Positions 1 to 64,000 of a stretch of 64,000 bases of DNA are shown one piece after another. The notes under the pieces are model-generated. The model had not been told where the DNA came from. It did not search any database and worked only from the letters and a program-made list of their open reading frames with translations. Position 1 is the stretch's first letter, and the number at the start of each line of letters is the position of its first letter. The DNA comes from Planctomycetota bacterium (GTDB lineage Bacteria; Planctomycetota; UBA1135; GCA-002686595). The stretch spans positions 744,001 to 808,000 of the forward strand of contig JAEUHY010000015.1 of assembly GCA_016795325.1 (NCBI GenBank), in the 5' to 3' direction. Position numbers and translations under genes: made by a program.

Positions 1-971
1 CGCAGCGCCGGCGCCAGCAGCGCCGCGCCTTGCAACGCGAAGTACGTGCCCTCGCCGGTGACGGGATCGACGTAGCCGCAGGCGTCGCCGACCAGAGCCG
101 CGCCGTCGAAGGTCTGGCGCGTCGTGCTGCGTGCGAGCGGACCGATGCCGCGCAACGGATCCACGCGCTCGGCGCCGGCGAGTTGTTCGCGCACGGCTGG
201 GGTGCGCGCGAGCCAGTGCTCGAACGCCTCGTCGCGCGGCAGGCCCGCGCGTTCGAAGGCGCTCTTCCACAGCACCAGGTTCACGCTGACCAGGCCGGCA
301 TCGACGGGCGCCAAGGCGAAGTAGCCCTCGTCGAAGAAGTGCGCCTGCGCGAAGCCGTCGTGCGCGACGCCGCGGTAGCGCGTGGTGAGCGCGATGCGGC
401 GCAGCTGCGGCGTCTCGCGTTGCACTCCGAGCGCGCCGGCCACGCGCGAGTGGAGTCCGTCCGCTCCGACGGTCCAACTCGCCCGCACGTTGCGGCTGCG
501 GCCCTGCGCGTCGCGCGCTTCCACGCCGATCACCCGTCCGGCGGGCGTGCGGAGCACCTCGCGCACGCGCCAACCCTCGAGCACCCGTGCGCCCGCGCGC
601 CGCGCCTGGTCGAGCAGGGTCGCGTCGAACACCTCGCGCCGGAGCGCCCAGCCGTACTCGACCGGCGCGCGCGCGCGTCCGATGTCGACGAAGCGGCCGC
701 GGGCGCTGCGGCCGTAGCTCGCGAGCAACATGCCGCGCACTTCGTTCGCTCCTGCTCCGCGCAAGGCGTCGGCCGCGCCCAGGCGTTCGAGCAGCGGGAC
801 GCACTGCGGGCTCATGAACTCACCGCAGGGCTTGAAGCGCGGGAAACGTTGGCTGTCGAGCACCAGCACGTCGACGCCGTCGCGCGCCAGTTCGAGCGCC
901 AGGGCCGCGCCGGCGGGGCCTCCGCCGACCACGAGCACCTGCGCGAAGAGTTCGTCGTTCTCGACAATCAC
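1..971 (-). CDS. FAD-dependent oxidoreductase of the geranylgeranyl reductase/hydroxylase type (3' end outside the window)
   Basis: Reading down from a GTG at 971, the product opens with a dinucleotide-binding fold (VLVVGGGPAGAALALELA, about residues 12-29), then FKPCGEFMSP, as in geranylgeranyl-reductase-like flavoproteins. A second FAD motif, ALVGDACGYVDPVTGEG, lies near the window edge. The GTG overlaps the TGA of the MMPL gene by 4 bases (GTGA), so translation is probably coupled. The C-terminus is missing because the window ends. Together with the type III polyketide synthase and methyltransferases 5 kb away, a role in oxidising a lipid-like polyketide (like SrsC of Streptomyces phenolic-lipid clusters) is inferred. 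A reductase acting on isoprenoid chains is the alternative. Confidence 0.85.
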   Translation of the reverse strand, partial: MIVENDELFAQVLVVGGGPAGAALALELARDGVDVLVLDSQRFPRFKPCGEFMSPQCVPLLERLGAADALRGAGANEVRGMLLASYGRSARGRFVDIGRARAPVEYGWALRREVFDATLLDQARRAGARVLEGWRVREVLRTPAGRVIGVEARDAQGRSRNVRASWTVGADGLHSRVAGALGVQRETPQLRRIALTTRYRGVAHDGFAQAHFFDEGYFALAPVDAGLVSVNLVLWKSAFERAGLPRDEAFEHWLARTPAVREQLAGAERVDPLRGIGPLARSTTRQTFDGAALVGDACGYVDPVTGEGTYFALQGAALLAPAL

Positions 972-2974
972 GGGTATTGCGCCTCCAGGCTCACGCTCGA
1001 CTGCGGCTCGGTGCGCGTGCGGACGAGCAGCGCGGGGAGCAGCACCAGATCAGCGAAGAATGCGGTCACGATCGTCAGCGCAGCGAGCACGCTGAACTCA
1101 ACGCTCGTGGTCAGCTGTCCGACCGCGCCGGCGCCGAACCCCGCGGCCAGGGTCAGCGACGTGATCACGATCGCGCGCCCGCCGTGCTGGTACACGGCTT
1201 CGATCGCGGCGAGCGGTTCGACGTGCGTTGCGCGCAGTTCGCGAAAGCGGTGCAGCAGGTGGATCGTGTCGTCGACGATCAGTCCGAGCATCGTCGAGCT
1301 GATGATCGCCGTGGCGAACGAAAGCGGGGCGCCCCAGGCCGCGAGGGCGGCGTTGACCGCGATGCACGGCAGCGCGTTCGGCACGAGGGCGAGCAGCGCG
1401 AAGCGCAGCGAGCGGAATCCGATCCAGAACACCAGTCCCAGAAGTCCCAGGCCGGCCAGCGCTCCGCCGAGCGCGCCGCGGATCATGCGGCCGGAGTCGC
1501 GCGCGACTTGCACGGCGAGCCCTGTCACGCGCGCGGAGTCTGCGCCCAGCGCTCGAGCGCGCGCTTCGACGTTCTGGAACAGCGACTCGCGCTGCGCGCT
1601 GCCGCCGGGGGCGAGCACGAAGCGCGCCAGCCAATCGCCGCGCTCGGAGATCCACGCGGGACCTGCGGGCCCGGCGACGCCGTCGAGCGCGCACACGGCG
1701 GCCGCGAACAGCCCCATGCGCACGGGATCGGCGAGCGGTGAATTCGCGGGCGCGAGCACGTCGAAGACCTCCGCGCCGCCGAGCGCCTCGGCCACGGCCG
1801 CACTCTCCGTGCGGAACGGGTGGTCGGCGGGCAGCACGCGCAGCGGGTCGTTGTCGACTTCCAGGCGCGTGCACAGCGCCAGGCCCACCAGCGTCAGCAG
1901 CAAGGCCGCGGCTCGGATCGCTCCCGCGTGGCCGACCAGGAAGTCCGCGACGCGCGCGCCGAGGGCTTCCGTCGAGCGTCCGCGGCGCCGCAACGCGGAG
2001 CGCGGCTCGGGTGCGAGCAGGCCGAGCAGCGTGGGGGTGATGAAGGCCGCGAAGGCGTAGGTCAGGGCGACGCCGAGCGCCGCGAGCGCGCCGAAGTCGG
2101 CCACCGCGGGGATCGCGTTGAAGGCCAGTGCGAGGAATCCGATCACCGTCGTGAGTGCGGCGAGCAGCGCCGGTTGGCGCAGCTCGTCCACGGCAGCCGC
2201 TGCGGCCTGCGTCGGAGTCCGACCGTCGCTCAGGCGCTCGAGGTACGCCTCGATCCAATGCACGCCGGCCGCCACGCCCACGGTGAGCATTACCGGAGGC
2301 AGCAGCACGGACACGGGCGTCAGCTCGCGGCCGGCCAGCGCCTGCAGCCCGCCGAGCCAGAGCATCGAGCAGACCGGCGGCACGAGGATCGCGAGCACGA
2401 GCCCGACGTGGCGGTAGAGCGCGAGGAGCAGCACGCACAACACGCCGGCCACCCAGGGCACGACGAGCGCCTGTTCGGCTTGCAACTCGCGCGCGAGCAC
2501 GAGCTCGGCGGCGGGCAATCCGCTGATCGAGACGCGCACGGTGCGCGGCGCTCCGTCGCGCAGACGCTGCTGCAGCGCCTCGACGAGCGCGGTCCAGTCG
2601 CCGCCCGGCGCGTCGAGCGACAGCGCCCAGCCCATGCGCGTGTCGCCTTGGTGCGGGGCCACGTCGATGCGCCGCACGCCCGCGACAGCGCTCAGCTCGC
2701 CGCGCAGTCGCTCGAGCGCGAGGCGCTCCGGCTCGCGCAGTTGTCCGCTCCCGAGCGGCAGCGCCTCGAACACTGCGAACAGCTCTTCGTCGCGCCCGAA
2801 GCCCTCGATGCGGGCCGCCAGCGCCTGCGCCTCAGGTGTGCCCGGCGCCTTGAGGGCGCGGTTGGCGACATCCGTCGGAAGCTTGGCGCCGAGCCAGCCC
2901 AGCCACAGCGTGGGCAGTGCGAGCAGCAGCACGCGCCACAGCGTCGGCCAGCGGTTGTGGGTCGGGTGGCTCAA
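968..2974 (-). CDS. MMPL/RND-type lipid exporter
   Basis: The 668-residue membrane protein has the duplicated MMPL/SSD layout. There is one N-terminal helix (about 12-32), a periplasmic loop, then a bundle of five or six helices (about 190-340) containing GVAAGVHWIEAYLE. A second loop and second helix bundle follow (about 500-655), with GLIVDDTIHLLHRFRE. These paired GxxxD/H segments are typical of MMPL and HpnN-like transporters that move hydrophobic lipids with the proton gradient. The start is TTG at 2974, with only a weak ribosome site before it. It is first in a minus-strand operon with the FAD enzyme, divergent from the YceI-polyketide synthase operon. Export of the cluster's lipid product is inferred. 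Confidence 0.85.
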   Translation of the reverse strand: MSHPTHNRWPTLWRVLLLALPTLWLGWLGAKLPTDVANRALKAPGTPEAQALAARIEGFGRDEELFAVFEALPLGSGQLREPERLALERLRGELSAVAGVRRIDVAPHQGDTRMGWALSLDAPGGDWTALVEALQQRLRDGAPRTVRVSISGLPAAELVLARELQAEQALVVPWVAGVLCVLLLALYRHVGLVLAILVPPVCSMLWLGGLQALAGRELTPVSVLLPPVMLTVGVAAGVHWIEAYLERLSDGRTPTQAAAAAVDELRQPALLAALTTVIGFLALAFNAIPAVADFGALAALGVALTYAFAAFITPTLLGLLAPEPRSALRRRGRSTEALGARVADFLVGHAGAIRAAALLLTLVGLALCTRLEVDNDPLRVLPADHPFRTESAAVAEALGGAEVFDVLAPANSPLADPVRMGLFAAAVCALDGVAGPAGPAWISERGDWLARFVLAPGGSAQRESLFQNVEARARALGADSARVTGLAVQVARDSGRMIRGALGGALAGLGLLGLVFWIGFRSLRFALLALVPNALPCIAVNAALAAWGAPLSFATAIISSTMLGLIVDDTIHLLHRFRELRATHVEPLAAIEAVYQHGGRAIVITSLTLAAGFGAGAVGQLTTSVEFSVLAALTIVTAFFADLVLLPALLVRTRTEPQSSVSLEAQYP

Positions 2975-3051
2975 TCCAAGCTTGGAAGCACGTCGCGTGC
3001 CGTGCGTGTCGAGCGCTGCGGGCGCCGCTCCGAGGCGCTTTGCGCTGGCCC

Positions 3052-3080
3052 GTTATGTACGAAACACCAAGGGCTGGCAA
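3052..3080 (-). promoter_or_regulatory. Candidate sigma70-like promoter for the MMPL-FAD operon
   Basis: On the minus strand TTGCCA (3080-3075) is followed after 17 bases by CATAAC (3057-3052). The region is visibly richer in A and T than its surroundings. It would give a leader of about 70 bases before the TTG start at 2974. This is a consensus match only. Confidence 0.4.
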
Positions 3081-3143
3081 GTTCTACAAGCTTCGCCGCG
3101 GCGTGGGCGCAGGCGGGCCGCAGCCACGCGGCGGCGCGGCGCG

Positions 3144-3174
3144 TTGACGGTCGTGGCCCGGCGCTTGCTTAACT
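3144..3174 (+). promoter_or_regulatory. Candidate promoter with a very short leader for the YceI-polyketide synthase operon
   Basis: TTGACG (3144-3149) is followed by a CTTAACT block (3068-3074 in the last three digits, i.e. 3168-3174), giving a spacer of 17-19 depending on register. The -10-like block ends only 7 bases before the ATG at 3182. Transcription would then start at or next to the start codon, giving a leaderless or nearly leaderless mRNA. No Shine-Dalgarno sequence is present. Confidence 0.4.
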
Positions 3175-3181
3175 GGGCGTC

Positions 3182-4447
3182 ATGGCAGGCAAGTTCTTCT
3201 CAGTCGTTGGCGTCGTCGCGTTGGTCGCTCTCGGAGTGGGCGGGATCGCGGCGCTGGCGGTCGTGAAGCAGCGCATCACGCTCGTCGTGCACGACGAGCA
3301 GCAAGCGTCTGCGACCCGCGGCCCCGATCCGCTCGAGCTGCTGCGCGCCGACCTGACGCAGTTGCGCGAGGACTTCGGGGCCTTCACGCAGGCGCTCGGA
3401 CCGCAGCTCGAGCAGCTGCACGCTTCGCTCGACGGAGCTTCGAGCGAACGCGCCCAAGCCGCGCAGGCGGCGTTGGCGAAGCTCGAGGCGCGCTCCCAGG
3501 CCGACGGCGTCGCGTTCGCCGCGCGGCTCGAGGCGCTCTCGCAGAGCCTCGCACGAACGCAGTCCGAGCAGGCGGCGTCGCTCGTGTGGCTCGAGCGCAC
3601 GTTCGCGGCGGTCACGGCGCGTGCGTCGGAGGTCGAGGCGGCTGCCGCCGAAACACCGGCGCCGCTGAGCGCGGCTGTCACGCCGACGCCGAGCGACACG
3701 CCGAGCGAAACGGCCGCCGCATCCGTCGCGGCCCCGGCGCAGCCTTCCGCTCAACCCACCTCGGATCAGCCGGCGACGGACCCGGTCGCCGCGGCCTCGA
3801 GCGACGCGGCCACGCCGGCGCAGACGCCAGCGAGCGAGCCCAAACGCGCCTTCCTGTCCTTCTCACTACCTTCGCAGAGTTTCTCGTTCGCCGGCCGCCA
3901 GCGGCTGGCGCTCGTGCCGAGCCTTTCGCGCGTGGGTTTCGACGCCAAGAGCACGCTCCACGACTTCAGCGGCGTGACGCAGAAGGTGGAGGGCGAACTC
4001 GAGGTCGACCTCGCCAATCCGGCAGCCGGTTGTTCCGGCGCGGTGCGCGTCGATGCACGTTCGCTCGATACGGGCATGGCGGACCGCGACGCCGGCATGC
4101 GCGAACAACTCTCGGTCGAGGCACATCCGCAGTTGCGCTTCACCTGGACCGGCGTGCGCGACGCGCAGGTCGATGCGGCGGCGCAGAAGCTCACCGCGGT
4201 CGCGCTCGGCAAGCTCGCGATCAAGGGCGTCGAGCGCGAGGTCGCGTTCCCGGTGCGCGTGAGCGTCGACGCGAGCAAGCGCGTGGCCATCGAGGGCGAA
4301 CTCGAAGTGGCGATGAAGGACTGGGGCGTCGAGCCGCCCAGCCAACTGGGCATGATCCGCGTCGAGAACAAGCTCAAGCTGTGGATCGCGCTGCGGGCGC
4401 GTTCACTCGGCGCCGCTGCGCCGGCGGGAGACTCCCGTGCGAAGTAA
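3182..4447 (+). CDS. Membrane-anchored coiled-coil protein with a C-terminal YceI (lipid-binding lipocalin-like) domain
   Basis: The 421-residue protein has an N-terminal transmembrane helix (about 5-27), a predicted coiled coil (about 50-160), a Thr/Pro/Ala/Ser-rich linker (about 160-225) and a YceI-like beta-barrel domain (about 227-410). The barrel shows GFDAKSTLHDFSGVT near its start and the family feature LDTGMADRDAGMREQL. YceI proteins bind polyisoprenoid or other amphiphilic lipids in the periplasm. The anchor and stalk make this a tethered version. It is the first gene of a tightly overlapping operon leading to the type III polyketide synthase, so it probably binds or ferries the lipid product or precursor. 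Confidence 0.85.
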   Translation: MAGKFFSVVGVVALVALGVGGIAALAVVKQRITLVVHDEQQASATRGPDPLELLRADLTQLREDFGAFTQALGPQLEQLHASLDGASSERAQAAQAALAKLEARSQADGVAFAARLEALSQSLARTQSEQAASLVWLERTFAAVTARASEVEAAAAETPAPLSAAVTPTPSDTPSETAAASVAAPAQPSAQPTSDQPATDPVAAASSDAATPAQTPASEPKRAFLSFSLPSQSFSFAGRQRLALVPSLSRVGFDAKSTLHDFSGVTQKVEGELEVDLANPAAGCSGAVRVDARSLDTGMADRDAGMREQLSVEAHPQLRFTWTGVRDAQVDAAAQKLTAVALGKLAIKGVEREVAFPVRVSVDASKRVAIEGELEVAMKDWGVEPPSQLGMIRVENKLKLWIALRARSLGAAAPAGDSRAK

Positions 4448-4871
4448 CTTGCTGTTCGTCGTTCTCGCGAGCTGTCCTGCCGCGTGCATTGCGCCGAGCG
4501 TCGTCTCCAGCGAGGGCCGCGCGGTGGAGTTGACGCCGCAGGCGCGCGACTGGCGGCCCGCGCGTGTCGAAGACCTCGACGGTCTGTTCGAATCCACCTC
4601 GATCGAGGGGGAAGCGGCGGTTGCGCTGTGGCGCATCCACTACCACTTCGCCGTCGAGCCGGGCGTGTCGGGCGGGAGCTACAGCGGCGCCGCGCTCGTG
4701 CTCGGCGGTCTCACTCCGCAGTTCCAGACGCTCAGCGGCGTGTGGCGGCTGAACGAGGGCGCGCTCGAGTTCGACGGGGCTGCGGCGACGCAGGCCTCCG
4801 TCGCGGGTGATCTGTTGCGCCTGGAGAACGAGGGCGGAACGGTGCTGCTGCGGCGGGCCGCGATCCAATGA
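4437..4871 (+). CDS. Small lipoprotein of unknown function
   Basis: The 144-residue product starts at GTG 4437 inside the end of the YceI gene, with GGGAG about eight bases upstream. The N-terminus is a lipoprotein signal (LLFVVLASC, lipobox LASC with Cys13). The rest has no motif I recognise. The stop overlaps the next gene's ATG (ATGA at 4868-4871). Its place between YceI and the methyltransferase suggests a periplasmic or outer-membrane accessory of the lipid pathway. Confidence 0.75.
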   Translation: MRSNLLFVVLASCPAACIAPSVVSSEGRAVELTPQARDWRPARVEDLDGLFESTSIEGEAAVALWRIHYHFAVEPGVSGGSYSGAALVLGGLTPQFQTLSGVWRLNEGALEFDGAAATQASVAGDLLRLENEGGTVLLRRAAIQ

Positions 4872-5593
4872 CGAGCGCGCGCGCCAGCCGCTCGGCCGGC
4901 AACGATCTCGAGCTGTACGAGCGGAACGCGGGCTCGTGGTGGGACGCGCGCTCGCCTGCGTTTCGCTCGCTCCACGCGGTGAACGATCACCGCTTGCGCG
5001 TCTTGCGCAACTGGCTCGGCGAACGCTTCGAGGGCCAGGTGGTCGCCGACTTCGGTTGCGGCGGAGGCCTGCTGGCTAGGCCGCTGTCCGAGTCCGGCGC
5101 GCGCGTGGTCGGGCTCGACCTCAGCGCCGCGAGCCTCGCACAAGCGCGCGAACACGTCGCCGGCGCCTTCGTGCGCGCCGATGCGCAGCGCACGCCGCTC
5201 GCCGACGCCAGCGTCGACGTGGTGCTCCTCGCCGACGTGCTCGAGCACGTGCCCGACAGCGCCGCCGTGCTGCGCGAAGCGGCGCGTGTGCTCCGCCCCG
5301 GAGGCGCGGCCTTCGTCAACACGCTCAACCGCACCTGGCGGGCGCGGCTGCTCGCCGTGCAACTCGCCGAAGGCGTGCGCCTGATTCCGCCGGGCACGCA
5401 CGCCGCGGAGCTGTTCATCCGACCCGACGAGCTCGCGCAGCGCGCTTGGAGCTGCGGGCTGTCGCTCGAAGCGCTGCAGGGAGAGTCCGTCAACCTGCTG
5501 CGCACCCTGCGCAGTTGGGCGATCTCGCTGCGGCCGAGCGCGGACGTGTCGGTCGGCTACAGCGCGCTGCTTCGCAAGGGGGTCGAGTCTTGA
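4868..5593 (+). CDS. UbiG-like SAM-dependent O-methyltransferase
   Basis: The 241-residue class I methyltransferase has the SAM motif [13 protein letters not shown] (about 58-70), the acidic residue in GLDLS, and [12 protein letters not shown]. The N-terminal [20 protein letters not shown] closely resembles the N-terminus of UbiG (3-demethylubiquinol O-methyltransferase). No other quinone gene is nearby. Next to a type III polyketide synthase, O-methylation of a resorcinol- or pyrone-type ring is the more likely job. It overlaps both neighbours by 4 bases. Confidence 0.85.
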
Positions 5594-6330
5594 GCTCGCC
5601 CGTCGCCCGCGTCGCCCTCGCGTTGAGCTACGGCGTCGCAAACCACGCGTTGTTCGCCGTCGCGATCGCCGCGATGATCGCCGGACTCTACAGCGGACTC
5701 ACGACCGGCTTCGGGCGACTGGAGGGCGCCGGCGCGCTCGCCGCGAACGCAGCGCTCGCGCTGCAATTTCCGCTGCTGCACTCGTTCCTGCTCTCGCGCG
5801 CCGGCCGCGGAGTTCTGTTGCGCCTCGCTCCGCGCGCCTTCGCCGCCGATCTTTCGACGACGAGCTTCGCGTTGTTCGGCAGCTTGCAGGTGCTCGCCAC
5901 GTTTGCGCTCTGGTCGCCGTCGAGCATCGTGCTGTACGCGGCCGAGGGCGCGTGGTGGTGGCTCTCGATCGTCGCCTTCGGCGCGTCGTGGGCGCTGCTC
6001 GTCGTCGCGCTCGCCAACGCCGGCCTCGAGCTGCAGACCGGCTCGCTCGGTTGGTGGAGCGTGTTGCGCGGCAAGCGCCCGCAGTTCCGCGACTTTCCGA
6101 CCCACGGGCTGTTCCGCCGCTGCCGCCAGCCCGTCTACCTCGCCTTCGCTCTCACGCTCTGGACCGGACCGACGCTGACGCTGGACCGTCTCGCGTTGGC
6201 GCTGGTCTGGACCGCGTACTGCGCGCTCGCTCCGCTCCACAAGGAAGCGCGCTACCTGGCTCGCTACGGCGAGCGTTTCGAGCTCTACCGCCGCCGCACG
6301 CCGTACCTCTTGCCCCGACTCAAAGCATGA
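5590..6330 (+). CDS. Membrane methyltransferase of the isoprenylcysteine carboxyl methyltransferase (ICMT)/MddA type
   Basis: The chosen start is TTG 5590, which overlaps the previous stop (TTGA) and gives 246 residues. The protein has five or six transmembrane segments. The C-terminal block [15 protein letters not shown]...[18 protein letters not shown] is typical of ICMT/PEMT-like integral-membrane methyltransferases. In Streptomyces griseus phenolic-lipid synthesis, SrsB is a methyltransferase of this general kind next to the type III synthase SrsA. The same pairing here supports methylation of a membrane-embedded polyketide. The stop overlaps the ATG of the synthase gene. Confidence 0.8.
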
Positions 6331-7376
6331 AGATCGCCTCTGTCGCCAGCGCGTTCCCGTCCCGCGTCCACACCCAGAAGGAAGTCGTTCAGCGGCTCGC
6401 GAGCGTCTGGCGTGACCATCCGTCGGTCGTTTCGCGACTCGACGCCCTGCTCGGCGCGTGCGGCGTCGAGACGCGGCATTTTGTGCTGCCGCTCGAACAT
6501 TACGAGCGCACCGAGACCTTCGGGCAGTTCAACGATCTGTGGATCGAGCACGCGCTCGAGCTCGGCGAGCGCGCCGTGCGCACCGCGCTCGAACGCGCCG
6601 GGCTCGCGCCGCGCGACGTCGACGCCATCGTGTTCACGACCGTCACCGGACTCGCGTCGCCTTCGATCGACGCGCGGCTGTGCAATCGCCTCGGCTTCCG
6701 GCCCGACATCAAGCGCATGCCGCTGTTCGGGCTGGGCTGCGTCGCCGGTGCTTCGACGCTTTCGCGCGCCGCGGATCTCGTGCGCGGGATGCCGCGCGGC
6801 GTGGTCGTGGTGCTCTCGGTCGAGCTGTGCTCGCTGACCTGGCAGAAGAACGACACCTCGCTCGCGCACGTGATCTCGAGCGGCCTGTTCGGCGACGGCG
6901 CCGCGGCCGCGGTCGTGGTGGGCGCCGAGCGCGCCGCGCGCGGCCCGCGCATCGTCGACACGCGCTCGGTGTTCTATCCGGGCACCGAGGACGTGATGGG
7001 CTGGAGCATCTCCGAGCACGGCTTCTCGATCGTGCTCTCGCCGGCCGTGCCGACGGTGGCGCGCGAACGTCTGGGCCCCGACGCGGACGCGTTCCTCGCC
7101 AGCCACGGCCTCGCGCGCAAGGACATCCACTTCTGGGTGTGCCACCCGGGCGGTCCGAAGGTGCTCGCGGCGGCGCGCGACTCGCTCGGGTTGTCCGACC
7201 AGGACCTGTCGCTGTCCTGGGACAGCCTGCGCCGCATCGGGAACCTCTCGAGCGCCTCGGTGCTCGTGATCCTGGAGCGCACCTTGCTCGAACGTCCGCC
7301 GAGCGCTGGCCAGCGCGGCCTGTTGCTCGCGATGGGGCCGGGCTTCTGCTCGGAACTTCTGCTGCTCGAGGCCTGA
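6327..7376 (+). CDS. Type III polyketide synthase (chalcone/alkylpyrone/alkylresorcinol synthase family)
   Basis: The 349-residue enzyme has the complete catalytic triad: Cys138 in GLGCVAGAS, His273 in CHPGGPK and Asn306 in RIGNLSSAS. The C-terminal [10 protein letters not shown] corresponds to the GFGPG loop. Type III synthases extend an acyl starter with malonyl-CoA and cyclise it. Bacterial members next to ICMT-like methyltransferases and FAD enzymes make long-chain alkylpyrones or alkylresorcinols. The ATG at 6327 overlaps the preceding stop by 4 bases. The chain length and ring type cannot be read from sequence alone. Confidence 0.93.
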
Positions 7377-7463
7377 GCCGCACGCGGCGTCACTCGATCC
7401 TGAGCGGGGCAGCGCAAGTCGTGCCTCGCGGCGCGTGGAGCTCCGCGTCCGCCCGTCCTTGGT

Positions 7464-8414
7464 CTACTCGTCCTTGCGCGGCCGGATGCGGCCCTGGAAA
7501 CGCTCGAGGCGCTCGAGCTCTTCGTCGCTCAGTCGTTTGCCTTCCGCGGGACCGGCGCCGAGGTCCGGCGGCGTCGCCTCGGGACGCCGCGCGCCGCTGG
7601 GATCGTCGCTCGACCCAGCGCCCGGCGGCGGCGGAGCTTGCGGCGGGAACGGCGGCGTGTCCGCGCCGTTGAACGGCGGCCGGAAGCCGAACGCGGCGAA
7701 GCGTGGATCGGTCTGCGCGCGGCGCATCCGCACGTGGAGCAGCTCGTTCGCGCCCGCGAGCCAGATGAACACGCCCAGCACGGGCAGCATCATCGTGTTG
7801 GGCCACTCGAACAGCAGGCCGGCGAGCCCCAGCGCGATCATGGCGAAGGCGAACATCCGGCCCACGAACACCGCCAGTGCGGTGGCGCGCACCCAATCGA
7901 CGAACAGCGCCAGGCCCGCGCGCAGCACGCGGCCGCCGTCCATGGGGAACGCGGGCAACAAGTTGAAGCCGCCCATCGCGAGGTTCATCAACACGAAACC
8001 CCAGGCGATCTCAACCGGCGAGAAGCGCAGGTCGTCGAAGTTCGCGGAGACGTCGCTCAAGGCGAGGATCAAGAGCAGCGCGCCGCCGAAGGCAGCGAGC
8101 GCGAAGTTCACCAGCGGTCCGGCGATCGCGATCCAGAACTCGATCTTCGAGCTCTCCGGGATGCGGTCCATGCGCGCCATGCCGCCCAGCGGCCAGAGCG
8201 TGATGTCGAGCGTGCGGATCCGGAACTGGCGCGCCACCAGACTGTGGCCGAGTTCGTGGAGCAGCACGACGCCGAACAGCACCAGGAAGGCGATCACCGT
8301 CGCCAGCGGCTGCTCGTCGAAGAACAGCGGCAGCGCGAGCACCATGGCCAGCCACAGCCAGTGCACGCGCACGGTGATGCCGAAGAGGCGTCCGACGGGA
8401 AGGGAACCGAACAC
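7464..8414 (-). CDS. M50 family intramembrane metalloprotease (site-2-protease-like)
   Basis: The 316-residue membrane protein has the zinc motif HELGH (about residues 53-57) in a transmembrane helix and the second-site FPMDGGR (about 165-171), both needed for catalysis in site-2 proteases. About six hydrophobic segments are visible. It lacks the CBS pair of Rip3-like relatives and ends in a long Pro/Gly/Asp-rich hydrophilic tail (about 235-316). Substrates are typically membrane-held anti-sigma factors or signal-peptide remnants. It converges with the polyketide synthase gene and is probably a separate unit. Confidence 0.9.
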   Translation of the reverse strand: MFGSLPVGRLFGITVRVHWLWLAMVLALPLFFDEQPLATVIAFLVLFGVVLLHELGHSLVARQFRIRTLDITLWPLGGMARMDRIPESSKIEFWIAIAGPLVNFALAAFGGALLLILALSDVSANFDDLRFSPVEIAWGFVLMNLAMGGFNLLPAFPMDGGRVLRAGLALFVDWVRATALAVFVGRMFAFAMIALGLAGLLFEWPNTMMLPVLGVFIWLAGANELLHVRMRRAQTDPRFAAFGFRPPFNGADTPPFPPQAPPPPGAGSSDDPSGARRPEATPPDLGAGPAEGKRLSDEELERLERFQGRIRPRKDE

Positions 8415-8838
8415 GGTGCCTTGCGGTGGGTGGATGGAGGGCGGGGCGGCTGGAGTCGGCGCTGCGCGCCGTGGACATCGGGCCCGCTGCGCTGCGCTGG
8501 CGGGTGGAGGAAACTAAGCCCAGTTGTCGACGTGCACAACTCGGGACGCGCCGCGCGGGGCGGGTTCGAGCGCTCCGGCCCCTGGCCAGCTCATGGACCC
8601 AGTCCACAAGCGCTCGAGCGCACGCAGGTCGCTGCGCCGACCCCTGGGTCGCGGCGGGGCCGATCCTCGAAGTGCGCGCTCGCCAGCGCTTGCTGTGCTG
8701 GCCCACGACGCAGCTCCGTCCAGCGAGGGCCGCGGGGCAGGACGATCCAGCTACAGCAGTCGTGGTTTCACCGCGGGGGTGTTCGAGCACCGCGCGACTA
8801 CGCTGTTCCGTCGCAGGCGTTACGCGCCCACGGCCTCG
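8415..8838. other. 424-base divergent intergenic region
   Basis: No convincing gene lies here. An imperfect dyad, AGTTGT then 8 bases then ACAACT, sits at about 8521-8540 and would overlap a weak minus-strand promoter-like pair (TTGTGC, 16 bases, TTAGTT) for the M50 protease. Towards 8800 a TACGCT block could be a -10 element for the oxidoreductase. These are weak matches. Confidence 0.3.
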
Positions 8839-11082
8839 ATGTCTCGAACGTCACCTCAAACGATCGCCTTGCGTGTGCTGCGCGTCGACCTCGGCGCGTT
8901 GCGCGGCGGCAGCTCTGGCGCCGCGCGTTGCGCGTCGCTGGCGGAGTGGGGGAGCGAGTACCCGGACTTCGCCCAACTCGGCGGCGGCGCGCTCGGGCTC
9001 GCCTGGATCGCGCAGGCGGCGCGCGCCGGCCGGCCGGCGCCGCTCGTCGTGTCCGTCGGCGAGTGTGTGAAACGCGGCGCTCCGACCGCGGCGCGCGCTT
9101 CGGTCGCCTCGCGTGCGCCGTTGACGGGCTTGTTTGCGGAGGGGCTTGTCGGCGGCGAGCTGGCGCGACGTTTGGCGAGCGTCGCCGACGCACTCGCGCT
9201 CGAGTCGAGCGAAGAAGGGCCGCACTTGGAGCGCGGCGACGTGCTCGTCATCGAATCCGACGCGAGCGTGCGGCTCGAGCGCGACTTCGCGGCGCTCGAC
9301 GAGAGTCCGCGAGCGTTGCACGCGCGTCTGCGCGAGCGCTTCGGCGCCTGCGCCGTGCTCGCGAACGGACCGGCGGGGCGGCGCGGCGTCGCGTTCGCCA
9401 ATCTCGCCGCGAGCGGCGACACGCCGCACTTTGTCGGACGCGGCGGCCTGGGCGCGGCGCTCGGGCGCCTGGGTCTTGCCGCAGTGTGCGTACGTGCGCC
9501 GAGCGTTGCGTCCCGCGCGGATTCGGAGCTCACGCAGGCGCTGCTCGCTTCTCCGCGGCTCGCGGCGCGCGCGGAGGGCGGCACGTTCGAACAGCTCGAG
9601 TCGCTGGGCGCGAGCGGTGAGTTGCGAACTCGCGCATTCGAACGCGAGGCGGCGCCCGCGAACGTGCGGGAGCTCGCGCGCGACATCGGCGAGCAGCGCA
9701 CGCGCGCGCACGGGTGCCAGGGTTGCCCCACGCCGTGCGGTTGGGAGTTCCGCACCTCGAGCGGCGGACTGCAGCCGGCGCGTTTCGGCGCGAGCTACGC
9801 GCTCGGGCTCAACCTCGGGCTCGACGGCTTCGACGACGCGCTCGCGCTGCTCGCGTTGTGCGACGAACTCGGGCTCGACGCGAAGGAAGCGGGCGCCGCT
9901 CTCGCGTTGCTGGCGATCGCTGCCCAAGAAGGCGCGCGCCTCGACGCGCCGCAGTTTGGTGATCGCGCGGGGTTCGAACGTGTGCTGCGCGAGTGCGTGT
10001 CGGGAGCGAGCGAGTTGGGGCGCCTTGTCGCGCGCGGTCCGCGCGAACTGGCGCGCGCGCTCGGGCTCGAAGCGCGCCACACGTGCGCGAAGGGCGCGTC
10101 GGTGCGCCCCGACGACAACCTCGCCGCGTTGCTCGGCCAGTGCGTGTCGTCGCGCGGCGGCGATTCGATGCGGACCTTTCCGTTCCAGTCCGTCGACGCG
10201 GCGCAGCTGCGCGAATGGTGCGCGCGCGGCGGTTTCGAGTTGCCCGAGGAAGCCTTCGACCCGCGCGCTCCGCGCGGCAAGGGACTGCTCGTCGCCTGGC
10301 ACGAGGACTGGAGCAACGCGCTCGACGCGCTCGGCTTCTGCTCGTTCTCGGCCGCGGCGCTGCTCAGCGACGGCGTGACGGACATCGAAGCGCTCGAGGC
10401 CGCGCTCGCGCCGCAGTGGGTCGCGTTGCGCGGCCGCGGCGCGCTGCTGCGCGCGGGTGCAGAGCTCTCGCTCGCGCAGCGCGAACTCAATCGCTCATGG
10501 GGTGCGAGTGGCGACGACGAGCGGCCGCAGTGGGCGCGTGTGCGGCTCGACGCGCCCGGTGTGTTGCCCGAGTACCTCGCGGTGCGCGCAGCGCAGAGCG
10601 CCGGGCGCTGGAGCTGGAGTGCGGCCGCGTCCGAGGCCGCGCCGAGCGACACCACCAGCGAAACGGCGAGCGACTTGGCACGCGGCGAGCAGAGCGGACC
10701 AGCAACTGGCGCGACGAACGAACCGGTGAGCAACTCGAGACGCGGCACGGCGAGCGACTCAGCCCCGCACGCCGGTCCGCGCGACGCAGCGGCGGGCGAG
10801 CGCCGTCCAGGGCGCGTGCGCGTGCGAGGCATCGGCGCCGCGGCTGCGCTGCATCCGGGCGGCCGCGCGCTCGAAGCGCTGGAGGTCGCGCTCGAGTTGC
10901 CCTGCACCGCGCAAGAACTTCTCACCCAGCTCGCCCAGCGCGTTCCGGCGGCGGCCCCGGCGATGGTCAACGCGGGCCGGCCGGTGGCGAACGTCGCGCG
11001 CGGCGGCGCGCTGCTCACCGCGGGCGCCCTGGTGCGCGACGGCGACGAACTCGACATCGTCGCCGTTGTGAGCGGCGGCTAA
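8839..11082 (+). CDS. Aldehyde:ferredoxin oxidoreductase-like protein with a C-terminal MoaD/ThiS-like domain ending in Gly-Gly
   Basis: From the ATG at 8839 the product is 747 residues. Residues about 10-115 resemble the AOR N-terminal cofactor domain (LGGGALGLAW, SRAPLTGLF). CQGCPTPC (Cys293, Cys296, Cys300) and DALGFC (Cys501) match the four cysteines that bind the [4Fe-4S] cluster in AOR. After a Ser/Thr/Ala-rich linker (about 598-655), residues 657-747 read as a MoaD/ThiS beta-grasp domain. It has VNGRPV-like and LVRDGDELDIVAVVSGG features and ends exactly in Gly-Gly. AORs use a tungsten or molybdenum bis-pterin to oxidise aldehydes. The fusion puts a sulfur-carrier-like tail on the enzyme. 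The N-terminal half is divergent, so the substrate is open. Confidence 0.75.
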   Translation: MSRTSPQTIALRVLRVDLGALRGGSSGAARCASLAEWGSEYPDFAQLGGGALGLAWIAQAARAGRPAPLVVSVGECVKRGAPTAARASVASRAPLTGLFAEGLVGGELARRLASVADALALESSEEGPHLERGDVLVIESDASVRLERDFAALDESPRALHARLRERFGACAVLANGPAGRRGVAFANLAASGDTPHFVGRGGLGAALGRLGLAAVCVRAPSVASRADSELTQALLASPRLAARAEGGTFEQLESLGASGELRTRAFEREAAPANVRELARDIGEQRTRAHGCQGCPTPCGWEFRTSSGGLQPARFGASYALGLNLGLDGFDDALALLALCDELGLDAKEAGAALALLAIAAQEGARLDAPQFGDRAGFERVLRECVSGASELGRLVARGPRELARALGLEARHTCAKGASVRPDDNLAALLGQCVSSRGGDSMRTFPFQSVDAAQLREWCARGGFELPEEAFDPRAPRGKGLLVAWHEDWSNALDALGFCSFSAAALLSDGVTDIEALEAALAPQWVALRGRGALLRAGAELSLAQRELNRSWGASGDDERPQWARVRLDAPGVLPEYLAVRAAQSAGRWSWSAAASEAAPSDTTSETASDLARGEQSGPATGATNEPVSNSRRGTASDSAPHAGPRDAAAGERRPGRVRVRGIGAAAALHPGGRALEALEVALELPCTAQELLTQLAQRVPAAAPAMVNAGRPVANVARGGALLTAGALVRDGDELDIVAVVSGG

Positions 11083-11180
11083 ACCACGAAAGCTCGCGTC
11101 GCGCGGCGTTGCTGGCCGACAATCTTCGCCCGAGCTTGATTGCGCCGCCGCCCCGGCGCGAGCTAGAACCCACCGCAACC

Positions 11181-12254
11181 GTGTTCGAGATCCTGATCCT
11201 CAAGACCGGCGCCCTGGGCGACGTGGTGCGCACGACCGCGATCCTGCCCGGACTGCACGAGCGGCACGCCGGTGCGCGCGTCACCTGGCTAACGGCGCCG
11301 GACGCGCTCGACCTCGTGCGCCTGCATCCGCAAGTCGGCGAGGTCGTGACCTTCGACGCGCGCGCCCCCGAGCGCAGCGAGGAGCTCGCGAGCCAACTCG
11401 CGCGCCGGCGTTTTGGGTGGGTGATCTCGCTCGACGACGAACAGCCGCTGTGCGCGCTCGCTTCGCGTTTGCACGCGGCGAAGCTCTCGGGCGCGCACCT
11501 CGACGCCGAGGGCCGGCGCGCCTACACGCGCGACGTCGCGCCGTGGTTCGACATGGGACTGCTCTCCGTGCACGGCAAGGCGCGCGCCGACCAGCTCAAG
11601 GTCGAGAACCGCCGCAGCCATCCCGAGATCCTGTGTTCGATGCTCGGCCTCTCGCTGGGCAAGCCGCGCCTGGAGTTCGAAGCGCGGCATGCGCTGTTCG
11701 CGCAGGCCTTCGAAGAGCGCCACGCGCTGCGCGCGCGCGGACCTGTGATCGGACTCAACACCGGCGCCGGCGGGCGTTGGCGTTCGAAGATGCTGTCCGT
11801 CGAGCGCACGGTCGAAACCGCGGAGCGCATCCACGCGGGCCTCGGCGGCGCGGCGACCTTCGTGCTCTTCGGCGGCGCCGACGAACGCGAGCGCAACCAG
11901 CGGCTCGCCGCGCAGCTCGGCTCCCGCGTGCGTCTGGTCGACGCGGGCGTCGACAACGCGCTGCTCGAGTTCGCGGCGCTGGTCGATCGCTGCGATCTGA
12001 TGCTCACGAGCGACAGCCTCGGCCTGCACGTCGCGCTGGCGCGCAACGTGCGCACGGTCGTGTTCTTCGCTCCGACCTCCGCGCCCGAGATCGAGCTCTT
12101 CGGCTTGGGCGAGAAGGTCGTCAGCACTGCGCCGGACTACTGCTCGTACAAACCCGACGCGGACACCTCGACCTTGACGGCCGAACGCATCGCGGACGCG
12201 GTGTTGCGGCAAGTTGCGTTGCTCGCGCCGGCGCGCGCGGGCTCGCGGAACTGA
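11181..12254 (+). CDS. Glycosyltransferase family 9 (heptosyltransferase-like)
   Basis: The 357-residue protein starts at GTG 11181. It shows the GT9 pattern: ILILKTGALGDVVRTTAILPGL at the N-terminus, LNTGAGGRWRSKM in the middle, and the donor-site segment CDLMLTSDSLGLHVALA (about 273-289), followed by VVFFAPTSAPEIELFG. GT9 enzymes such as WaaC and WaaF add heptose or a related sugar to lipopolysaccharide core. A TAGAAC block lies just upstream, about 11 bases before the start. It runs tail to tail into the kinase gene with only 10 bases between the stops. Confidence 0.88.
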   Translation: MFEILILKTGALGDVVRTTAILPGLHERHAGARVTWLTAPDALDLVRLHPQVGEVVTFDARAPERSEELASQLARRRFGWVISLDDEQPLCALASRLHAAKLSGAHLDAEGRRAYTRDVAPWFDMGLLSVHGKARADQLKVENRRSHPEILCSMLGLSLGKPRLEFEARHALFAQAFEERHALRARGPVIGLNTGAGGRWRSKMLSVERTVETAERIHAGLGGAATFVLFGGADERERNQRLAAQLGSRVRLVDAGVDNALLEFAALVDRCDLMLTSDSLGLHVALARNVRTVVFFAPTSAPEIELFGLGEKVVSTAPDYCSYKPDADTSTLTAERIADAVLRQVALLAPARAGSRN

Positions 12255-12264
12255 CCCAAGCGCC

Positions 12265-15200
12265 TCAGCGCCCGCCGAGCCACTCGCTCTCGAGTTCGGC
12301 GGCGCGCGCGTCGAAGCCGGCGGCGGGCTCGCGCTCGTGGCGCGCGCGGTACACATCGCGCAGCGCGCTCGCGGCTTCGCGGGCGAGTTCGGGCAGCCGA
12401 CCCGGAGTCTTGCGCAGGGTTTCGAGCAACTCGAGCAGCAGCGCCTGCGCCTCTTCCTCCTGCCGCACCAGGATCAGCGTGAGCGCGAGGCCGGTCTGCG
12501 AGTACAGGCTCAGGTCGTGCTCGCGCCCCAGCCGTTCGACGCGCCCCGCGAGAGCGGCGCGGTAGTGCTCGAGCGCTTCTTCCGGCCGGCCGGTGCGCCG
12601 CAGGCAGCCGCCGAGGTTGTGCTGTGCATCGAGCGTCTCGGGCGAACGTTCGCCGTTGAGCGCGCGGCGCAGCGTCAGGAGTTCGCGCTGCACGGGCTCC
12701 GCTCCGGCGAAGTCGCCCTTGCTGCGCAGCAACGCACCGAGGTTGCCCAGCACGGTCGCCAACTCCGGAGTGCCTCCGCCGGCGCTCGCGCGCTGGCCCT
12801 GCGCGAGCTCGGTCCACAGCTCCTGCGCTTCGTCGAGCCGCCCCAGCTCGAACCACAACGTCGCCAGCAGGTTGCCGGCCAGCGCGCTGTCGCGATGCGC
12901 GCTGCCGACCGTGCGCTCGAGCCCCTCGTAGCTCGCGCGGGCCAGGGGCTCGGCCTCGGCGCGACGTCCGAGCGCGCGCAACGACGTCGCGAGGTGGTGC
13001 TTGACCTGACGCACGTAGGCGTGGTCTTCGCCGTGCGCCGCAGCGAGGCCTGCGAGCGCGCTGCGGAAGAGCGGCTCGGCCTCGGCGTGCCGGCCCGCGC
13101 GAGAGTGCACCAGACCCAAGGTGTCGGCGAAGGTCGCGGTGAGTGGATGCGCGTCGCCGAGCTCCGCGCGCGCTTGCTCGTAGCCCTCGCGCGCGAGCTC
13201 GAGCGCCTCGTCGAGCTTGCCGAGCGCGCGCACCACGAGCGCCGTAGTGTTCCACATCGTCAGCGAGCTCAGCGCGCCGTCGCCTTCGTTCGCACGCGTG
13301 AACTGCAGGGCGTCGCGCAGCAAGGGTTCGGCCTCGTTCAGCCGTCCGAGGCGCTGGAGCAGTTCGCCCAGGTTGTACTTGGTCGAGTTGGTCGCCGGAT
13401 CCTGTTCGCCGAGCAACTCGCGCTGGCGCGCGAGGGCTGCGCGCAGCAGCGCCTCGGCCTCGTCCGGCTCGCCGCGCGCGCCCACCAGCAGCGCGAGGTT
13501 GGACTGCAGCGTGGGGAGCACCACGCGCTCTTCCTCCGAGAGCTGCTCGATTCCGGCGATCGCTTCGCGCAGCAGCGGTTCGGCTTCGGCGCGCCGCTCC
13601 AGGCCGCGCAGGTGCAGCGCGAGGTTCGCCAGCGCGGCGAGCGTCTCGCGGTGCTGCGCGCCGAGCGCTTCGCGTTTGGCCTGGTACGCCGCGCGCGCGC
13701 AGCGCTCGCCGCTCTCGTACAAGGCGAGCTCGCGCAGCACCTCGGCGACGGGCGCATAGAGCAGTCCCGCGAGCCGCGGCCGATCGGCGTAGGTCGCGTC
13801 GATCGAGCGCACGGCCGGCTCGAACAGCTGCGCCTCGAGCACGCGCTGCGCGACGTTGCTCGCGTTCACGCCTGCGAGCGCTTGTTCGAGCGCGTCGCGC
13901 GACGGCGCGGACGCGGGCCTGGAGTTCTCGTTGCGGCGCAGTTCCTCGCGGACTCCCGCGAGCAGCTCGCGGCCGAAGTCCGCCAGCGACAGGTCGGAGA
14001 GGATGCGCGTCTGGAAGTCGGCCACGAGCTGCGTCTCCTCGGCGGCGCGCTCGGCGGCGAGTTTCTGCTCCTGGGCGAGGGCCTGCGCCGTTTCGGCCTG
14101 CGCACGCCGCTCGTCGGCGAGGCGCGCGAGTTCCTCCGCGCGCGCGGCGCTGGCCTGCGCGGCGAGCGCGTTCTGGTCGGCCTCGCGCCGCAGCATCACC
14201 GCTACGACCAGTCCGACGAAGACGGCCACGAGGCCCGCGGCAAGCGCGCTGGCGAGCGCGCGGTTGCGCTGCATCCATTTGCGCGCTTCGGCCCACGCGC
14301 CCGTGCGGTAGGCCTGCACCACGCGACCCTCGAGGTACGCGCGCAAGTCCTCGGCGAGCGCCGACATGTCGCCGTAGCGCCGGCGCCAATCGGGCTCGAG
14401 CGCGCGTTCGCAGATGGCGGCGAGCTCGGGCGGCGCTGCCTTCTCGGGGAGCGGTTCGACCTTGCCGCTGCGCACGCGCCGCCAGAGCTCCGCCGCATCG
14501 GCGCGCTCGCCCGGCGGCTTGTGGGGCGCGTAGCCGGCGAGCAACTCGTAGAGCATCGCGCCCAGCGCGTACACGTCGGTCGCGGGCCCGATCTCGGACA
14601 GTTTGCCGCGCGCCTGTTCGGGCGACATGTAGGCCAGCGTGCCGAGCACGTCGCCTTCGAGCGTGCGCGAGGAGGAGTCCTCCGACGCGGGTCCGTGCGG
14701 CGCGTCGTGCTGCTCGTTCGCGTCGTCGCGCGCCTGCTCGCCACGCGCCGCGTCCTCGCCCTCCGAGCTGAGCACGCGCGCCAAGCCCCAGTCCATCACG
14801 TGCACTTCGCCGAACGCGCCGACCATGACGTTGGCCGGCTTGAGGTCGCGGTGGATCACGCCCTTGGAATGCGCGTAGGCCATCGCCTCGCACACGCGCA
14901 GCAAAACGTCGAGCACGCGCGTTCGGCTCCAGGTCGCGTCGCCGGCGCGCGCGCGATCGAAGACTTCTTCGAGCGTCGCGCCTTGCACGAGCTTCATCGT
15001 GAAGTACGCGCGGCCCTCGGCGTCGACGCCGAGCTCGTGCACGGGCACGATGCCGGGGTGCGCGAGTTGCCCGGTCACGCGCGCCTCTTCGATGAAGCGC
15101 GAGAGTCGCGTGCGCTCGCGCGAGTCGAAGGACTCCGCCGCGCCGCCGGGCTCGGGCGGCAGCGCGCGCTTGAGCGCCAGCTCGCGCCGCAGGTCCTCGT

Positions 15201-15528
15201 CCCACACGCGCTGGATCGAGCCCATGCCGCCGCGCGCGAGCTCGCCTTCGATGCGGTAGCGCTCGCTGGGGCGCGTGCGCGACGCGATGCGCGCCACCAC
15301 GCCGAGCGCGGGATCGGGCGGAGTGGGATTGCTCGTCCGGCGCGCGCGTTGGCTGTCGAGCACAAGCGTGGCCGAGTTGCGGCCGAGCTCGAAGATCTTG
15401 CGCCACTCCGCGACGCTCTCGCGCGCCCACGGATGGGCCTCGAGCAACGTTTCTACGTCCTGCGGCGTGCCGCGTTCGCACAACCCCAGGAACTCGCTCA
15501 GCAGTTGCTCTCGACTCGGCGCGCTCAT
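12265..15528 (-). CDS. Transmembrane Ser/Thr protein kinase with C-terminal TPR repeats
   Basis: The product is 1087 residues. The kinase domain covers about 90-400: glycine loop GELARGGMGS, Lys120 in ELALKRA, HRDLKPANV with Asp228, and DWG (246-248) in place of DFG. It ends in SPEQARG and YALGAMLYELLAGY-type segments. A transmembrane helix lies at about 425-446, followed by a coiled-coil stretch. About 450 residues of kinesin-light-chain-like TPR repeats fill the rest. The ATG at 15528 is chosen because the kinase family's short N-terminal region begins there and upstream codons look non-coding. Similar kinases are abundant in Planctomycetota and Myxococcota. Confidence 0.93.
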   Translation of the reverse strand: MSAPSREQLLSEFLGLCERGTPQDVETLLEAHPWARESVAEWRKIFELGRNSATLVLDSQRARRTSNPTPPDPALGVVARIASRTRPSERYRIEGELARGGMGSIQRVWDEDLRRELALKRALPPEPGGAAESFDSRERTRLSRFIEEARVTGQLAHPGIVPVHELGVDAEGRAYFTMKLVQGATLEEVFDRARAGDATWSRTRVLDVLLRVCEAMAYAHSKGVIHRDLKPANVMVGAFGEVHVMDWGLARVLSSEGEDAARGEQARDDANEQHDAPHGPASEDSSSRTLEGDVLGTLAYMSPEQARGKLSEIGPATDVYALGAMLYELLAGYAPHKPPGERADAAELWRRVRSGKVEPLPEKAAPPELAAICERALEPDWRRRYGDMSALAEDLRAYLEGRVVQAYRTGAWAEARKWMQRNRALASALAAGLVAVFVGLVVAVMLRREADQNALAAQASAARAEELARLADERRAQAETAQALAQEQKLAAERAAEETQLVADFQTRILSDLSLADFGRELLAGVREELRRNENSRPASAPSRDALEQALAGVNASNVAQRVLEAQLFEPAVRSIDATYADRPRLAGLLYAPVAEVLRELALYESGERCARAAYQAKREALGAQHRETLAALANLALHLRGLERRAEAEPLLREAIAGIEQLSEEERVVLPTLQSNLALLVGARGEPDEAEALLRAALARQRELLGEQDPATNSTKYNLGELLQRLGRLNEAEPLLRDALQFTRANEGDGALSSLTMWNTTALVVRALGKLDEALELAREGYEQARAELGDAHPLTATFADTLGLVHSRAGRHAEAEPLFRSALAGLAAAHGEDHAYVRQVKHHLATSLRALGRRAEAEPLARASYEGLERTVGSAHRDSALAGNLLATLWFELGRLDEAQELWTELAQGQRASAGGGTPELATVLGNLGALLRSKGDFAGAEPVQRELLTLRRALNGERSPETLDAQHNLGGCLRRTGRPEEALEHYRAALAGRVERLGREHDLSLYSQTGLALTLILVRQEEEAQALLLELLETLRKTPGRLPELAREAASALRDVYRARHEREPAAGFDARAAELESEWLGGR

Positions 15529-16154
15529 GGCCTCGAAGGTAGAGACCCGCGCCGAAGGCGCACAAGCGCTCGGCGACGCTTGTACGTGTGGGTTCGCGCT
15601 CCGCATGCGCTTGACGCGTCGCTGGAGTTCCGCCGTTGATGGGCGAGCGTGTTCCTCGGTGGGGCCGAGTTGTTCGAACGAGCGGCTTGGTCGTAGGGCC
15701 GAGCGGTGTCTTCCTCTCGATCGGTGTTGCTCCGGAGCAACGTGGCCGAGGTCCGGGGCCACCGCGTTCTGCGGGCTGGCCCAGTGCGGCGCCTTTTTTT
15801 GACTCCGGGGTGCTGAGCCTTCGTTCGAGCCGGTCGCGCTCACTGCTCCGTAGCGGCGCGAGCGCGGGCCTGCTGTGACGCCCGCGTGCAGCGCGGAATG
15901 ACTCGAGGAGGAGGGCGCGGTGCGACGCGCACGTTGGGCCGATCAGGGCGTGGATCGCGCATGGGACGCGCCTGCCCGCCGAACACACGGGGCACTTTGC
16001 TCCCGAGCACCTGCACGCGCTGCCGAGCTTGAATTGACGGCTGATCTCGCTTTGAACGCGAGACGTGCGGGCGCCCGGCGCGAGACGCGGCTCGTCCCGA
16101 CTCGCGCAGCGTCGACGCGCCGAGTAGCCTCGCTACCCCCGGGCCGCCCAGCCC
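15529..16154. other. 626-base intergenic region
   Basis: I see no supportable gene here. It holds a perfect 16-base palindrome (15726-15741), a GTGGCC/GGCCAC stem next to it, and a run of eight T at about 15794-15801. The last two could form a weak terminator-like element on the plus strand. The region starts the accessory stretch that continues to 20.5 kb. Confidence 0.35.
15726..15741. repeat. Perfect 16-base palindrome upstream of the kinase gene
   Basis: GTTGCTCCGGAGCAAC reads the same on both strands. It lies about 200 bases upstream of the kinase start, where an operator for a dimeric regulator could sit. No regulator gene is adjacent, so the role is open. Confidence 0.45.
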
Positions 16155-17588
16155 TTGAGAGTCGACACCCTGAATCGTTGCTCGCGCGGCGTGGCGCTGC
16201 TCTTCGCTGCGTTGGTCGCGAGCGTTGCGTGCGCGCCGCTGCCTGAAGACACGAGCGCGAGTGCGCCGAGCGTTGCGTCGTCGACGGTCGTGCTCGCGGG
16301 CGTCGAGTTGAGTGCGCCGATCGGCGCGTTGGTGGGAGATCGAGTGCGAGGAGGCTTCAGTGCGGCGGCTATTGCCGACGGCGCTCCTGCACAGCTGATT
16401 CTGCTCAGTGCGGGGAGCGGCGTCTTGCGCATGCCCTTGGAAGTCGATGGGCATGCGAACGGGCTCGACGAGTTCGAGGGCGTTCAGTGGTCCGATCGAT
16501 TGGAGGGATGGGGGCCTGAGGGCGAGCCGCTTTGGAACAAGCTCAGCCCCGTTCGGCGTTCGGATTCCGGTCAACCCGAGATCCCCGAACCACCCGACGA
16601 CTCAGAAGCCGAGTTCCACTTCGTGCCGGAGCCGTACCGCCCGGTTGCCGTCGCCGCGGCCGACGGCCGTGTCGTCATCGCCTGGCGTGAATGGGTCTAC
16701 GACGATCACTTGTGCCCCGGCGACATCTTCGTGTCGCTCAGCGACGCGGCGAGCAGCACCGTGCGGGCACGATCCGCGCGATTCGCGAAGTCGGGTATCT
16801 CGTTCAGGCTTCACAGCCTCGCCGATATCACCGGCGACGGCGAGTCGGAGGTGGCTCTCGTGGGCGTGCGCGAGGGCATCGATCAGCTCGTGGTCTTCGA
16901 TGGTCGCACCCTCGAGGAGTTGTGGAGCACGGTCCAGGCCGCACCGTTCGATTGGCGATGGTCGCGGTGCGACTCCACCGTGATGGGTGAAGCACGCGAC
17001 CGCGTCGTTCTGCTGCTGTCCAGCCAGTACTTTGGCCCGCGTCGGGTGGATGTCCGCATGACGGGCGCGTCGCCGATACTGAGCGACCAAACGCTCGCTC
17101 AGCTGTCGCCGACGTTCGATGTCCACACCGTCGTGGCGTTCGACGGAGACAGCGTGCTCGCTTCGTTCTCCGATCACCGTTCACACATCGGAACCTACGC
17201 GCGCGATTGCCTGTGGGCCGTGATTCCGGATGTCGCCCGGCCCGAAGGCCAGATGGCGGCGATCCAGCCCGTGTTGTTTGCCGCGTGCTCAGCAGGGTGG
17301 CCCAACGCGTGGCCCGTGCCGGACTGGGACGGCGACGGTCGAAGTGAAGTGCTCGCCACGGATGGCATCGGTGGACTTCTACTCTTTCCGTCCACTCGCC
17401 TCAGCGCGCCGCTGCACGTCGCTTCGCCCGATGGTTGGGAGGTCGGCGGTCGCTCGACCTCGGTGGTTGAGCACGCGGGCCGGCAACTCGTTGTCACGAG
17501 CGCGAAGCGCCTTTCGGACTCCACCAGCTGGACGTGCGTGATGGAGTTGCGCCCCCGCACTGCCGCGCCCGGCCCAGTGCGTCGGTAG
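16155..17588 (+). CDS. Secreted or lipid-anchored FG-GAP/VCBS repeat protein
   Basis: The 477-residue protein starts at TTG 16155 and has a hydrophobic signal (VALLFAALVASVACAP). Cys26 could carry a lipid, although the -3 position is poor for a lipobox. At least two FG-GAP-like calcium-binding loops are clear: DITGDGESEVALVG (about 224-237) and DWDGDGRSEVLATDG (about 393-407). A beta-propeller outside the cytoplasm is therefore likely, usually for adhesion or scaffolding. G+C and codon use look slightly lower than in neighbouring operons. The ATG/TTG choice is uncertain by a few codons. Confidence 0.7.
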   Translation: MRVDTLNRCSRGVALLFAALVASVACAPLPEDTSASAPSVASSTVVLAGVELSAPIGALVGDRVRGGFSAAAIADGAPAQLILLSAGSGVLRMPLEVDGHANGLDEFEGVQWSDRLEGWGPEGEPLWNKLSPVRRSDSGQPEIPEPPDDSEAEFHFVPEPYRPVAVAAADGRVVIAWREWVYDDHLCPGDIFVSLSDAASSTVRARSARFAKSGISFRLHSLADITGDGESEVALVGVREGIDQLVVFDGRTLEELWSTVQAAPFDWRWSRCDSTVMGEARDRVVLLLSSQYFGPRRVDVRMTGASPILSDQTLAQLSPTFDVHTVVAFDGDSVLASFSDHRSHIGTYARDCLWAVIPDVARPEGQMAAIQPVLFAACSAGWPNAWPVPDWDGDGRSEVLATDGIGGLLLFPSTRLSAPLHVASPDGWEVGGRSTSVVEHAGRQLVVTSAKRLSDSTSWTCVMELRPRTAAPGPVRR

Positions 17589-17589
17589 A

Positions 17590-17627
17590 GTCGCTGTCGC
17601 CCAGCGACGTGTGCTTGGCCGAAGCAC
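17590..17627 (+). terminator. Two tandem hairpins after the FG-GAP gene
   Basis: GTCGCTG/CAGCGAC with a 5-base loop (17590-17608) starts 2 bases after the TAG stop. GTGCTT/AAGCAC with a 5-base loop (17611-17627) follows. There is no T-run, and the next ATG is only 14 bases further. They could be termination, attenuation or RNA-stability elements. Confidence 0.4.
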
Positions 17628-17640
17628 GCCCGCACCTTGA

Positions 17641-18204
17641 ATGAAGCTCGCACGAACGATCTCAACTCTCGTGGCGTCTGCGTTGATCGCGTCGTGCGCT
17701 GGCACGCGCGACGTCGGCGCGCGTGAAGCCCGGTCCGAGCGCGCCCCGCTGCTCGTGCGAGCCTCCGATGGCGAGGCGGCAGTGTTCACGTGGGCCGTGA
17801 GGGGCGCGAGCGTTGCGACTGCGCCAGCGGCGCCCGACGCGTTCTACATCGCGATGTGGGCCGACGGACTGGTGTTGTCGCGGCCACACTTCATTTCCGA
17901 CACGCTCCACGTGATCCACGTGGATCCGCTGCTCGTTCGGGATGTGGCGGACAAGTTGTTCGCCGCCATCGAGGCTGTTCCTGCCGGCGAGCGCCTGGGC
18001 GCGCACACAGACGAGTTCGAGACGGTCACCAACGTCGAGAACAGTGCGCGCGAGCGGCTGTGCCTCGTCGGCAACATCTGGGAGCCCGACACGGCCCGCG
18101 GGTACGCCGCCGGTGTTATCGGCGAGTTTCTGGATCGCGCCTTCGTGTGGGAAGGCCGCGAGTACGCGGGCGAGCCGGCCATCGCCTGGATCGAGGTGCG
18201 TTGA
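17641..18204 (+). CDS. Putative lipoprotein of unknown function
   Basis: The 187-residue product has a clear lipoprotein signal (TLVASALIASC, Cys19 with lipobox IASC). The mature part has no motif I recognise. It contains aromatic-rich strands (FYIAMWADGLVLSR, HVIHVDPLLVRDVADKLFAAI) and two cysteines. It sits alone between the FG-GAP gene and the restriction-modification scar. Confidence 0.65.
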   Translation: MKLARTISTLVASALIASCAGTRDVGAREARSERAPLLVRASDGEAAVFTWAVRGASVATAPAAPDAFYIAMWADGLVLSRPHFISDTLHVIHVDPLLVRDVADKLFAAIEAVPAGERLGAHTDEFETVTNVENSARERLCLVGNIWEPDTARGYAAGVIGEFLDRAFVWEGREYAGEPAIAWIEVR

Positions 18205-18276
18205 GGTTTTCGTGGTGACGCGACGCCGACGTGCCTTGGCGCTTCCCAGGCCGACACGGTTTCTTTCAACGCCGTC

Positions 18277-18390
18277 GGAGTTGTTCGCCGCTTGCTGCTG
18301 GAGCGTCGCCGACTCCAGCAACTTGCTGCGCAGCACTTGGTTCACGTACGCGAGCTTGTCCTGCCCCGTCAGTTCGCCCGTGACGAGCAT
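18277..18390 (-). pseudogene. hsdR: Relic of hsdR (type I restriction endonuclease subunit), short internal/C-terminal fragment
   Basis: Translated on the minus strand from 18390, about 38 residues (TGELTGQDKLAYVNQVLRSK, then LLESATLQQQAANNS) match from memory a conserved segment near the C-terminus of type I HsdR proteins. Similarity stops abruptly at AANNS and the reading frame is closed just upstream. No helicase or nuclease region is present. It lies in the expected position downstream of the hsdS relic. Confidence 0.55.
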
Positions 18391-18412
18391 CGTTGATGCG
18401 TTCGAGCAACGT

Positions 18413-18472
18413 CACCCCGCCGAGCCACTCGACGCCGCTGGGCTTGTACTTTGGGTACCTCGGGAAGCTCAC
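18413..18472 (-). pseudogene. hsdS: Relic of hsdS (type I specificity subunit), N-terminal codons only
   Basis: A GTG overlapping the rhuM stop (GTGA at 18472-18469) begins VSFPRYPKYKPSGVEWLGGV. This is the characteristic N-terminus of many HsdS proteins (YPKYKPSGVEWLGEVPEHW). After about 20 residues the similarity ends and the frame runs into unrelated sequence. The target-recognition domains are gone. The overlap with rhuM is the normal arrangement in intact hsdM-rhuM-hsdS-hsdR operons. Confidence 0.7.
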
Positions 18473-19527
18473 GACTCGTCCTTGGGTTTGCGTCGCTTGC
18501 GCGTGGGCAGCTCTTTCGCGAGCGCTTCGAGCGCCTTGAGCGTGTCGGCCTCGCCCTCGGCCTCCGCCAGCTCGCGGCGACGAGCGGCGAAGCGCTCGAA
18601 CTCGGCCTGCGCCTTGCCGTCGGCGTCCTCGCGGCTCACGCGGCCCGCGTCGGGCAGCACGGCGCGCTCGTTGAAGCGCAGGAACTCGTCGAGCTTGCGC
18701 GCCCAGTCGGCGAGGTGGATGGCCTGCTTGCGGCGCGATTGATCCTCGGCGTAGTCGAGGAACATCACCACGATGCGGTTGAGCTCGGTGATCTCGTCCT
18801 CGCGCAGGTAGTTCTTGGCGACCGTGACGTCCCCGCGTTGCACGACGCCGCACTTCCAGGTCGTCAGCCCCATGTTGGGCTTGCTCGCATCGGCGCGCGC
18901 GGCGATCAGCTCGGGCGCGGTCATGCCGGTGACGGCGTGGTGGAGCTTGTTCTGGACCACCTGGAAGAGCTTGGTCGTGTCGGCTTCGCTCGCGCGGTAG
19001 TCGGCGGCGAGCGCGAGGATGTCGCGCAGGCGCGTGTACATGCGCCGCTCGCTGGCGCGGATGTCGCGGATGCGCTCGAGCAGCTCGTCGAAGTAGTCGG
19101 GCACGCCCGGGCCCGGCGGGTGCTTCAGGCGCTCGTCGTCCATGGTGAAACCCTTCACCAGGAACTCGGTTAGGCGGGCGGTTGCCCACTGGCGGAACTG
19201 CGTGCCGCGCGGGCTGCGCACGCGGTAGCCGACGGCCAGGATCGCGGGGAGGCTGTAGTGCTCGATGTCGCGCGCGACCTGCCTGGCGCCTTCGGTTCGA
19301 ACTATCCGGAAACTCCGGATAGTTGAGGCGCGGTCGAGCTCGCCCTCTTCGAAGACGTTCACCAGGTGCTCGTTGATGGTCCGCACGTCCTTCTGGAACA
19401 GCTCCGCCATGAGCGCCTGGGTCAGCCAGATCGTCTCGCCCTCGAAGCGGCATTGCACACGGATGCGCCCGTCCTCGGTCTGGTACAGGACGAGGGAGGA
19501 ACGCGGCTCGGACGGTTGGTCGGTCAT
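18469..19527 (-). CDS. rhuM: RhuM family protein, intact survivor of a type I restriction-modification locus
   Basis: The 352-residue protein from ATG 19527 shows the RhuM family core. Key blocks are LVLYQTEDGRIRVQ, the helix-turn-helix-like ETIWLTQALMAELFQKDVRTINEHL, STIRSFRIVRTEGARQVARD, AVGYRVRSPRGTQFRQWAT, and a C-terminal helical region with VVQNKLHHAVTG. The family is named after RhuM of a Salmonella pathogenicity island, but it is very often encoded inside type I R-M operons. Its biochemical role is unknown. The gene is full length and in frame although its hsd neighbours are reduced to relics. The internal dyad at 19300-19324 is coding sequence. Confidence 0.85.
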   Translation of the reverse strand: MTDQPSEPRSSLVLYQTEDGRIRVQCRFEGETIWLTQALMAELFQKDVRTINEHLVNVFEEGELDRASTIRSFRIVRTEGARQVARDIEHYSLPAILAVGYRVRSPRGTQFRQWATARLTEFLVKGFTMDDERLKHPPGPGVPDYFDELLERIRDIRASERRMYTRLRDILALAADYRASEADTTKLFQVVQNKLHHAVTGMTAPELIAARADASKPNMGLTTWKCGVVQRGDVTVAKNYLREDEITELNRIVVMFLDYAEDQSRRKQAIHLADWARKLDEFLRFNERAVLPDAGRVSREDADGKAQAEFERFAARRRELAEAEGEADTLKALEALAKELPTRKRRKPKDES

Positions 19528-19978
19528 GGCGTGCACCTCGCTTGCGGAGCGTCTGCCGGCCGTACCCACGGCGCGGACTCGCTCTGACTACCTGACGTTC
19601 GACGGCGCACGAAGTCGCGGTGCATTCCGATTTCGAGGCCGTCGCGCAGGAACTCTGCAGTCATGCGCTGCGAAGGTTGATGGATGCCGTCCGCGACTGG
19701 GAAGAACGGGAGTTGGGCCGCAGCCAGTGAACGGCAGGATTGCGTTGCCGTAGTCCGACTGCCTGAAGTCGCTGCGGAGCAAGTCGGCGACGGACCACAA
19801 CAAGGTGAAGGTGTTGGTTTCGGGCATGGGGAAGTGCTGTCCGTTGGCCACTCGATCGCGAGCGCGGGCGTCTGCGAAGCGTGGCCAGCGCAGTCGGGAT
19901 GCAACGACCTCAACGCAGGGCTCGCGTGCGGTCAAGCCGTGGCGAGGATTGCGACGCGCTGGCCGCGCCTGACGGGAA
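19528..19978. other. Degraded region upstream of rhuM
   Basis: Apart from the hsdM relic, no gene is supportable here. A minus-strand open frame from about 19700 to 19528 runs up to the rhuM start but matches nothing I know. It may be another frame-shifted relic. Confidence 0.4.
19726..19827 (-). pseudogene. hsdM: Relic of hsdM (type I modification methyltransferase), N-terminal codons only
   Basis: From an ATG at 19827 the minus strand reads MPETNTFTLLW, SVADLLRSDFRQSDYGNAILPFT. This matches the start of HsdM proteins (WxxADLLRGDxKQSEYGxVILPFTVLRRLDC). Similarity ends right after PFT, where VLRRLDC would be expected, and the catalytic NPPF domain is absent. It lies upstream of rhuM, in the normal hsdM position. 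Confidence 0.75.
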
Positions 19979-20374
19979 TCACTCGCTGTAGATGTACAGG
20001 TGCTGCGGCCGGCCGCCGCGAAGGCGCGTCAACTCGGCGTTGAGCGCGAGGCGGTCGCCGCTCGCGGTGGAGGTGCGTGCGAAGGTCGAGAGCTCGCCGT
20101 GAGCGCGCGCGTGCCAGTACGCCAGGAGCAGCGGTTCGTAATGCGTGTCCGAGTGGACCTTCCAGTACTCGTCGTCGAACCAGAAGCGGCCGGCGACCGT
20201 TCGGTTGCCGACGCCCTCTTGTCCGTCGAGGCGCGTGTGCGCTGGGCTCGCCATCAGTCGCGGGAGGACCACTCGCTCGACGAAGTCACGGAACGAGCTG
20301 CAGTGTTTGGGCTCCGACGCGCGCACGGCGCTGTCCGAGGATGGCTGCGGCGCGAGAGGGGAGTTCTCGGTCAT
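19979..20374 (-). CDS. Hypothetical protein, 131 residues
   Basis: From ATG 20374 the product is a soluble 131-residue protein. It has an aromatic- and His-rich centre (GRFWFDDEYWKVHSDTHYEPLLLAYWHARAHG is the region at about residues 64-95). It has no signal peptide, no membrane segment and no family I recognise. The start is chosen because upstream codons in the same frame are Arg/Pro-rich and look non-coding. It may be cargo of the accessory stretch. Confidence 0.5.
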   Translation of the reverse strand: MTENSPLAPQPSSDSAVRASEPKHCSSFRDFVERVVLPRLMASPAHTRLDGQEGVGNRTVAGRFWFDDEYWKVHSDTHYEPLLLAYWHARAHGELSTFARTSTASGDRLALNAELTRLRGGRPQHLYIYSE

Positions 20375-20564
20375 GTGCGAGAGGCTACGCGCGGTTCTTC
20401 CAGGCGGCGATCGACGTGCCGAACTGCGGATGAGGATCGGAGCCCGCGTTCGGATGCGTGTTCGCGCGCCGAGCGTTCCAGACCGGCGACGATGCGGTCG
20501 GTCGTCGAGCTCCGCCCCCGCTCCGTCGCGCCCGCCCCCGGCCGTCGCTAGAGTCCCGCCGCCG

Positions 20565-20771
20565 ATGGACAAGCGCGTGCTGTGGTGGGTGGCCAAGGTG
20601 CTCGAGGGAGCGGGCCTGCTCGTGGTCCTGATCGGGGTGTTCATCTCGATCAGCGAGGGCCTGGAGGACCAGGGACTGAAGTCCATGGCTACCGAGTTCC
20701 AGGGACTCGCCCTGGGCGGCGGTTTGTTCCTCCTGGGCGTGCTGATCGAGCGCTCGATCGGTTCGCGCTGA
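20565..20771 (+). CDS. Small membrane protein, 68 residues
   Basis: The 68-residue product has two hydrophobic segments (about 12-28 and 48-63) joined by a short charged loop. A TAGAGT block ends 10 bases before the ATG, but no -35 element is clear. The function is unknown. It is upstream of, and on the same strand as, the arginase gene. Confidence 0.6.
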   Translation: MDKRVLWWVAKVLEGAGLLVVLIGVFISISEGLEDQGLKSMATEFQGLALGGGLFLLGVLIERSIGSR

Positions 20772-20899
20772 CCGTCCCGTCACGGCGCGGGCCGCGGGCC
20801 GGGCCCAAGCCTGGGCTTGCGGTAACGATCGGGTACAGTGCGGAGTCACCAGGGACCGATTTCCCCCCTTCGCGCACGCCTCGCTGCCCGCCTCCCCCC

Positions 20900-21811
20900 A
20901 TGCTGAGCAAAGTGGCCATGATCGGCGTACCCATGGACCTCGGCGGCGGCCGCCGCGGGGTCGACATGGGCCCCAGCGCCGTGCGCATCGCGGGTCTCGA
21001 GGCCGGCATCGAGCGCCTGGGGCTGGAATGCGAGGACCGCGGCAACGTCGCCGTGCCCCAGCCCGAGTCGCGCCAGCCGCGTGACCCGCACGCGCGCTTC
21101 CTGTTCGAGATCGCCAACTGCTGCCGGCGCCTCCGGGCGCGCGTCGAGAAGGTGCTCGAGGACGGCGCCTTCCCGCTGGTGATCGGCGGCGACCATTCGA
21201 TCGCGATCGGCACCGTCGCCGCGATCAGCTCGTTCCACCACCGCCGCGGACAGCCGATCGGTCTGATCTGGTTCGACGCGCACGGCGACATGAACACGCC
21301 CGACACCAGCCCCTCGGGCAACATCCACGGCATGCCGTGCGCCTCGGTGATGGGCTACGGCGCGCCGGACCTGGTGCGCATGGGCGAGCGCGTGCCGATG
21401 GTCGACCCGTCCAAAGCGGTGATCGTCGGCGTGCGCGACCTCGACCAGTTCGAGCGCAACGTGATCCGCGAGAGCGGCGTGAAGGTCTTCACGATGCGCG
21501 AGATCGACATGTACGGCATGAACGAGGTCATGCGCCGCGCGATCGCGATCGCGACCGACGGCACGGCCGGGTTCCACCTGTCGTTCGATATGGACGGCAC
21601 CGATCCGAGCGTCGCGCCCGGCGTCGGCACGCCGGTGCCCGGCGGCACCGACTTCCGCGAGTCGCACCTGGTCATGGAGCATGCCGCCGAGTCGGGCAAG
21701 CTGCTCGGGCTCGAGGTGACCGAGATCAACCCGATCCTCGACGAGCGCAACAAGACGGCCGAGTTCGCGGTGCAACTCATCTTGTCCGCGATGGGCAAGC
21801 GGATCCTGTAG
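20900..21811 (+). CDS. rocF: Arginase (ureohydrolase family)
   Basis: The 303-residue enzyme has all six residues that bind the two manganese ions: His99 in GGDHS, Asp126, His128 and Asp130 in WFDAHGDMN, and Asp230 and Asp232 in FDMDGTDP. It also has the family segments SGNIHGMP and GTPVPGG. The SGNIHGMP loop and overall length favour arginase (L-arginine to ornithine and urea) over agmatinase. It is probably co-oriented with the exporter genes by chance. The ATG at 20900 follows a C-rich leader with no ribosome site. Confidence 0.93.
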   Translation: MLSKVAMIGVPMDLGGGRRGVDMGPSAVRIAGLEAGIERLGLECEDRGNVAVPQPESRQPRDPHARFLFEIANCCRRLRARVEKVLEDGAFPLVIGGDHSIAIGTVAAISSFHHRRGQPIGLIWFDAHGDMNTPDTSPSGNIHGMPCASVMGYGAPDLVRMGERVPMVDPSKAVIVGVRDLDQFERNVIRESGVKVFTMREIDMYGMNEVMRRAIAIATDGTAGFHLSFDMDGTDPSVAPGVGTPVPGGTDFRESHLVMEHAAESGKLLGLEVTEINPILDERNKTAEFAVQLILSAMGKRIL

Positions 21812-21828
21812 CGAGAGCGGCCGGCCAC

Positions 21829-22689
21829 GTGTTCGAACTCGTCAGCTCGCTGCGTCGCCACAAGCACCTCGTGCGCGACTTCGTCGTGCGCGACCTCAAG
21901 GGACGCTACGTCGGCTCGACGATGGGCTTCTTCTGGTCGGTGCTGTTCCCGCTGGTCAACCTCGCGATCTACGCGTTCGTGTTCCGGCTGGTGCTGAAGT
22001 CGCGTTGGAGCGATCAACAGCCCGAGGAACAGACGATCCTGCTGATGTTCGCCGGCATCGTGATCTGGTCGGCCTTCTCCGAGGCGGTGGCGCGCGCCAC
22101 GACGACCCTCGTCGAGAATTCGAACCTGATCCAAAAGGTCGTGTTTCCCAGCGAGATCCTGCCGGTTTACCTGGGCATCTCGTCGTGGGTGAACATGTGC
22201 ATCGGCCTGGTGTTCGTGCTGCTCGCGGTGACCTGGTACGGATACATCGATCCGCTGCCGACGCCGACCGTGAGCGCGCGACCCGGCGACCCCGAGTACG
22301 TGCCGCTCGCCTTTGGCGGCTCGCTCGTGCTGCTGCCGATCCTGTTCGTGCTGCAGTACGTGTTCGCGCTCGGTCTGGGTTATCTGCTCAGCGCGCTCAA
22401 CCTGTTCATCCGCGACGTCGCGCACTTGATCGGTGTGTTCCTGATGGTGTGGATGTTCGCCACGCCGATCTTCTATCCGCCGGTCATGGTCGTTCGGGCC
22501 CAGTACGAGTGGGTGCTCGACCTCAATCCGATGTACTGGCTGATCGAGGCGTACCGCGACGTGCTGCTGTTCGGCCAGTGGCCCGCAGCGGGCGGCCTGT
22601 TGCGCTTCGCGCTCGTGGCCGTGCTCGCCTTGCTCATCGGGTCGAGCTTCTTCCAGAAGTCCAAACGGCGCTTCCCCGATCTGCTGTGA
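21829..22689 (+). CDS. ABC-2 type polysaccharide export permease (Wzm/TagG family)
   Basis: The 286-residue permease starts at GTG 21829. It opens with LVRDFVVRDLKGRYVGSTMGFFW, the typical cytoplasmic entry helix of Wzm/TagG/KpsM proteins. About six transmembrane helices follow, ending in LNPMYWLIEAYRD. It is followed with a 4-base overlap by the matching ATPase. The pair exports an O-antigen-, capsule- or teichoic-acid-like polymer across the inner membrane. Confidence 0.92.
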   Translation: MFELVSSLRRHKHLVRDFVVRDLKGRYVGSTMGFFWSVLFPLVNLAIYAFVFRLVLKSRWSDQQPEEQTILLMFAGIVIWSAFSEAVARATTTLVENSNLIQKVVFPSEILPVYLGISSWVNMCIGLVFVLLAVTWYGYIDPLPTPTVSARPGDPEYVPLAFGGSLVLLPILFVLQYVFALGLGYLLSALNLFIRDVAHLIGVFLMVWMFATPIFYPPVMVVRAQYEWVLDLNPMYWLIEAYRDVLLFGQWPAAGGLLRFALVAVLALLIGSSFFQKSKRRFPDLL

Positions 22690-23993
22690 GCACCCTCGCG
22701 ACCACAACTCCGCCGGCGAGCGGCGCGGCGACGCGCACGAGCGCGATCTACGCGGAGAATCTCTCCAAGTGCTACCGCCTGTACCGCAAGCCGTCGCACC
22801 GGCTGTGGGACATGCTGTTCGGCCTCAAGACCTACCAGGAGTTCTGGGCGGTCCGGAACGTCTACCTCGACATCCCGCACGGCAGCACGGTCGGCATCAT
22901 CGGCGAGAACGGCGCCGGCAAGAGTTCGCTACTCAAGTTGCTGACGGGCGTCACCACGCCGACCACGGGCAAGGTCGAAGTCGCAGGCCGCGTGGCGTCG
23001 CTGCTCGAACTGGGCGCGGGCTTCCACCCCGAGTTCAGCGGCCGCGAGAACATCCACCTCAACTGCTCGATCCTCGGCATGACCAGCGAGGAGATCGCTG
23101 AACGCTTCGAGTCGATCGTCGCCTTCAGTGAGCTGGGCGACTTCATCGACCGGCCGGTCAAGACCTACAGCTCCGGCATGTACGTGCGCCTGGGCTTCTC
23201 GGTCGCGGCGAGCGTCGACCCCGACATCCTGATCATCGACGAAGCGCTCTCGGTGGGCGACGAGCACTTCCGCGGCAAGTGCACCAACCGCTTGAACGAG
23301 TTCCGCGAGCGCGGCAAGACGATCCTGTTCGTCAGCCACGACATGGGCGCGGTCAAGTCGATGTGCCAGTGGGTCGTGCTGATGGACCGCGGCGAAGTGC
23401 TCGAACAAGGCACGGCCGAGAAGGTCGCCGACGAGTACTTGAAGCGTGCGCACGCCCGCGGCAACGAGCGGCTCTCGGCGCTCAACCGCGGTTCGAGCGA
23501 GTACCCGCGCTGGGGCTCGGGCGAAGTCGAGGTCACGGGCGTGGAGATGGTCGGCCCCGACGGCGTCGCGAGCCACGTGCTGCGCACCGGCGAACCGTTC
23601 TCGATCCGCCTGCGCTGGAAGGCGAACCAAGCGAGCAAGAACCCGGTGTTCGGCGTGGGGATCTACCGCAGCGACGGCACCTACGTGAACGGCTCGAACC
23701 ACCACTGGCGCGACCAGCCGCTCGAAGTGCTCGACGTGCAAGCCGGCGAAGAGGGCGAGGTGCTGATCAGCACCGACCAACTCGCGCTGCTGCAGGGCCA
23801 GTACTACCTCACGACCTTCTTGTACGACCACTCGAAGGCCGCGCCGACCGCCATCGACCATCGTGAGCACGTGCTGACCTTCGAGGTGCTCGATCCCAAG
23901 CGCCACCAGCACGGCATGCTCCGCCTGAACTCACGCTGGAGCGTGACTCGCCGCGGTCCCGACGGCGAGCGCAACGGAGAATCCCTCGCATGA
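22686..23993 (+). CDS. Polysaccharide export ATPase with a C-terminal Wzt-type carbohydrate-binding domain
   Basis: The 435-residue ATPase has Walker A GENGAGKS (73-80), signature YSSGM (161-165), Walker B ILIIDE (181-186) and switch His218. Residues from about 290 form an extra beta-rich domain like the Wzt C-terminal domain. In E. coli O9a that domain recognises the capped end of the finished polysaccharide and licenses export. It starts at GTG 22686 overlapping the permease stop, and its own stop overlaps the next gene's ATG. Polymer, cap and export are thus genetically tied together. Confidence 0.93.
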   Translation: MSTLATTTPPASGAATRTSAIYAENLSKCYRLYRKPSHRLWDMLFGLKTYQEFWAVRNVYLDIPHGSTVGIIGENGAGKSSLLKLLTGVTTPTTGKVEVAGRVASLLELGAGFHPEFSGRENIHLNCSILGMTSEEIAERFESIVAFSELGDFIDRPVKTYSSGMYVRLGFSVAASVDPDILIIDEALSVGDEHFRGKCTNRLNEFRERGKTILFVSHDMGAVKSMCQWVVLMDRGEVLEQGTAEKVADEYLKRAHARGNERLSALNRGSSEYPRWGSGEVEVTGVEMVGPDGVASHVLRTGEPFSIRLRWKANQASKNPVFGVGIYRSDGTYVNGSNHHWRDQPLEVLDVQAGEEGEVLISTDQLALLQGQYYLTTFLYDHSKAAPTAIDHREHVLTFEVLDPKRHQHGMLRLNSRWSVTRRGPDGERNGESLA

Positions 23994-25768
23994 ACGACGC
24001 GGTGCTCGCGCTGCCGTTCGACCAGTACCAACGCTACCGGCTCGTGTCGGACCTGCTGCGCGAGTTGCGCGGCGCCGGCCCGCAGTTGCACGTGCTCGAC
24101 GTCGGCGGACGCACGGCGGTGCTGCGCGAGTTCCTCGACGACGCGCGCATCGACCTGGTCGACATGGAGCCGTCGAGCTCGCCGGGCCTGGTGCTCGGCG
24201 ACGGCGCGCGACTGCCGTTCAAGGACGCCGCTTTCGACGTGGTGTGCGCCTTCGACACGCTCGAACACGTGCCGGCGCCGCTGCGCGCGGCGTTCGTGGC
24301 CGAGTGCCGACGCGTCGCGCGCCGCTGGGTGATCCTCGCCGGTCCCTACGCCGACGAACGTGTTGCGCAGGCCGAAGCGCTGCTGCAGAGCTTCCTCAAG
24401 AACAAGCTCGGTGAAGCGCACCGCTACTTGGACGAGCATCGCCAGCACGGACTGCCCGAACGCGCCGCCGTCGAGGAGCAATTGCGTGCGAGCGGCGCGC
24501 GCATCGCGGCGATCCCGCACGGCAACCTCGAGCGCTGGCTCGTACTGCAGTGCCTGTCGATGTACCTCGACTACGACCCGGCGCTGCGCGAGCTCGGCCA
24601 CGATTTCCAGCGCTGGTACAACGCCGCGCTGTACGCCTCCGACCACGCGGCGCCGTGTTACCGGCACGTGGTGGTCGCGGCCTTCGACGGCGCCGCGTTG
24701 CCCGATGCGACGCGCTTGTTGGCGCCTCCCGTCGCGCCCGCTGGAGCGTTCTCGCCCTTCGCGCAACTGACTCCGGCGCTGCTGGCGTTCGACGCCGAAC
24801 GCGACCGCTGGCGCGCCGAGCGCCGCGAGTTCGAGCGCGTGGTGAGCGAGTTGCACGAGGACGTCGAACGCCATCGTGTCGTGATGGATGGTCTGGTGGC
24901 GGACAAACGCCGTCTCGAGGGCGACCTCGAGCACGTGGTGCGCGAGCTGCGCGACGAGGGCGAGCGCTACCGCGCGGCGATGGACGCCTTGGTGGCGGAC
25001 AGGCGCCGTCTCGAAGGCGATCTCGAGCGCGTGTGCCGCGACGTCGAAGCCGAACGCAACGGGTTCCGTGCGGCGCTGGCGGCGCTCGAATCCGACCTCG
25101 GCGGTCACCGAGCGGCGCTGGCGCTCGCGCACGAGGAACTCGGAGGGCTGCGCACGCGCGGCGAGCGCGCCGGGCGCCTCGCCTTCGAACTCGCGACGCT
25201 GCGCAAGGCCTTCGACGAGCGCAACGTCGAGCACGAACGGGAAGCGGCCGCCCTGCGCAAGATGCTCGGGGAGCGTGAGCGCGAACTCGACGGCGAACGC
25301 GTCGCGCGGGCGGACACCGAACGTGATCTCGCGGGACACCGCGCGAGCCTCGCCGCGGTGCAGGCCGACCTCGCGGGCCACCGCAGTGCGCTCGAAGCCG
25401 AGCGGGCGCAGGCGCAACAGCAGCGCGACGCGCTCGAGCGGGACCTGGAAGGCCACCGCGAGGCGCTGCGGGCGACCCGCGTGCAACTCGAGGAGCACCG
25501 CCAGGCGGTTGCGGACCTGAGCGCGGACCTCGCCGGCCACCGCCGGGCCGTGGAGTCGCTCGAGCGCGACCTCAGAGGCGAGCAAGCGTCGCGAGCCCAG
25601 GTCGAAGCCGCGTTGGCGCGCTCCGACGGCGAGCTGCGTCGGACGCTGCAACTGGCCGGCGGACTCGAGAACAGTCTGGCGGAGCGCGAGCTGGTCTACG
25701 ACGCGCTCCGGCGCGAACTGCGCAGCCGCTGGCGCAACTTGTTGCGCGTGTTCCGGCCGATGCGTTGA
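23990..25768 (+). CDS. SAM methyltransferase fused to a long repetitive coiled coil
   Basis: Residues 1-250 are a class I methyltransferase fold (LHVLDVGGRTAVL, LPFKDAAFDVVCAFDTLEHV). Residues about 265-570 are a heptad-rich coiled coil with obvious internal repeats. RRLEGDLE occurs twice and D-L-(A/E/G)-G-H-R-x-(A/S) at least five times. The C-terminus is basic (RSRWRNLLRVFRPMR), suiting membrane association. The arrangement next to Wzm and Wzt recalls E. coli WbdD, a chain-terminating methyltransferase (with a kinase) whose coiled coil acts as a molecular ruler for O-antigen length. No kinase domain is visible here. The ruler role is inferred. Confidence 0.8.
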   Translation: MNDAVLALPFDQYQRYRLVSDLLRELRGAGPQLHVLDVGGRTAVLREFLDDARIDLVDMEPSSSPGLVLGDGARLPFKDAAFDVVCAFDTLEHVPAPLRAAFVAECRRVARRWVILAGPYADERVAQAEALLQSFLKNKLGEAHRYLDEHRQHGLPERAAVEEQLRASGARIAAIPHGNLERWLVLQCLSMYLDYDPALRELGHDFQRWYNAALYASDHAAPCYRHVVVAAFDGAALPDATRLLAPPVAPAGAFSPFAQLTPALLAFDAERDRWRAERREFERVVSELHEDVERHRVVMDGLVADKRRLEGDLEHVVRELRDEGERYRAAMDALVADRRRLEGDLERVCRDVEAERNGFRAALAALESDLGGHRAALALAHEELGGLRTRGERAGRLAFELATLRKAFDERNVEHEREAAALRKMLGERERELDGERVARADTERDLAGHRASLAAVQADLAGHRSALEAERAQAQQQRDALERDLEGHREALRATRVQLEEHRQAVADLSADLAGHRRAVESLERDLRGEQASRAQVEAALARSDGELRRTLQLAGGLENSLAERELVYDALRRELRSRWRNLLRVFRPMR

Positions 25769-25909
25769 GCGCTCGTCCCTCGAACTTTCGCCGCGCGGTC
25801 CCAGAGAGTCACTGCGCGCCGCCGCAGGCGCCGCGCCACGCCGCGTTGCTACCCTACGCGCGCTCGCCGGGGTTTCGGCGCGCGTAGCACTGTCCGCTCG
25901 ACCCACTCT

Positions 25910-27007
25910 GTGCAGTCACCTCCCGTCGATCCGTTGCGTTTCGCCGAGCGCGTCCCGGCTTGGCTCGTGCCCCAGGGAGTCGACAGCGACGTCGTCGTCT
26001 CGTGCCGCGTGCGCTTGGCGCGCAACGTCGCCGGACAACCGTTCGTCACCAAGCTCTCCGACGAGCGCGCGGCGGAACTTGCGAACGAGCTCAAGCCGCA
26101 CCTCATGCGCCTGGAGCTCGACGGCGAGATGCTCTGGACCTCGATCGCCGAGGCGCCGGTGCTCTGGCGTCTGCTGCTGCGCGAGCGGCACCTGGTGAGC
26201 CGCGACCTCGCGCCGAGCTCGGACGAGCGGCCCGCGCAACCAGGTCGCGCCGTGGCCTTCAGCCGCAGCGAACGCATCTCGGTCATGGTCAACGAAGAGG
26301 ACCACCTGCGCCTGCAGGTCCTCGCCAGCGGTTTCCAGCTCGAAGAGGCCTGGGAGCGCGCCAAGGAACTCGACAGCGCCCTCGAGCGCGCGGTGCCGTA
26401 CGCGTTCGCCGATCCGTACGGTTACCTCACGTGCTGCCCGACGAACGTCGGCACCGGCTTGCGTGCGAGCGTGATGTTGCACCTGCCCGCGCTTGCGATG
26501 GCGCCGAGCGAGATCGAGAAGGTCTTCACCGCGGCGAGCCGCACCGGACTCGCGGTGCGCGGGCTCTACGGCGAAGGCTCGCGCGCGATCGGCGACTTCT
26601 ACCAGATCTCCAACCAGGTCACGCTCGGCCGCAGCGAAGAGGACCTGATCGCCGAGCTGCGTGAACTGGTGCCCGCGATCCTCGCCTTCGAACGTGGCGT
26701 GCGCTCCGAACTGCACAAGACGCACCGCCGCGCGGTCGAGGACCGGGTGCGCCGCTCGCACGGACTCTTGCGCACCTCGCGCGCCATGCCGACCGACGGC
26801 GCGCTCGCGCACCTCTCGAACCTGCGGCTGGGGCAGGTGCTCGGAATCTTCAGCGACACGCCGCTCGACACCTTGGCGCGCCTGCGCGTGCAGATCCAGA
26901 AGGCGCACCTGCAGACGCTCACGCAGCGCGAGGTGGACGCCGAACTGCTCGATCCGGCCGAGCGCGATCGCCTTCGCGCCGAGTTCCTGCGCAAACACTT
27001 CGCCTGA
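25910..27007 (+). CDS. mcsB: Protein arginine kinase McsB
   Basis: The 365-residue protein belongs to the guanidino-kinase fold and is full length. Visible motifs are SCRVRLARN (31-39), NEEDHLR (128-134) and the active-site CPTNVGTG with Cys176. The McsB-specific segment RGLYGEGSRAIGDFYQISNQVTLG follows, and then the helical end. McsB phosphorylates arginines on proteins and marks them for ClpCP in Bacillus. It starts at GTG 25910. McsA, CtsR and ClpC, its usual neighbours, are not in the window. A metabolic arginine kinase would lack the YGEGSRAIGDFYQ region. Confidence 0.92.
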   Translation: MQSPPVDPLRFAERVPAWLVPQGVDSDVVVSCRVRLARNVAGQPFVTKLSDERAAELANELKPHLMRLELDGEMLWTSIAEAPVLWRLLLRERHLVSRDLAPSSDERPAQPGRAVAFSRSERISVMVNEEDHLRLQVLASGFQLEEAWERAKELDSALERAVPYAFADPYGYLTCCPTNVGTGLRASVMLHLPALAMAPSEIEKVFTAASRTGLAVRGLYGEGSRAIGDFYQISNQVTLGRSEEDLIAELRELVPAILAFERGVRSELHKTHRRAVEDRVRRSHGLLRTSRAMPTDGALAHLSNLRLGQVLGIFSDTPLDTLARLRVQIQKAHLQTLTQREVDAELLDPAERDRLRAEFLRKHFA

Positions 27008-27110
27008 GCCGCGCGCGGCCGCGAAGAAAGTTCCCACTCGCCCCGGCGCGAAACTGGGCGCGCCGCGGACGTCCAGCCCGCTGCGAACGTGCGCCGATCA
27101 AGTCTGCGCG

Positions 27111-28520
27111 ATGCTCCCCGCGCTGCTCCTGGTGACCGCTCTGCCCGCCGACTTGGGCGTGGCGCGGCTCGAACTTTCGGCGGGGCGGGCCGACATCGTC
27201 AGCGCTGCAGGCGTGACCTCGCTGGTCGGACGCTCCGCGGCCCACGACGTCGACGGCCGGGCCTACGTGGAGCTCGGCGCGGCTTCGCAGCTCGCCTTGC
27301 GCTGGCGCGGCGAGGCCAGCTTGGAGTTGCGCGGCGCGGCGGCCGTCGAGTGGCGCGCTCCCGCCGACCAGCGCGGCGTGCTGTTCACCGCGTGGCGCGT
27401 CAGCGAGCTCGACTTCGAGGTGCGCCGCGGTCCGCTGCGGCTCGACGTCGGAGGCGGTTGGCGCCTCGAGCTCGATGTCGGCGCCGCCGGACTGCGCACG
27501 CTCGCCGACGGCCGCCTCGAAGTCCGCCACGTCGCCGGGGCGCCGCTGCGCATCGCCCGCGACTTGGGCGACGGTCTGGTCACACCGCCCTGGACGCTGC
27601 TGCCCGGCGGCGAAGTGCGCCTCGACGCGGGTGCGCTGGGTTCTACGTCCGTGCGCGGCGCGGGTTCCGGCGCGGAATTCCGGGGGCGAGCGCTCGGACC
27701 GCCCGCACCCGGGGGCGAGCGTTTCGCGCCGCCGCAACCCTGGGAGCAGTTCGCCTGGCCCTGGGCGGCGCCCACGCGCCCCGCGCTCTTGGCGCCCTGG
27801 CCCGCGCGTTCTGCGAGCGAACAGCCTGAGTCCGCGGCGCCGGCGCGCATCGAGAGCGGGCGCATCGCGCCGGCATCGTCCTCGCACGGGGCGCAGCCCG
27901 AGAGCTCCGACGCAGTCCACGACGCTGCACCCGACGCCGCGCACGGCGAGTTGCTCGAGCTGCCGCAGGTGCGCAGCCGTGCGCGAGACGCGGCGGCGCC
28001 GGCGGCGCGTTCGAGTGCGCGCGGCGTCTTGAATCCGCACGCGCAGGCCGAGCCCGTTGCACCCGCGCCGCGCGCAGGCGACGGCGCGAGCGAGGCGCCG
28101 AGCGGCGCCAACTCGTCGACGGACGCGACACCGCAAGGTGCGGCCGTTGCGCCCGCAGGCCCCGCGTCGACGGCCGGCGTCGACGACCAAGCCGCGCGCG
28201 AGTCGGCGGCCTCGGGGCAGGTTCGCGGCGCGAATTCCAGCGCGGATTTTGGCGCGAATTCTGGCGTGACGCCGGCCGCGAACGAGTCCACGAGCCGAGC
28301 TGCGGCGGAGTTCGGTGAGCTCGCTAGCGCCGTTCGGCTCGCTGCGTGGATGGCGTTGCTGGTGCAGCGCAACGCGCCCTACGGATTCGCACTCGACGTA
28401 GCGCCGTCGGCGCCCGCGGCGAAGCGCGCGCCCTTCGACGCGTCGCGCTATGCGCCGCTGCGCCGCAACGGTGAGCTCGTGCTCACGCCCTTCGGGCCGC
28501 GCTGGTCCCAACGTCCGTAG
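27111..28520 (+). CDS. Putative secreted protein with a FecR-like N-terminal domain and a low-complexity tail
   Basis: The 469-residue product begins with a short signal-like stretch (LPALLLVTALPADLG). Residues about 18-160 alternate strands in the style of FecR domains (ADIVSAAGVTSLVGRSAA, YVELGAASQLALRW). Residues about 160-400 are Ala/Pro/Ser-rich and probably disordered. The final 70 residues contain a hydrophobic patch. I do not recognise the family with certainty. It lies about 100 bases downstream of mcsB on the same strand. Confidence 0.6.
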   Translation: MLPALLLVTALPADLGVARLELSAGRADIVSAAGVTSLVGRSAAHDVDGRAYVELGAASQLALRWRGEASLELRGAAAVEWRAPADQRGVLFTAWRVSELDFEVRRGPLRLDVGGGWRLELDVGAAGLRTLADGRLEVRHVAGAPLRIARDLGDGLVTPPWTLLPGGEVRLDAGALGSTSVRGAGSGAEFRGRALGPPAPGGERFAPPQPWEQFAWPWAAPTRPALLAPWPARSASEQPESAAPARIESGRIAPASSSHGAQPESSDAVHDAAPDAAHGELLELPQVRSRARDAAAPAARSSARGVLNPHAQAEPVAPAPRAGDGASEAPSGANSSTDATPQGAAVAPAGPASTAGVDDQAARESAASGQVRGANSSADFGANSGVTPAANESTSRAAAEFGELASAVRLAAWMALLVQRNAPYGFALDVAPSAPAAKRAPFDASRYAPLRRNGELVLTPFGPRWSQRP

Positions 28521-28666
28521 TCCTTCGGTCACGGAGCGAAACGACGAGCTCGCGCCGCGCCCGAACACCGCTGTGCGGAGCGGCGGTGCGAACTCGGCGG
28601 AGCACTTCGATCGAACGTTGAGGGCCGAGCCACGCGACGGGTCTGCGCGGCTCGGCGGCGAGCGGG

Positions 28667-29296
28667 TCAGCGCAGCGCGAATTGATCGCTCTTGAGGAAC
28701 AGCTCGAGCGCCTCGACCACGCTGTCGACCGTCAGATCGGGCGCGACGTGCAACGACTCGTCGCGGCAGCCGAAGCCGGTGCGCACGCCGATCGTCTTGA
28801 GGCCCGATCGTTCGGCGGCGGCGATCTCGAGCGTCGAGTCGCCGATCAGGTACGAGCGCCGCAGTTCGATGTGGTCGAACTGTTGCGCGTGGAAGAACAC
28901 GCCGGTGTCGGGGAAGCGGAACACCGAGAGCTTCTTGTGCGCGCCCTTGCCCGCGATGTCGTCCAGGCAGGCGTAGTTGCGCTTGATCGAAACGCCGTGG
29001 CGCGCGAGGTGTTCGAGCAACTCGCGCTCGAAGCGTAGCCACTCTTCGTCGCTGACCTTGCCGTTCGCGACGGCGTCCTCGTTGCCGACCAAGTACACGT
29101 TCCAGCCGTTGCGCGAGAGCCGGAACAGCGCGTCGATCGCGGCGCCGGGGATCGCCGCGGGGGAGAACGGTCGGAAGCCAGCCGAGCCCGGTGACTCGAG
29201 CAGCGTGCCGAAACGATCGACGAACAGGCCGCGCAGGGGCTGTTCGGCGCCAGGGATCGGACGGGATGTACGGCGACGCGGGAGAGGTGCTTGCAT
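28667..29296 (-). CDS. HAD-family phosphatase-like protein (GmhB/HisB-N type) with an altered motif I
   Basis: From ATG 29296 the product is 209 residues. It follows the HAD IIIA pattern of D-glycero-D-manno-heptose-1,7-bisphosphate 7-phosphatase: LRGLFVDRFGTLLE, a VYLVGNEDAVANGKV motif II region, and SYLIGDSTLEIAAAERSGLKTIGV as motif IV. Motif I should read DxDGT. Here it is Asp27-Arg-Phe29-Gly-Thr, so the usual acid/base aspartate is Phe. A GT4 gene lies divergently beside it and a GT9 elsewhere in the window, which fits a glycan pathway. Catalysis is uncertain. Confidence 0.75.
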   Translation of the reverse strand: MQAPLPRRRTSRPIPGAEQPLRGLFVDRFGTLLESPGSAGFRPFSPAAIPGAAIDALFRLSRNGWNVYLVGNEDAVANGKVSDEEWLRFERELLEHLARHGVSIKRNYACLDDIAGKGAHKKLSVFRFPDTGVFFHAQQFDHIELRRSYLIGDSTLEIAAAERSGLKTIGVRTGFGCRDESLHVAPDLTVDSVVEALELFLKSDQFALR

Positions 29297-29500
29297 GAGG
29301 CTCGCGGGGTGCGTTGGGGGTCCGAGTGGTTCTCGGAGGGCGCCGCGCGCACTTGAGCCCCGATGTTTCACGCGCCGTCAGCTGCGTCGGGCATCAAGAA
29401 AGGCTTGCCGACTCTCCGATGCACACTTGCCCCGCGCCGCCGTCCGCGACCCCCAGCTCTCCCCCGGGTGCGTGACGCCGTGCGCCGCCCAATCGTCCCC

Positions 29501-30634
29501 ATGTCCACGAGTCTGAGGATTGCGGTGCTCGTCGACCCGCTCACCGCGCTGGTCACCGACGCCGCGCACCCGCGCGCGTTGTGCGCGCAACTCTCCGCGC
29601 CGGGGCACAACGTGGAGCTGTTCGGCTCCGCCAACCTCGCGCGCCGCGACGGGGACGGGGCCCGGCGCCGCGAGCGCGTCGGCGCATCGCTCAGCGCGTT
29701 CGCGCCCGAACTCGTGGTCGCCTACGACGCGCTGTCGCCCGCCGCTTGGATGGGCGCCCGCGCCGCCTCACGCGCCGGCGCCGCGTTGGTGGTCGTGGAG
29801 GCGGGCGCGTGGGCGGAAGGCCGGCCGGCGCAGCGGGCGCTGTGGCGCGTGGGCGCGCAGCTGTGGGGCAGGTACGTGCGGCGCCGCACCTGGACCGCGG
29901 TGGCGCTCGAACCGCAGGCGGCGACGCGGCTGCACGAACAGGGCTTCTCGCCCGACCAGATCGAACTCGTCGCCTACGGCGTCGATCTCGAAGAGCACCG
30001 GCCCGGGCGTGCGAGCGAGGAGCTCGCCCGGCGGCGCATCGGCGGACGGATCCTGAGCGCGCGCACGCACCACGTGCGCCCCGAGTCGATCGAGGCGCTG
30101 ATCGAAGGTTTCGCCGCGACGGTGGGCCAGCGCGACGACTGGTCGCTGGTGCTCGTCGGCGACGGCGCGCCGCCGCCGCGCGTGCTCAAGTGCGCCTACC
30201 GCGCCGGCGTCGGCGGACGCACACACTTCCTCACGCTCGCCGACGAGGCGCTGGCCCCGCTCCTGTCCTCCAGCACGCTCTACGCTTCGGTCGGCGACGA
30301 TGGCGCGCAGGCCGTCGGCGATGTCGAGCGGGCGCTCGCGTGCGGTACGCCGGTGCTCGCAGTCGAGGGCACGCGGCCGGCGCTGCTGGTCGAGCACGAC
30401 GTGCGCGGCTGGCGCGTCGAGCGCGGCGACGCCCGCGCGTGGAGCGCGGCCCTGGCGCGCGTGAGCAGCGCGCCGCAAGCGCGCAAGCGATGTTCGCTCG
30501 CCGCGCGACAGTTCGCCGTCGAGCACCTGGGCTGGCGCCGCCTGTGCGAGGCCGTGGTGGGGGCGGCCGAACTGCACCTCGAGGCGCGCGGCGCCGCCGT
30601 CCAGGTTGCGCCGCGCAACGCCGCGCGCGCTTGA
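29501..30634 (+). CDS. Glycosyltransferase family 4-like protein
   Basis: The 377-residue protein from ATG 29501 has a two-Rossmann GT-B layout. The N-terminal part starts LRIAVLVDPLTALVTDAAHPR. The C-terminal part contains VAYGVDLEEHRPG, LSARTHHVRPESIEALIEGFA, WSLVLVGDGAPPP and ALACGTPVLAVEG, all typical of GT4 retaining transferases. The usual EGxPxxxxE segment is degenerate (DVERALACGTPV). It probably builds a surface glycan. A sugar specificity cannot be assigned. Confidence 0.8.
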   Translation: MSTSLRIAVLVDPLTALVTDAAHPRALCAQLSAPGHNVELFGSANLARRDGDGARRRERVGASLSAFAPELVVAYDALSPAAWMGARAASRAGAALVVVEAGAWAEGRPAQRALWRVGAQLWGRYVRRRTWTAVALEPQAATRLHEQGFSPDQIELVAYGVDLEEHRPGRASEELARRRIGGRILSARTHHVRPESIEALIEGFAATVGQRDDWSLVLVGDGAPPPRVLKCAYRAGVGGRTHFLTLADEALAPLLSSSTLYASVGDDGAQAVGDVERALACGTPVLAVEGTRPALLVEHDVRGWRVERGDARAWSAALARVSSAPQARKRCSLAARQFAVEHLGWRRLCEAVVGAAELHLEARGAAVQVAPRNAARA

Positions 30635-30682
30635 GGGCGCAGCCCCGAACCGCCGCGGGTCCAGGGCGTACGCCGCGTTCGC

Positions 30683-31507
30683 TCAGGCGCCTGTCGCCTT
30701 GCGCAACTCGTCCTTCAAGAACTTCATGTCGGCGGAGTACTGCCGCACCGCCGCCAGCGTCTTGTCGTCGATCTTCGAGAACGCCGCGCCGATCTTGACG
30801 CCGTTGTCGCGCTCCTCGACCTCGCTGATCACGGCCAGCGCTTCGCAGTAGCCGCTCTGGAACAGCGGCAGGCGGAACTTGACCTTGAGCTCGATGCCGA
30901 TCGAGAGCAACTGGCCCATGGCGAAGGCGTCCAGGCCCGTGTCGCCGCCGTTCCAGGTGAAGTGCAGGCCGCGCTCGTCGAGGCTCGACATGCGGCCGAC
31001 GCCCGTCCAGTTCGAGCCGAAGGCGTGGCCGTGCACCGGATTGATCGGGCCCTTGTTGCGCCGCGCCTGGCTCAGGAAGTGCTCGATGCGGGTGAGGTCG
31101 GTGGGGGAGAACAGGAGCGAGCTCTCGTCCTCGGGGACCGCGGCCGCCGCCTTGGGCGCCGGCGCGACGCCGCCGAACAGCGCCTTGACCGCCTCTTCGT
31201 CGGTGTCGTGGATCGGGACGACGCGGTCGACGCCGACCTTGGTGATGATGTCGCGGCAGAAGCTCGAGGGCCGCGCGATCACGAGCTTGCCGCTCTTGCT
31301 GGTCAGCGACTTGGAGGCCTTGATGATCGCGCCGAGGGCGGTCGAGTTGATGAACTTGACCAGGCGCAGGTTGAGCGACACGCGCACGATCCCGCTCGAG
31401 GCGAGCGCGTCGATCTCTTCCTGCAGCTTCTTGCAGTAGAAGGTGTCGAATTCGCCGCGGAGGTGGAGGGTCGCGTACTGATCGCCGTGTTCGACGTTGA
31501 TGTGCAT
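30683..31507 (-). CDS. STAS (anti-sigma-factor antagonist) domain fused to a PilZ-like domain
   Basis: The 274-residue protein starts with a STAS domain (about 1-105). Its phosphorylation loop is KFINSTALGA, where Ser55 is the expected phosphate acceptor of the SpoIIAA/RsbV type. A short Ala/Pro linker leads to about 125 residues that look like a divergent PilZ-type barrel (GLHFTWNGG, ELKVKFRLPLF, GVKIGAAFSKI). It is transcribed divergently from a GAF-PP2C phosphatase, the natural partner that removes phosphate from STAS proteins. The PilZ assignment is moderate and I do not see a firm RxxxR di-GMP motif. Confidence 0.78.
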   Translation of the reverse strand: MHINVEHGDQYATLHLRGEFDTFYCKKLQEEIDALASSGIVRVSLNLRLVKFINSTALGAIIKASKSLTSKSGKLVIARPSSFCRDIITKVGVDRVVPIHDTDEEAVKALFGGVAPAPKAAAAVPEDESSLLFSPTDLTRIEHFLSQARRNKGPINPVHGHAFGSNWTGVGRMSSLDERGLHFTWNGGDTGLDAFAMGQLLSIGIELKVKFRLPLFQSGYCEALAVISEVEERDNGVKIGAAFSKIDDKTLAAVRQYSADMKFLKDELRKATGA

Positions 31508-31573
31508 GGGACGGGGCGGCGCGGTTCGCCGGGCTCGAGGTGCGGGGCGTTCGACCGCGGCTGGGCGGGAACA

Positions 31574-31587
31574 CCCCCGATCGGGGG
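31574..31587. repeat. Perfect 14-base palindrome in a divergent promoter region
   Basis: CCCCCGATCGGGGG lies between the divergent STAS-PilZ and GAF-PP2C genes, upstream of the candidate promoter at 31628. It could be an operator for either gene. Confidence 0.4.
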
Positions 31588-31627
31588 CCGCGATTCTTCG
31601 CGCTGGGGCCGCGACTGGCAAGCCTTT

Positions 31628-31657
31628 TTGCTCCGTCCGCGCCCGGGCGGCTAGAGT
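31628..31657 (+). promoter_or_regulatory. Candidate short-leader promoter for the GAF-PP2C/pyrC pair
   Basis: TTGCTC (31628-31633), an 18-base spacer, and TAGAGT (31652-31657). The -10-like block ends 9 bases before the ATG at 31667, so the mRNA would start close to the start codon. Confidence 0.45.
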
Positions 31658-31666
31658 GGCGGGCGC

Positions 31667-33049
31667 ATGTTCTGGCGCAACAAGAAGACCCCGCCGAAGG
31701 ATTCGGGCGCAGGCGCCCCCAAACCGGTCGCCGACTCCGAAGTGCAGGCGGCGGACGACACGGGCACCCGCTTCCTGACCGGCGACGCGGAGGCGGACCG
31801 GCTGGCGGTGGAGATGCTGCTCGAGACGATCGCGCGCATCTCGCAGTCCCCCGACCTCGATTCGCTGCTCGACTACATCGTCGACAACTCCGTCGAGTTC
31901 TCGCGCGCCGAGCGGGGCTTCCTGATCCTGGTCGACGCGAGCGGCCAACCGAAGGTGCGCGTGGCGCGCACGCGCGACGGCCGAAAGGTCGAGAGCGACG
32001 TGCGCTTCTCGACCAGCGTCGTCCGCAAGGTGCTGGAGACGCAGAAGCCGGTGCTGGCGACGGTGCAGAGCGACTCGGACGCGCTCGAGCTGGGCCGCAG
32101 CGTGTTCGACTTGAAGTTGCGCGCGGTGATGTGCGTCCCGCTCTCGACGCGCAAGGACCGCGAGGGCGGCACGCGCGGCGTGCTGTACGTCGACTCGAAG
32201 GCCGCCACGCGCGAGTTCACGCAGCGCGACCTGTCGCTCTTCGACGCGCTCTCGCGTCAGATCGCGATCAAGCTCGAGAACGAGAACCTGCACCTGGCGG
32301 CGCTCGAGAAGGTGCAGATGCAGCAGTCGCTGGAGCTGGCCACGGCGATCCAGAATTCCTTGATGGTGCAGGCGCCGTCCAATGTGCCGGGGATCGAGGT
32401 CCACGGCTGGTTCCGCTCGGCGGAACGCGCCTCGGGCGACTTCTACGAGTTCGCCTTCACGCGCGACAAGCGCCTCGCCGTCGCGATCGGCGACGTCTCG
32501 GGCCACGGCGTCGGCCCGGCGCTGATCACGTCCGCGGCGCAGGCCAGCCTGCGCTCGTACCTGCGCGTGATGCCCGACCCGGCGGCGGCGCTCTCGATGG
32601 TCAACGAGGACCTCTCGCTGCGCATGGACTCGGGGATGTTCATCACCCTGCTGCTGTTGGTGTTCGGCCCCGAGGGCCGCTTCGTCGAGCTCATCAACGC
32701 CGGCCACCACGCGCCGCTGATCATCCGCCGCGGCGAGGTGCTGCAGCCGAGCAAACACGGCCTCGCCCTGAACTTCGCTGCGGACATTCCCTACCAGATC
32801 GACGAGCGCCTGGACCTGGAGTCCGGCGACGTTCTGCTCGCGTTCACGGACGGACTGATCGAGGCGCACTCGGCGACCGACCGCGCGCAGCTGTTCGGCA
32901 TCGAGCGCGTGCAGCAGATCCTGCTCGATCACGCGCGGCGCGGCGCGAGCGCGGAGGCGATCTCGCGCGCCATCGCCGAGGAAGCGTTCAAGTTCGCGGG
33001 CGGCAAGCACGACGACGACATCACGCTCGTGGTGGTGCGCAAGCTGTGA
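31667..33049 (+). CDS. GAF domain-containing PP2C (SpoIIE/RsbU-type) phosphatase
   Basis: The 460-residue protein has a GAF-like sensory domain (about 45-215) and a short coiled coil. A PP2C SpoIIE domain follows (about 240-460), with SGDFYEF, VAIGDVSGHGVGPAL, ELINAGHHAPLI, LAFTDGLIEA and KHDDDITLVV. These acidic residues bind the two metal ions. Such enzymes dephosphorylate STAS-domain antagonists in partner-switching pathways, and the STAS-PilZ gene is right next door on the other strand. No RsbW-type kinase is in the window. The stop overlaps the pyrC GTG by 4 bases. Confidence 0.93.
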   Translation: MFWRNKKTPPKDSGAGAPKPVADSEVQAADDTGTRFLTGDAEADRLAVEMLLETIARISQSPDLDSLLDYIVDNSVEFSRAERGFLILVDASGQPKVRVARTRDGRKVESDVRFSTSVVRKVLETQKPVLATVQSDSDALELGRSVFDLKLRAVMCVPLSTRKDREGGTRGVLYVDSKAATREFTQRDLSLFDALSRQIAIKLENENLHLAALEKVQMQQSLELATAIQNSLMVQAPSNVPGIEVHGWFRSAERASGDFYEFAFTRDKRLAVAIGDVSGHGVGPALITSAAQASLRSYLRVMPDPAAALSMVNEDLSLRMDSGMFITLLLLVFGPEGRFVELINAGHHAPLIIRRGEVLQPSKHGLALNFAADIPYQIDERLDLESGDVLLAFTDGLIEAHSATDRAQLFGIERVQQILLDHARRGASAEAISRAIAEEAFKFAGGKHDDDITLVVVRKL

Positions 33050-34452
33050 GCGCGGCCGCGAGCGACTCGGCGCGCGGGCTGGATCTGTTCGGCGGACTTG
33101 ATCTGTTTGTCCGTGGCGCGCGCAGCTATCCGCCCGGCCCCCAGGCGCGCACGCTCGATGTGCGCATCGTCGGCGGGCGGATCGAGGCGGTGGGGACTGA
33201 TCTGGAGCGCGGCGGACTGCCGCAGCTCGATGCGCAAGGGCTGACGGTGATCCCCGGCCTGGTCGACGTGCACGTGCACTTCCGCGATCCGGGGCTCGAG
33301 CACGTCGAGGGCTGGGACCACGGCTCTGCGGGCGCGCTGCACGGCGGCGTGACGAGCGTCGTCGAGGTGCAGAACAACGCGCCGCTCACCACCTCGCGCG
33401 CGCTGCTCGAAGAACGCCGCGCGCACGTGCAGCGACGCTCGCGCGTGGACTTCGGGTGCCTGGCGAACCTCGTCGAGGCCAGCCTGCCCGAGTTGGCCGC
33501 GATGGCCCCGCTCACGCCGGCCTTCAAGTGTTTCCTCGGCGGCTCGACCGGCGTCGGCGGACAGGCCGACGAGGGCAAGCTGCGCGAGCTGTTCGAAGGC
33601 GCCGCGCGCGCCGGCCGCATGATCGTCGCGCACTGCGAGGACGAGACCACGCTGCAGCGCGACAAGCTGCGGCTGGTCGACGGCAATCCGGACGCGACGG
33701 TCGCGCTGCACCACCTGGCGCGCTCGACCGAAGCGGAACTGCGTTCGATCGAGACCGCCATCGCACTGGCGCGCGAGACCGGCGCACTGCTGCACGTGTT
33801 CCACGTTTCCTCGCAGGCCGGCGCCGACGCCATCCGCCGCGCGCGACGGTTGGGGCAGTGGGTCGCGGCGAGCACCGCGCCGCACTTCCTCCTGCTCTCG
33901 AACGAGGACGCTCCGCGCCTGGGCAACCTGCTCAAGGTCAATCCCTCGATCAAAACGCCCGCGGATTCCGTGGGTTTGTGCGGGGCGCTGGCCGACGGCT
34001 CCGTCGACGCCATCGGCACCGACCACGCTCCGCACCCGCTGGAGTTCAAGCAGCGCGCCTACGCCAAGGCGCCGTCGGGCATGCCCTCGGTCGACCTGCT
34101 GTGGCCGTTGACGTACGAACTCGTCCGCCGCGGCTGGCTCGACGCGGAGGTGGCCCTGGCCAGCGTGACCTGGCGCGCCGCGGACTCGGTGCGCTTGATC
34201 CGCAAGGGTCGGCTCGCGCGCGGCTTCGACGGCGATTTGGTGCTGTTCGATCCGCAGGAGCGGCGGCGTGTGAGCGGCGCGCAGTTGCCCTCGCGCTCGA
34301 AGTGGTCCGCCTTCGAAGGCTTGGAGCTCGCCGGCTGGCCGCGCGTCGTCGTGCGCCGCGGCGAGATCGCCTTCCACTCGGGCAGCGTCACCGGCGCGGC
34401 GGGCGGATTGCCGCTCGAACTCGAACCGCCGGCGCCCGCGCGCGTTGGTTGA
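33046..34452 (+). CDS. pyrC: Dihydroorotase (class I)
   Basis: The 468-residue amidohydrolase has DVHVHFRDPG for the first metal, FKCFLGGSTG with the lysine expected to be carboxylated, VAHCEDE, LHVFHVSS and IGTDHAPH with the catalytic Asp. This is the class I dihydroorotase pattern of pyrimidine synthesis (carbamoyl aspartate to dihydroorotate). Allantoinase is the closest alternative. The GTG at 33046 overlaps the PP2C stop (GTGA). The operon join of a signalling phosphatase with a pyrimidine enzyme looks incidental. Confidence 0.88.
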   Translation: MSAAASDSARGLDLFGGLDLFVRGARSYPPGPQARTLDVRIVGGRIEAVGTDLERGGLPQLDAQGLTVIPGLVDVHVHFRDPGLEHVEGWDHGSAGALHGGVTSVVEVQNNAPLTTSRALLEERRAHVQRRSRVDFGCLANLVEASLPELAAMAPLTPAFKCFLGGSTGVGGQADEGKLRELFEGAARAGRMIVAHCEDETTLQRDKLRLVDGNPDATVALHHLARSTEAELRSIETAIALARETGALLHVFHVSSQAGADAIRRARRLGQWVAASTAPHFLLLSNEDAPRLGNLLKVNPSIKTPADSVGLCGALADGSVDAIGTDHAPHPLEFKQRAYAKAPSGMPSVDLLWPLTYELVRRGWLDAEVALASVTWRAADSVRLIRKGRLARGFDGDLVLFDPQERRRVSGAQLPSRSKWSAFEGLELAGWPRVVVRRGEIAFHSGSVTGAAGGLPLELEPPAPARVG

Positions 34453-34483
34453 GCGCAGGGCCGGTGCGGCGGCGCGCGCGAGC

Positions 34484-34512
34484 TTGATCGCCTGCGCGCC
34501 GCAGCCTGCAAT
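34484..34512 (+). promoter_or_regulatory. Candidate short-leader promoter for the DUF58/BatA pair
   Basis: TTGATC (34484-34489), a 17-base spacer, and TGCAAT (34507-34512). The ATG at 34522 begins 9 bases later, so the transcript would be leaderless or nearly so. No Shine-Dalgarno sequence is present. Confidence 0.45.
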
Positions 34513-34521
34513 GCCCACGCG

Positions 34522-35400
34522 ATGAGCGCTCGAGTCGAACCCACGTCCGCCGCCGTCGTCCTCGGGCCGGCCTATGCCGAGCGTGTGCGCCGTTTGGCCG
34601 CGGCTTTCGCCGCGCAACGCGCGCGCGCCAGCTCGGCGAGCGGGGCTGCGCGCCGCGCGGGCGGAGGCGACGAACTCGTCGGCCATCGGCCGTTGCGAGC
34701 GGGCGAGGACGCACGCGACCTCGACGTTGAGTTGTACGCACGTCTGGAACGGCCCTTCGTGCGCGAACGGCGCGCCGAAGCGGGCGAGCGCTGGGCCGTC
34801 GCGCTCGACACGTCGCGTTCGATGGACGTCGGCGCGCCGAGCAAACTGCAACTCGCGGCCGAAGTCGCGGGCGCGCTGGCTGCCTGCGGGCTGCGCAGCG
34901 GAGCACGCGTGGAGCTGTGCGCGGTCGGCCGCGCCGGCGGAGTCGAGTTCGAAGTTTGCTCGCGAGCGCTGGACTGGGCGCGCTGCGCGCGTTGGCTCGA
35001 GTTGCGCAGCGCGTCCGCCATCGGCTCGAGCGGGGTGCTGCTCGCGCAGCCGCGCTTGCTCGCAGCCCGCCGCGTGTTCGTGCTCGGCGACCTGTTCGAC
35101 CTCGAACCCGCTCAGGTGCTCACGCTCGCACGCCGTGGCCGCGCGGTGGCCGCGCTGGCGGTGCTCGCTCCGACCGAACTCGCGCCACCGCGCAGCGGGG
35201 CGGTCGTGTGGCGCGACCTCGAGACGCAGGCCCGCGCGCCCGTCGCATTGAGTCCCGAGGTCGTCGAGCGCTACCGCGCGGCCCTCGAAGCGCGCCTGGA
35301 CGCGTGGGCCGGCGCCTTTGCGCGCCGCGGCCAGTCCTTCGCCGTCGCCGCGAGCCCGTCGCCGTTCGAGGACGCCGTGCACGGTGTGCTGCGCGCATGA
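34522..35400 (+). CDS. DUF58 domain protein (VWA-like, MoxR-associated type)
   Basis: The 292-residue protein shows the DUF58 core HRPLRAGEDARDLDVELYARLERPFVRE (about residues 55-82). It is followed by the MIDAS-like LDTSRSMDV (about 94-102; D-x-S-x-S present). DUF58 proteins usually lie between a MoxR AAA+ ATPase and BatA-type membrane proteins and help assemble or activate target complexes. Here the BatA-like gene follows with a 4-base overlap, but no MoxR gene is upstream. The preceding gene is pyrC. Confidence 0.85.
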   Translation: MSARVEPTSAAVVLGPAYAERVRRLAAAFAAQRARASSASGAARRAGGGDELVGHRPLRAGEDARDLDVELYARLERPFVRERRAEAGERWAVALDTSRSMDVGAPSKLQLAAEVAGALAACGLRSGARVELCAVGRAGGVEFEVCSRALDWARCARWLELRSASAIGSSGVLLAQPRLLAARRVFVLGDLFDLEPAQVLTLARRGRAVAALAVLAPTELAPPRSGAVVWRDLETQARAPVALSPEVVERYRAALEARLDAWAGAFARRGQSFAVAASPSPFEDAVHGVLRA

Positions 35401-36659
35401 TGGCCGCGCTCGTGTTCGACGCGCCCGCTTGGCTCGCGCTGCTGGCGCTTCCGCTCGCGCTCGCATGGTGGACCGCGCGCAACGCGGCGGCGCCCGACGA
35501 ACCGACGGGAGCGCTCGAGCTGTGGCGGGCCGCGCAGCTGGAGGCGCCGCACTCCGCTCGCGGCGCGCGGCGCTGGCCGTTGCGCACGCTGTTCGCGCTC
35601 GCAGCGCTCGCCGCGGCGTGCCTCGCCCTGGCGGCGCCGGTGTGGCGCCCGTCAGCCGGGCCCGTGGTGTGGCGCGTAATCGTCGACGCGCGCGCCGCGC
35701 TCGGTCTTCCGGCGCCGTCCGAGGCCGCAGGTTCGGTTGCGGGCGAGGCGCGTGCGCAGCGAGCGTTGGCGCTCGCCGGCAACGCTCTCGCACGGGTGCT
35801 CGAGCCCGGCGATCGCTGCGAGTGGTGGCTCGTGAGCGGCGAGCACGTGCTCGCGACGAGCAGCACGCTCCCCGCGGATTGGCCGCCGCTGCACGAGCAG
35901 CTGTGCGGCCACGCCGCGCCGGCTTGGGAGCGCTACGACGAGCTGGGGACGCTGTGGGTGACCGACTGCGGCGCCGAGCCCGCGCCGCGCCACGCCGGGC
36001 TCGCGGCGAGCGGGGCCTCGGCGACGCCCGGCGTGGTCGCGCGCTGGCCTGGACGCGCGCTGGCTTGGAACGGCCGCGAAACGGTGGAGCTCGCCGAACC
36101 TGCGCCGCTCGTCGCGCTCGCGCTCGATGCGCGCCGCGGACCGCTGGGGCGCGCGCTCGCGGCGTGGTGCTCCGCGCGCGGTGCGACGCTGTGTGATCCG
36201 GCCGCGTGCGGCGACGCGGCCGCGCTGCGCATCGAGTTCGCGGCACTGAGCGCGGGCGAGCGCAGCGCCGGTCGGAGCGCCGGGTGGAGTCTGGCGGGCC
36301 GGAGCGGCGTGCTCGCTCCGAGCGCGCGGCCGCACAGCGTGCTGCTCGCGGAAGAGGGACCGCGCGCTCGGCCGCTGCTGCGTGTGGCGCGGGGACGGGT
36401 CGAGTGCGCGCTCGAACCGGATGCGGAGCTCGGCGGCGACGGAGCGGCCTTCGCGGTGAGCTGCGCGGACGCCTTCGACCGCGCGCTGCTGCCGATCGCG
36501 CCCGTGGTCGCGCTCGAGGAGCGCCAGCGCAGCGAAGCTCCGCGAGAGATCGCGCCGCGCCGACCTGCGGATCCGAGCGCGCCTCCGCGCAGTCTGGCCG
36601 GCTGGTGCGCCGCCGCCGCCGCGTTGTTCGCTCTGGGTGCGGCGACGCTGCGCCGCTGA
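35397..36659 (+). CDS. BatA/aerotolerance-like membrane protein with a degenerate VWA region
   Basis: The 420-residue protein has an N-terminal hydrophobic pair (APAWLALLALPLALAWWTARN and LFALAALAAACLALAAPVW), as in BatA and related N-terminal membrane proteins. A VWA-like region begins VVWRVIVDARAALGLP, where the MIDAS serines expected after the Asp are missing. It ends in one more transmembrane helix. The ATG at 35397 overlaps the DUF58 stop; a second ATG follows immediately at 35400. The two proteins probably act together in the envelope. Confidence 0.72.
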   Translation: MMAALVFDAPAWLALLALPLALAWWTARNAAAPDEPTGALELWRAAQLEAPHSARGARRWPLRTLFALAALAAACLALAAPVWRPSAGPVVWRVIVDARAALGLPAPSEAAGSVAGEARAQRALALAGNALARVLEPGDRCEWWLVSGEHVLATSSTLPADWPPLHEQLCGHAAPAWERYDELGTLWVTDCGAEPAPRHAGLAASGASATPGVVARWPGRALAWNGRETVELAEPAPLVALALDARRGPLGRALAAWCSARGATLCDPAACGDAAALRIEFAALSAGERSAGRSAGWSLAGRSGVLAPSARPHSVLLAEEGPRARPLLRVARGRVECALEPDAELGGDGAAFAVSCADAFDRALLPIAPVVALEERQRSEAPREIAPRRPADPSAPPRSLAGWCAAAAALFALGAATLRR

Positions 36660-36691
36660 AGCGCCGCGAGTCCGCTGCGCTCGACGCCGCG

Positions 36692-37708
36692 CTACGCGCG
36701 CGGCGCGCCTTCGTCCGGCTCGTCTTCCACTTCGCCGTATTGGCGCGTGAACAGGGCCGTGGCGACGAAGCCCACGAACACGGCGAACCACAGCGTGCAC
36801 AGGCGCGCGAGGATCGTCATGCCCGCCGCCTTCTGGCGCGCGACTTCGAGCGTCAGGCCCAGCCCGTCGGGCCCGATGCGCGTGACGATCAACTTGCCGA
36901 GCGAGTACTCGGTCACGCCCAGGCCGCCCGGTGCGATCAGCGCGACGGCGCCGATCACGGCGCTGAAGGCGAAGGCGAACACCGCGTACAGGTAGGGCAG
37001 ACCGCCGGGCACGAGGTGGTTCGCGATCAGCCAGAAGCCCGTGCACTCCAGGCCCCAGCCGAGCACGCTGACGAGCGTCGGGCCGAGCATCTCGCGCAGC
37101 GCGAGCAGTTTGCGCGTGCTGGCGAAGGCGATCTCGACGCGCGGCGCGAGGCGGCTGACGACCGGCGCCTTGCCGACGGCGGTGACGCACAGCCGCGCGA
37201 AGCTCTCCGAACCGACGAGCACGAGTGCGACCAGGCACACGGCGAGCATGCTCCAGAAGACCCACCCGAACTCGGGTTCGGTCGACAAGCCGCCGATCGC
37301 GACCAGGATCAGATAACCGAGCAGGTCGGTGAAGCGTTCGGCCACGACGATCGGCGCCGATTCGCTGATGCGCACGCCCGTGACCTTGCGCACCAGCCAG
37401 GACTTGAAGACCTCGCCCATCTTGCCGGGCGTGACGGACATCGTCAGGCCCGAGAGGTAGATCAGGAACGACGTGCGGCGCTCGAGACGGATTCCGAGCA
37501 GCTCGCAGTAGCGCTGCCATTTCCAGAAGCGCACGACGTAGTTGCCCAGCGAGAGCGCGCAGGCCGCGGGCAGGACCCACAACGGCATCCCCCGCACCGC
37601 GTCCAGCACGGCGCCGAGGTCGGCCCAGATGAGAATGCCGGCGTAGACCGCAACGCCGAACAGGACGCCGATCAGCAGGCGTCGACCGAGGGACTTGGGA
37701 AGCGGCAC
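36692..37708 (-). CDS. Lysylphosphatidylglycerol synthase transmembrane-region (YbhN/UPF0104) family protein
   Basis: The 338-residue protein starts at GTG 37708 and has about eight transmembrane helices. It carries the family hallmarks GNYVVRFWKWQRYCELLGI, SVTPGKMGEVFKSWLV, APIVVAERFTDLLGY and IAPGGLGVTEYSLGKL. Members act as lipid or lipid-linked-sugar flippases, or are the membrane half of MprF. No synthetase domain is present. The gene lies 7 bases after the stop of the antiporter gene and is probably in the same operon. Confidence 0.88.
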   Translation of the reverse strand: MPLPKSLGRRLLIGVLFGVAVYAGILIWADLGAVLDAVRGMPLWVLPAACALSLGNYVVRFWKWQRYCELLGIRLERRTSFLIYLSGLTMSVTPGKMGEVFKSWLVRKVTGVRISESAPIVVAERFTDLLGYLILVAIGGLSTEPEFGWVFWSMLAVCLVALVLVGSESFARLCVTAVGKAPVVSRLAPRVEIAFASTRKLLALREMLGPTLVSVLGWGLECTGFWLIANHLVPGGLPYLYAVFAFAFSAVIGAVALIAPGGLGVTEYSLGKLIVTRIGPDGLGLTLEVARQKAAGMTILARLCTLWFAVFVGFVATALFTRQYGEVEDEPDEGAPRA

Positions 37709-37715
37709 GAGGACC

Positions 37716-39806
37716 CTACGCCGGGGAGGGATCGGTCTTTCGGCCGAAGACCAGCAGCAGCATGAGCAGTGCGGCGCAGCCGGTGGGGAGCGCGATCCAC
37801 GGCGACCAGCCCATGAACGCGCAGGGGAAGTAACCGCACACGACCGCGACGGCCATCGTGGTCGCCGCGTACGCCATCTGCGTGCGCGTGTGGTCGAGGT
37901 GGTCGGCGGCGCAGGCTGTCGAGGAGAGGATCGTCGTGTCCGAGATGGGCGAGCAGTGGTCGCCGAAGATCGAGCCTTCGAGGACCGCGGCGATCGACAG
38001 GATCAGCAGTCCGTGGCCTCCGAGCGGGACCAGTTCTCCCATGCTGAAAGCCAGGCCCACGACCAGCGGCAAGAGGATGCTCATCGTGCCCCACGAGGTG
38101 CCGGTGGCGAAGGCGATGCCGGCCGAAAGCAGGAACAGCACGGTGGGAAGTGCTTGCGGAGCGAGGTGTGGGCCGACGAGATCGCTGAGGTAGCTCGCCG
38201 TGCCCAGGCTCTCGCAGGCCGCGCCGATCATCCAGGCGAGGTACAGGATCCCGACGGCGATCCCGGTGTTGCGCAGCGTGATGAAGATGGCGCGCGGAAT
38301 GTGGCGTCCGGCGCCCGAGACGAGCGCGAGGAGGATGGCGAGCGCGAGTCCGCAACTCGAGCCGACCAGGATGGCGCGCGAACTTTCGCCGTCGCTGAGC
38401 ACCGCGGTGATGGCCTTGAAGTCGCTGAAGAGCGCGCTGAACTCCAGGCCGGCATTGCGCAGGCCGACCCGCGTGATCTCCGCGAGCGTCACGATCACGA
38501 AGGTCAGCACCGGCGCGAGCGCGTTGAGCGCGCGCGGCGTCACGCCGGGCGCCGGCTCGAGCTGCGTCGCGGCGTCGCCGACCATCGGCTTGCCGCCTTC
38601 GCGCACGAGCTGGCCGGTGGTGCGCGCGCGGCGTTCCGCGGCGAGCATCGGCCCGAAGTCGCGGCCGAGCAGCACCACCAGCGCGACCATCACGAGCGTG
38701 AAGATGCAGTAGAAGCGGTAGGGGAGCGACTCGACGAACACCGCGTAGCCCTCGCTCGGGCTCATGCCGGCGGCGGGCAGTTGCGGCGCGAAGGTCGAGA
38801 CTTCGTAGGCGATCCAGGTCGAGAAGATCGAGATGCCGGCGACAGGCGCCGCGGTGCTGTCGACGATGTAGGAGAGCTTCTCGCGCGAGATGCGGAAGCG
38901 ATCGGAGAGCGGCCGCATCGTCGTTCCGACCAGGATGCAGTTGGCGTAGTCGTCGAAGAACACCGCCAGCCCCATGCCGAAGGTCGCGAGTTGCGTGCTG
39001 CGCACGCCGCGCGCGAACTTCGCGAGCGCGTCGACCAGGCCGCGGATGCCGCCGCTGACGGTCATGACGCCGACCATCGAGAGCATCGCGAACACGAAGC
39101 CGATGATCAGCTGTTTGTCCGAGTCGACCAGTTGCGGCCAGAACATGGCGCTCGCGACGTCGGGCAGGCCGCCGGCCCAGGCGCTGATGACCGACGCGCC
39201 CGCGCCCATGCGCAGCAGCGCAGCGGCGCACCACACGCCGGCGAACAACGCGACCAGGGGCTTGCGGAACAGCACCGCGAGCAAGATGGCGAGCACCGGC
39301 GGGTAGAGCGACGAACGCTGCGGCGCGCGCCAGCCGTCCTGGTGCACAGTGAGCGTGGTCGCAGCGCGGTGGGAGTACTGCAGTGAGAGGCGCTCGCCGT
39401 CGAGCATGACGATCACGCCGGCGCCCCGTTCGGCGCTGCTCTCGGCCGCGTTGCGCTCACCTTCCACTTCCAACGCCAGGCCGCGCTTGTCGGCGAGTTC
39501 GCGCAGGCCGCGCACCACGCTGCGGCGCGCGAGGTCGTGCACCGTGAGGTCCTCGCTCGCGGGCTGCGTCGCGAAGATGCAGCCGAAGAGCGAGAGCTTG
39601 ATGCGCCCCTCGCCGCGCTCGATCACTGCCGGGCCGTCGAGGATCTGCTCACCGACCGGGCGCTCTCCTTCGGCCGGCGCGAGCGCCAGCAACTGGTGCG
39701 CGTTGGCGGCGGCCAGTCGGGCGGGATCGCCGTGGGGCAGCAAGAACACCAGCGCCGCCGCGGCGAGGCAGGCCAGCACTGCGAGGGCGCGTTTCATGCG
39801 CCGCAT
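37716..39806 (-). CDS. NhaC-type Na+/H+ antiporter with an extra N-terminal periplasmic domain
   Basis: The 696-residue protein contains the NhaC-family core: [53 protein letters not shown] and [20 protein letters not shown], across about 11 helices. Typical members are about 450-550 residues. Here about 150 extra residues follow the first transmembrane helix (about 30-165), with an [12 protein letters not shown] segment, and are probably periplasmic. Sodium/proton exchange is the family role; exchange of an organic acid is an alternative. Confidence 0.88.
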
Positions 39807-39853
39807 GGTAGGCGCCTCCGCACAGGCTTTGAAGCGCGGCGCAGCTCCGTTGC

Positions 39854-39882
39854 TTGGCCGCTCGCACTCGCGTGCGTATCCT
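39854..39882 (+). promoter_or_regulatory. Candidate promoter upstream of the coiled-coil protein and asnS
   Basis: TTGGCC (39854-39859), a 17-base spacer, and TATCCT (39877-39882). The ATG at 39905 is 22 bases beyond the -10 block, allowing a short leader. Confidence 0.4.
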
Positions 39883-39904
39883 CTCGCGGCTCGTCAAGCA
39901 CGCC

Positions 39905-40504
39905 ATGTCGCCGCACTTGCTTTCGTTCGCGCTCGTGTCTGCGCCGGCCCAAGACTCCTGGGCCAGCGCCGCACTGCCGTGGATCGCCCTGCTCGCGCTC
40001 GCAGTCGCGGTCGCGGGTGTGTTCGGCGTGTGGACGATCGTCGCGCGCCTGGAACGCATCGAGGCGCTTTCGAAGCGTTTCGACGCGCTGGACGAGATCC
40101 GCGCGGAGCTCAAGGTCTTCGCCAAGGAGCGCAGCGACCTCGACCTGCGGCGCATCGAACACGTGCTGATCGAGCTGCGCGACGGCCAGCGGCGCCTGGA
40201 GGACTCGATCCTGCGCGCCACGCAGGCGGCGCTGAAGCCTGCGCCCGGCGCGGCCGCCAACGCCGGGCCCGCACCGCACGATGCGGCGGAACGCTTGATC
40301 GCACGCGTGCTCGCGCAGGGCTACGAGCGCGTCCTGCTCGTGCAACCGCGCGAAGAACTCGAACGCCTGCTCGCCAGCGAGGGCGCGCACGAGGTGCTTG
40401 TCGAAGCGCGCCGCAACGGCGTGCTCTGCAAGGGCCGCGTGCTGCTCCGCGACGGCGCCGTCACCGACGTCGAACTCACCCCGGCCTACACGCTGTTTCC
40501 ATGA
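39905..40504 (+). CDS. Membrane protein with a coiled coil, unknown function
   Basis: The 199-residue product has a hydrophobic N-terminus and one transmembrane helix (about 22-43). A charged coiled coil (about 45-110) and a small alpha/beta end domain follow ([20 protein letters not shown] onwards). I do not recognise the end domain. Start ATG 39905 is preferred over upstream codons that look non-coding. The stop overlaps the asnS ATG by 4 bases (ATGA at 40501), so the two are translated together. Confidence 0.7.
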
Positions 40505-41799
40505 CTGTCACCACGATCGAGAAGCTCGCCGAGCACGTCGGCCAAACCGTGACCCTGCAGGGCTGGGTGCACGCGCGCACTTCGAAGGGCAAGCTGCACT
40601 TCGTGCAACTGCGCGACGGCTCCGGCCTCGTGCAGTGCGTGCTGTTCAAGAACAACGTCGAGGCCGAGCTGTTCGACGCGGTCTCGCGCGCCGGACAGGA
40701 GTCGAGCGTGTTGCTCACCGGCCTGGTCAAGGCCGAGCCGCGCGCGCCGGGCGGCTTCGAGATCGACGTGAGCTCGGGCGCGGTGTTCCAGATCGCCGCC
40801 GAGGGCTATCCGATCACGCCCAAGGAGCACGGCATCGACTTCCTGCTCGAGCATCGCCACCTGTGGCTGCGCTCGCGGCGCCCGTGGGCCATCCTGCGCA
40901 TCCGCCACACGATCATGATGGCGCTGCGCAACTTCTTCGACTCACGCGGCTTCATCTGCGTCGATTCGCCGATCTTCACGCCCAACGCGTGCGAAGGCAC
41001 GTCGACGCTGTTCGAGGTGCCGTACTTCGACAGCACCGCGTACCTCACGCAGTCGGGCCAGCTGTACGCCGAAGCCGCGGCGCTCGCCTTCGGCAAGGTG
41101 TACACGTTCGGGCCGACGTTCCGCGCCGAGAAGAGCAAGACGCGCCGGCACCTGACCGAGTTCTGGATGCTCGAGCCGGAGATGGCCTACGCCGGACTCG
41201 ACGACGTGATGCAACTCGCCGAGGACATGCTGTGCCACGTGGTCGACGTGGTGCTCAAGACGCGCCGCACCGAGCTCGCGGTGCTCGAGCGCGATCTCTC
41301 CAAACTCGAAGCGATCAAGCCGCCGTTCCCGCGCATGACCTACGACGAGGCCTGCGCGGTGCTCGCCGCGCACCCCGAGTCCAAGCACGTCGCCGGCGAC
41401 GACTTCGGCGCGCCCGACGAGACGATCATCTCGAACCAGTTCGATCGGCCGGTGATGGTCCACCGCTATCCCGCCGCGATCAAAGCCTTCTACATGAAGC
41501 GCGATCCCGCCGATCCGACGAAGTGTTTGTCGGTCGACGTGCTCGGTTCGGAAGGCGTGGGGGAGATCATCGGCGGCAGCCAACGCGAGGACGATCTCGA
41601 GCTGCTGCTCTCGCGCATCCGGCACGAGAAGTTGCCCGAGGACTTCTTCCAGTGGTACCTGGACCTGCGCCGCTACGGCTCGGTCCCGCACGCCGGTTTC
41701 GGGCTGGGCCTCGAACGCACCGTCGCCTGGGTGTGCGGCGTCGAGCACGTGCGCGAAGTGATCCCGTTCCCGCGCACGATCTACCGCATCCATCCCTGA
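40501..41799 (+). CDS. asnS: Asparaginyl-tRNA synthetase
   Basis: The 432-residue class IIb synthetase has an N-terminal OB fold ([24 protein letters not shown]). Motif 2 is [21 protein letters not shown], where the [10 protein letters not shown] form is characteristic of AsnRS rather than AspRS. Motif 3 is [14 protein letters not shown]. It charges tRNA-Asn directly, implying that the organism need not rely only on the GatCAB route for asparagine. It is coupled to the upstream membrane protein gene. Confidence 0.97.
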
Positions 41800-41820
41800 T
41801 GCGCAGCGCGGTGGCGAACG

Positions 41821-41849
41821 TCGCGCCGCGTGCAGCTCACGCGGCGTGA
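41821..41849. terminator. Hairpin between convergent asnS and DUF4388 genes
   Basis: CGCCGCGTG (41824-41832) and CACGCGGCG (41838-41846) form a perfect 9-base-pair stem with a 5-base loop. Three more pairs, one of them G-T, extend it. It lies between two genes that point at each other and could serve both strands. There is no T-run. Confidence 0.5.
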
Positions 41850-41868
41850 ATTCGCACGGCACGCACTC

Positions 41869-44800
41869 TCAGGGCGTGAAGGCGCGCAGCCCGAAGCCGT
41901 CGCTGACCCACAGCCGGCCGCGCGGAACGCGTGCGCGCGGCGCTTCCCAGGCCACGTAGTTCCATTCGCCCACGCGTTGCACGGCGAAGACCGGCTCGGT
42001 CTTGCCGCCATGGCGCACGACGAAGTCGCGCTCGCTGACTTCCACCGTCCAATCGGCCCAGGGGGACACGAGCTGGCTCACCTGCGGATTGCGGCGCAGC
42101 AGCGCGAGACCTGCATCTTGGCCTCGGTCGGGCGCCACGCCGCCCGCTTCCTCGAGCGTGCGTTCTTCGTCCGGCGCCAGGCGCGAACGCCACACCAATT
42201 CGCGGCCGTCGTGCAGCAGCACCCGCGCGCCGCTGGGCGCGGAATGAGGACCCGAAACGGGCGTCGACCCGAGCGCCTGCGGACCTTCGACCGCGCCGCT
42301 CGCAGCGTCGACGACCCACGCCGAGCCTTCTTCGGTGAGCACCAGCAACGCGCCGGGGCGCTTGGGCAGGAACACCGGCGTGCGCGCCACGCCGCTGATC
42401 GACTCCAGCGAGCGCGACCAGCTCTCGTTCCCGCCGCTGCTCAGGCGCGCCACACGCCCGTTGCGGTCGCACACGATGTGTTCATCGTCGACGGCGATCG
42501 GCGCGGCGAGCACGCTGGCGCTCGACGGCCAAGCTCGCTCCGGCACGCGCGAGAGCATCACCGTGATGTCGCCCGGTTCGGCCAGCGTGACCTTCGTCGG
42601 CGCGAAGCCCTCGTGTTCGAGCTCGAGCACCGTCGGAACGCCGGGCGCCGACTCGAGCACGAACGGCGTGACCCGTTGGGTTCCGTCGGGGAAACGCGCT
42701 CGCGCACCGTGCGGCAGCGAGTCGACCCGCGAGGGGAGCAGGTGCTCCCCGGGTTCGCTGCATTCCTTGGCGAGTTCCTCGAACGCCTGGCGGTGCAGGC
42801 CGCGCTCCGCCAGCGCTCGCGCCGTGCGCACCGCGTCGCGGTGGCGCCGCACGCCGTCGATCTCGCCGGCGAGCAAGTTGAGCAGCCGCTCCGCGCCCTT
42901 GGTCTCGCTCAGGCGTTCGTACGTGTCGATGGCGCGCTCGAGGTCGCCCGCCCGCGCGTGTTCGCGCGCCGACACGAGCAGTTGTTCCTGCAGCTCGAGC
43001 GCCTCGTCGCGCAGGCGCTGCTCACGCGCGGCGCCGCGGATCTCGTTGCGCGCCGCGAGCGCGCTCGAGAGCGTGGCCAGTCGCTCGCCGAACTTGGCGA
43101 GCGCGGCGTCCGTGTTCGGAGTGCTCGCCAGCGCGCTCAGTTCGCCCACCAGCCGCGCCATGCGCGCCTCGGCGAGGCCCGCGTCGGGCGCGTCGTCGCT
43201 GGGCGGTCCCCAGTCCGCGAGCGACTGCTCCAGGCTCGCCGCGAGACCCTCGAGCAACAGCTCCAGCGTCGGCAACGCCGCGGCGCCCGGCTCCGCTTTG
43301 GGCGGCGGCGGGAGGGCCAGCGCCGTGCGCAGACCCTGCACCGGATCGCCGCTCGAGCACTCGATCTGGCAGGCCTGGAACTTCGCCAGCCACTGCGCGC
43401 GCGCGCCGTCCGCGCGATCCTTGATCTGGTCCTGCAGCGCGCGCCGCAGCGCTTCGACTTCGTCGCTGCCGCCTTCGCCGAACAGCTCGTCGAGCAGCGC
43501 CAGTCCACGTTCCGGCGCGCCTTGGAGCTCGCGCACCTGGGCGAGGCGCGCGTCGTAGTCCGAGTCCGAGCGCACCTTGACGACCGCGGCCGAAGAGAGC
43601 ACCAGCAACGCGCTCAGCACGATCACCGAGTTGCGGCGCGAGCGTTTGCCGGTGACGGTCTTGCCGTGCGCGAGGTTGAGCAGCGCCTTCGCCTCGCGGT
43701 GCGTCGGCAGGGCGTCGAGCAGCTGGCGCAGCGGCGTGACCGCCTTGTCCGGCATGTTCGCGACCATCAACGCGCGGCAGGCCTCGACGATCCACGCTGC
43801 GCCGTCCTCGCGTTCGCCAACGGCGAGCAGGCGTTGTCCGATTTCGAGCCGCACCGCAGTGGTCTCCGGCCCGCGCGCCGCGGCGACGCGCAGCAGGATC
43901 GCGGCGCGCCAACGTTGGCCGTTCTCCTGGAATTTGCGCGCGAATCGCAGCAGATCGCTCATCGCCGGCGCGTCGGCGTCGTTCTCGCTCTTGTGCTGCC
44001 AGTGCAGCGTGCGCAACTCGCTGATCAGGTCGTGGCGGTGGTGCGTGCGCGCCGCGCGCCAGCGCGCGACAGCGGCGCTCGCGTCGCTGCCCGCGGCGTC
44101 CAGGCGGCGCAACAAGCTGCGCACGTGGCGCGCTTCCATGTGCGCCAGTGCGGCGGGCAGTTTGCCCTTCTCCCACTCGGCGAGCAGCATCTCGAGCTCG
44201 CCCGGCGCGGCCGGCCCGCTCGGCGCGAAGTCGCACCACGCGCAGATGCGCGCCGCGGCGCGGGCCAGTCGATTCGAGGCGAGTTCCTTCTGCGCGAGCA
44301 CGAGCAGTTCGCGCGGATCGGCGGCGCGGATCGCGCCCACTTGGTACAGCGACGCCACGGCGCCGCGCACCTGGCGGATCGGCCAACCGAGTCGGTCGGC
44401 GATCTCGCGCAGCGTCGACATGCCATCGCACTCGGCGAAGATGCGCTTGGTGCTCTTGTCCGGCGCTTCGGCGGTGAGCGCGCTGGGCACGAGCGTGTCG
44501 GGAATCCCGACCGCGCCCGGCTGTCCGGCGAGTTCGTCGGTCAGACGCGCGTACTCGAGCAGCAGGTATTCGACCGAGATCGGCGGGCAGGTCACCGGCG
44601 CCAGTCGTTCGAGGGTCGTGCCGCTCTCGACGCGCGCCAGCTGTTCGGCTTTGTCCCCGGCGGCAGGGTCCGCGCGGTCGACCACGATCGGCCCGGGCTC
44701 GAAGCGGAAGTGCACGCCTTCCGAGTCGAGCAGGTCGAACATCGTCTCCATGCGCGAGGCGTGCGCGATCTCGCTCATGCGCAGCGAGTCGATGCGCTGG

Positions 44801-45015
44801 TCGGGGTCCTTGACCCACGCGCGTTCGCTGCGGCGGCGCCACTGCTCGGGATCTTCGTCGAGCTCGGGCAGCAGTTGGAGCTGGCCTTCGCACACGCCCA
44901 GACGCGCCGACAGGCTGCGGCCGCGGAGCGTGAGAACGCCCTCGCGGCCGCCGCGTGCGAGGCCTTGGAGCAGTTCGCCCAGACCTAGACCGGCGACGTC
45001 GCCTTGGAAACTCAT
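41869..45015 (-). CDS. Large DUF4388 protein with a transmembrane helix and a C-terminal propeller-like domain
   Basis: The 1048-residue protein opens with a DUF4388 (PATAN-like) domain (FQGDVAGLGLGELLQGLARG, EGVLTLRG). A helical region follows (FAECDGMSTLREIADRLGWP, about 190-210) that looks like a winged-helix segment. One transmembrane helix lies at about 462-480 (NSVIVLSALLVLSSAAVV), then a helical repeat region, a small beta domain, and PQQ/WD-like blades near the end (LLVLTEEGSAWVVDAASGAV). DUF4388 proteins are common in Myxococcota and Planctomycetota and are linked to gliding or signalling, but the function is unknown. It starts 56 bases after mobA. Confidence 0.75.
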   Translation of the reverse strand: MSFQGDVAGLGLGELLQGLARGGREGVLTLRGRSLSARLGVCEGQLQLLPELDEDPEQWRRRSERAWVKDPDQRIDSLRMSEIAHASRMETMFDLLDSEGVHFRFEPGPIVVDRADPAAGDKAEQLARVESGTTLERLAPVTCPPISVEYLLLEYARLTDELAGQPGAVGIPDTLVPSALTAEAPDKSTKRIFAECDGMSTLREIADRLGWPIRQVRGAVASLYQVGAIRAADPRELLVLAQKELASNRLARAAARICAWCDFAPSGPAAPGELEMLLAEWEKGKLPAALAHMEARHVRSLLRRLDAAGSDASAAVARWRAARTHHRHDLISELRTLHWQHKSENDADAPAMSDLLRFARKFQENGQRWRAAILLRVAAARGPETTAVRLEIGQRLLAVGEREDGAAWIVEACRALMVANMPDKAVTPLRQLLDALPTHREAKALLNLAHGKTVTGKRSRRNSVIVLSALLVLSSAAVVKVRSDSDYDARLAQVRELQGAPERGLALLDELFGEGGSDEVEALRRALQDQIKDRADGARAQWLAKFQACQIECSSGDPVQGLRTALALPPPPKAEPGAAALPTLELLLEGLAASLEQSLADWGPPSDDAPDAGLAEARMARLVGELSALASTPNTDAALAKFGERLATLSSALAARNEIRGAAREQRLRDEALELQEQLLVSAREHARAGDLERAIDTYERLSETKGAERLLNLLAGEIDGVRRHRDAVRTARALAERGLHRQAFEELAKECSEPGEHLLPSRVDSLPHGARARFPDGTQRVTPFVLESAPGVPTVLELEHEGFAPTKVTLAEPGDITVMLSRVPERAWPSSASVLAAPIAVDDEHIVCDRNGRVARLSSGGNESWSRSLESISGVARTPVFLPKRPGALLVLTEEGSAWVVDAASGAVEGPQALGSTPVSGPHSAPSGARVLLHDGRELVWRSRLAPDEERTLEEAGGVAPDRGQDAGLALLRRNPQVSQLVSPWADWTVEVSERDFVVRHGGKTEPVFAVQRVGEWNYVAWEAPRARVPRGRLWVSDGFGLRAFTP

Positions 45016-45071
45016 GGGGATCGGTCGGCCTTATCGACTGGTCCCCGCTGCGGGCTGCAGCAATTGCGAAT

Positions 45072-45668
45072 TCAACTGTCGCCGGCGGCGCGGCGGCGCA
45101 GGCGCGAAAGATCTTCGGGCGTGTCCAAGTCGTCGAGGATCGAAACGAAGGCGCACGGGGCTTGGAGCAGCGGCGCGGCGCGCGCGCGGAGCTCGCGCAG
45201 GCTTTCGCTGGCCGAGAGTTCGACCAGCAGCGCACGCCCGATCACGACCGGGTGGCCGAAGCGCCGCGGCTCGGCGGCGGTGCAGGGCGCGAGCCAGCCG
45301 CGCTCGGGAGCGCCGGCGCGCGCCCAACTCGCGGCGAGGAGCTCGAACACCTCGGGCTCGACGAGCGGCGTGTCGACGGGCGCGATGCACAGGTCCAGGC
45401 CGGGGCGTGCGTCGCGCGCGGCGAGCACGCTGCCCGTGCGTCCGTCGGCCCAGCGCGGATTGTGCACGCACTCGACGCCGCGCGGTGTGCGCGCCGCGAT
45501 GCGCTCGAGGTCGGCGCCTGCGACCACCAGCGCGCGGCCTCCGTCGAACGCTGCGCCCGCGCGCGCCAGGCGCTCGAGCGTGCTCGCGCCGCTCCACTCG
45601 ACGAGCGCCTTGCACTGGCCCAGGCGCCGGCTCGCGCCGCCCGCCAGGATCACGAGCGCCGGCTTCAC
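45072..45668 (-). CDS. mobA: Molybdenum cofactor guanylyltransferase-like nucleotidyltransferase
   Basis: The 198-residue protein begins LVILAGGASRRLGQCKALV, the nucleotide-binding signature of MobA/MocA enzymes. CIAPVDTPLVEP contributes the magnesium-binding Asp. The length fits MobA (about 195). MobA attaches GMP to molybdopterin; MocA attaches CMP and has a closely similar N-terminus, so the exact nucleotide is open. The GTG at 45668 overlaps the stop of the E1 gene by 4 bases, supporting a shared role in molybdopterin metabolism. Confidence 0.78.
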   Translation of the reverse strand: MKPALVILAGGASRRLGQCKALVEWSGASTLERLARAGAAFDGGRALVVAGADLERIAARTPRGVECVHNPRWADGRTGSVLAARDARPGLDLCIAPVDTPLVEPEVFELLAASWARAGAPERGWLAPCTAAEPRRFGHPVVIGRALLVELSASESLRELRARAAPLLQAPCAFVSILDDLDTPEDLSRLRRRAAGDS

Positions 45669-46708
45669 GAGCCGAGGAAACGGTCGTACAGCGCGCGCGC
45701 CCGCGCCGGGTCTTCGAGCCCCTCGATCAACGCGCGCGCATCGCGGAACACCGTGAAGCGTTTGCCCTCGGCGCTGAAGCGCAGCACGCCGTCGGCGAGC
45801 ACGAGTTCGAAGCCGCTCGCTTCGAGGCGCGCCGCGAGCGCCGGCAGATCGGCTGCAGCGCGCGCGCCGCCGCCGGGTCGGACTTGCACGGTGTTGCGGC
45901 CGCACAACGAGATGGCCAGGCCTTCGCCGCTCGCGTCGAGGTAGGGGAACTCGCGCGCGCCGCAGCAGGGGCATTCAGGATCGCGCGCCGCGCTGAGCAC
46001 CCGCGACTCGAGGCGCCACACGTCGAGCTCGATCAGGTGCGGCTCGATTTCGCTCCAGCGCTCGCGCGGCGTCGCAACGAGGCGCAGCGCGGCCGCGCAC
46101 TGCAACGCCGCGATCGCGGCCACCGCGGGCAAGATCACGCCTGCCGTGTCGCAGGTGGGCAGCGCGCCGGGCGGCGGCGGTTCGGGAAACACGCAGCGCA
46201 GGCACGGTCCGAGCTGCGGCACGATGGGCAGCACGAGTCCCGCCGCTCCCACGACGCCGCCGTAGATCCAGGGCAGCCCGCGCTCGACGCAGAAGTCGTT
46301 GATCAAGTAGCGCGTGGCGAGGTTGTCGGTGCCGTCGAGCAGCAGCTGCGCGCCGCGCGCCAACTCGGCGAGGTTGTCGGCGTCGACGTGCTCCGCCAGC
46401 GCTTCGACACGCGACGGACCGCCGATGCGTGCGAGGGTTTCTTGCGCGGCGAGCGCCTTGGGGCGGCCGATGTGGCGCTCCTCGAACAGCACCTGCCGCG
46501 GCAGGTTGGTCAGCTCGACCACGTCGCGGTCGACGAGCCGCACGTGGCCCACTCCCGAGCGCACGAGCTGCAGCGCGAGCGAGCCGCCCAGCGCGCCGCA
46601 GCCGACGACCAGCACGCTGGCTTGTTCGAGTCGCGCTTGGCCGGCGGCCCCGAGCGCTGCGAAACGCACTTGGCGGTCGAAGCGCGCGTCGAAGTTCGGT
46701 GCGCTCAT
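45665..46708 (-). CDS. MoeB/ThiF-type E1-like adenylyltransferase
   Basis: The 347-residue protein has the E1 ATP-binding motif VLVVGCGALGGSLALQLVRSG, then RLVDRDVVELTNLPRQVLF, and DGTDNLATRYLINDFC. Two zinc CxxC pairs are CLRCVF and CPCC, and Cys in LPTCDTAGVILP is at the position expected for the catalytic cysteine. The C-terminal 90 residues match the small domain often attached to bacterial MoeB/ThiF proteins. Such enzymes adenylate the C-terminal Gly-Gly of MoaD or ThiS. Adjacent mobA favours the molybdopterin side. It overlaps both neighbours by 4 bases. Confidence 0.88.
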   Translation of the reverse strand: MSAPNFDARFDRQVRFAALGAAGQARLEQASVLVVGCGALGGSLALQLVRSGVGHVRLVDRDVVELTNLPRQVLFEERHIGRPKALAAQETLARIGGPSRVEALAEHVDADNLAELARGAQLLLDGTDNLATRYLINDFCVERGLPWIYGGVVGAAGLVLPIVPQLGPCLRCVFPEPPPPGALPTCDTAGVILPAVAAIAALQCAAALRLVATPRERWSEIEPHLIELDVWRLESRVLSAARDPECPCCGAREFPYLDASGEGLAISLCGRNTVQVRPGGGARAAADLPALAARLEASGFELVLADGVLRFSAEGKRFTVFRDARALIEGLEDPARARALYDRFLGS

Positions 46709-47100
46709 GCGAGCCACCACCACAGCAGGGCGCCGACGGCGAGGAGCGCGCCGAGCAGCGCGGAAGCGAGCTTCAAGAGCGGCAGGAAGTCGCTGGGCGG
46801 AGGCTCGTTGATCTCGACCCAGTTGAAGTAGCGCTTGACGTGCTCGTCGAGCGCTTCGCCGCAGTGCGGACAGTTCGGGCCCGAGTGCGTGTAGGCGATC
46901 ACGCCGTCGCAGCGCATGCAGTAGAAGTTGCGCTCCGCGCCGCCCTCCGCCACGCCGGGCGCCTTCGAGCGCTCGCGGTAGTAGTCGATCGCTTCGCGGT
47001 TGGAATCGCGGCGTGCGCGCGACCAGTGGCGCTCGCTCATCGGGCCGTAGCTGGGGCCCGCGTGGGGAGTTTGCGGCGCGGAGTCGGGTTCGGCGGCCAT
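46705..47100 (-). CDS. Small zinc-ribbon membrane protein
   Basis: The 131-residue protein has a zinc ribbon FYCMRCDGVIAYTHSGPNCPHCG (two CxxC pairs, about 59-81). It has one C-terminal transmembrane helix (about 108-129, ending in LLWWWLA). The stop overlaps the ATG of the E1 gene. The function is unknown. It is the first gene of the E1-mobA unit. Confidence 0.75.
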   Translation of the reverse strand: MAAEPDSAPQTPHAGPSYGPMSERHWSRARRDSNREAIDYYRERSKAPGVAEGGAERNFYCMRCDGVIAYTHSGPNCPHCGEALDEHVKRYFNWVEINEPPPSDFLPLLKLASALLGALLAVGALLWWWLA

Positions 47101-47121
47101 GGCAGGTCGCGCAGACTCTAC

Positions 47122-47137
47122 TGCGCGGCGCGCCGCG
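47122..47137. terminator. Perfect palindrome directly after the lipoprotein stop
   Basis: GCGCGGCGCGCCGCGC lies 1 base beyond the stop of the minus-strand lipoprotein gene and upstream of the zinc-ribbon gene. It can fold as a 6-base-pair stem with a CGCG loop. There is no T-run, so the terminator call is weak. Confidence 0.35.
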
Positions 47138-47138
47138 C

Positions 47139-47906
47139 TCAGAAACTCAGGCTCAAACCCAGGTACGGACCGCTGAACGACAGGTCGAGGTCGGCGGACT
47201 CGGTCGCGTCGTCGTACTCGACGTCGAGCGCGATGTAGCGGTAGCCCGCGACCACTCCGCCGCTGAGCGCGCCCGCGGCGCCGAACAGGTCCAGGCCGGC
47301 CTGCAGATCGGCTTCGAGGTACGTGGCGTCGTCGCCGTCGTAGTTGATCGTCATGCCGCTGACCAAGGCTTCGACGTGCAGGCCTCCGAAGCGAGCGCCG
47401 CCGCGCAGGGCGAGCACGGGGATCGGCAGAACTTCGTCGGCGGACTCCGTGACGTTGCCTCCGACGTCGTTCACCGAGGCTTCCACGTCGGCGACGGTCA
47501 CGCCCAGGCCCAGTCCGAGTTCGAAGTTCTCGGTGGGGAGGACGTCGAAGGTCAGGACGGCGCGGTGCAGCGCCAGGTCGAGCGAGGTGTCGACCGCGGT
47601 GCTCGCGCTGATGCCGCCGAAGTCAGCGGAGAGCGTGCCGCGCCCGTCCCAGCTCGAAGCTTGCGTCGAGAGCGTGAGGTGCGGCGCGCCCCACTTGAGG
47701 TCGGCGCGCGCGCCCGGCATCGCCTCGCTGTCGTCGATGGCGAGGTCGGAGGTCGACGTCGAGCCCGAAACGCCGCCGGAGGTTGTCGCGTAGCCCAGAT
47801 CGCCGTCGGGCTTGAGCTCGCCGTAGGTGGCCTGGAGCGCAACTTTGGGCGCGGAGCAGGAGCAGAGCAGGGCCGCGAGGGTCGCGGCGGCGGTGACAAG
47901 CTTCAT
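47139..47906 (-). CDS. Putative outer-membrane beta-barrel-like lipoprotein
   Basis: The 255-residue product has a lipoprotein signal (LAALLCSC, Cys17). It is followed by alternating amphipathic strands rich in Gly, Asp, Ser and Thr, and it ends in aromatic Phe (GPYLGLSLSF), as outer-membrane barrels do. ELGLGLGVTVADVEASV and AGYRYIALDVEYDD are typical strand pairs. A lipid anchor together with a barrel is unusual. No family is recognised. Start ATG 47906 is chosen for the signal peptide. Confidence 0.7.
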   Translation of the reverse strand: MKLVTAAATLAALLCSCSAPKVALQATYGELKPDGDLGYATTSGGVSGSTSTSDLAIDDSEAMPGARADLKWGAPHLTLSTQASSWDGRGTLSADFGGISASTAVDTSLDLALHRAVLTFDVLPTENFELGLGLGVTVADVEASVNDVGGNVTESADEVLPIPVLALRGGARFGGLHVEALVSGMTINYDGDDATYLEADLQAGLDLFGAAGALSGGVVAGYRYIALDVEYDDATESADLDLSFSGPYLGLSLSF

Positions 47907-48027
47907 CGTCGGTGCTGGGGTCGTGCGGGGCGGATTTCGGGGGCCGAGCGCCCGCGCGTTAGACCAAAGCAACTCGCCGCGGTCCAACGCGCGACGTCCG
48001 GGCCTGTCGACCAGAGCACACGACAAC

Positions 48028-48056
48028 TTGACAAGCGAGGCGCGCGGGCCGATCCT
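48028..48056 (+). promoter_or_regulatory. Candidate tRNA-His promoter
   Basis: A perfect TTGACA -35 hexamer (48028-48033), a 17-base spacer and GATCCT (48051-48056) lie about 55 bases upstream of the tRNA. This is one of the best consensus matches in the window. Confidence 0.55.
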
Positions 48057-48110
48057 TTCCGCCCCTCGCTGAACACGAGAGGCACGGCGCGACCCCGCCG
48101 TGGGCAGTCG

Positions 48111-48187
48111 GTGGGCGTAGCTCAGTCGGTTAGAGCACCAGGTTGTGGTCCTGGGGGTCGGGGGTTCGAGTCCCCTCGCTCACCCCA
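48111..48187 (+). tRNA. tRNA-His (anticodon GUG)
   Basis: The acceptor stem GTGGGCG pairs with CGCTCAC (one G-T pair). The D arm contains AGCTCAGTCGGTTAGAGC. The anticodon stem CCAGG/CCTGG closes the loop TTGTGGT with anticodon GTG, and the T arm carries GTTCGAGTC. The base before the acceptor (48110) is G, and the discriminator (48184) is C. This is the extra G(-1):C73 pair that marks tRNA-His. The 3' CCA (48185-48187) is encoded in the DNA. Confidence 0.97.
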
Positions 48188-48350
48188 TCTGCCATTTCGA
48201 CCGCTGCAGGCGAGTCGAACGTTGCAGGCGCGCCGTGTCGTTCGTGCGCCTCCGTCGTGCGCGCGAATGCAGGTGTGTCGCGCGCCGGGAGCTGTTGCTG
48301 TGCGCCGTCGATCTGCGCCGCGTTGGTCTGTCGCGTGGCGGGCGCGCCCC

Positions 48351-48391
48351 GGTCTCGGAACCGAGACCCCCGGGAAGGCTGGGTTCCAGCC
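48351..48391 (+). other. Two adjacent dyads in the tRNA-cheA interval
   Basis: GGTCTCGG and CCGAGACC are separated by 2 bases (48351-48368). GGCTGG and CCAGCC follow with a 3-base loop (48377-48391). They lie about 165 bases after the tRNA and 84 bases before cheA. A processing, termination or operator role is possible. The rest of 48188-48474 holds nothing I can name. Confidence 0.45.
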
Positions 48392-48462
48392 CGCGCCGGT
48401 GCGCGCCGACACGCACCACGCGTTCCGGCGGCACGACGCTGCCGCGGCGCGGAATCCGCAGT

Positions 48463-48469
48463 GGAGAGG
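48463..48469 (+). promoter_or_regulatory. Strong ribosome-binding site of cheA
   Basis: GGAGAGG ends 5 bases before the ATG at 48475. It stands out because most starts in this window lack a clear Shine-Dalgarno sequence, and it fixes the cheA start. Confidence 0.65.
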
Positions 48470-48474
48470 CCCCG

Positions 48475-50856
48475 ATGGGAGAGATGGACGACGTCGTCAA
48501 GGAGTTCCTGGTCGAGAGCTACGAGAATCTCGACCGGCTCGACAGCGACTTGCTCGCCTTGGAAACCAACCCGCAGGCGCGCGAGATGCTGGCCAGCATC
48601 TTTCGCACGATCCACACGATCAAAGGCACCTGCGGATTCCTCGGTTTCGCGCGGCTCGAGTCGCTCGCGCACGTTGGCGAGAGCCTGCTCTCGCTGCTGC
48701 GCGACGGAAAGCTCGGCATGGACGCGCAGATCACGACCGGTCTGCTCCAGATGGTCGACGCGGTGCGCAAGCTGCTCGCCAACATCGAGAACAACGGCGC
48801 GGAAGGCGATGAGGACTTCGCCGCGCTCAAGGCGCAGTTGACCCTGCTGCAGGGCGGTCACGCGGCCGCGGCGAAGAAGCCGGTCGCCGCAGTCGCCGCG
48901 ACAGCACCGACAGCACCGACTGCCCCCACAGCCCCGACAGCCCCGATAGCACCTGCAGCTCCCGTCGCTGCGGCGCCCGCCCCAACCGCGGCGCCGAGCG
49001 CGCCTGCTCCGCAGCCTGCGGCGCCGATCGCCGTCGAGTCCGCCGCGCAAGCGACGGAGTCTTCGACCCACGCGCCTGCGCCGCGTGACGAAGCGCCGTC
49101 CGCCGCATCGGCGGCCTCGAAGGAGCCTGCGCCGGCCAAACCGGCGGCGCACGCCAAGGACGGCGGAGCGAGCGTCGCGGACAACTCGATCCGCGTCGAC
49201 GTCGGCCAACTCGACAAGCTGATGAACCTCGTCGGCGAGCTGGTGCTCGCGCGCAATCAGGTCTTGCAGCTCTCGTCGCAGTCGAACGACAACGCCTTCG
49301 TCGCCACGACGCAGCGTCTCAATCTGATCACGACCGAGCTGCAGGAGAGCGTGATGAAGACGCGCATGCAGCCGATCATGACCGTGTGGGGCAAGCTCCC
49401 GCGCGTGGTGCGCGACGTGTCGGCGGCGCTCGGCAAGCAGATCCAAGTCGAGATGTACGGCAAGGAGACCGAACTCGACAAGACGATCCTCGAGGCGATC
49501 AAGGATCCGCTGACGCACATCGTGCGCAACTCGTGCGACCACGGCATCGAAACTCCGGCCGTGCGCGCCGAACGCGGCAAACCTGCGGAAGGCCGCCTGA
49601 CGTTGCGCGCCTTCCACGAGGGCGGCCAGGTGATCCTCGAAATCGAGGACGACGGCGGCGGCATCGACGTCGAGCGCGTCAAGCGCAAGGCGGTTTCGAA
49701 CGGACTGATCACGCAGGAGCAGGCCGCGCGCATGAGCGAGCGCGACGCCTGCGGGTTGATCTTCGCCGCGGGGCTCTCGACCGCGCAGCAGGTGACCAAC
49801 ATCTCCGGCCGCGGCGTCGGAATGGACGTGGTCAAGTCGAACATCGAGAAGATCGGCGGCCAGATCGACATCGCCAATCGCTTCCAGCGCGGCTTGACGC
49901 TGCGGATCAAGATTCCGCTCACGCTGGCGATCATCCCGGCGCTCATCGTCACCGCGGGGAGCGAGCGCTTCGCGATCCCGCAGGTTTCGCTGATCGAACT
50001 GGTGCGTCTCGAAGGCGAGGCGCGCGCCAAGGCCATCGACTCGATCGAAGGGGCGCCGGTCTACCGCCTGCGCGGTCGGCTGTTGCCGCTGGTGTTCCTC
50101 GACCGCGAACTCGGCCTCGCGCCGCCGCAGGTCGACGACACGATCAACATCGTGATCCTCCAAGCGGACGGCCGCCAATTCGGCCTCGTCGTGCACCGCA
50201 TCTGCGACACCGAGGAGATCGTCGTCAAGCCGCTCACCAAGTTGCTCAAGTCGATCCCGGTGTTCGCCGGCGCGACGATCATGGGCGATGGTCGGGTGGC
50301 GCTGATCCTCGACGTGCTCGGCGTCGCGCAGCGCTCGCGCGTGCTCGGCGACGGCCACGAACGCGCCACGGCCGCCGCGGAAGCCGATCGGCTGCGCGCC
50401 AACTCGCAGCGCAAGCGTCTGCTCCTGTTCCAAGTGGGCGAAGACCTGCGCATGGCGGCGCCGCTCGAGGCCGCGGCGCGGCTCGAGGAATTCCGACGCG
50501 CCGACATCGAGAACTCCGGCGACCTGCGCGTCGTGCAGTACCGCGGCGAGATCCTCCCGCTGCTGCCGCTCGCCGCGGTGTTCGGGCGCACGAGTTCGCT
50601 CGCGCAGACGGAGCGCACGTCGGTGCAGGCCGTGGTGGCGCGCGTCGGCGGGCGCAGCTACGCGCTGGTCGTCGAGCGCATCCTCGACATCGTGGAGCAG
50701 GAGTTGAAGCTCGATCCGCGCAGCCGACGCGGCGTGGTGTGCGGCACGAGCGTCATCCAGTCCAAGGTCACCGACATGATCGACATCGCGGCGGCGGTGC
50801 GGCAGCTCGACCCGAGCGCGAACGAAGCCGCCGAGCTGCAGGAGGTGCTCGCATGA
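48475..50856 (+). CDS. cheA: Chemotaxis histidine kinase CheA with a second CheW-like domain
   Basis: The 793-residue protein has an Hpt domain (1-105) with phospho-acceptor His47 in IHTIKGTCGFLG. A Thr/Ala/Pro-repeat linker (about 125-235, with a run of TAP repeats) replaces the usual P2 domain. The dimerisation helices follow (VDVGQLDKLMNLVGELVLARN). The ATPase has HIVRNSCDHGIE, EDDGGGID and GRGVGMDVV. The CheW-like P5 domain (about 480-625) is followed by a second CheW-like domain (about 650-785, RLLLFQVGEDLRMAAPL onwards). CheA couples receptors to CheY and CheB phosphorylation. It overlaps cheW by 4 bases. Confidence 0.96.
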   Translation: MGEMDDVVKEFLVESYENLDRLDSDLLALETNPQAREMLASIFRTIHTIKGTCGFLGFARLESLAHVGESLLSLLRDGKLGMDAQITTGLLQMVDAVRKLLANIENNGAEGDEDFAALKAQLTLLQGGHAAAAKKPVAAVAATAPTAPTAPTAPTAPIAPAAPVAAAPAPTAAPSAPAPQPAAPIAVESAAQATESSTHAPAPRDEAPSAASAASKEPAPAKPAAHAKDGGASVADNSIRVDVGQLDKLMNLVGELVLARNQVLQLSSQSNDNAFVATTQRLNLITTELQESVMKTRMQPIMTVWGKLPRVVRDVSAALGKQIQVEMYGKETELDKTILEAIKDPLTHIVRNSCDHGIETPAVRAERGKPAEGRLTLRAFHEGGQVILEIEDDGGGIDVERVKRKAVSNGLITQEQAARMSERDACGLIFAAGLSTAQQVTNISGRGVGMDVVKSNIEKIGGQIDIANRFQRGLTLRIKIPLTLAIIPALIVTAGSERFAIPQVSLIELVRLEGEARAKAIDSIEGAPVYRLRGRLLPLVFLDRELGLAPPQVDDTINIVILQADGRQFGLVVHRICDTEEIVVKPLTKLLKSIPVFAGATIMGDGRVALILDVLGVAQRSRVLGDGHERATAAAEADRLRANSQRKRLLLFQVGEDLRMAAPLEAAARLEEFRRADIENSGDLRVVQYRGEILPLLPLAAVFGRTSSLAQTERTSVQAVVARVGGRSYALVVERILDIVEQELKLDPRSRRGVVCGTSVIQSKVTDMIDIAAAVRQLDPSANEAAELQEVLA

Positions 50857-51287
50857 GCAACGCCACTCGCCAGTACTGCACGTTCCATCTCGACGGAAGT
50901 CTGTTCGGCGTCGAAGTGGGCCACGTCCAGGAGGTGCTCCGCGACCAGGAGATGACGCCGGTGCCGCTCGCTCCGGACGTCGTGCGCGGCCTTATCAACC
51001 TGCGTGGTCAGATCGTGACCGCGATCGACCTGCGGCGGCGCCTCGGGCGCGCTCCGCTCGCGGACGGCGCGCGGCCGATGAACGTGGTGGTGCGCTCCGA
51101 CGAAGGCGCCGTGAGCATGCTCGTCGACGACATCGGCGACGTGTTGGAGGTCGCCGGCGATGTGCTCGAGCGGCCGCCGGAGAACATCTCCGCGCGCAGC
51201 CGCGACCTGCTCCGCGGAGTCATCCAGCGCGAGCGCGACCTGCTGCTCGTGCTGGACATCGACCGGACGCTCGCCGTCGCAACCTGA
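50853..51287 (+). CDS. cheW: Chemotaxis coupling protein CheW
   Basis: The 144-residue protein is a single CheW domain: YCTFHLDGSLFGVEVGHVQEVL, then APDVVRGLINLRGQIVTAIDLRRRLG, and VSMLVDDIGDVLEV. It links receptors to CheA. The start overlaps the cheA stop (ATGA), so the two are made together. Confidence 0.95.
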   Translation: MSNATRQYCTFHLDGSLFGVEVGHVQEVLRDQEMTPVPLAPDVVRGLINLRGQIVTAIDLRRRLGRAPLADGARPMNVVVRSDEGAVSMLVDDIGDVLEVAGDVLERPPENISARSRDLLRGVIQRERDLLLVLDIDRTLAVAT

Positions 51288-51443
51288 CGCCCACAACGCG
51301 CGCTCGCGGCGTGGCGCGCCAACGCTCGCCCTCCGCAGCGTGCTTTCCGAGCGAGTCGATTCAGTTCGCAGCTCACAGCGCTCGATAGCCGCCTCCGTAC
51401 CGGCACTGTCGCCCCCATCCCTCCCGCTTCCAAGGACCCTTCC

Positions 51444-51815
51444 GTGCGCGCATTGGTCGTCGACGACTCCGCGGTGATCCGCACCGTTCTCACTCGCATC
51501 CTCGCCGGTCTGGGTTTCGAGGTCGTCTCCGCCGTCAACGGCAAGGAGGCGCTCGAAAAGCTGGAGGTCTGCAAGCGGCCCGACCTGACCCTGGTCGACT
51601 GGAACATGCCCGAGATGAACGGCTACGAGTTCATCCGCGCGGTGCGCGCCGACACGCGCTGGCGCGACATGCCGATCATGATGGTCACGACCGAGACCGA
51701 GATGGAGCAGGTCGTGCGCGCGCTCGCCGCTGGCGCGAACGAGTACCTCATGAAGCCGTTCACGCCAGAAATGGTGCAGGAAAAGCTAGCGATTCTCGGG
51801 ATCGCGCAAGGCTGA
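51444..51815 (+). CDS. cheY: Response regulator CheY (first copy)
   Basis: The 123-residue single receiver domain starts at GTG 51444 with AAGGA upstream. The acidic pocket is Asp7-Asp8 and the phospho-acceptor is Asp52 in TLVDWNMPEMNGYEF. The switch Thr is in MMVTTETE, and Lys104 is in MKPFTPE. It carries the CheA signal to the motor or another output. A 156-base gap separates it from cheW, and cheB follows after 7 bases. Confidence 0.95.
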   Translation: MRALVVDDSAVIRTVLTRILAGLGFEVVSAVNGKEALEKLEVCKRPDLTLVDWNMPEMNGYEFIRAVRADTRWRDMPIMMVTTETEMEQVVRALAAGANEYLMKPFTPEMVQEKLAILGIAQG

Positions 51816-51822
51816 GCGGCAC

Positions 51823-52890
51823 GTGGGCCGGATTCGGGTGCTTGCGCTCGGCGCCACGGCGGTCACGCGTCGCGAGCTACGCGAGGCGCTGGCGGGCGAG
51901 GAGTTCGAACTGCTCGCCGTGGTCGGAGCCCATCCGGCTGCGCTGCTGCGTGTCGAGGCGGCGCGACCGGACGTGGTCGTCGTCGAGCAGGGCATCACGG
52001 GGCCGCCGTGGTCGCGGACCGTACAAGAGTTGGCGGCGGCGGCGACGGCCGGCGCCGTGTTGGCCGTGGTCGGGCGCGGCGCGGACGCTCCGCGTTCGGG
52101 CGCCGAGGCGCTGTCCGCCGGCGCGGTCGATTGGTTGACGCGCGAGGAACCCGCCGAGTTCGCGGTGTCACTCGCCGCGCGCGTGCGCGAGTGCGCGCGC
52201 AGGACCCGCGCGCTCGCTTCGACTGCAGTGCGTCGCGCGCCAAGTCTCGAGCCGTCGAGCGAGTGCGCGCCCAAGATCCGGGCTGCTCGCACGGGACGCC
52301 CGGCGTGCGTGGCGATCGGCGTTTCGACGGGAGGTCCCAACGCGCTGGCCGCTCTGTTGCCGACGTTGCCCGAGGACTTCCCGCTGCCGATCCTGATCGT
52401 GCAGCACATGCCGCCGGTGTTCACGCACAACCTCGCGAGCAGCCTGCAGTCGACTTGCCGCGTGCGCGTGCGCGAAGCGGTCGACGGCGATGTGCTCGAG
52501 CCGGGCCTCGCGTTGCTCGCGCCGGGCGACCATCACATGGCGCTCGCGCGCCGCGCCGACGGCGTGCGCGTGGTGCTGCACCAAGGTCCGCAAGAGAATT
52601 TCTGCCGACCGGCGGTCGACGTGATGATGCGCTCGGTGGCGGAAGCGTTCGGCGGCGACGTGCTCGCCGTGATCCTGACCGGCATGGGACAGGATGGATT
52701 GCTCGGCGTGCAGCAGCTGCGCGCGCTGGGCGCTCAGGTCCTGGTTCAGGACGAGTCGAGCAGCGTCGTGTGGGGCATGCCGGGCGCTGTCGCTCGCGCG
52801 GGCCTGGCCGACGCCGTGTTGCCGTTGCCCGAGATCGCCCCCGAGATCCTGCGCCGAGTTTCCCCTCAACGTCTTGCCAAGGGCGCCTGA
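51823..52890 (+). CDS. cheB: CheB methylesterase with a degenerate receiver domain
   Basis: The 355-residue protein has the CheB catalytic triad: Ser168 in GVSTGGPNAL, His195 in QHMPPVFT and Asp291 in LTGMGQDGL. It removes methyl groups from, or deamidates, receptors. Residues 1-125 have the length and strand pattern of a receiver domain, but the acidic pair is missing (RVLALGATAV) and the phospho-acceptor position reads VVVVEQGITG, with Glu55 instead of Asp. Phosphorylation control therefore seems lost or replaced. The start is GTG 51823, in the same operon as cheY and cheR. Confidence 0.92.
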   Translation: MGRIRVLALGATAVTRRELREALAGEEFELLAVVGAHPAALLRVEAARPDVVVVEQGITGPPWSRTVQELAAAATAGAVLAVVGRGADAPRSGAEALSAGAVDWLTREEPAEFAVSLAARVRECARRTRALASTAVRRAPSLEPSSECAPKIRAARTGRPACVAIGVSTGGPNALAALLPTLPEDFPLPILIVQHMPPVFTHNLASSLQSTCRVRVREAVDGDVLEPGLALLAPGDHHMALARRADGVRVVLHQGPQENFCRPAVDVMMRSVAEAFGGDVLAVILTGMGQDGLLGVQQLRALGAQVLVQDESSSVVWGMPGAVARAGLADAVLPLPEIAPEILRRVSPQRLAKGA

Positions 52891-52913
52891 GCGTCGATCT
52901 CCCAGACCTGCCC

Positions 52914-53738
52914 ATGACCGTTCAAGCCTCCGACTTCCGCTTCCTCGCCGACTTCATGCGCGACGCCGCGGCGATCGTGCTCGAGCCCGGCAAGGAGTAC
53001 CTCGTCGACTCGCGTCTGGCGCCTGTGGCCTCGCAAGCCGGGTTCAGCGGCATCTCTGCGCTGGTGCAAGAGCTGCGCCGCAGCACGCACAGCCCGCTGG
53101 CGCAAAAGGTCATCGATGCGATGACCACCAACGAGACCTCGTTCTTCCGCGACGCCGCGCCGTACCAGCACCTGCGCAAGGCCGTGCTTCCGGCCTTGAT
53201 CGAGGCGCGGCGCAACGAGCGCGCGCTGAGCATCTGGTGCGCCGCTGCATCGAGCGGCCAAGAGCCGTACTCGATGCTGATGATGATGCGCGAGGAGTTT
53301 CCGCAGCTGGCGAACTGGAACGTGCGCTTCCTCGCCACGGACATCTCGCAGGAGATGTTGCAGCGCTGCCGCGCGGGGACGTACAGCCAACTCGAGGTCA
53401 ACCGCGGCCTGCCCGCGCCGTTGCTCGTGAAGTACTTCACCAAGCGCGGCATCGATTGGCAGATCGACGAGCGCCTGCGCAGCGCGATCGAGTGGCGCGA
53501 GTTCAACCTCGCCGGTCGCGCCTGGCTCGGGCTGCCCTCGTTCGACCTGATCATGCTGCGCAACGTGATGATCTACTTCGATCTGCAGACCAAGCGCTCG
53601 ATCCTCGCCAACATGCGCAAGGTGCTGCGCCCCGACGGATACCTGTTCCTGGGCACGGCCGAGACGACGCTCAACATCGACGAGCGCTTCCAGTCCGAGC
53701 AGGCGCAGAGTTCGTGTTACCGCGTGAGGGCCGCGTAG
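52914..53738 (+). CDS. cheR: Chemotaxis receptor methyltransferase CheR
   Basis: The 274-residue enzyme has the N-terminal helical domain, then MTTNETSFFRDAAPYQHL, IWCAAASSGQEPYSMLM (SAM site), FLATDISQEML and IMLRNVMIYFDLQTKRSIL. These are all standard for CheR, which methylates receptor glutamates. It lies 23 bases after cheB and 11 bases before a CheX-like gene. Confidence 0.95.
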   Translation: MTVQASDFRFLADFMRDAAAIVLEPGKEYLVDSRLAPVASQAGFSGISALVQELRRSTHSPLAQKVIDAMTTNETSFFRDAAPYQHLRKAVLPALIEARRNERALSIWCAAASSGQEPYSMLMMMREEFPQLANWNVRFLATDISQEMLQRCRAGTYSQLEVNRGLPAPLLVKYFTKRGIDWQIDERLRSAIEWREFNLAGRAWLGLPSFDLIMLRNVMIYFDLQTKRSILANMRKVLRPDGYLFLGTAETTLNIDERFQSEQAQSSCYRVRAA

Positions 53739-53749
53739 GGAGCGCACCG

Positions 53750-54217
53750 ATGGGCAAGGGCGAGACAAAGCTCGACATCGAGCGGTTGATCGACGCGATG
53801 TTCCACGGCGTTTGGCGGGAGGCGCTCGGCGCAGGACTGCGCGCCAATCCGAGCAAGCGGCCTCCCGGGCCGCACGAAGAGCTGATCGTGTCGACGCTGG
53901 GCGTGCGCGGCGAGCGGAGTCTCGATGTGCGCTTGGAGTGTCCGCACTCGACGGCCATGGCGCTGGCGGCCGCGTTCCTTCGCAAGCCGACGCACGAGTT
54001 GGCCCACGACGAATTGCAGAGCGTCGTCGACGAATTCGCGAACATCCTCGCCGGGAACCTCAAGGGCGCTCTGCCGGGGCGCAACGAACTGCGCTCGGGC
54101 GGCGCCGGCGCGCGCCACTCCGCGGGAGCCGTGCTGCGCGACGGCGTGCGACGCGAACTGGAGTTCGGCGGGTGGCCGTGCGTGCTGCTCGTGTCCGTGG
54201 CGCGCGACGGAGCTTGA
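53750..54217 (+). CDS. CheX/CheC-type phosphatase-like protein 1
   Basis: The 155-residue protein carries one CheC/CheX helix of the form ELQSVVDEFANILAGNLKGAL. Glu95 and Asn98 form the E-x-x-N pair that catalyses CheY-P dephosphorylation in this superfamily. The rest is the expected alpha/beta scaffold. CheX works as a homodimer with one such helix per chain. It follows cheR closely. Which CheY it serves is unknown. Confidence 0.75.
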   Translation: MGKGETKLDIERLIDAMFHGVWREALGAGLRANPSKRPPGPHEELIVSTLGVRGERSLDVRLECPHSTAMALAAAFLRKPTHELAHDELQSVVDEFANILAGNLKGALPGRNELRSGGAGARHSAGAVLRDGVRRELEFGGWPCVLLVSVARDGA

Positions 54218-54362
54218 GCGCGGCGCGCGGCGAATCTGTCGGCAGCGCTCAAGAACGGCGCGTTCCCGACTCGAAACATCCCGCGCGTTCGAGCGCGCGC
54301 CCCGTGTGACGGGTGCGTCGGACGTTCCGCGCCACACCCCGAAGAACTACGGCATTCCTGCG

Positions 54363-54737
54363 ATGAACAAGGTCTTGATCGTCGACGACTCCGCCACCAT
54401 GCGCAAGATCATCACCCGCGTGCTGCGCCAAGCAGAGATCCCGGTCAACGCCGTGGTCGAGGCCGGCAACGGGGTGGAAGGACTCGCCAAACTGCAGAGC
54501 GAGCCCGACATCGATCTGATCCTCTCCGACGTGAACATGCCGGAGATGAACGGCGTCGATTTCGTGAAGGCGGTCCGCACCAGCCACGACAAGGAGAAGC
54601 TGCCGATGATCATGGTCACGACCGAAGGCGGCGAGGCGATGATGAAGTCGGCTCTGGATCTGGGCGCCAACGGGTACGTGACCAAGCCGTTCACGCCGGA
54701 GAGCATTCGGCGCGCCTTGGAGGCGTACCTTGGCTGA
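54363..54737 (+). CDS. cheY: Response regulator CheY (second copy)
   Basis: The 124-residue receiver has Asp8-Asp9, phospho-acceptor Asp56 in LILSDVNMPEMNGVDF, a switch Thr in MVTTEGG, and Lys in VTKPFTPE. It is only moderately similar to the first CheY of this cluster, so the two probably have different partners. A 145-base gap precedes it. The next gene starts inside its last codons. Confidence 0.95.
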   Translation: MNKVLIVDDSATMRKIITRVLRQAEIPVNAVVEAGNGVEGLAKLQSEPDIDLILSDVNMPEMNGVDFVKAVRTSHDKEKLPMIMVTTEGGEAMMKSALDLGANGYVTKPFTPESIRRALEAYLG

Positions 54738-55305
54738 GAGCGCCGCGCCGTCGGCCGCCGGAGCGCTCCCCAGCGACGCGGAGCTCCTCGGTCACTTGGA
54801 GCGCGCCGTCGACGAGGTTTTCGCCACCATGATCGGCACGTGCGAACGCCGCGCGCGCGTCGACGGCGGCGAATTGATCGAACGTTCGAACGGCGCCGAA
54901 CTCGAGTTGTTGCTCGACGGCGGCGCGCTGCTGCGGGTCGACCGCGAAGCCGTGGTCGAGTTCCGCGGCGCGCTCGACGGCCGCGTCGCGATCCGCGCGA
55001 ACGCGGCCTGCGCGACGGCCATCGCGCGCGGCTTGTTGATGAGCGAGGAGGAGGAGTCGCTCGCGCTCGAGGACGTGAACGACGCGCTCAAGGAGTGCGC
55101 CAACATGTTGACCGGCTGGCTCAAGAGCAAAGCGCTCGACCCGCTCGGCGCCTTCAGCATGAGCGTTCCGTTCATCAAGGACGCGCCGCGCGAACTCGTC
55201 GGTGCGCCCGCTGGGACGCTGGTCTACTCCACTCGCGGCGGCGAGTTCGCGATCGAGCTGTGGCGCCGCCCGCCGTCCCAGAACCAGCTGGTCGAGTCGC
55301 GCTGA
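54730..55305 (+). CDS. CheX/CheC-type phosphatase-like protein 2
   Basis: The 191-residue protein starts at TTG 54730, overlapping the second cheY by 8 bases. The key helix reads LEDVNDALKECANMLTGWLKS, with Glu122 and Asn125 as the E-x-x-N pair. The tight coupling to cheY suggests that this CheY is its substrate. No membrane segment is visible. Confidence 0.72.
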   Translation: MAESAAPSAAGALPSDAELLGHLERAVDEVFATMIGTCERRARVDGGELIERSNGAELELLLDGGALLRVDREAVVEFRGALDGRVAIRANAACATAIARGLLMSEEEESLALEDVNDALKECANMLTGWLKSKALDPLGAFSMSVPFIKDAPRELVGAPAGTLVYSTRGGEFAIELWRRPPSQNQLVESR

Positions 55306-55310
55306 ACGCC

Positions 55311-55895
55311 ATGGCTTCGACCCAAGACCAAGCTGCTGCACAGGACGCCGCGCTGTGCGAAGGGCTGATGCGCCGCATCTGCGACGATCTAGGCATGTTC
55401 CTCGATCGCCCGCTCTCGATCGAAAGCGTGCAGGCCGCGCGCAGCGTGAACAAGGTCGCCGGCGAGCGCAGCGTGCACATCGCGTTCAAGTTCGGCGTGA
55501 CGATCGACGGCGTCGCACAACACGGAGCGATGCTCGTCCCGCTGGCGGACGCGATCTCGTTCGCCTGCTACCTGATGATGATGACCGACGAAGTCGTCAC
55601 GTCGCGCCGCAAGGAGAAGGAGCTCGACCGCGCCCAGAAGGACGCGATGGTCGAGGTCTGCAATCTCGTGGGCGGCTCCATCGACGGCGCATTGCGCGAC
55701 ATGTTCCAAAAGCGCGTGTCAGCCCGTTCGGAAGGTTGCCAGGGAATGCGTCCAGGCGCAGCGCCCGCGTTCGAGCGCGTGAGCGGCGTCGAGCTGACCG
55801 TGTGCCGCGCCAAGGTCAAGCTGCACACGTTTCCGAGCTTCGAGATGCTGCTGATGCTGCCGGCGATCCCACCCGAGGCGCCGAACGCCGCCTGA
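55311..55895 (+). CDS. CheX/CheC-type phosphatase-like protein 3
   Basis: The 194-residue protein has KDAMVEVCNLVGGSIDGAL, with Glu115 and Asn118 as the E-x-x-N pair. The VGGSIDGAL continuation resembles CheC/FliN-type family members. It starts 5 bases after the previous gene and closes the chemotaxis operon. A FliY/FliN-like scaffold role is an alternative to phosphatase activity. Confidence 0.68.
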   Translation: MASTQDQAAAQDAALCEGLMRRICDDLGMFLDRPLSIESVQAARSVNKVAGERSVHIAFKFGVTIDGVAQHGAMLVPLADAISFACYLMMMTDEVVTSRRKEKELDRAQKDAMVEVCNLVGGSIDGALRDMFQKRVSARSEGCQGMRPGAAPAFERVSGVELTVCRAKVKLHTFPSFEMLLMLPAIPPEAPNAA

Positions 55896-55917
55896 CGCGC
55901 GACGCCGGAACGATTCG

Positions 55918-55954
55918 CCGCGCCGGGCGGCTGCGAGAGCTCGCTCCGGCGCGG
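55918..55954. terminator. Hairpin between the convergent che operon and GH31 gene
   Basis: CCGCGCCGG (55918-55926) and CCGGCGCGG (55946-55954) are perfect 9-base inverted repeats around a 19-base loop that itself contains GCGAG/CTCGC. It lies between converging genes and could end transcription from both sides. No T-run follows. Confidence 0.5.
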
Positions 55955-55982
55955 GATGCTTCAACGACGCGGGCCGCGGGAC

Positions 55983-58151
55983 TCAGGTCTTGGCCGGCGC
56001 CTTCATTCCGTGCGCGACGACGCGCCACGCCCGATCGAGCACTTCCTCGCCGTCGACGAAGGCGTCGATCACCACGCGACCGCGCAGGATGCGGGCCGAC
56101 AACGTCGTGAGTCGACCTTCGGCGTTGCGCGACAGCCCATCGTCCTCGTAGAGCTGGCCCGTGGCGCGCATCGCGGAGTCGAAGAACACGTGCAGCACGG
56201 GCTCCTCGTCCGCTTGGGCGCCGGTGTGCAGCTTCGAGGGCTTGTTGACGATGATGCGTCCGGCGCGCGCGAACAGCGGCGTTTGGCCCAGCGGCGCGTC
56301 GACTGCGTAGCGGCCCGGCGGGAGCAGGTCCTTGGAGTGCCCTTCGAGCTCGGTGGGGTACAGGTACCAGCCTTCGGCGCCCGCTGCGGGCAGGACCACG
56401 GTGCGCTTGCGCGCGCCTTCCTCGAGCACCGGCGCCACGATCAAGTCGGGCCCGAGCAGGAATTGGTCGTCGAGGTCGCGCAGCGCCCGATCGCTCGGAT
56501 CGGCGAAGAACATGGGCCGCACGATCGGCAAACCGGTGCGCGCGGCCTCTTCGAACAACGTGTAGAGCGTCGGCAGGAACTGCATGCGGCGCTCGAGCGC
56601 GAGCTTCACCGCGCGGTCGGTCTCGCCGCCGAAGGCCCAGGGCTCCTTGCGGCACGAATCCTTGTGGCTGTGCCCGCGGAAGAACGGCAGGAACGCGCCG
56701 AGTTCGAACCAACGCGCGAACAACTCGGGGCTGGGGTCGCCTTCGAACCCGCCGACGTCGGCGCCGGCGAAGGGCTGGCCGACCAGGCCCAGCGCGAGCG
56801 TCATCGAGAGCGACCAGCGCAGGTCGTCCCAGGTCGCTTGGTTGTCGCCGGTCCACTGCGCTGCGAAGCGCGCGCCGCTGAGGTGGCTCGCGCGTCCGAG
56901 CACGAAGGCGCGCTCCTCGGGCCGCGCGTCGAGCAGGCCCTCGCGCGTGGCCTGCGCCGCGAGTTGACCGTAGAGGTTGTGGAACTTGGCGTGGTCGCCG
57001 CCGCCCAGGCCGCGGTGCCGCGCGTTCAGCGGCAGCGTGCGCGTCGGCGTGCGGAACACGGCGGGCTCGCACATGTCGAGCCACAGCCCGCCCACGCCGC
57101 ATTCGGCGAACTTCTCGACCTGGGAAGCCCACCAGGCGCGCGTCGATTCCTGCGTGAAGTCGGGGAAGTTGCAGGCGCCCGGCCACACGCGCGCCACGAG
57201 CGCGCGGCCCTGTTCGTCGAGCACGAAGTGCTCGCCTTCCAGGCCGCTCTTGTGCGCGGCGTAGCGCTTGGCGATCGCGATTCCAGGATCGACGATCGTC
57301 ACCACCCGCAGGCCCTGTTCGCGCAACTCCGCGATCAGTTTCTCCGGCTCGGGGAAACGCTCGCTGTCCCAGGTGAACGAGCGCTGCTCCTTCATGTGGT
57401 CGAGGTCGAGCCACAGCGCATCGCACGGCATGCGCTTGGAGCGCATCTTCGCGGCCACTTCGCGCAGCTGCGCGGCGTTCGTGTAGCCCCAGCGCGACTG
57501 CTGGTAGCCCAGCGCCCACAGCGGCGGAAGTTCGGCGCGGCCGATGAGCTCGGTGAGCCCCTCGAACAATTGCACGAGGCTCGCGGCCTGCAGCACCCAC
57601 ACGTCGAACGGTTCGGATTCGAAGGCGAACTCGACGCCGTCGCTCGCGAAGCTCAGCACGCCGCGGCGCGGCGAGTCGGCGATCACAGCGGCGCACGAGC
57701 CGTCGACGAACAACGCGAGCGCCAGCGGGTGCGACGAGTACAGCGCGGCGTCGCTCTCGCCGTAGCGCCAGGCGTCGCTGTTCCAGAACTCGACGCGGCG
57801 GCCGTTGCGCAGCAGGCCGCCGGCGCTCGGTCCGCCGCCGTACAAGCTCGCCGCTTCCTTGAACGCGATCTGCGCGCGCACGGCGCTGGAATCCGCTTCG
57901 AACTGCGCACGCAGCGGGGCGTCTTCGGGCAGCTTGAGCGGCGTGAGCTCGGGCGTGTGCGCGAGCGTGAGCGAGGCGCCGGGGCGCGCGCCGCCGTCGA
58001 GCGTCGGGCGGAACACGAGGGCGCGCACGTCCTTGGCGGCGAGCGCGGCGCTGAAGCACTCGACGCGTTGCACGCCCGCCCCGTCGAGCGGGAACTGGGC
58101 CAGCGATCCGAGACCTTCGTGGGGATTCAGGCGGCGAGAGCGAGGCGGCAT
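55983..58151 (-). CDS. Glycoside hydrolase family 31 (alpha-glucosidase-like)
   Basis: The 722-residue protein is a full GH31 enzyme. It has the N-terminal beta-sandwich (ending PPLWALGYQQSRWGY at the barrel entrance), the nucleophile Asp359 in GLWLDMCEPA (family WxDMNE, here MCE), and the acid/base Asp436 in WTGDNQATWDDL. A ring of substrate-binding residues appears in GADVGGFEGDP and PFFRGHSHKD. C-terminal beta domains complete it. No signal peptide is seen, so it acts in the cytoplasm. It retains alpha-glucoside bonds during hydrolysis. It lies 12 bases after the upstream unknown gene, in one operon. Confidence 0.93.
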   Translation of the reverse strand: MPPRSRRLNPHEGLGSLAQFPLDGAGVQRVECFSAALAAKDVRALVFRPTLDGGARPGASLTLAHTPELTPLKLPEDAPLRAQFEADSSAVRAQIAFKEAASLYGGGPSAGGLLRNGRRVEFWNSDAWRYGESDAALYSSHPLALALFVDGSCAAVIADSPRRGVLSFASDGVEFAFESEPFDVWVLQAASLVQLFEGLTELIGRAELPPLWALGYQQSRWGYTNAAQLREVAAKMRSKRMPCDALWLDLDHMKEQRSFTWDSERFPEPEKLIAELREQGLRVVTIVDPGIAIAKRYAAHKSGLEGEHFVLDEQGRALVARVWPGACNFPDFTQESTRAWWASQVEKFAECGVGGLWLDMCEPAVFRTPTRTLPLNARHRGLGGGDHAKFHNLYGQLAAQATREGLLDARPEERAFVLGRASHLSGARFAAQWTGDNQATWDDLRWSLSMTLALGLVGQPFAGADVGGFEGDPSPELFARWFELGAFLPFFRGHSHKDSCRKEPWAFGGETDRAVKLALERRMQFLPTLYTLFEEAARTGLPIVRPMFFADPSDRALRDLDDQFLLGPDLIVAPVLEEGARKRTVVLPAAGAEGWYLYPTELEGHSKDLLPPGRYAVDAPLGQTPLFARAGRIIVNKPSKLHTGAQADEEPVLHVFFDSAMRATGQLYEDDGLSRNAEGRLTTLSARILRGRVVIDAFVDGEEVLDRAWRVVAHGMKAPAKT

Positions 58152-58163
58152 GGCGGAGAGCCT

Positions 58164-59819
58164 TCAGTCGAGCGCGAGGGCGCGGAGGGTGAGCGTGCTC
58201 AGGCCGTCGAGGCCCGGGCGCGGAAAATGCACGAACAGTTCGTCGCCGTGCGCCGAGGCGTCGCCATCGAAGCGCACCGCGCGGTCGGAACGCCAAGGCA
58301 GGCGCAGCTCGGCGCCGGCCGGCCCGGTGAGGCGCCACACCACGTGTCGAGCGCCGCGTTCGACCACGCACGACTCGAGCGCGGCGTCGTGCGGAGTCAG
58401 CTCAGGGCCGCACTCGCAGCTCAAGCTCCACACGCTGGCGCCTTGCACGGCGCGTCCGAGAACCTGTGCGACGAGTTCACCGTCGTGTTCGCGCACCTCG
58501 ACGGGGCGTCCGTCGTCGAGTGCTGCGCGGCTGAGCGGCGGCAGCAGCGGACGCAGCACCAGCTTCAGCGGCGGACCGCTCCAGTTCTCGAGCGCCAGTG
58601 TGAGCGTGCTGCGGCCCGCAGCCGTGCGCTCGCGGCGCAGTTCGAGGTCGAAGCGCGTCGCGCCGACCTGCACGCCATCCAGACGCGTTGCGTCGGCGCC
58701 GCGCGTGAAGTGCGGCCGCAGCAGCAGCACGCCATCTCCCGCGCTAACCGCCAGCGCGCACGCCTCGTGCGCCACCGCGCAGAGTTCAGCTTGCGCGCGC
58801 CGAAGTCGACCGAGCAGGCCGCCCGCGCCGCTCGAGTCAGGAGTCAGCACTTCACTCGCCTCGGGCGCCTGCGAGCAAAGTTCGAGCGCGCGTCGAGCCG
58901 CGCGTTGGCACTGCGCGAGGAGCTCGGGCTCCAGCGCGCTCGCGTGAGCGTCGGCGGTGTCCGCGAGCTGCGCCGTGCGCAGGGTGGCGCGCCGCGCTTC
59001 CACTTTGGCCCACAACATGCGCTGCTGCAGTTGCGCCGAGCTGCTGCTGAGCTGCAGCGTCGCGTTGAGGAACGCGCGCCAATCGCTGGCGAGGGCCGGG
59101 CCTTCGGCGCTCCAATTCCGCGCGATCCAGCGCTGCGTGTCGCGCGCCTGCGCCAGCGGATCGAGGCCCCCGCAAGCACCCGCGAGCAGCACGACGAGCG
59201 GTCCGCGAGCGGCGCGCGCGGGACTGCAGGGCAACGTGAGCACCGCGACCCGCTCGCCTTCCGTCGCGGCGCGCAGCTCGAAAGGCTCGGCCTCGGGGCT
59301 GCCGACCAGCAACGCCCAACCGTCCGCGCGGTGGCGCAGCGCGGCGGCGCCGGTGTGGTCATCGCGTTCGAGCGCGGGCTGGAGCTCGCCGTCGAGCGCG
59401 CCGGTCTCCACGCCGACGACGAAACGCAGTTCGAGCTGGAGCGTGCTCTCGCAGGCGACGTCGAGCTCCATCCAAGCCGCGGCGCGCTCGCGCGCGACGT
59501 GCACGCGCTGCAGCACGCGCGCGCCGGGGAACACGTACTCGAATTCGAGTTGGTCGGGTTGCTCCGCGACGGCGCGGGCCGCGTCGCGGCCGCGGTGCTC
59601 GCGCTCGGAGCGTACGCACAGCTCCAACGCACGCACGGGCGTGAACGGACCGAAGCGCACATCGAGCAGGCCGTGCTGCGTGCCTTCGAGCGTCAGCCTC
59701 CTTCCGCTCACTTCCAGTTTCGTCCGCGCGTCGCGCGCGGCGACCCGCGCGGCGCGGCGCGGCAACTCGTCGGCGGCGGAATGGGTTCCGGTGGGGGACG
59801 GGCGGGCGGAGGGGCTCAC
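58164..59819 (-). CDS. Large protein of unknown function upstream of GH31
   Basis: From GTG 59819 the product is 551 residues. A longer frame reaches ATG 59996, but its first 60 codons look non-coding. The first 200 residues are beta-rich (RLTLEGTQHGLLDVRFGPF, LELRFVVGVETGALDGEL), then a helical middle (about 255-400), then another beta-rich end. The order of a beta-sandwich followed by a helical domain would suit a carbohydrate-active enzyme and fits the GH31 neighbour, but I cannot name the family. No signal peptide is evident. Confidence 0.6.
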   Translation of the reverse strand: MSPSARPSPTGTHSAADELPRRAARVAARDARTKLEVSGRRLTLEGTQHGLLDVRFGPFTPVRALELCVRSEREHRGRDAARAVAEQPDQLEFEYVFPGARVLQRVHVARERAAAWMELDVACESTLQLELRFVVGVETGALDGELQPALERDDHTGAAALRHRADGWALLVGSPEAEPFELRAATEGERVAVLTLPCSPARAARGPLVVLLAGACGGLDPLAQARDTQRWIARNWSAEGPALASDWRAFLNATLQLSSSSAQLQQRMLWAKVEARRATLRTAQLADTADAHASALEPELLAQCQRAARRALELCSQAPEASEVLTPDSSGAGGLLGRLRRAQAELCAVAHEACALAVSAGDGVLLLRPHFTRGADATRLDGVQVGATRFDLELRRERTAAGRSTLTLALENWSGPPLKLVLRPLLPPLSRAALDDGRPVEVREHDGELVAQVLGRAVQGASVWSLSCECGPELTPHDAALESCVVERGARHVVWRLTGPAGAELRLPWRSDRAVRFDGDASAHGDELFVHFPRPGLDGLSTLTLRALALD

Positions 59820-60228
59820 GGCGCAGGTTCGGGAGGCGGTGCGGACGTTTGGACGCCATGCGGCGCCGCGCTCGATTGGGGGCGCGGCCGGCGGTCGGGG
59901 CAGGACAGTAGTGTCCCGCGTGAAGAATTTCGTCGGTCGAGCGCCCGCGCCGGCGGCAGGGCTCACGCGGACCTCGTGCTCCGGGCGGCGCTGCACCGGC
60001 CCAGCCGCTTGCCGTTGCGCCGTGGGCGGCGTGGCGCCCGCGTACGCTGCGCGCGAGTCGCCGCACCAGCTTCGGAACAGCGCGCGCGGGCCGCGTGGCC
60101 CCCGAAGCCCTGCGCCGGACGCCGCGCCGGCCGGTGGACGCGTCGCGGTTGGCGCTCTCGCAGCTGGGGGAGCCGCGTCGCCGGACCTTCAAGCCCCGCC
60201 GCGGACGTGCCGATCAGCGACGGACGTC
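59820..60228. other. 409-base divergent region
   Basis: No gene is supportable. A GGACA/TGTCC dyad with a 4-base loop (about 59903-59916) overlaps TACTGT on the minus strand, which could be a -10 element for the gene starting at 59819. The remainder is very GC-rich and featureless to me. Confidence 0.35.
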
Positions 60229-61401
60229 GTGACGACTTCGTACCCCTCGCTGGACCGCTCGGACCTGCGCGCCGCGCTGGAGGCCGGGCCGTTTTCCCGG
60301 CGCGGCGAGGGCTACGGGCTCGAGGGCGAACTGCTGGTCGTGCGCGAGCGCGACGGACTCGTCGAACGCGCCTGGGGCGCGGACGCGGAGCAGCTCCAGC
60401 AAGTGCGCGCCACCTTCAGCGACCTCGAACAGGTGAGCGTGTTGGAGCACGGCCGCGTGCGCTTGGACAGCGGTGCGCACACGACCGCGGTCGCAGCCGG
60501 CGAGGCGTTCCACTCCGGCGGCGTCGAGCTCGCGGAGCGCCTGGCCGCCTGGGACCTCGCGCTCGTCTCGTGCGGCGCCGACCCGTGGAGCGACGACCCG
60601 ACCCCGCTCGAATGGTGCGTGCGCGTGCCGTTTGGCTCGCCGGCGACGGCCTCGCTGCGCTGGCGCGCGGCCGCCAACCTGTGCGTCGTGAGCGAAGCGC
60701 TGTTCGCCTTCTCGCCGCTGCGCGCGTTGGCGAGCTGCGGCGTGCGTTCGCGCGGCGCCGAGCAGCGCCAGCAGCGCCGCACGCACCCCGAACTCATGCT
60801 GGGCGGCCGCACGCCACTCGAGGGTTTCCTCGACTGGGCGCTCGAGACCCCCGCGGGCGCAGCGCCGCGTCCCATCGCGTTCGGCATCTGGGCGCGCCAC
60901 GGCGTCCGCGGCGTGTTCCCCGACGCGTCGGACTTCGAACGCCACGTCGCTGCGTTGAGCGCCGGCGTGCTTCCCTCGCGCGGCCTCGCACTGCGTTGTT
61001 TCGACGGTCCACCGGGCGCGTTCCAGCGTGTTCCGCTGATCGTGTTCGCCACGCTGCTCGACGACCCGGCCTGTGTGCAGGAGCTCTCGACCTGGGACGC
61101 GGCGCCGCGTGCGTTGTGGCAGGCGGCCGCGCAGGGCGGTCTGTCGGATCCGCAGCTCGCGTCGCGTGCGCGGCGCGTGTTCGCGCTCGTCGCCGACCGC
61201 TTGCTCGCGCGCCCGGGGGTGTACGCCTCGCCCGCGATGCTCGCGGAGTTCATCGCCTTCGGACAACGCTACACGCTCAGCGCGCGCACTCCCGCCGACG
61301 AGTGGCTCTCGCACCACGCACGGCGCGGCGCGCTCACGCTCGCCGACATCGGAGCGCTGGAGCAGCGCTGGAGCGCATTGGCCGGCCGGCGCGCCGCGTA
61401 G
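60229..61401 (+). CDS. Divergent glutamate-cysteine-ligase-like (GCS2) protein
   Basis: The 390-residue protein starts at GTG 60229. GYGLEGELLVV near the N-terminus resembles the ExE metal-binding strand of GCS2 enzymes. LEHGRVRLDSGAHTT, LALVSCGADPWSDD and AANLCVVSEALFAFSPL follow in the order seen in that superfamily. The match is weak and some expected residues are changed (GEL for ExE). A carboxylate-amine ligase making a small thiol or gamma-glutamyl amide is inferred. An unrelated ATP-grasp-like function cannot be excluded. Confidence 0.55.
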   Translation: MTTSYPSLDRSDLRAALEAGPFSRRGEGYGLEGELLVVRERDGLVERAWGADAEQLQQVRATFSDLEQVSVLEHGRVRLDSGAHTTAVAAGEAFHSGGVELAERLAAWDLALVSCGADPWSDDPTPLEWCVRVPFGSPATASLRWRAAANLCVVSEALFAFSPLRALASCGVRSRGAEQRQQRRTHPELMLGGRTPLEGFLDWALETPAGAAPRPIAFGIWARHGVRGVFPDASDFERHVAALSAGVLPSRGLALRCFDGPPGAFQRVPLIVFATLLDDPACVQELSTWDAAPRALWQAAAQGGLSDPQLASRARRVFALVADRLLARPGVYASPAMLAEFIAFGQRYTLSARTPADEWLSHHARRGALTLADIGALEQRWSALAGRRAA

Positions 61402-61407
61402 CCGCCG

Positions 61408-62526
61408 TCAGTGTTGTGCGGCGAGCGCGAGCAGCGCGGCGCCGACCGTCGCGGCGGCCAGCACCGCGAGCGTGATCTTGACCCACGACAGCGGCGCCTT
61501 GCCGTACACCTTGCCGGTCACGCCGTGCACGAGCACGGGCCAGGTCTTGCCTTGGAATTGATAGCTGACCGACCACATCGGCAGCAGCACGTGCTTCCAG
61601 CGCACGTCGCTCAGTTCGTTGTGCACGCGCAGGTTGCGCTGCGTGTCTCCCGGCACGTCTCCGGCGCAACGCACGCGCTGCTGGGCAGCGATCGCCTCGC
61701 GCGCCACGCCCCAACCCGCTTCGAGATCCACCGTGTATTCCTCGGCGAGGAACCCAGCCAGGTACTCGGGCCGATAGGGCACGAGCTGGCGCGTGTCGAA
61801 GCCGCCCAGCTTGCGCGCGAGTTCCTCGCTCACGCCGCGCGAGGCGTGCACGAGCAGGTCGTCGTAGCGGTCCTCGCGCTGGCCCCACTTGGGAACCCAG
61901 CGGATCTTGCGCACCTGCCGCGGCTGCATGCTCGTGCGGCCGTTGCGCGTCACCGGAACCATCACGGTGACGTAGTAGTAGTAGCCCGCGTCGGCGGACC
62001 ACTGCGAGTGCACGTGCGCGTCGAAGGTCCAGTAGGGGACGTACACGCCGCGCGCGTCGTGGGTCCGGACCTGCCGCAGGGCGTTCGGGCGGAACCACAG
62101 GCCCGCGATCCAGGTGCGGAAGTTCTTGTCGACCAGCGTGCGCTCGACGTCGAGCGGCACGATCGACTCCGGTCGGATCAGCTGGCGGTTGGCGCTCTGC
62201 GGCAAGACGCTCGCCGAGCCGCAGAACGGACAGGTCTGCGCCGTGCGCACATCCGCGAACTCGACCGTCGCTCCGCAGGTCGAACAGCGCGCCGCGCGTT
62301 GTTCGACGCCCATGCCCCGCGCGGCGGCGCCCGCGTCCTCGAGCGCGCGCTCGACGATCTCGCCGTCGGCGCGCGGCACGGCCTGCTTCGCGCCGCAGTG
62401 CTGGCAGCTGAGGCAGTCGCTGGCCGGGTCCCAGGTCAGTTGCGCGCCGCAGTCGCGGCACGGAAAGTCGACCTGCGTGGGTTCGGCGGGCTCGCTGGCG
62501 GCGGGGGACTCGCTCGGTTCGCTCAA
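61408..62526 (-). CDS. Tail-anchored zinc-ribbon protein
   Basis: The 372-residue protein has two zinc ribbons: CRDCG...CQHCG (about 23-45) and CSTCG...CPFCG (about 80-102). A central region contains many aromatic residues (VPYWTFDAHVHSQW, YYYYVTVMVPV), and one transmembrane helix lies at the C-terminus (about 345-368). Proteins of this build are often encoded next to SPFH-domain proteins in bacteria, as here with the divergent SPFH gene. The function is unknown; a membrane-bound assembly or stress role is possible. Confidence 0.78.
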   Translation of the reverse strand: MSEPSESPAASEPAEPTQVDFPCRDCGAQLTWDPASDCLSCQHCGAKQAVPRADGEIVERALEDAGAAARGMGVEQRAARCSTCGATVEFADVRTAQTCPFCGSASVLPQSANRQLIRPESIVPLDVERTLVDKNFRTWIAGLWFRPNALRQVRTHDARGVYVPYWTFDAHVHSQWSADAGYYYYVTVMVPVTRNGRTSMQPRQVRKIRWVPKWGQREDRYDDLLVHASRGVSEELARKLGGFDTRQLVPYRPEYLAGFLAEEYTVDLEAGWGVAREAIAAQQRVRCAGDVPGDTQRNLRVHNELSDVRWKHVLLPMWSVSYQFQGKTWPVLVHGVTGKVYGKAPLSWVKITLAVLAAATVGAALLALAAQH

Positions 62527-62638
62527 GGACGGAAGGTCTTTCAGGGGGCGGGGAACGGGAGGGCGACGAGCGCTTCGTACGTCGTCGAGCGATTCCCCGT
62601 TACGCTAGCGCCGATTTGTCGAAGTAGATCGTCGCAGG

Positions 62639-62661
62639 CCGCGCGCGCCGTTCGCGCGCGG
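62639..62661. other. Inverted repeat in the SPFH leader
   Basis: CCGCGCGCG (62639-62647) and CGCGCGCGG (62653-62661) form a 9-base-pair stem with a 5-base loop, 72 bases upstream of the SPFH start. It may be a leader hairpin or just GC-rich sequence. Confidence 0.35.
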
Positions 62662-62722
62662 ACGCCTGGCCCGGCCCGCGCGAACCGCGCGTGTCCGAGC
62701 GACGAATTTCTCATCCTCAGCT

Positions 62723-62727
62723 AGGAG
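62723..62727 (+). promoter_or_regulatory. Strong ribosome-binding site of the SPFH gene
   Basis: AGGAG ends 6 bases before the ATG at 62734. It is the clearest Shine-Dalgarno sequence in the window and fixes the start, suggesting high expression. Confidence 0.7.
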
Positions 62728-62733
62728 CAACGC

Positions 62734-63834
62734 ATGGGAGTGATGGACTGGATCAAGCGCGGTGTCGGCGAACTGATGATCGCCCGGCCCGACGAAGCCA
62801 AGGGCTACGTCGTGTGGAAGCACCCCGACCCGACCATCCCGATGAAGTCGCAGCTGACCGTCGAGTCCGACGAGCGCTGCGTCTTCTTCCGCGACGGCAA
62901 GATCGTCGCCACGCTCGGCCCCGGGCGCCACACGCTCGACTCGGCGAACCTGCCGTTCCTGTCGAACCTGATCGACTCGTTCACCGGCGGGCGCGTGCTG
63001 ATCGCCGAGGTGTTCTTCGTCAGCGTGCGTGAGTTCACCGGCATCAAGTTCGGCGGGAAGATCGGCAACGTCGAGGACCCCAAGAGCGGCGTGCCGGTCG
63101 AGACGATGGTGCACGGCGAGTTCGCGTTCCGCGTCAGCTCGCCCGAGGCGCTCGTCGTCGGGCTGGTCGGCATGGGCCGCAGCGAGCCCGATCCGGTCGG
63201 GCCCTGGATGCGCGAGCAGGTGCTCAAGGTCATCCGCGACCGCATCGCCGAGCTGATCGTGCGCAACAAGTGGCCGCTGCTCGACGTGACCAGCGGCGCG
63301 TACACCGAGGAACTCGAGAAGTCGGTGCTCGAGGGCATCGTCGGCCACGTCTCGAGCTACGGCCTCTTGATCCCGCGCCTGGGCAACTTCGTGATCGCGA
63401 TCAACGAAGACGACCGCGCCAACCTGAAGCGCCTGTACACCGACGCCGCCTACCTGCGCGCGGTCGGGGGCGTCGACAACTTCCAGCGTTTCGCCGCTGG
63501 CAAGGCGATGATGGGCGCGGGCGAAGGTCTGGCCAAGGGCGGCGGCGACGGCGGCGCGGGCGGCGGAAGCGGCCTGTTGGGCGGCGCCGGGCTCGGCGTG
63601 GGCCTGAGCATGGCCCAGATGATGATGGGCGCCGCGGCGCAGCAGGCTGCTCCGAATGCACAGGCGGCTGCGGCCGGTGCAGCGGGCGCGGCCGCCGCTG
63701 GCGCTGGCGCTGGAGCTGGCGCTGCGGCCGGGGCGCCGGCCGTCGGAACGGCGCGTTTCTGCGCCGGCTGCGGCGCGCCTCTGGCGCCGGACGCGCGCTT
63801 CTGCGGCCAGTGCGGGCGCAAGCGCGACGCGTAG
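62734..63834 (+). CDS. SPFH-domain protein with a C-terminal zinc ribbon (virion-core-protein-like family)
   Basis: The 366-residue protein has an SPFH/band-7-like domain (about 30-260: VVWKHPDPTIPMKSQLTVESDERCVFFRDGK is the region at about 29-59). A Gly/Ala-rich low-complexity linker follows (about 270-345). The zinc ribbon is FCAGCGAPLAPDARFCGQCG (about 343-362). No N-terminal transmembrane helix is obvious, so membrane contact would be peripheral. Relatives are often paired with the zinc-ribbon protein found divergently here. Its role is unknown. Confidence 0.85.
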   Translation: MGVMDWIKRGVGELMIARPDEAKGYVVWKHPDPTIPMKSQLTVESDERCVFFRDGKIVATLGPGRHTLDSANLPFLSNLIDSFTGGRVLIAEVFFVSVREFTGIKFGGKIGNVEDPKSGVPVETMVHGEFAFRVSSPEALVVGLVGMGRSEPDPVGPWMREQVLKVIRDRIAELIVRNKWPLLDVTSGAYTEELEKSVLEGIVGHVSSYGLLIPRLGNFVIAINEDDRANLKRLYTDAAYLRAVGGVDNFQRFAAGKAMMGAGEGLAKGGGDGGAGGGSGLLGGAGLGVGLSMAQMMMGAAAQQAAPNAQAAAAGAAGAAAAGAGAGAGAAAGAPAVGTARFCAGCGAPLAPDARFCGQCGRKRDA

Positions 63835-63855
63835 CACCGGTCCGTTCTGCACGCT

Positions 63856-63901
63856 GCGGGGGGCGCCAGGTCGAGCTCGACCGGCGCCCCCCGCTCTGTT
63901 T
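63856..63901 (+). terminator. Strong intrinsic terminator after the SPFH gene
   Basis: GCGGGGGGCGCC (63856-63867) pairs perfectly with GGCGCCCCCCGC (63883-63894). The loop contains the self-complementary GGTCGAGCTCGACC (63869-63882). TCTGTTT follows. It lies 22 bases after the stop at 63834 and is the best terminator in the window. Confidence 0.8.
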
Positions 63902-64000
63902 CCCGTCGGGCGCCGGGCCCGTGCCACACATCCGGTCGCCCCGGGAGCTGTGAGGGGCGCCTCGGGGACCTACGGAGCCGCTGCTGGGGCAGTGCCGCGG

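Follow-up and report, generated by a model that had tools for sequence, protein, structure and literature searches.

An AOR-superfamily oxidoreductase fused to a MoaD/ThiS-like sulfur-carrier domain in Planctomycetota

Why should an oxidoreductase of the aldehyde oxidoreductase (AOR) superfamily carry, as the last part of its own chain, a domain resembling the sulfur carriers MoaD and ThiS? The question is raised by one gene in a 64,000-nucleotide stretch of a Planctomycetota genome (contig JAEUHY010000015.1, positions 744,001 to 808,000), here called the window. Positions 8839-11082 of its plus strand form a single open reading frame of 747 amino acids plus stop, free of internal stops, whose translation ends in ...VVSGG. 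Pfam places AFOR_N at residues 47-219 (1.5e-19), AFOR_C at 230-512 (3.7e-31) and ThiS at 689-747 (3.3e-5; 24.8 bits against a cut-off of 22.5). In the product, AFOR_N and AFOR_C are joined through a variable linker to a MoaD/ThiS-like beta-grasp domain with a terminal Gly-Gly (Table 1). Translation, Pfam and fold match agree on this point with the first-pass annotation, which had described an AOR fused in cis to a MoaD-like domain with a free Gly-Gly. The four cysteines it had named as AOR-family cluster ligands (293, 296, 300 and 501) are likewise seen in the translation and are invariant in 34/34 homologues; AFOR_N and AFOR_C occur in all 41 family members. In the PDB its relatives by sequence are tungsten enzymes, Pyrococcus FOR and AOR among them.

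Table 1. Positions in the window of the fusion gene, its parts, its flanking genes and the candidate activating enzyme
Feature	Position	Strand	Evidence
AOR (WorL) - MoaD/ThiS-like (WorX) fusion gene, 747 aa	8839..11082	+	Translation, Pfam, AlphaFold2, Foldseek
AOR-like module, about residues 12-590	8872..10608	+	Pfam; fold matches 1aor, 9g7j, 8c0z
C-x2-C-x3-C [4Fe-4S] ligands Cys293/296/300	9715..9738	+	Aligned with PfAOR C288/C291/C295
Fourth cluster ligand Cys501	10339-10341	+	
First pterin-binding motif D342-x-x-G-L-D347	9862..9879	+	Aligned with PfAOR 338-343
Second pterin/cluster motif D496-x-x-G-F-C501	10324..10341	+	D, G, C invariant in alignment A1
R315-F316-G317 replacing PfAOR Glu311-Tyr312-Glu313; catalytic Glu lost	9781..9789	+	Alignment
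S443 replacing PfAOR His448; catalytic His lost	10165..10167	+	Alignment
Low-complexity linker, predicted disordered, residues 591-654	10609..10800	+	pLDDT < 50 at 612-648
MoaD/ThiS-like beta-grasp domain, residues 655-747	10801..11079	+	Pfam, Foldseek, homologue GG count
Terminal Gly746-Gly747 of tail	11074-11079	+	
Divergent Peptidase_M50 membrane protease gene, upstream, opposite strand	7467..8414	-	33/35 fused loci
Glycosyltransferase family 9 (heptosyltransferase-like) gene, downstream, same strand	11181..12254	+	33/35 fused loci
MoeB/ThiF-type E1, candidate tail activator (putative role)	45665..46723	-	Sole ThiF-family match in genome

The AlphaFold2 model of the fusion protein (pLDDT 86.8, pTM 0.90) is of low confidence only at residues 1-7 and 612-648, the latter being the core of the linker. 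In Foldseek searches the body of this predicted structure matches 1aor (TM 0.79 by target length, E 6.1e-26) as well as 9g7j and 8c0z, while the tail matches mycobacterial MoaD 6jc0 (TM 0.81 by target length), SAMP1 3po0 (0.74) and HVO_2177 (0.61), so that the beta-grasp fold proposed earlier for residues 655-747 is also the one predicted. At the level of sequence profiles the tail matched no MoaD model at E <= 1 when compared with the MoaD equivalog TIGR01682; the genome's own MoaD-MoaE protein does hit that model, though under its cut-off. The two pTM values available, 0.90 for the window protein and 0.89 for a homologue (L036), both exceed the figure of about 0.82 that we estimated for a freely floating tail; read from pTM, the carrier is probably packed on the AOR body.

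A frameshift or assembly error at the linker, which the first-pass annotation had recognised as a danger to its reading, was looked for and not found: the same open fusion recurs in dozens of independent assemblies, which rules out such an error and leaves the fusion real. A homologue is present in 34 of the 37 same-family planctomycete genomes searched (35/61 relatives overall), seven planctomycete MAG loci in a public collection also carry one, and in a 151-genome sample of the class AFOR_C was found in 50 genomes of the window's family. Among 45 distinct homologues all 44 fused ones end in GG, the sole exception being an unfused relative, and a chance Gly-Gly terminus can be discarded; the two alignments used elsewhere in this work (A1 and A2) took only GG-ending reading frames, and the GG counts were drawn from other sequence sets. 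No plasmid relatives were found. Median identity is 44% for the AOR part, 38% for the tail and 17% for the linker, which ranges from 26 to 65 amino acids across the family and is longest in the window protein. Identity of the tail domain among members spans 24-56%, with the terminal GG invariant throughout. Pfam ThiS reaches E 0.01 in just 7 of 41 members, the other 34 tails being too divergent, and AOR-MoaD fusions easily escape notice for this reason. The rarity that had been claimed for the arrangement is overstated, for it is a conserved trait of a lineage, and a fusion in Azoarcus was suggested as early as 2006 (PMC1779556).

Of particular interest is the AOR half, in which the residues associated with aldehyde oxidation are largely gone. 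In Pyrococcus AOR (PfAOR) numbering, the second shell of aldehyde-oxidising AORs comprises Thr243, Glu313, Tyr427 and His448, of which the last three are proposed to act in acid-base catalysis (PMC12096430; PMC13328260). We compared 19 fusion sequences with 31 other planctomycete AORs. Glu313 is replaced in all 19 fusion sequences (G in 11, S in 7, N in 1), as is His448 (P in 17, S in 2); the Tyr427 position is deleted in 18 of the 19 and is Tyr in none, and the Glu311 position holds R or H. The other planctomycete AORs keep Glu313 in 30/31, His448 in 29/31 and Tyr427 in 28/31. Three of the four second-shell residues are in this way missing throughout the clade, the Thr243 equivalent (T249) being retained in the window protein as read from the alignment. 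Cys288/291/295 and the DxxGxD motif are retained, the second motif, DxxGxC, is invariant, and the clade has acquired residues of its own (S238, R240, R244, T298, P299, F316, A318, W487 and H488). The name AOR given at first holds for fold, cluster and pterin motifs and fails for the activity it implies: with Glu313, Tyr427 and His448 gone clade-wide, the fusion protein is probably a member of the AOR superfamily that is not an aldehyde oxidoreductase, and its AOR half probably carries out a reaction other than classical aldehyde oxidation.

An unfused relative offers a view of how this protein may have arisen. In a maximum-likelihood tree the fused proteins form one branch (100/100), showing a single origin of the fusion, and the AOR of genome G039, from the same order and a neighbouring family (locus L079), is sister to them (100/100). 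At L079 the AOR gene ends in TGA and a separate carrier gene starts at an overlapping GTG (GTGA); this carrier has AVAGG at its C-terminus and shares 40% identity with the window tail, and the AOR retains its canonical C-terminal segment. An unfused AOR beside an unfused carrier is the state expected before fusion, and the locus looks precursor-like. A sequencing error within a fused gene may conceivably have caused the split at this one locus; it is disfavoured by the canonical C-terminus kept by the AOR and by the carrier's own GTG overlapping the stop. The L079 protein keeps Glu311 and His448 and has lost Glu313 and Tyr427, which suggests that the chemistry had begun to change before the fusion. 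Two same-family genomes (L080 and L081) hold another AOR type, unfused and on a long branch, which keeps Glu313 and has His448 replaced by Ser.

The surroundings of the gene are conserved too. In a check for WorS or WOR-subunit genes, with the outlying genes partly annotated, its nearest neighbours proved to be the M50 peptidase and GT9 genes of Table 1; where either is missing among the 35 fused loci, a contig end is mostly close by, and in a few cases one genome may have been counted from two collections. Farther out, relatives share FG-GAP, radical SAM/SPASM, PMT, RDD, SpoIIM, DUF58 and patatin-4Fe-4S genes, and no cofactor gene was recognised among the shared neighbours. The whole seems to be a block of genes inherited together, not a metabolic operon. 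In 11 loci the patatin-like phospholipase with a C-terminal 4Fe-4S ferredoxin domain (for example L059:12296-13606, minus strand) is encoded 1-8 kb upstream of the fusion gene. In the window itself a type III polyketide synthase-like gene (5952-7373) follows methyltransferase and YceI-domain genes (4868-5590 and 3182-4444), possibly as a small biosynthetic cluster, and the gene of a large Ser/Thr protein kinase rich in tetratricopeptide repeats (12268-15843, minus strand) adjoins the GT9 gene.

The window genome (89.9% complete, with one AFOR_C match above cut-off) has other carriers besides the fused tail. These are a ThiS beside a ThiG-like frame (L001), a MoaD-MoaE fusion of the MoaX type with an internal VSGG (L002:1042-1743, minus strand, contig C19), and a SAMP1-like ubiquitin-like protein (Ubl) of 92 amino acids ending in SGG (L003:1501-1776, minus strand, contig C63), and together they rule out the tail as the genome's only MoaD or sulfur carrier. 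It had been foreseen that a normal stand-alone tungsten-type MoaD next to other pterin genes would weaken the case for the fused carrier; that objection applies in part, and the tail would seem to be an additional, dedicated carrier. MoaE is present in 139 of the 151 class-sample genomes, among them same-family genomes that lack an AOR, so the fused carrier is not needed for pterin synthesis generally; a role in general Moco synthesis is ruled out, and the carrier looks dedicated to the AOR. MoaC and MoeA are found in the genome, and the E1 first given as 45665-46708 is present (45665-46723) as the only ThiF-family E1 found there. In many same-family genomes the MoaE frame is of similar length, which suggests that the MoaD-MoaE fusion is common in the family; the L003 Ubl directly adjoins a 397-amino-acid repeat protein with weak matches to F510_1955-family glycosylhydrolase and Ycf48 models. 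As for the metal, the best SBP_bac_11 match is ModA with ModB beside it, a molybdate-type transporter; no WtpA or TupA tungstate transporter was recognised among the matches examined, which were this one and a PBP_like_2 match rejected as PstS. The genome also has a weaker SBP_bac_11 match (L162). Since the only transporter recognised is of the molybdate type, the bound metal may be Mo.

These observations lead us to a reading that we hold with even confidence, namely that the protein is a single-chain WorL-WorX, an AOR-superfamily oxidoreductase with a [4Fe-4S] cluster and a bis-pterin site for W or Mo, joined to a dedicated ubiquitin-like sulfur carrier that helps to mature the cofactor of its own enzyme. 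The cell's one E1 would adenylate the C-terminal glycine of the tail, and a sulfurtransferase would then convert the adenylated tail to the thiocarboxylate. The tethered tail would deliver its sulfur while the metal-dithiolene cofactor of its own enzyme is being assembled, the likely acceptor being MoaE from the MoaD-MoaE protein, and the mature AOR module would then perform a redox reaction other than classical aldehyde oxidation. For the MoaD-MoaE protein we assume processing of the MoaX type, as in other species. Several observations speak for this scheme: GG is fixed in every fused homologue while the linker drifts; the related carrier at L079, sister to the fusion clade, overlaps the AOR stop; MoaC, MoeA, MoaD-MoaE and one E1 are present in the same genome; MoaE also occurs in AOR-less relatives; and the carrier, read from pTM, probably packs on the AOR body. 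That the tail serves maturation of its own enzyme is most likely by analogy with WorX, which stands beside AOR genes, and with the Thermococcus UblC. Stand-alone carriers of the WorX type commonly adjoin AOR genes and have a predicted role in pterin biosynthesis (PMC13328260; PMC1779556), and in Thermococcus kodakarensis deleted for the UblC beside AOR, about 54% of the AOR activity was left and FOR activity was lost altogether (PMC11323500). Against self-maturation, relatives lacking the fusion can carry out general pterin sulfuration without the tail, and the step normally uses a diffusible carrier, so that a permanent tether is unusual.

The main rival to maturation gives the tail a part in catalysis itself, the AOR module doing sulfur chemistry with its own carrier, either by reducing sulfur species at the metal-pterin site to load the tail or by using the thiocarboxylate as donor or tethered substrate. 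A changed substrate would then have caused the loss of the aldehyde residues, and the missing second-shell set, the new invariants R240, R244, W487, H488, F316 and A318, the predicted placement of the carrier on the AOR body (from pTM), and the precedent of a ThiS domain at the C-terminus of sulfite reductase (PMC1779556) all fit such a scheme. Yet Glu313 and Tyr427 were lost before the fusion, as the unfused L079 protein indicates, and the conserved neighbours include no recognised sulfur-metabolism gene; we consider a catalytic tail rather unlikely. Its fullest form, a self-contained redox enzyme of sulfur transfer whose AOR-type metal site would have shifted from aldehydes to sulfur compounds and would either load its own tethered ubiquitin-like tail or use the thiocarboxylate there, is an unlikely one.

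The fold matches to SAMP1 and HVO_2177 allow a different use of the Gly-Gly, in SAMP-like conjugation to other proteins or to itself, controlling stability or location, and the Thermococcus Ubls do both form conjugates and carry sulfur (PMC11323500). An enzyme of 650 residues is nevertheless improbable as a modifier, the scanned neighbours included no JAB-type deconjugase, and the coupling of AOR and carrier even when unfused fits cofactor assembly better; we regard a regulatory tail as very doubtful. Just as doubtful is a beta-grasp domain that docks like an extra subunit and whose carrier chemistry is no longer used. The predicted packing on the body and the divergence of 34/41 tails from Pfam ThiS would suit it, but docking alone needs no GG, and the exposed GG has been kept invariant while the domain around it drifted. 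The fold, the cluster, the pterin motifs and the retained T249 would also suit an ordinary aldehyde oxidoreductase that merely has its maturation factor in cis, an explanation made highly improbable by the absence of the mechanism residues Glu313, Tyr427 and His448 (PMC12096430) from 19/19 fusion sequences.

The exact function of WorX-type carriers beside tungsten enzymes is unproven, and a fusion fixed in cis is a natural test case: one carrier held across dozens of genera with its GG invariant can test whether a carrier matures its own enzyme. The lost acid/base residues, for their part, point to an unrecognised reaction within a widespread metalloenzyme superfamily. A literature search of titles and abstracts found no report of an AOR-MoaD fusion in Planctomycetota. 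The new elements appear to be a fusion fixed throughout a lineage, a sister in which the two parts are still separate, and the disappearance of the residues that catalyse aldehyde oxidation; a C-terminal AOR-MoaD arrangement had already been suggested for Azoarcus (PMC1779556).

Among known systems, actinobacteria have a fusion of sulfite reductase and ThiS (Iyer et al. 2006) that likewise joins a redox enzyme to a C-terminal sulfur carrier, but the enzyme is unrelated, the comparison being made from the paper only. The MoaD-MoaE protein (MoaX type, L002 in the window genome) also fuses a sulfur carrier to a partner enzyme; there the carrier is N-terminal and its GG internal, whereas in the AOR fusion it is C-terminal with the GG free. 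The Azoarcus AOR-MoaD, compared from its description in PMC1779556 (Iyer et al. 2006), has the same domain order, with the wording there that the two 'might be fused'; unlike the present clade it is a single case, in another phylum. In Aromatoleum aromaticum EbN1, whose AOR was later purified, the MoaD-like AorD and AorE are encoded by separate genes (PMC6365974). Thermococcus TK1066 and the adjacent UblC TK1065 (PMC11323500) share with our protein an AOR gene beside a MoaD-family carrier, but the genes are separate, the organism is an archaeon and its AOR is active on aldehydes. WorL and the adjoining WorX of the Class I tungsten oxidoreductases (PMC13328260) have in common with it an AOR-fold large subunit with one [4Fe-4S] cluster and two pterin motifs, and the coupling to a ThiS-like protein; in contrast, the planctomycete protein is one polypeptide, belongs to a lineage-wide clade of single origin, and has lost the catalytic second shell.
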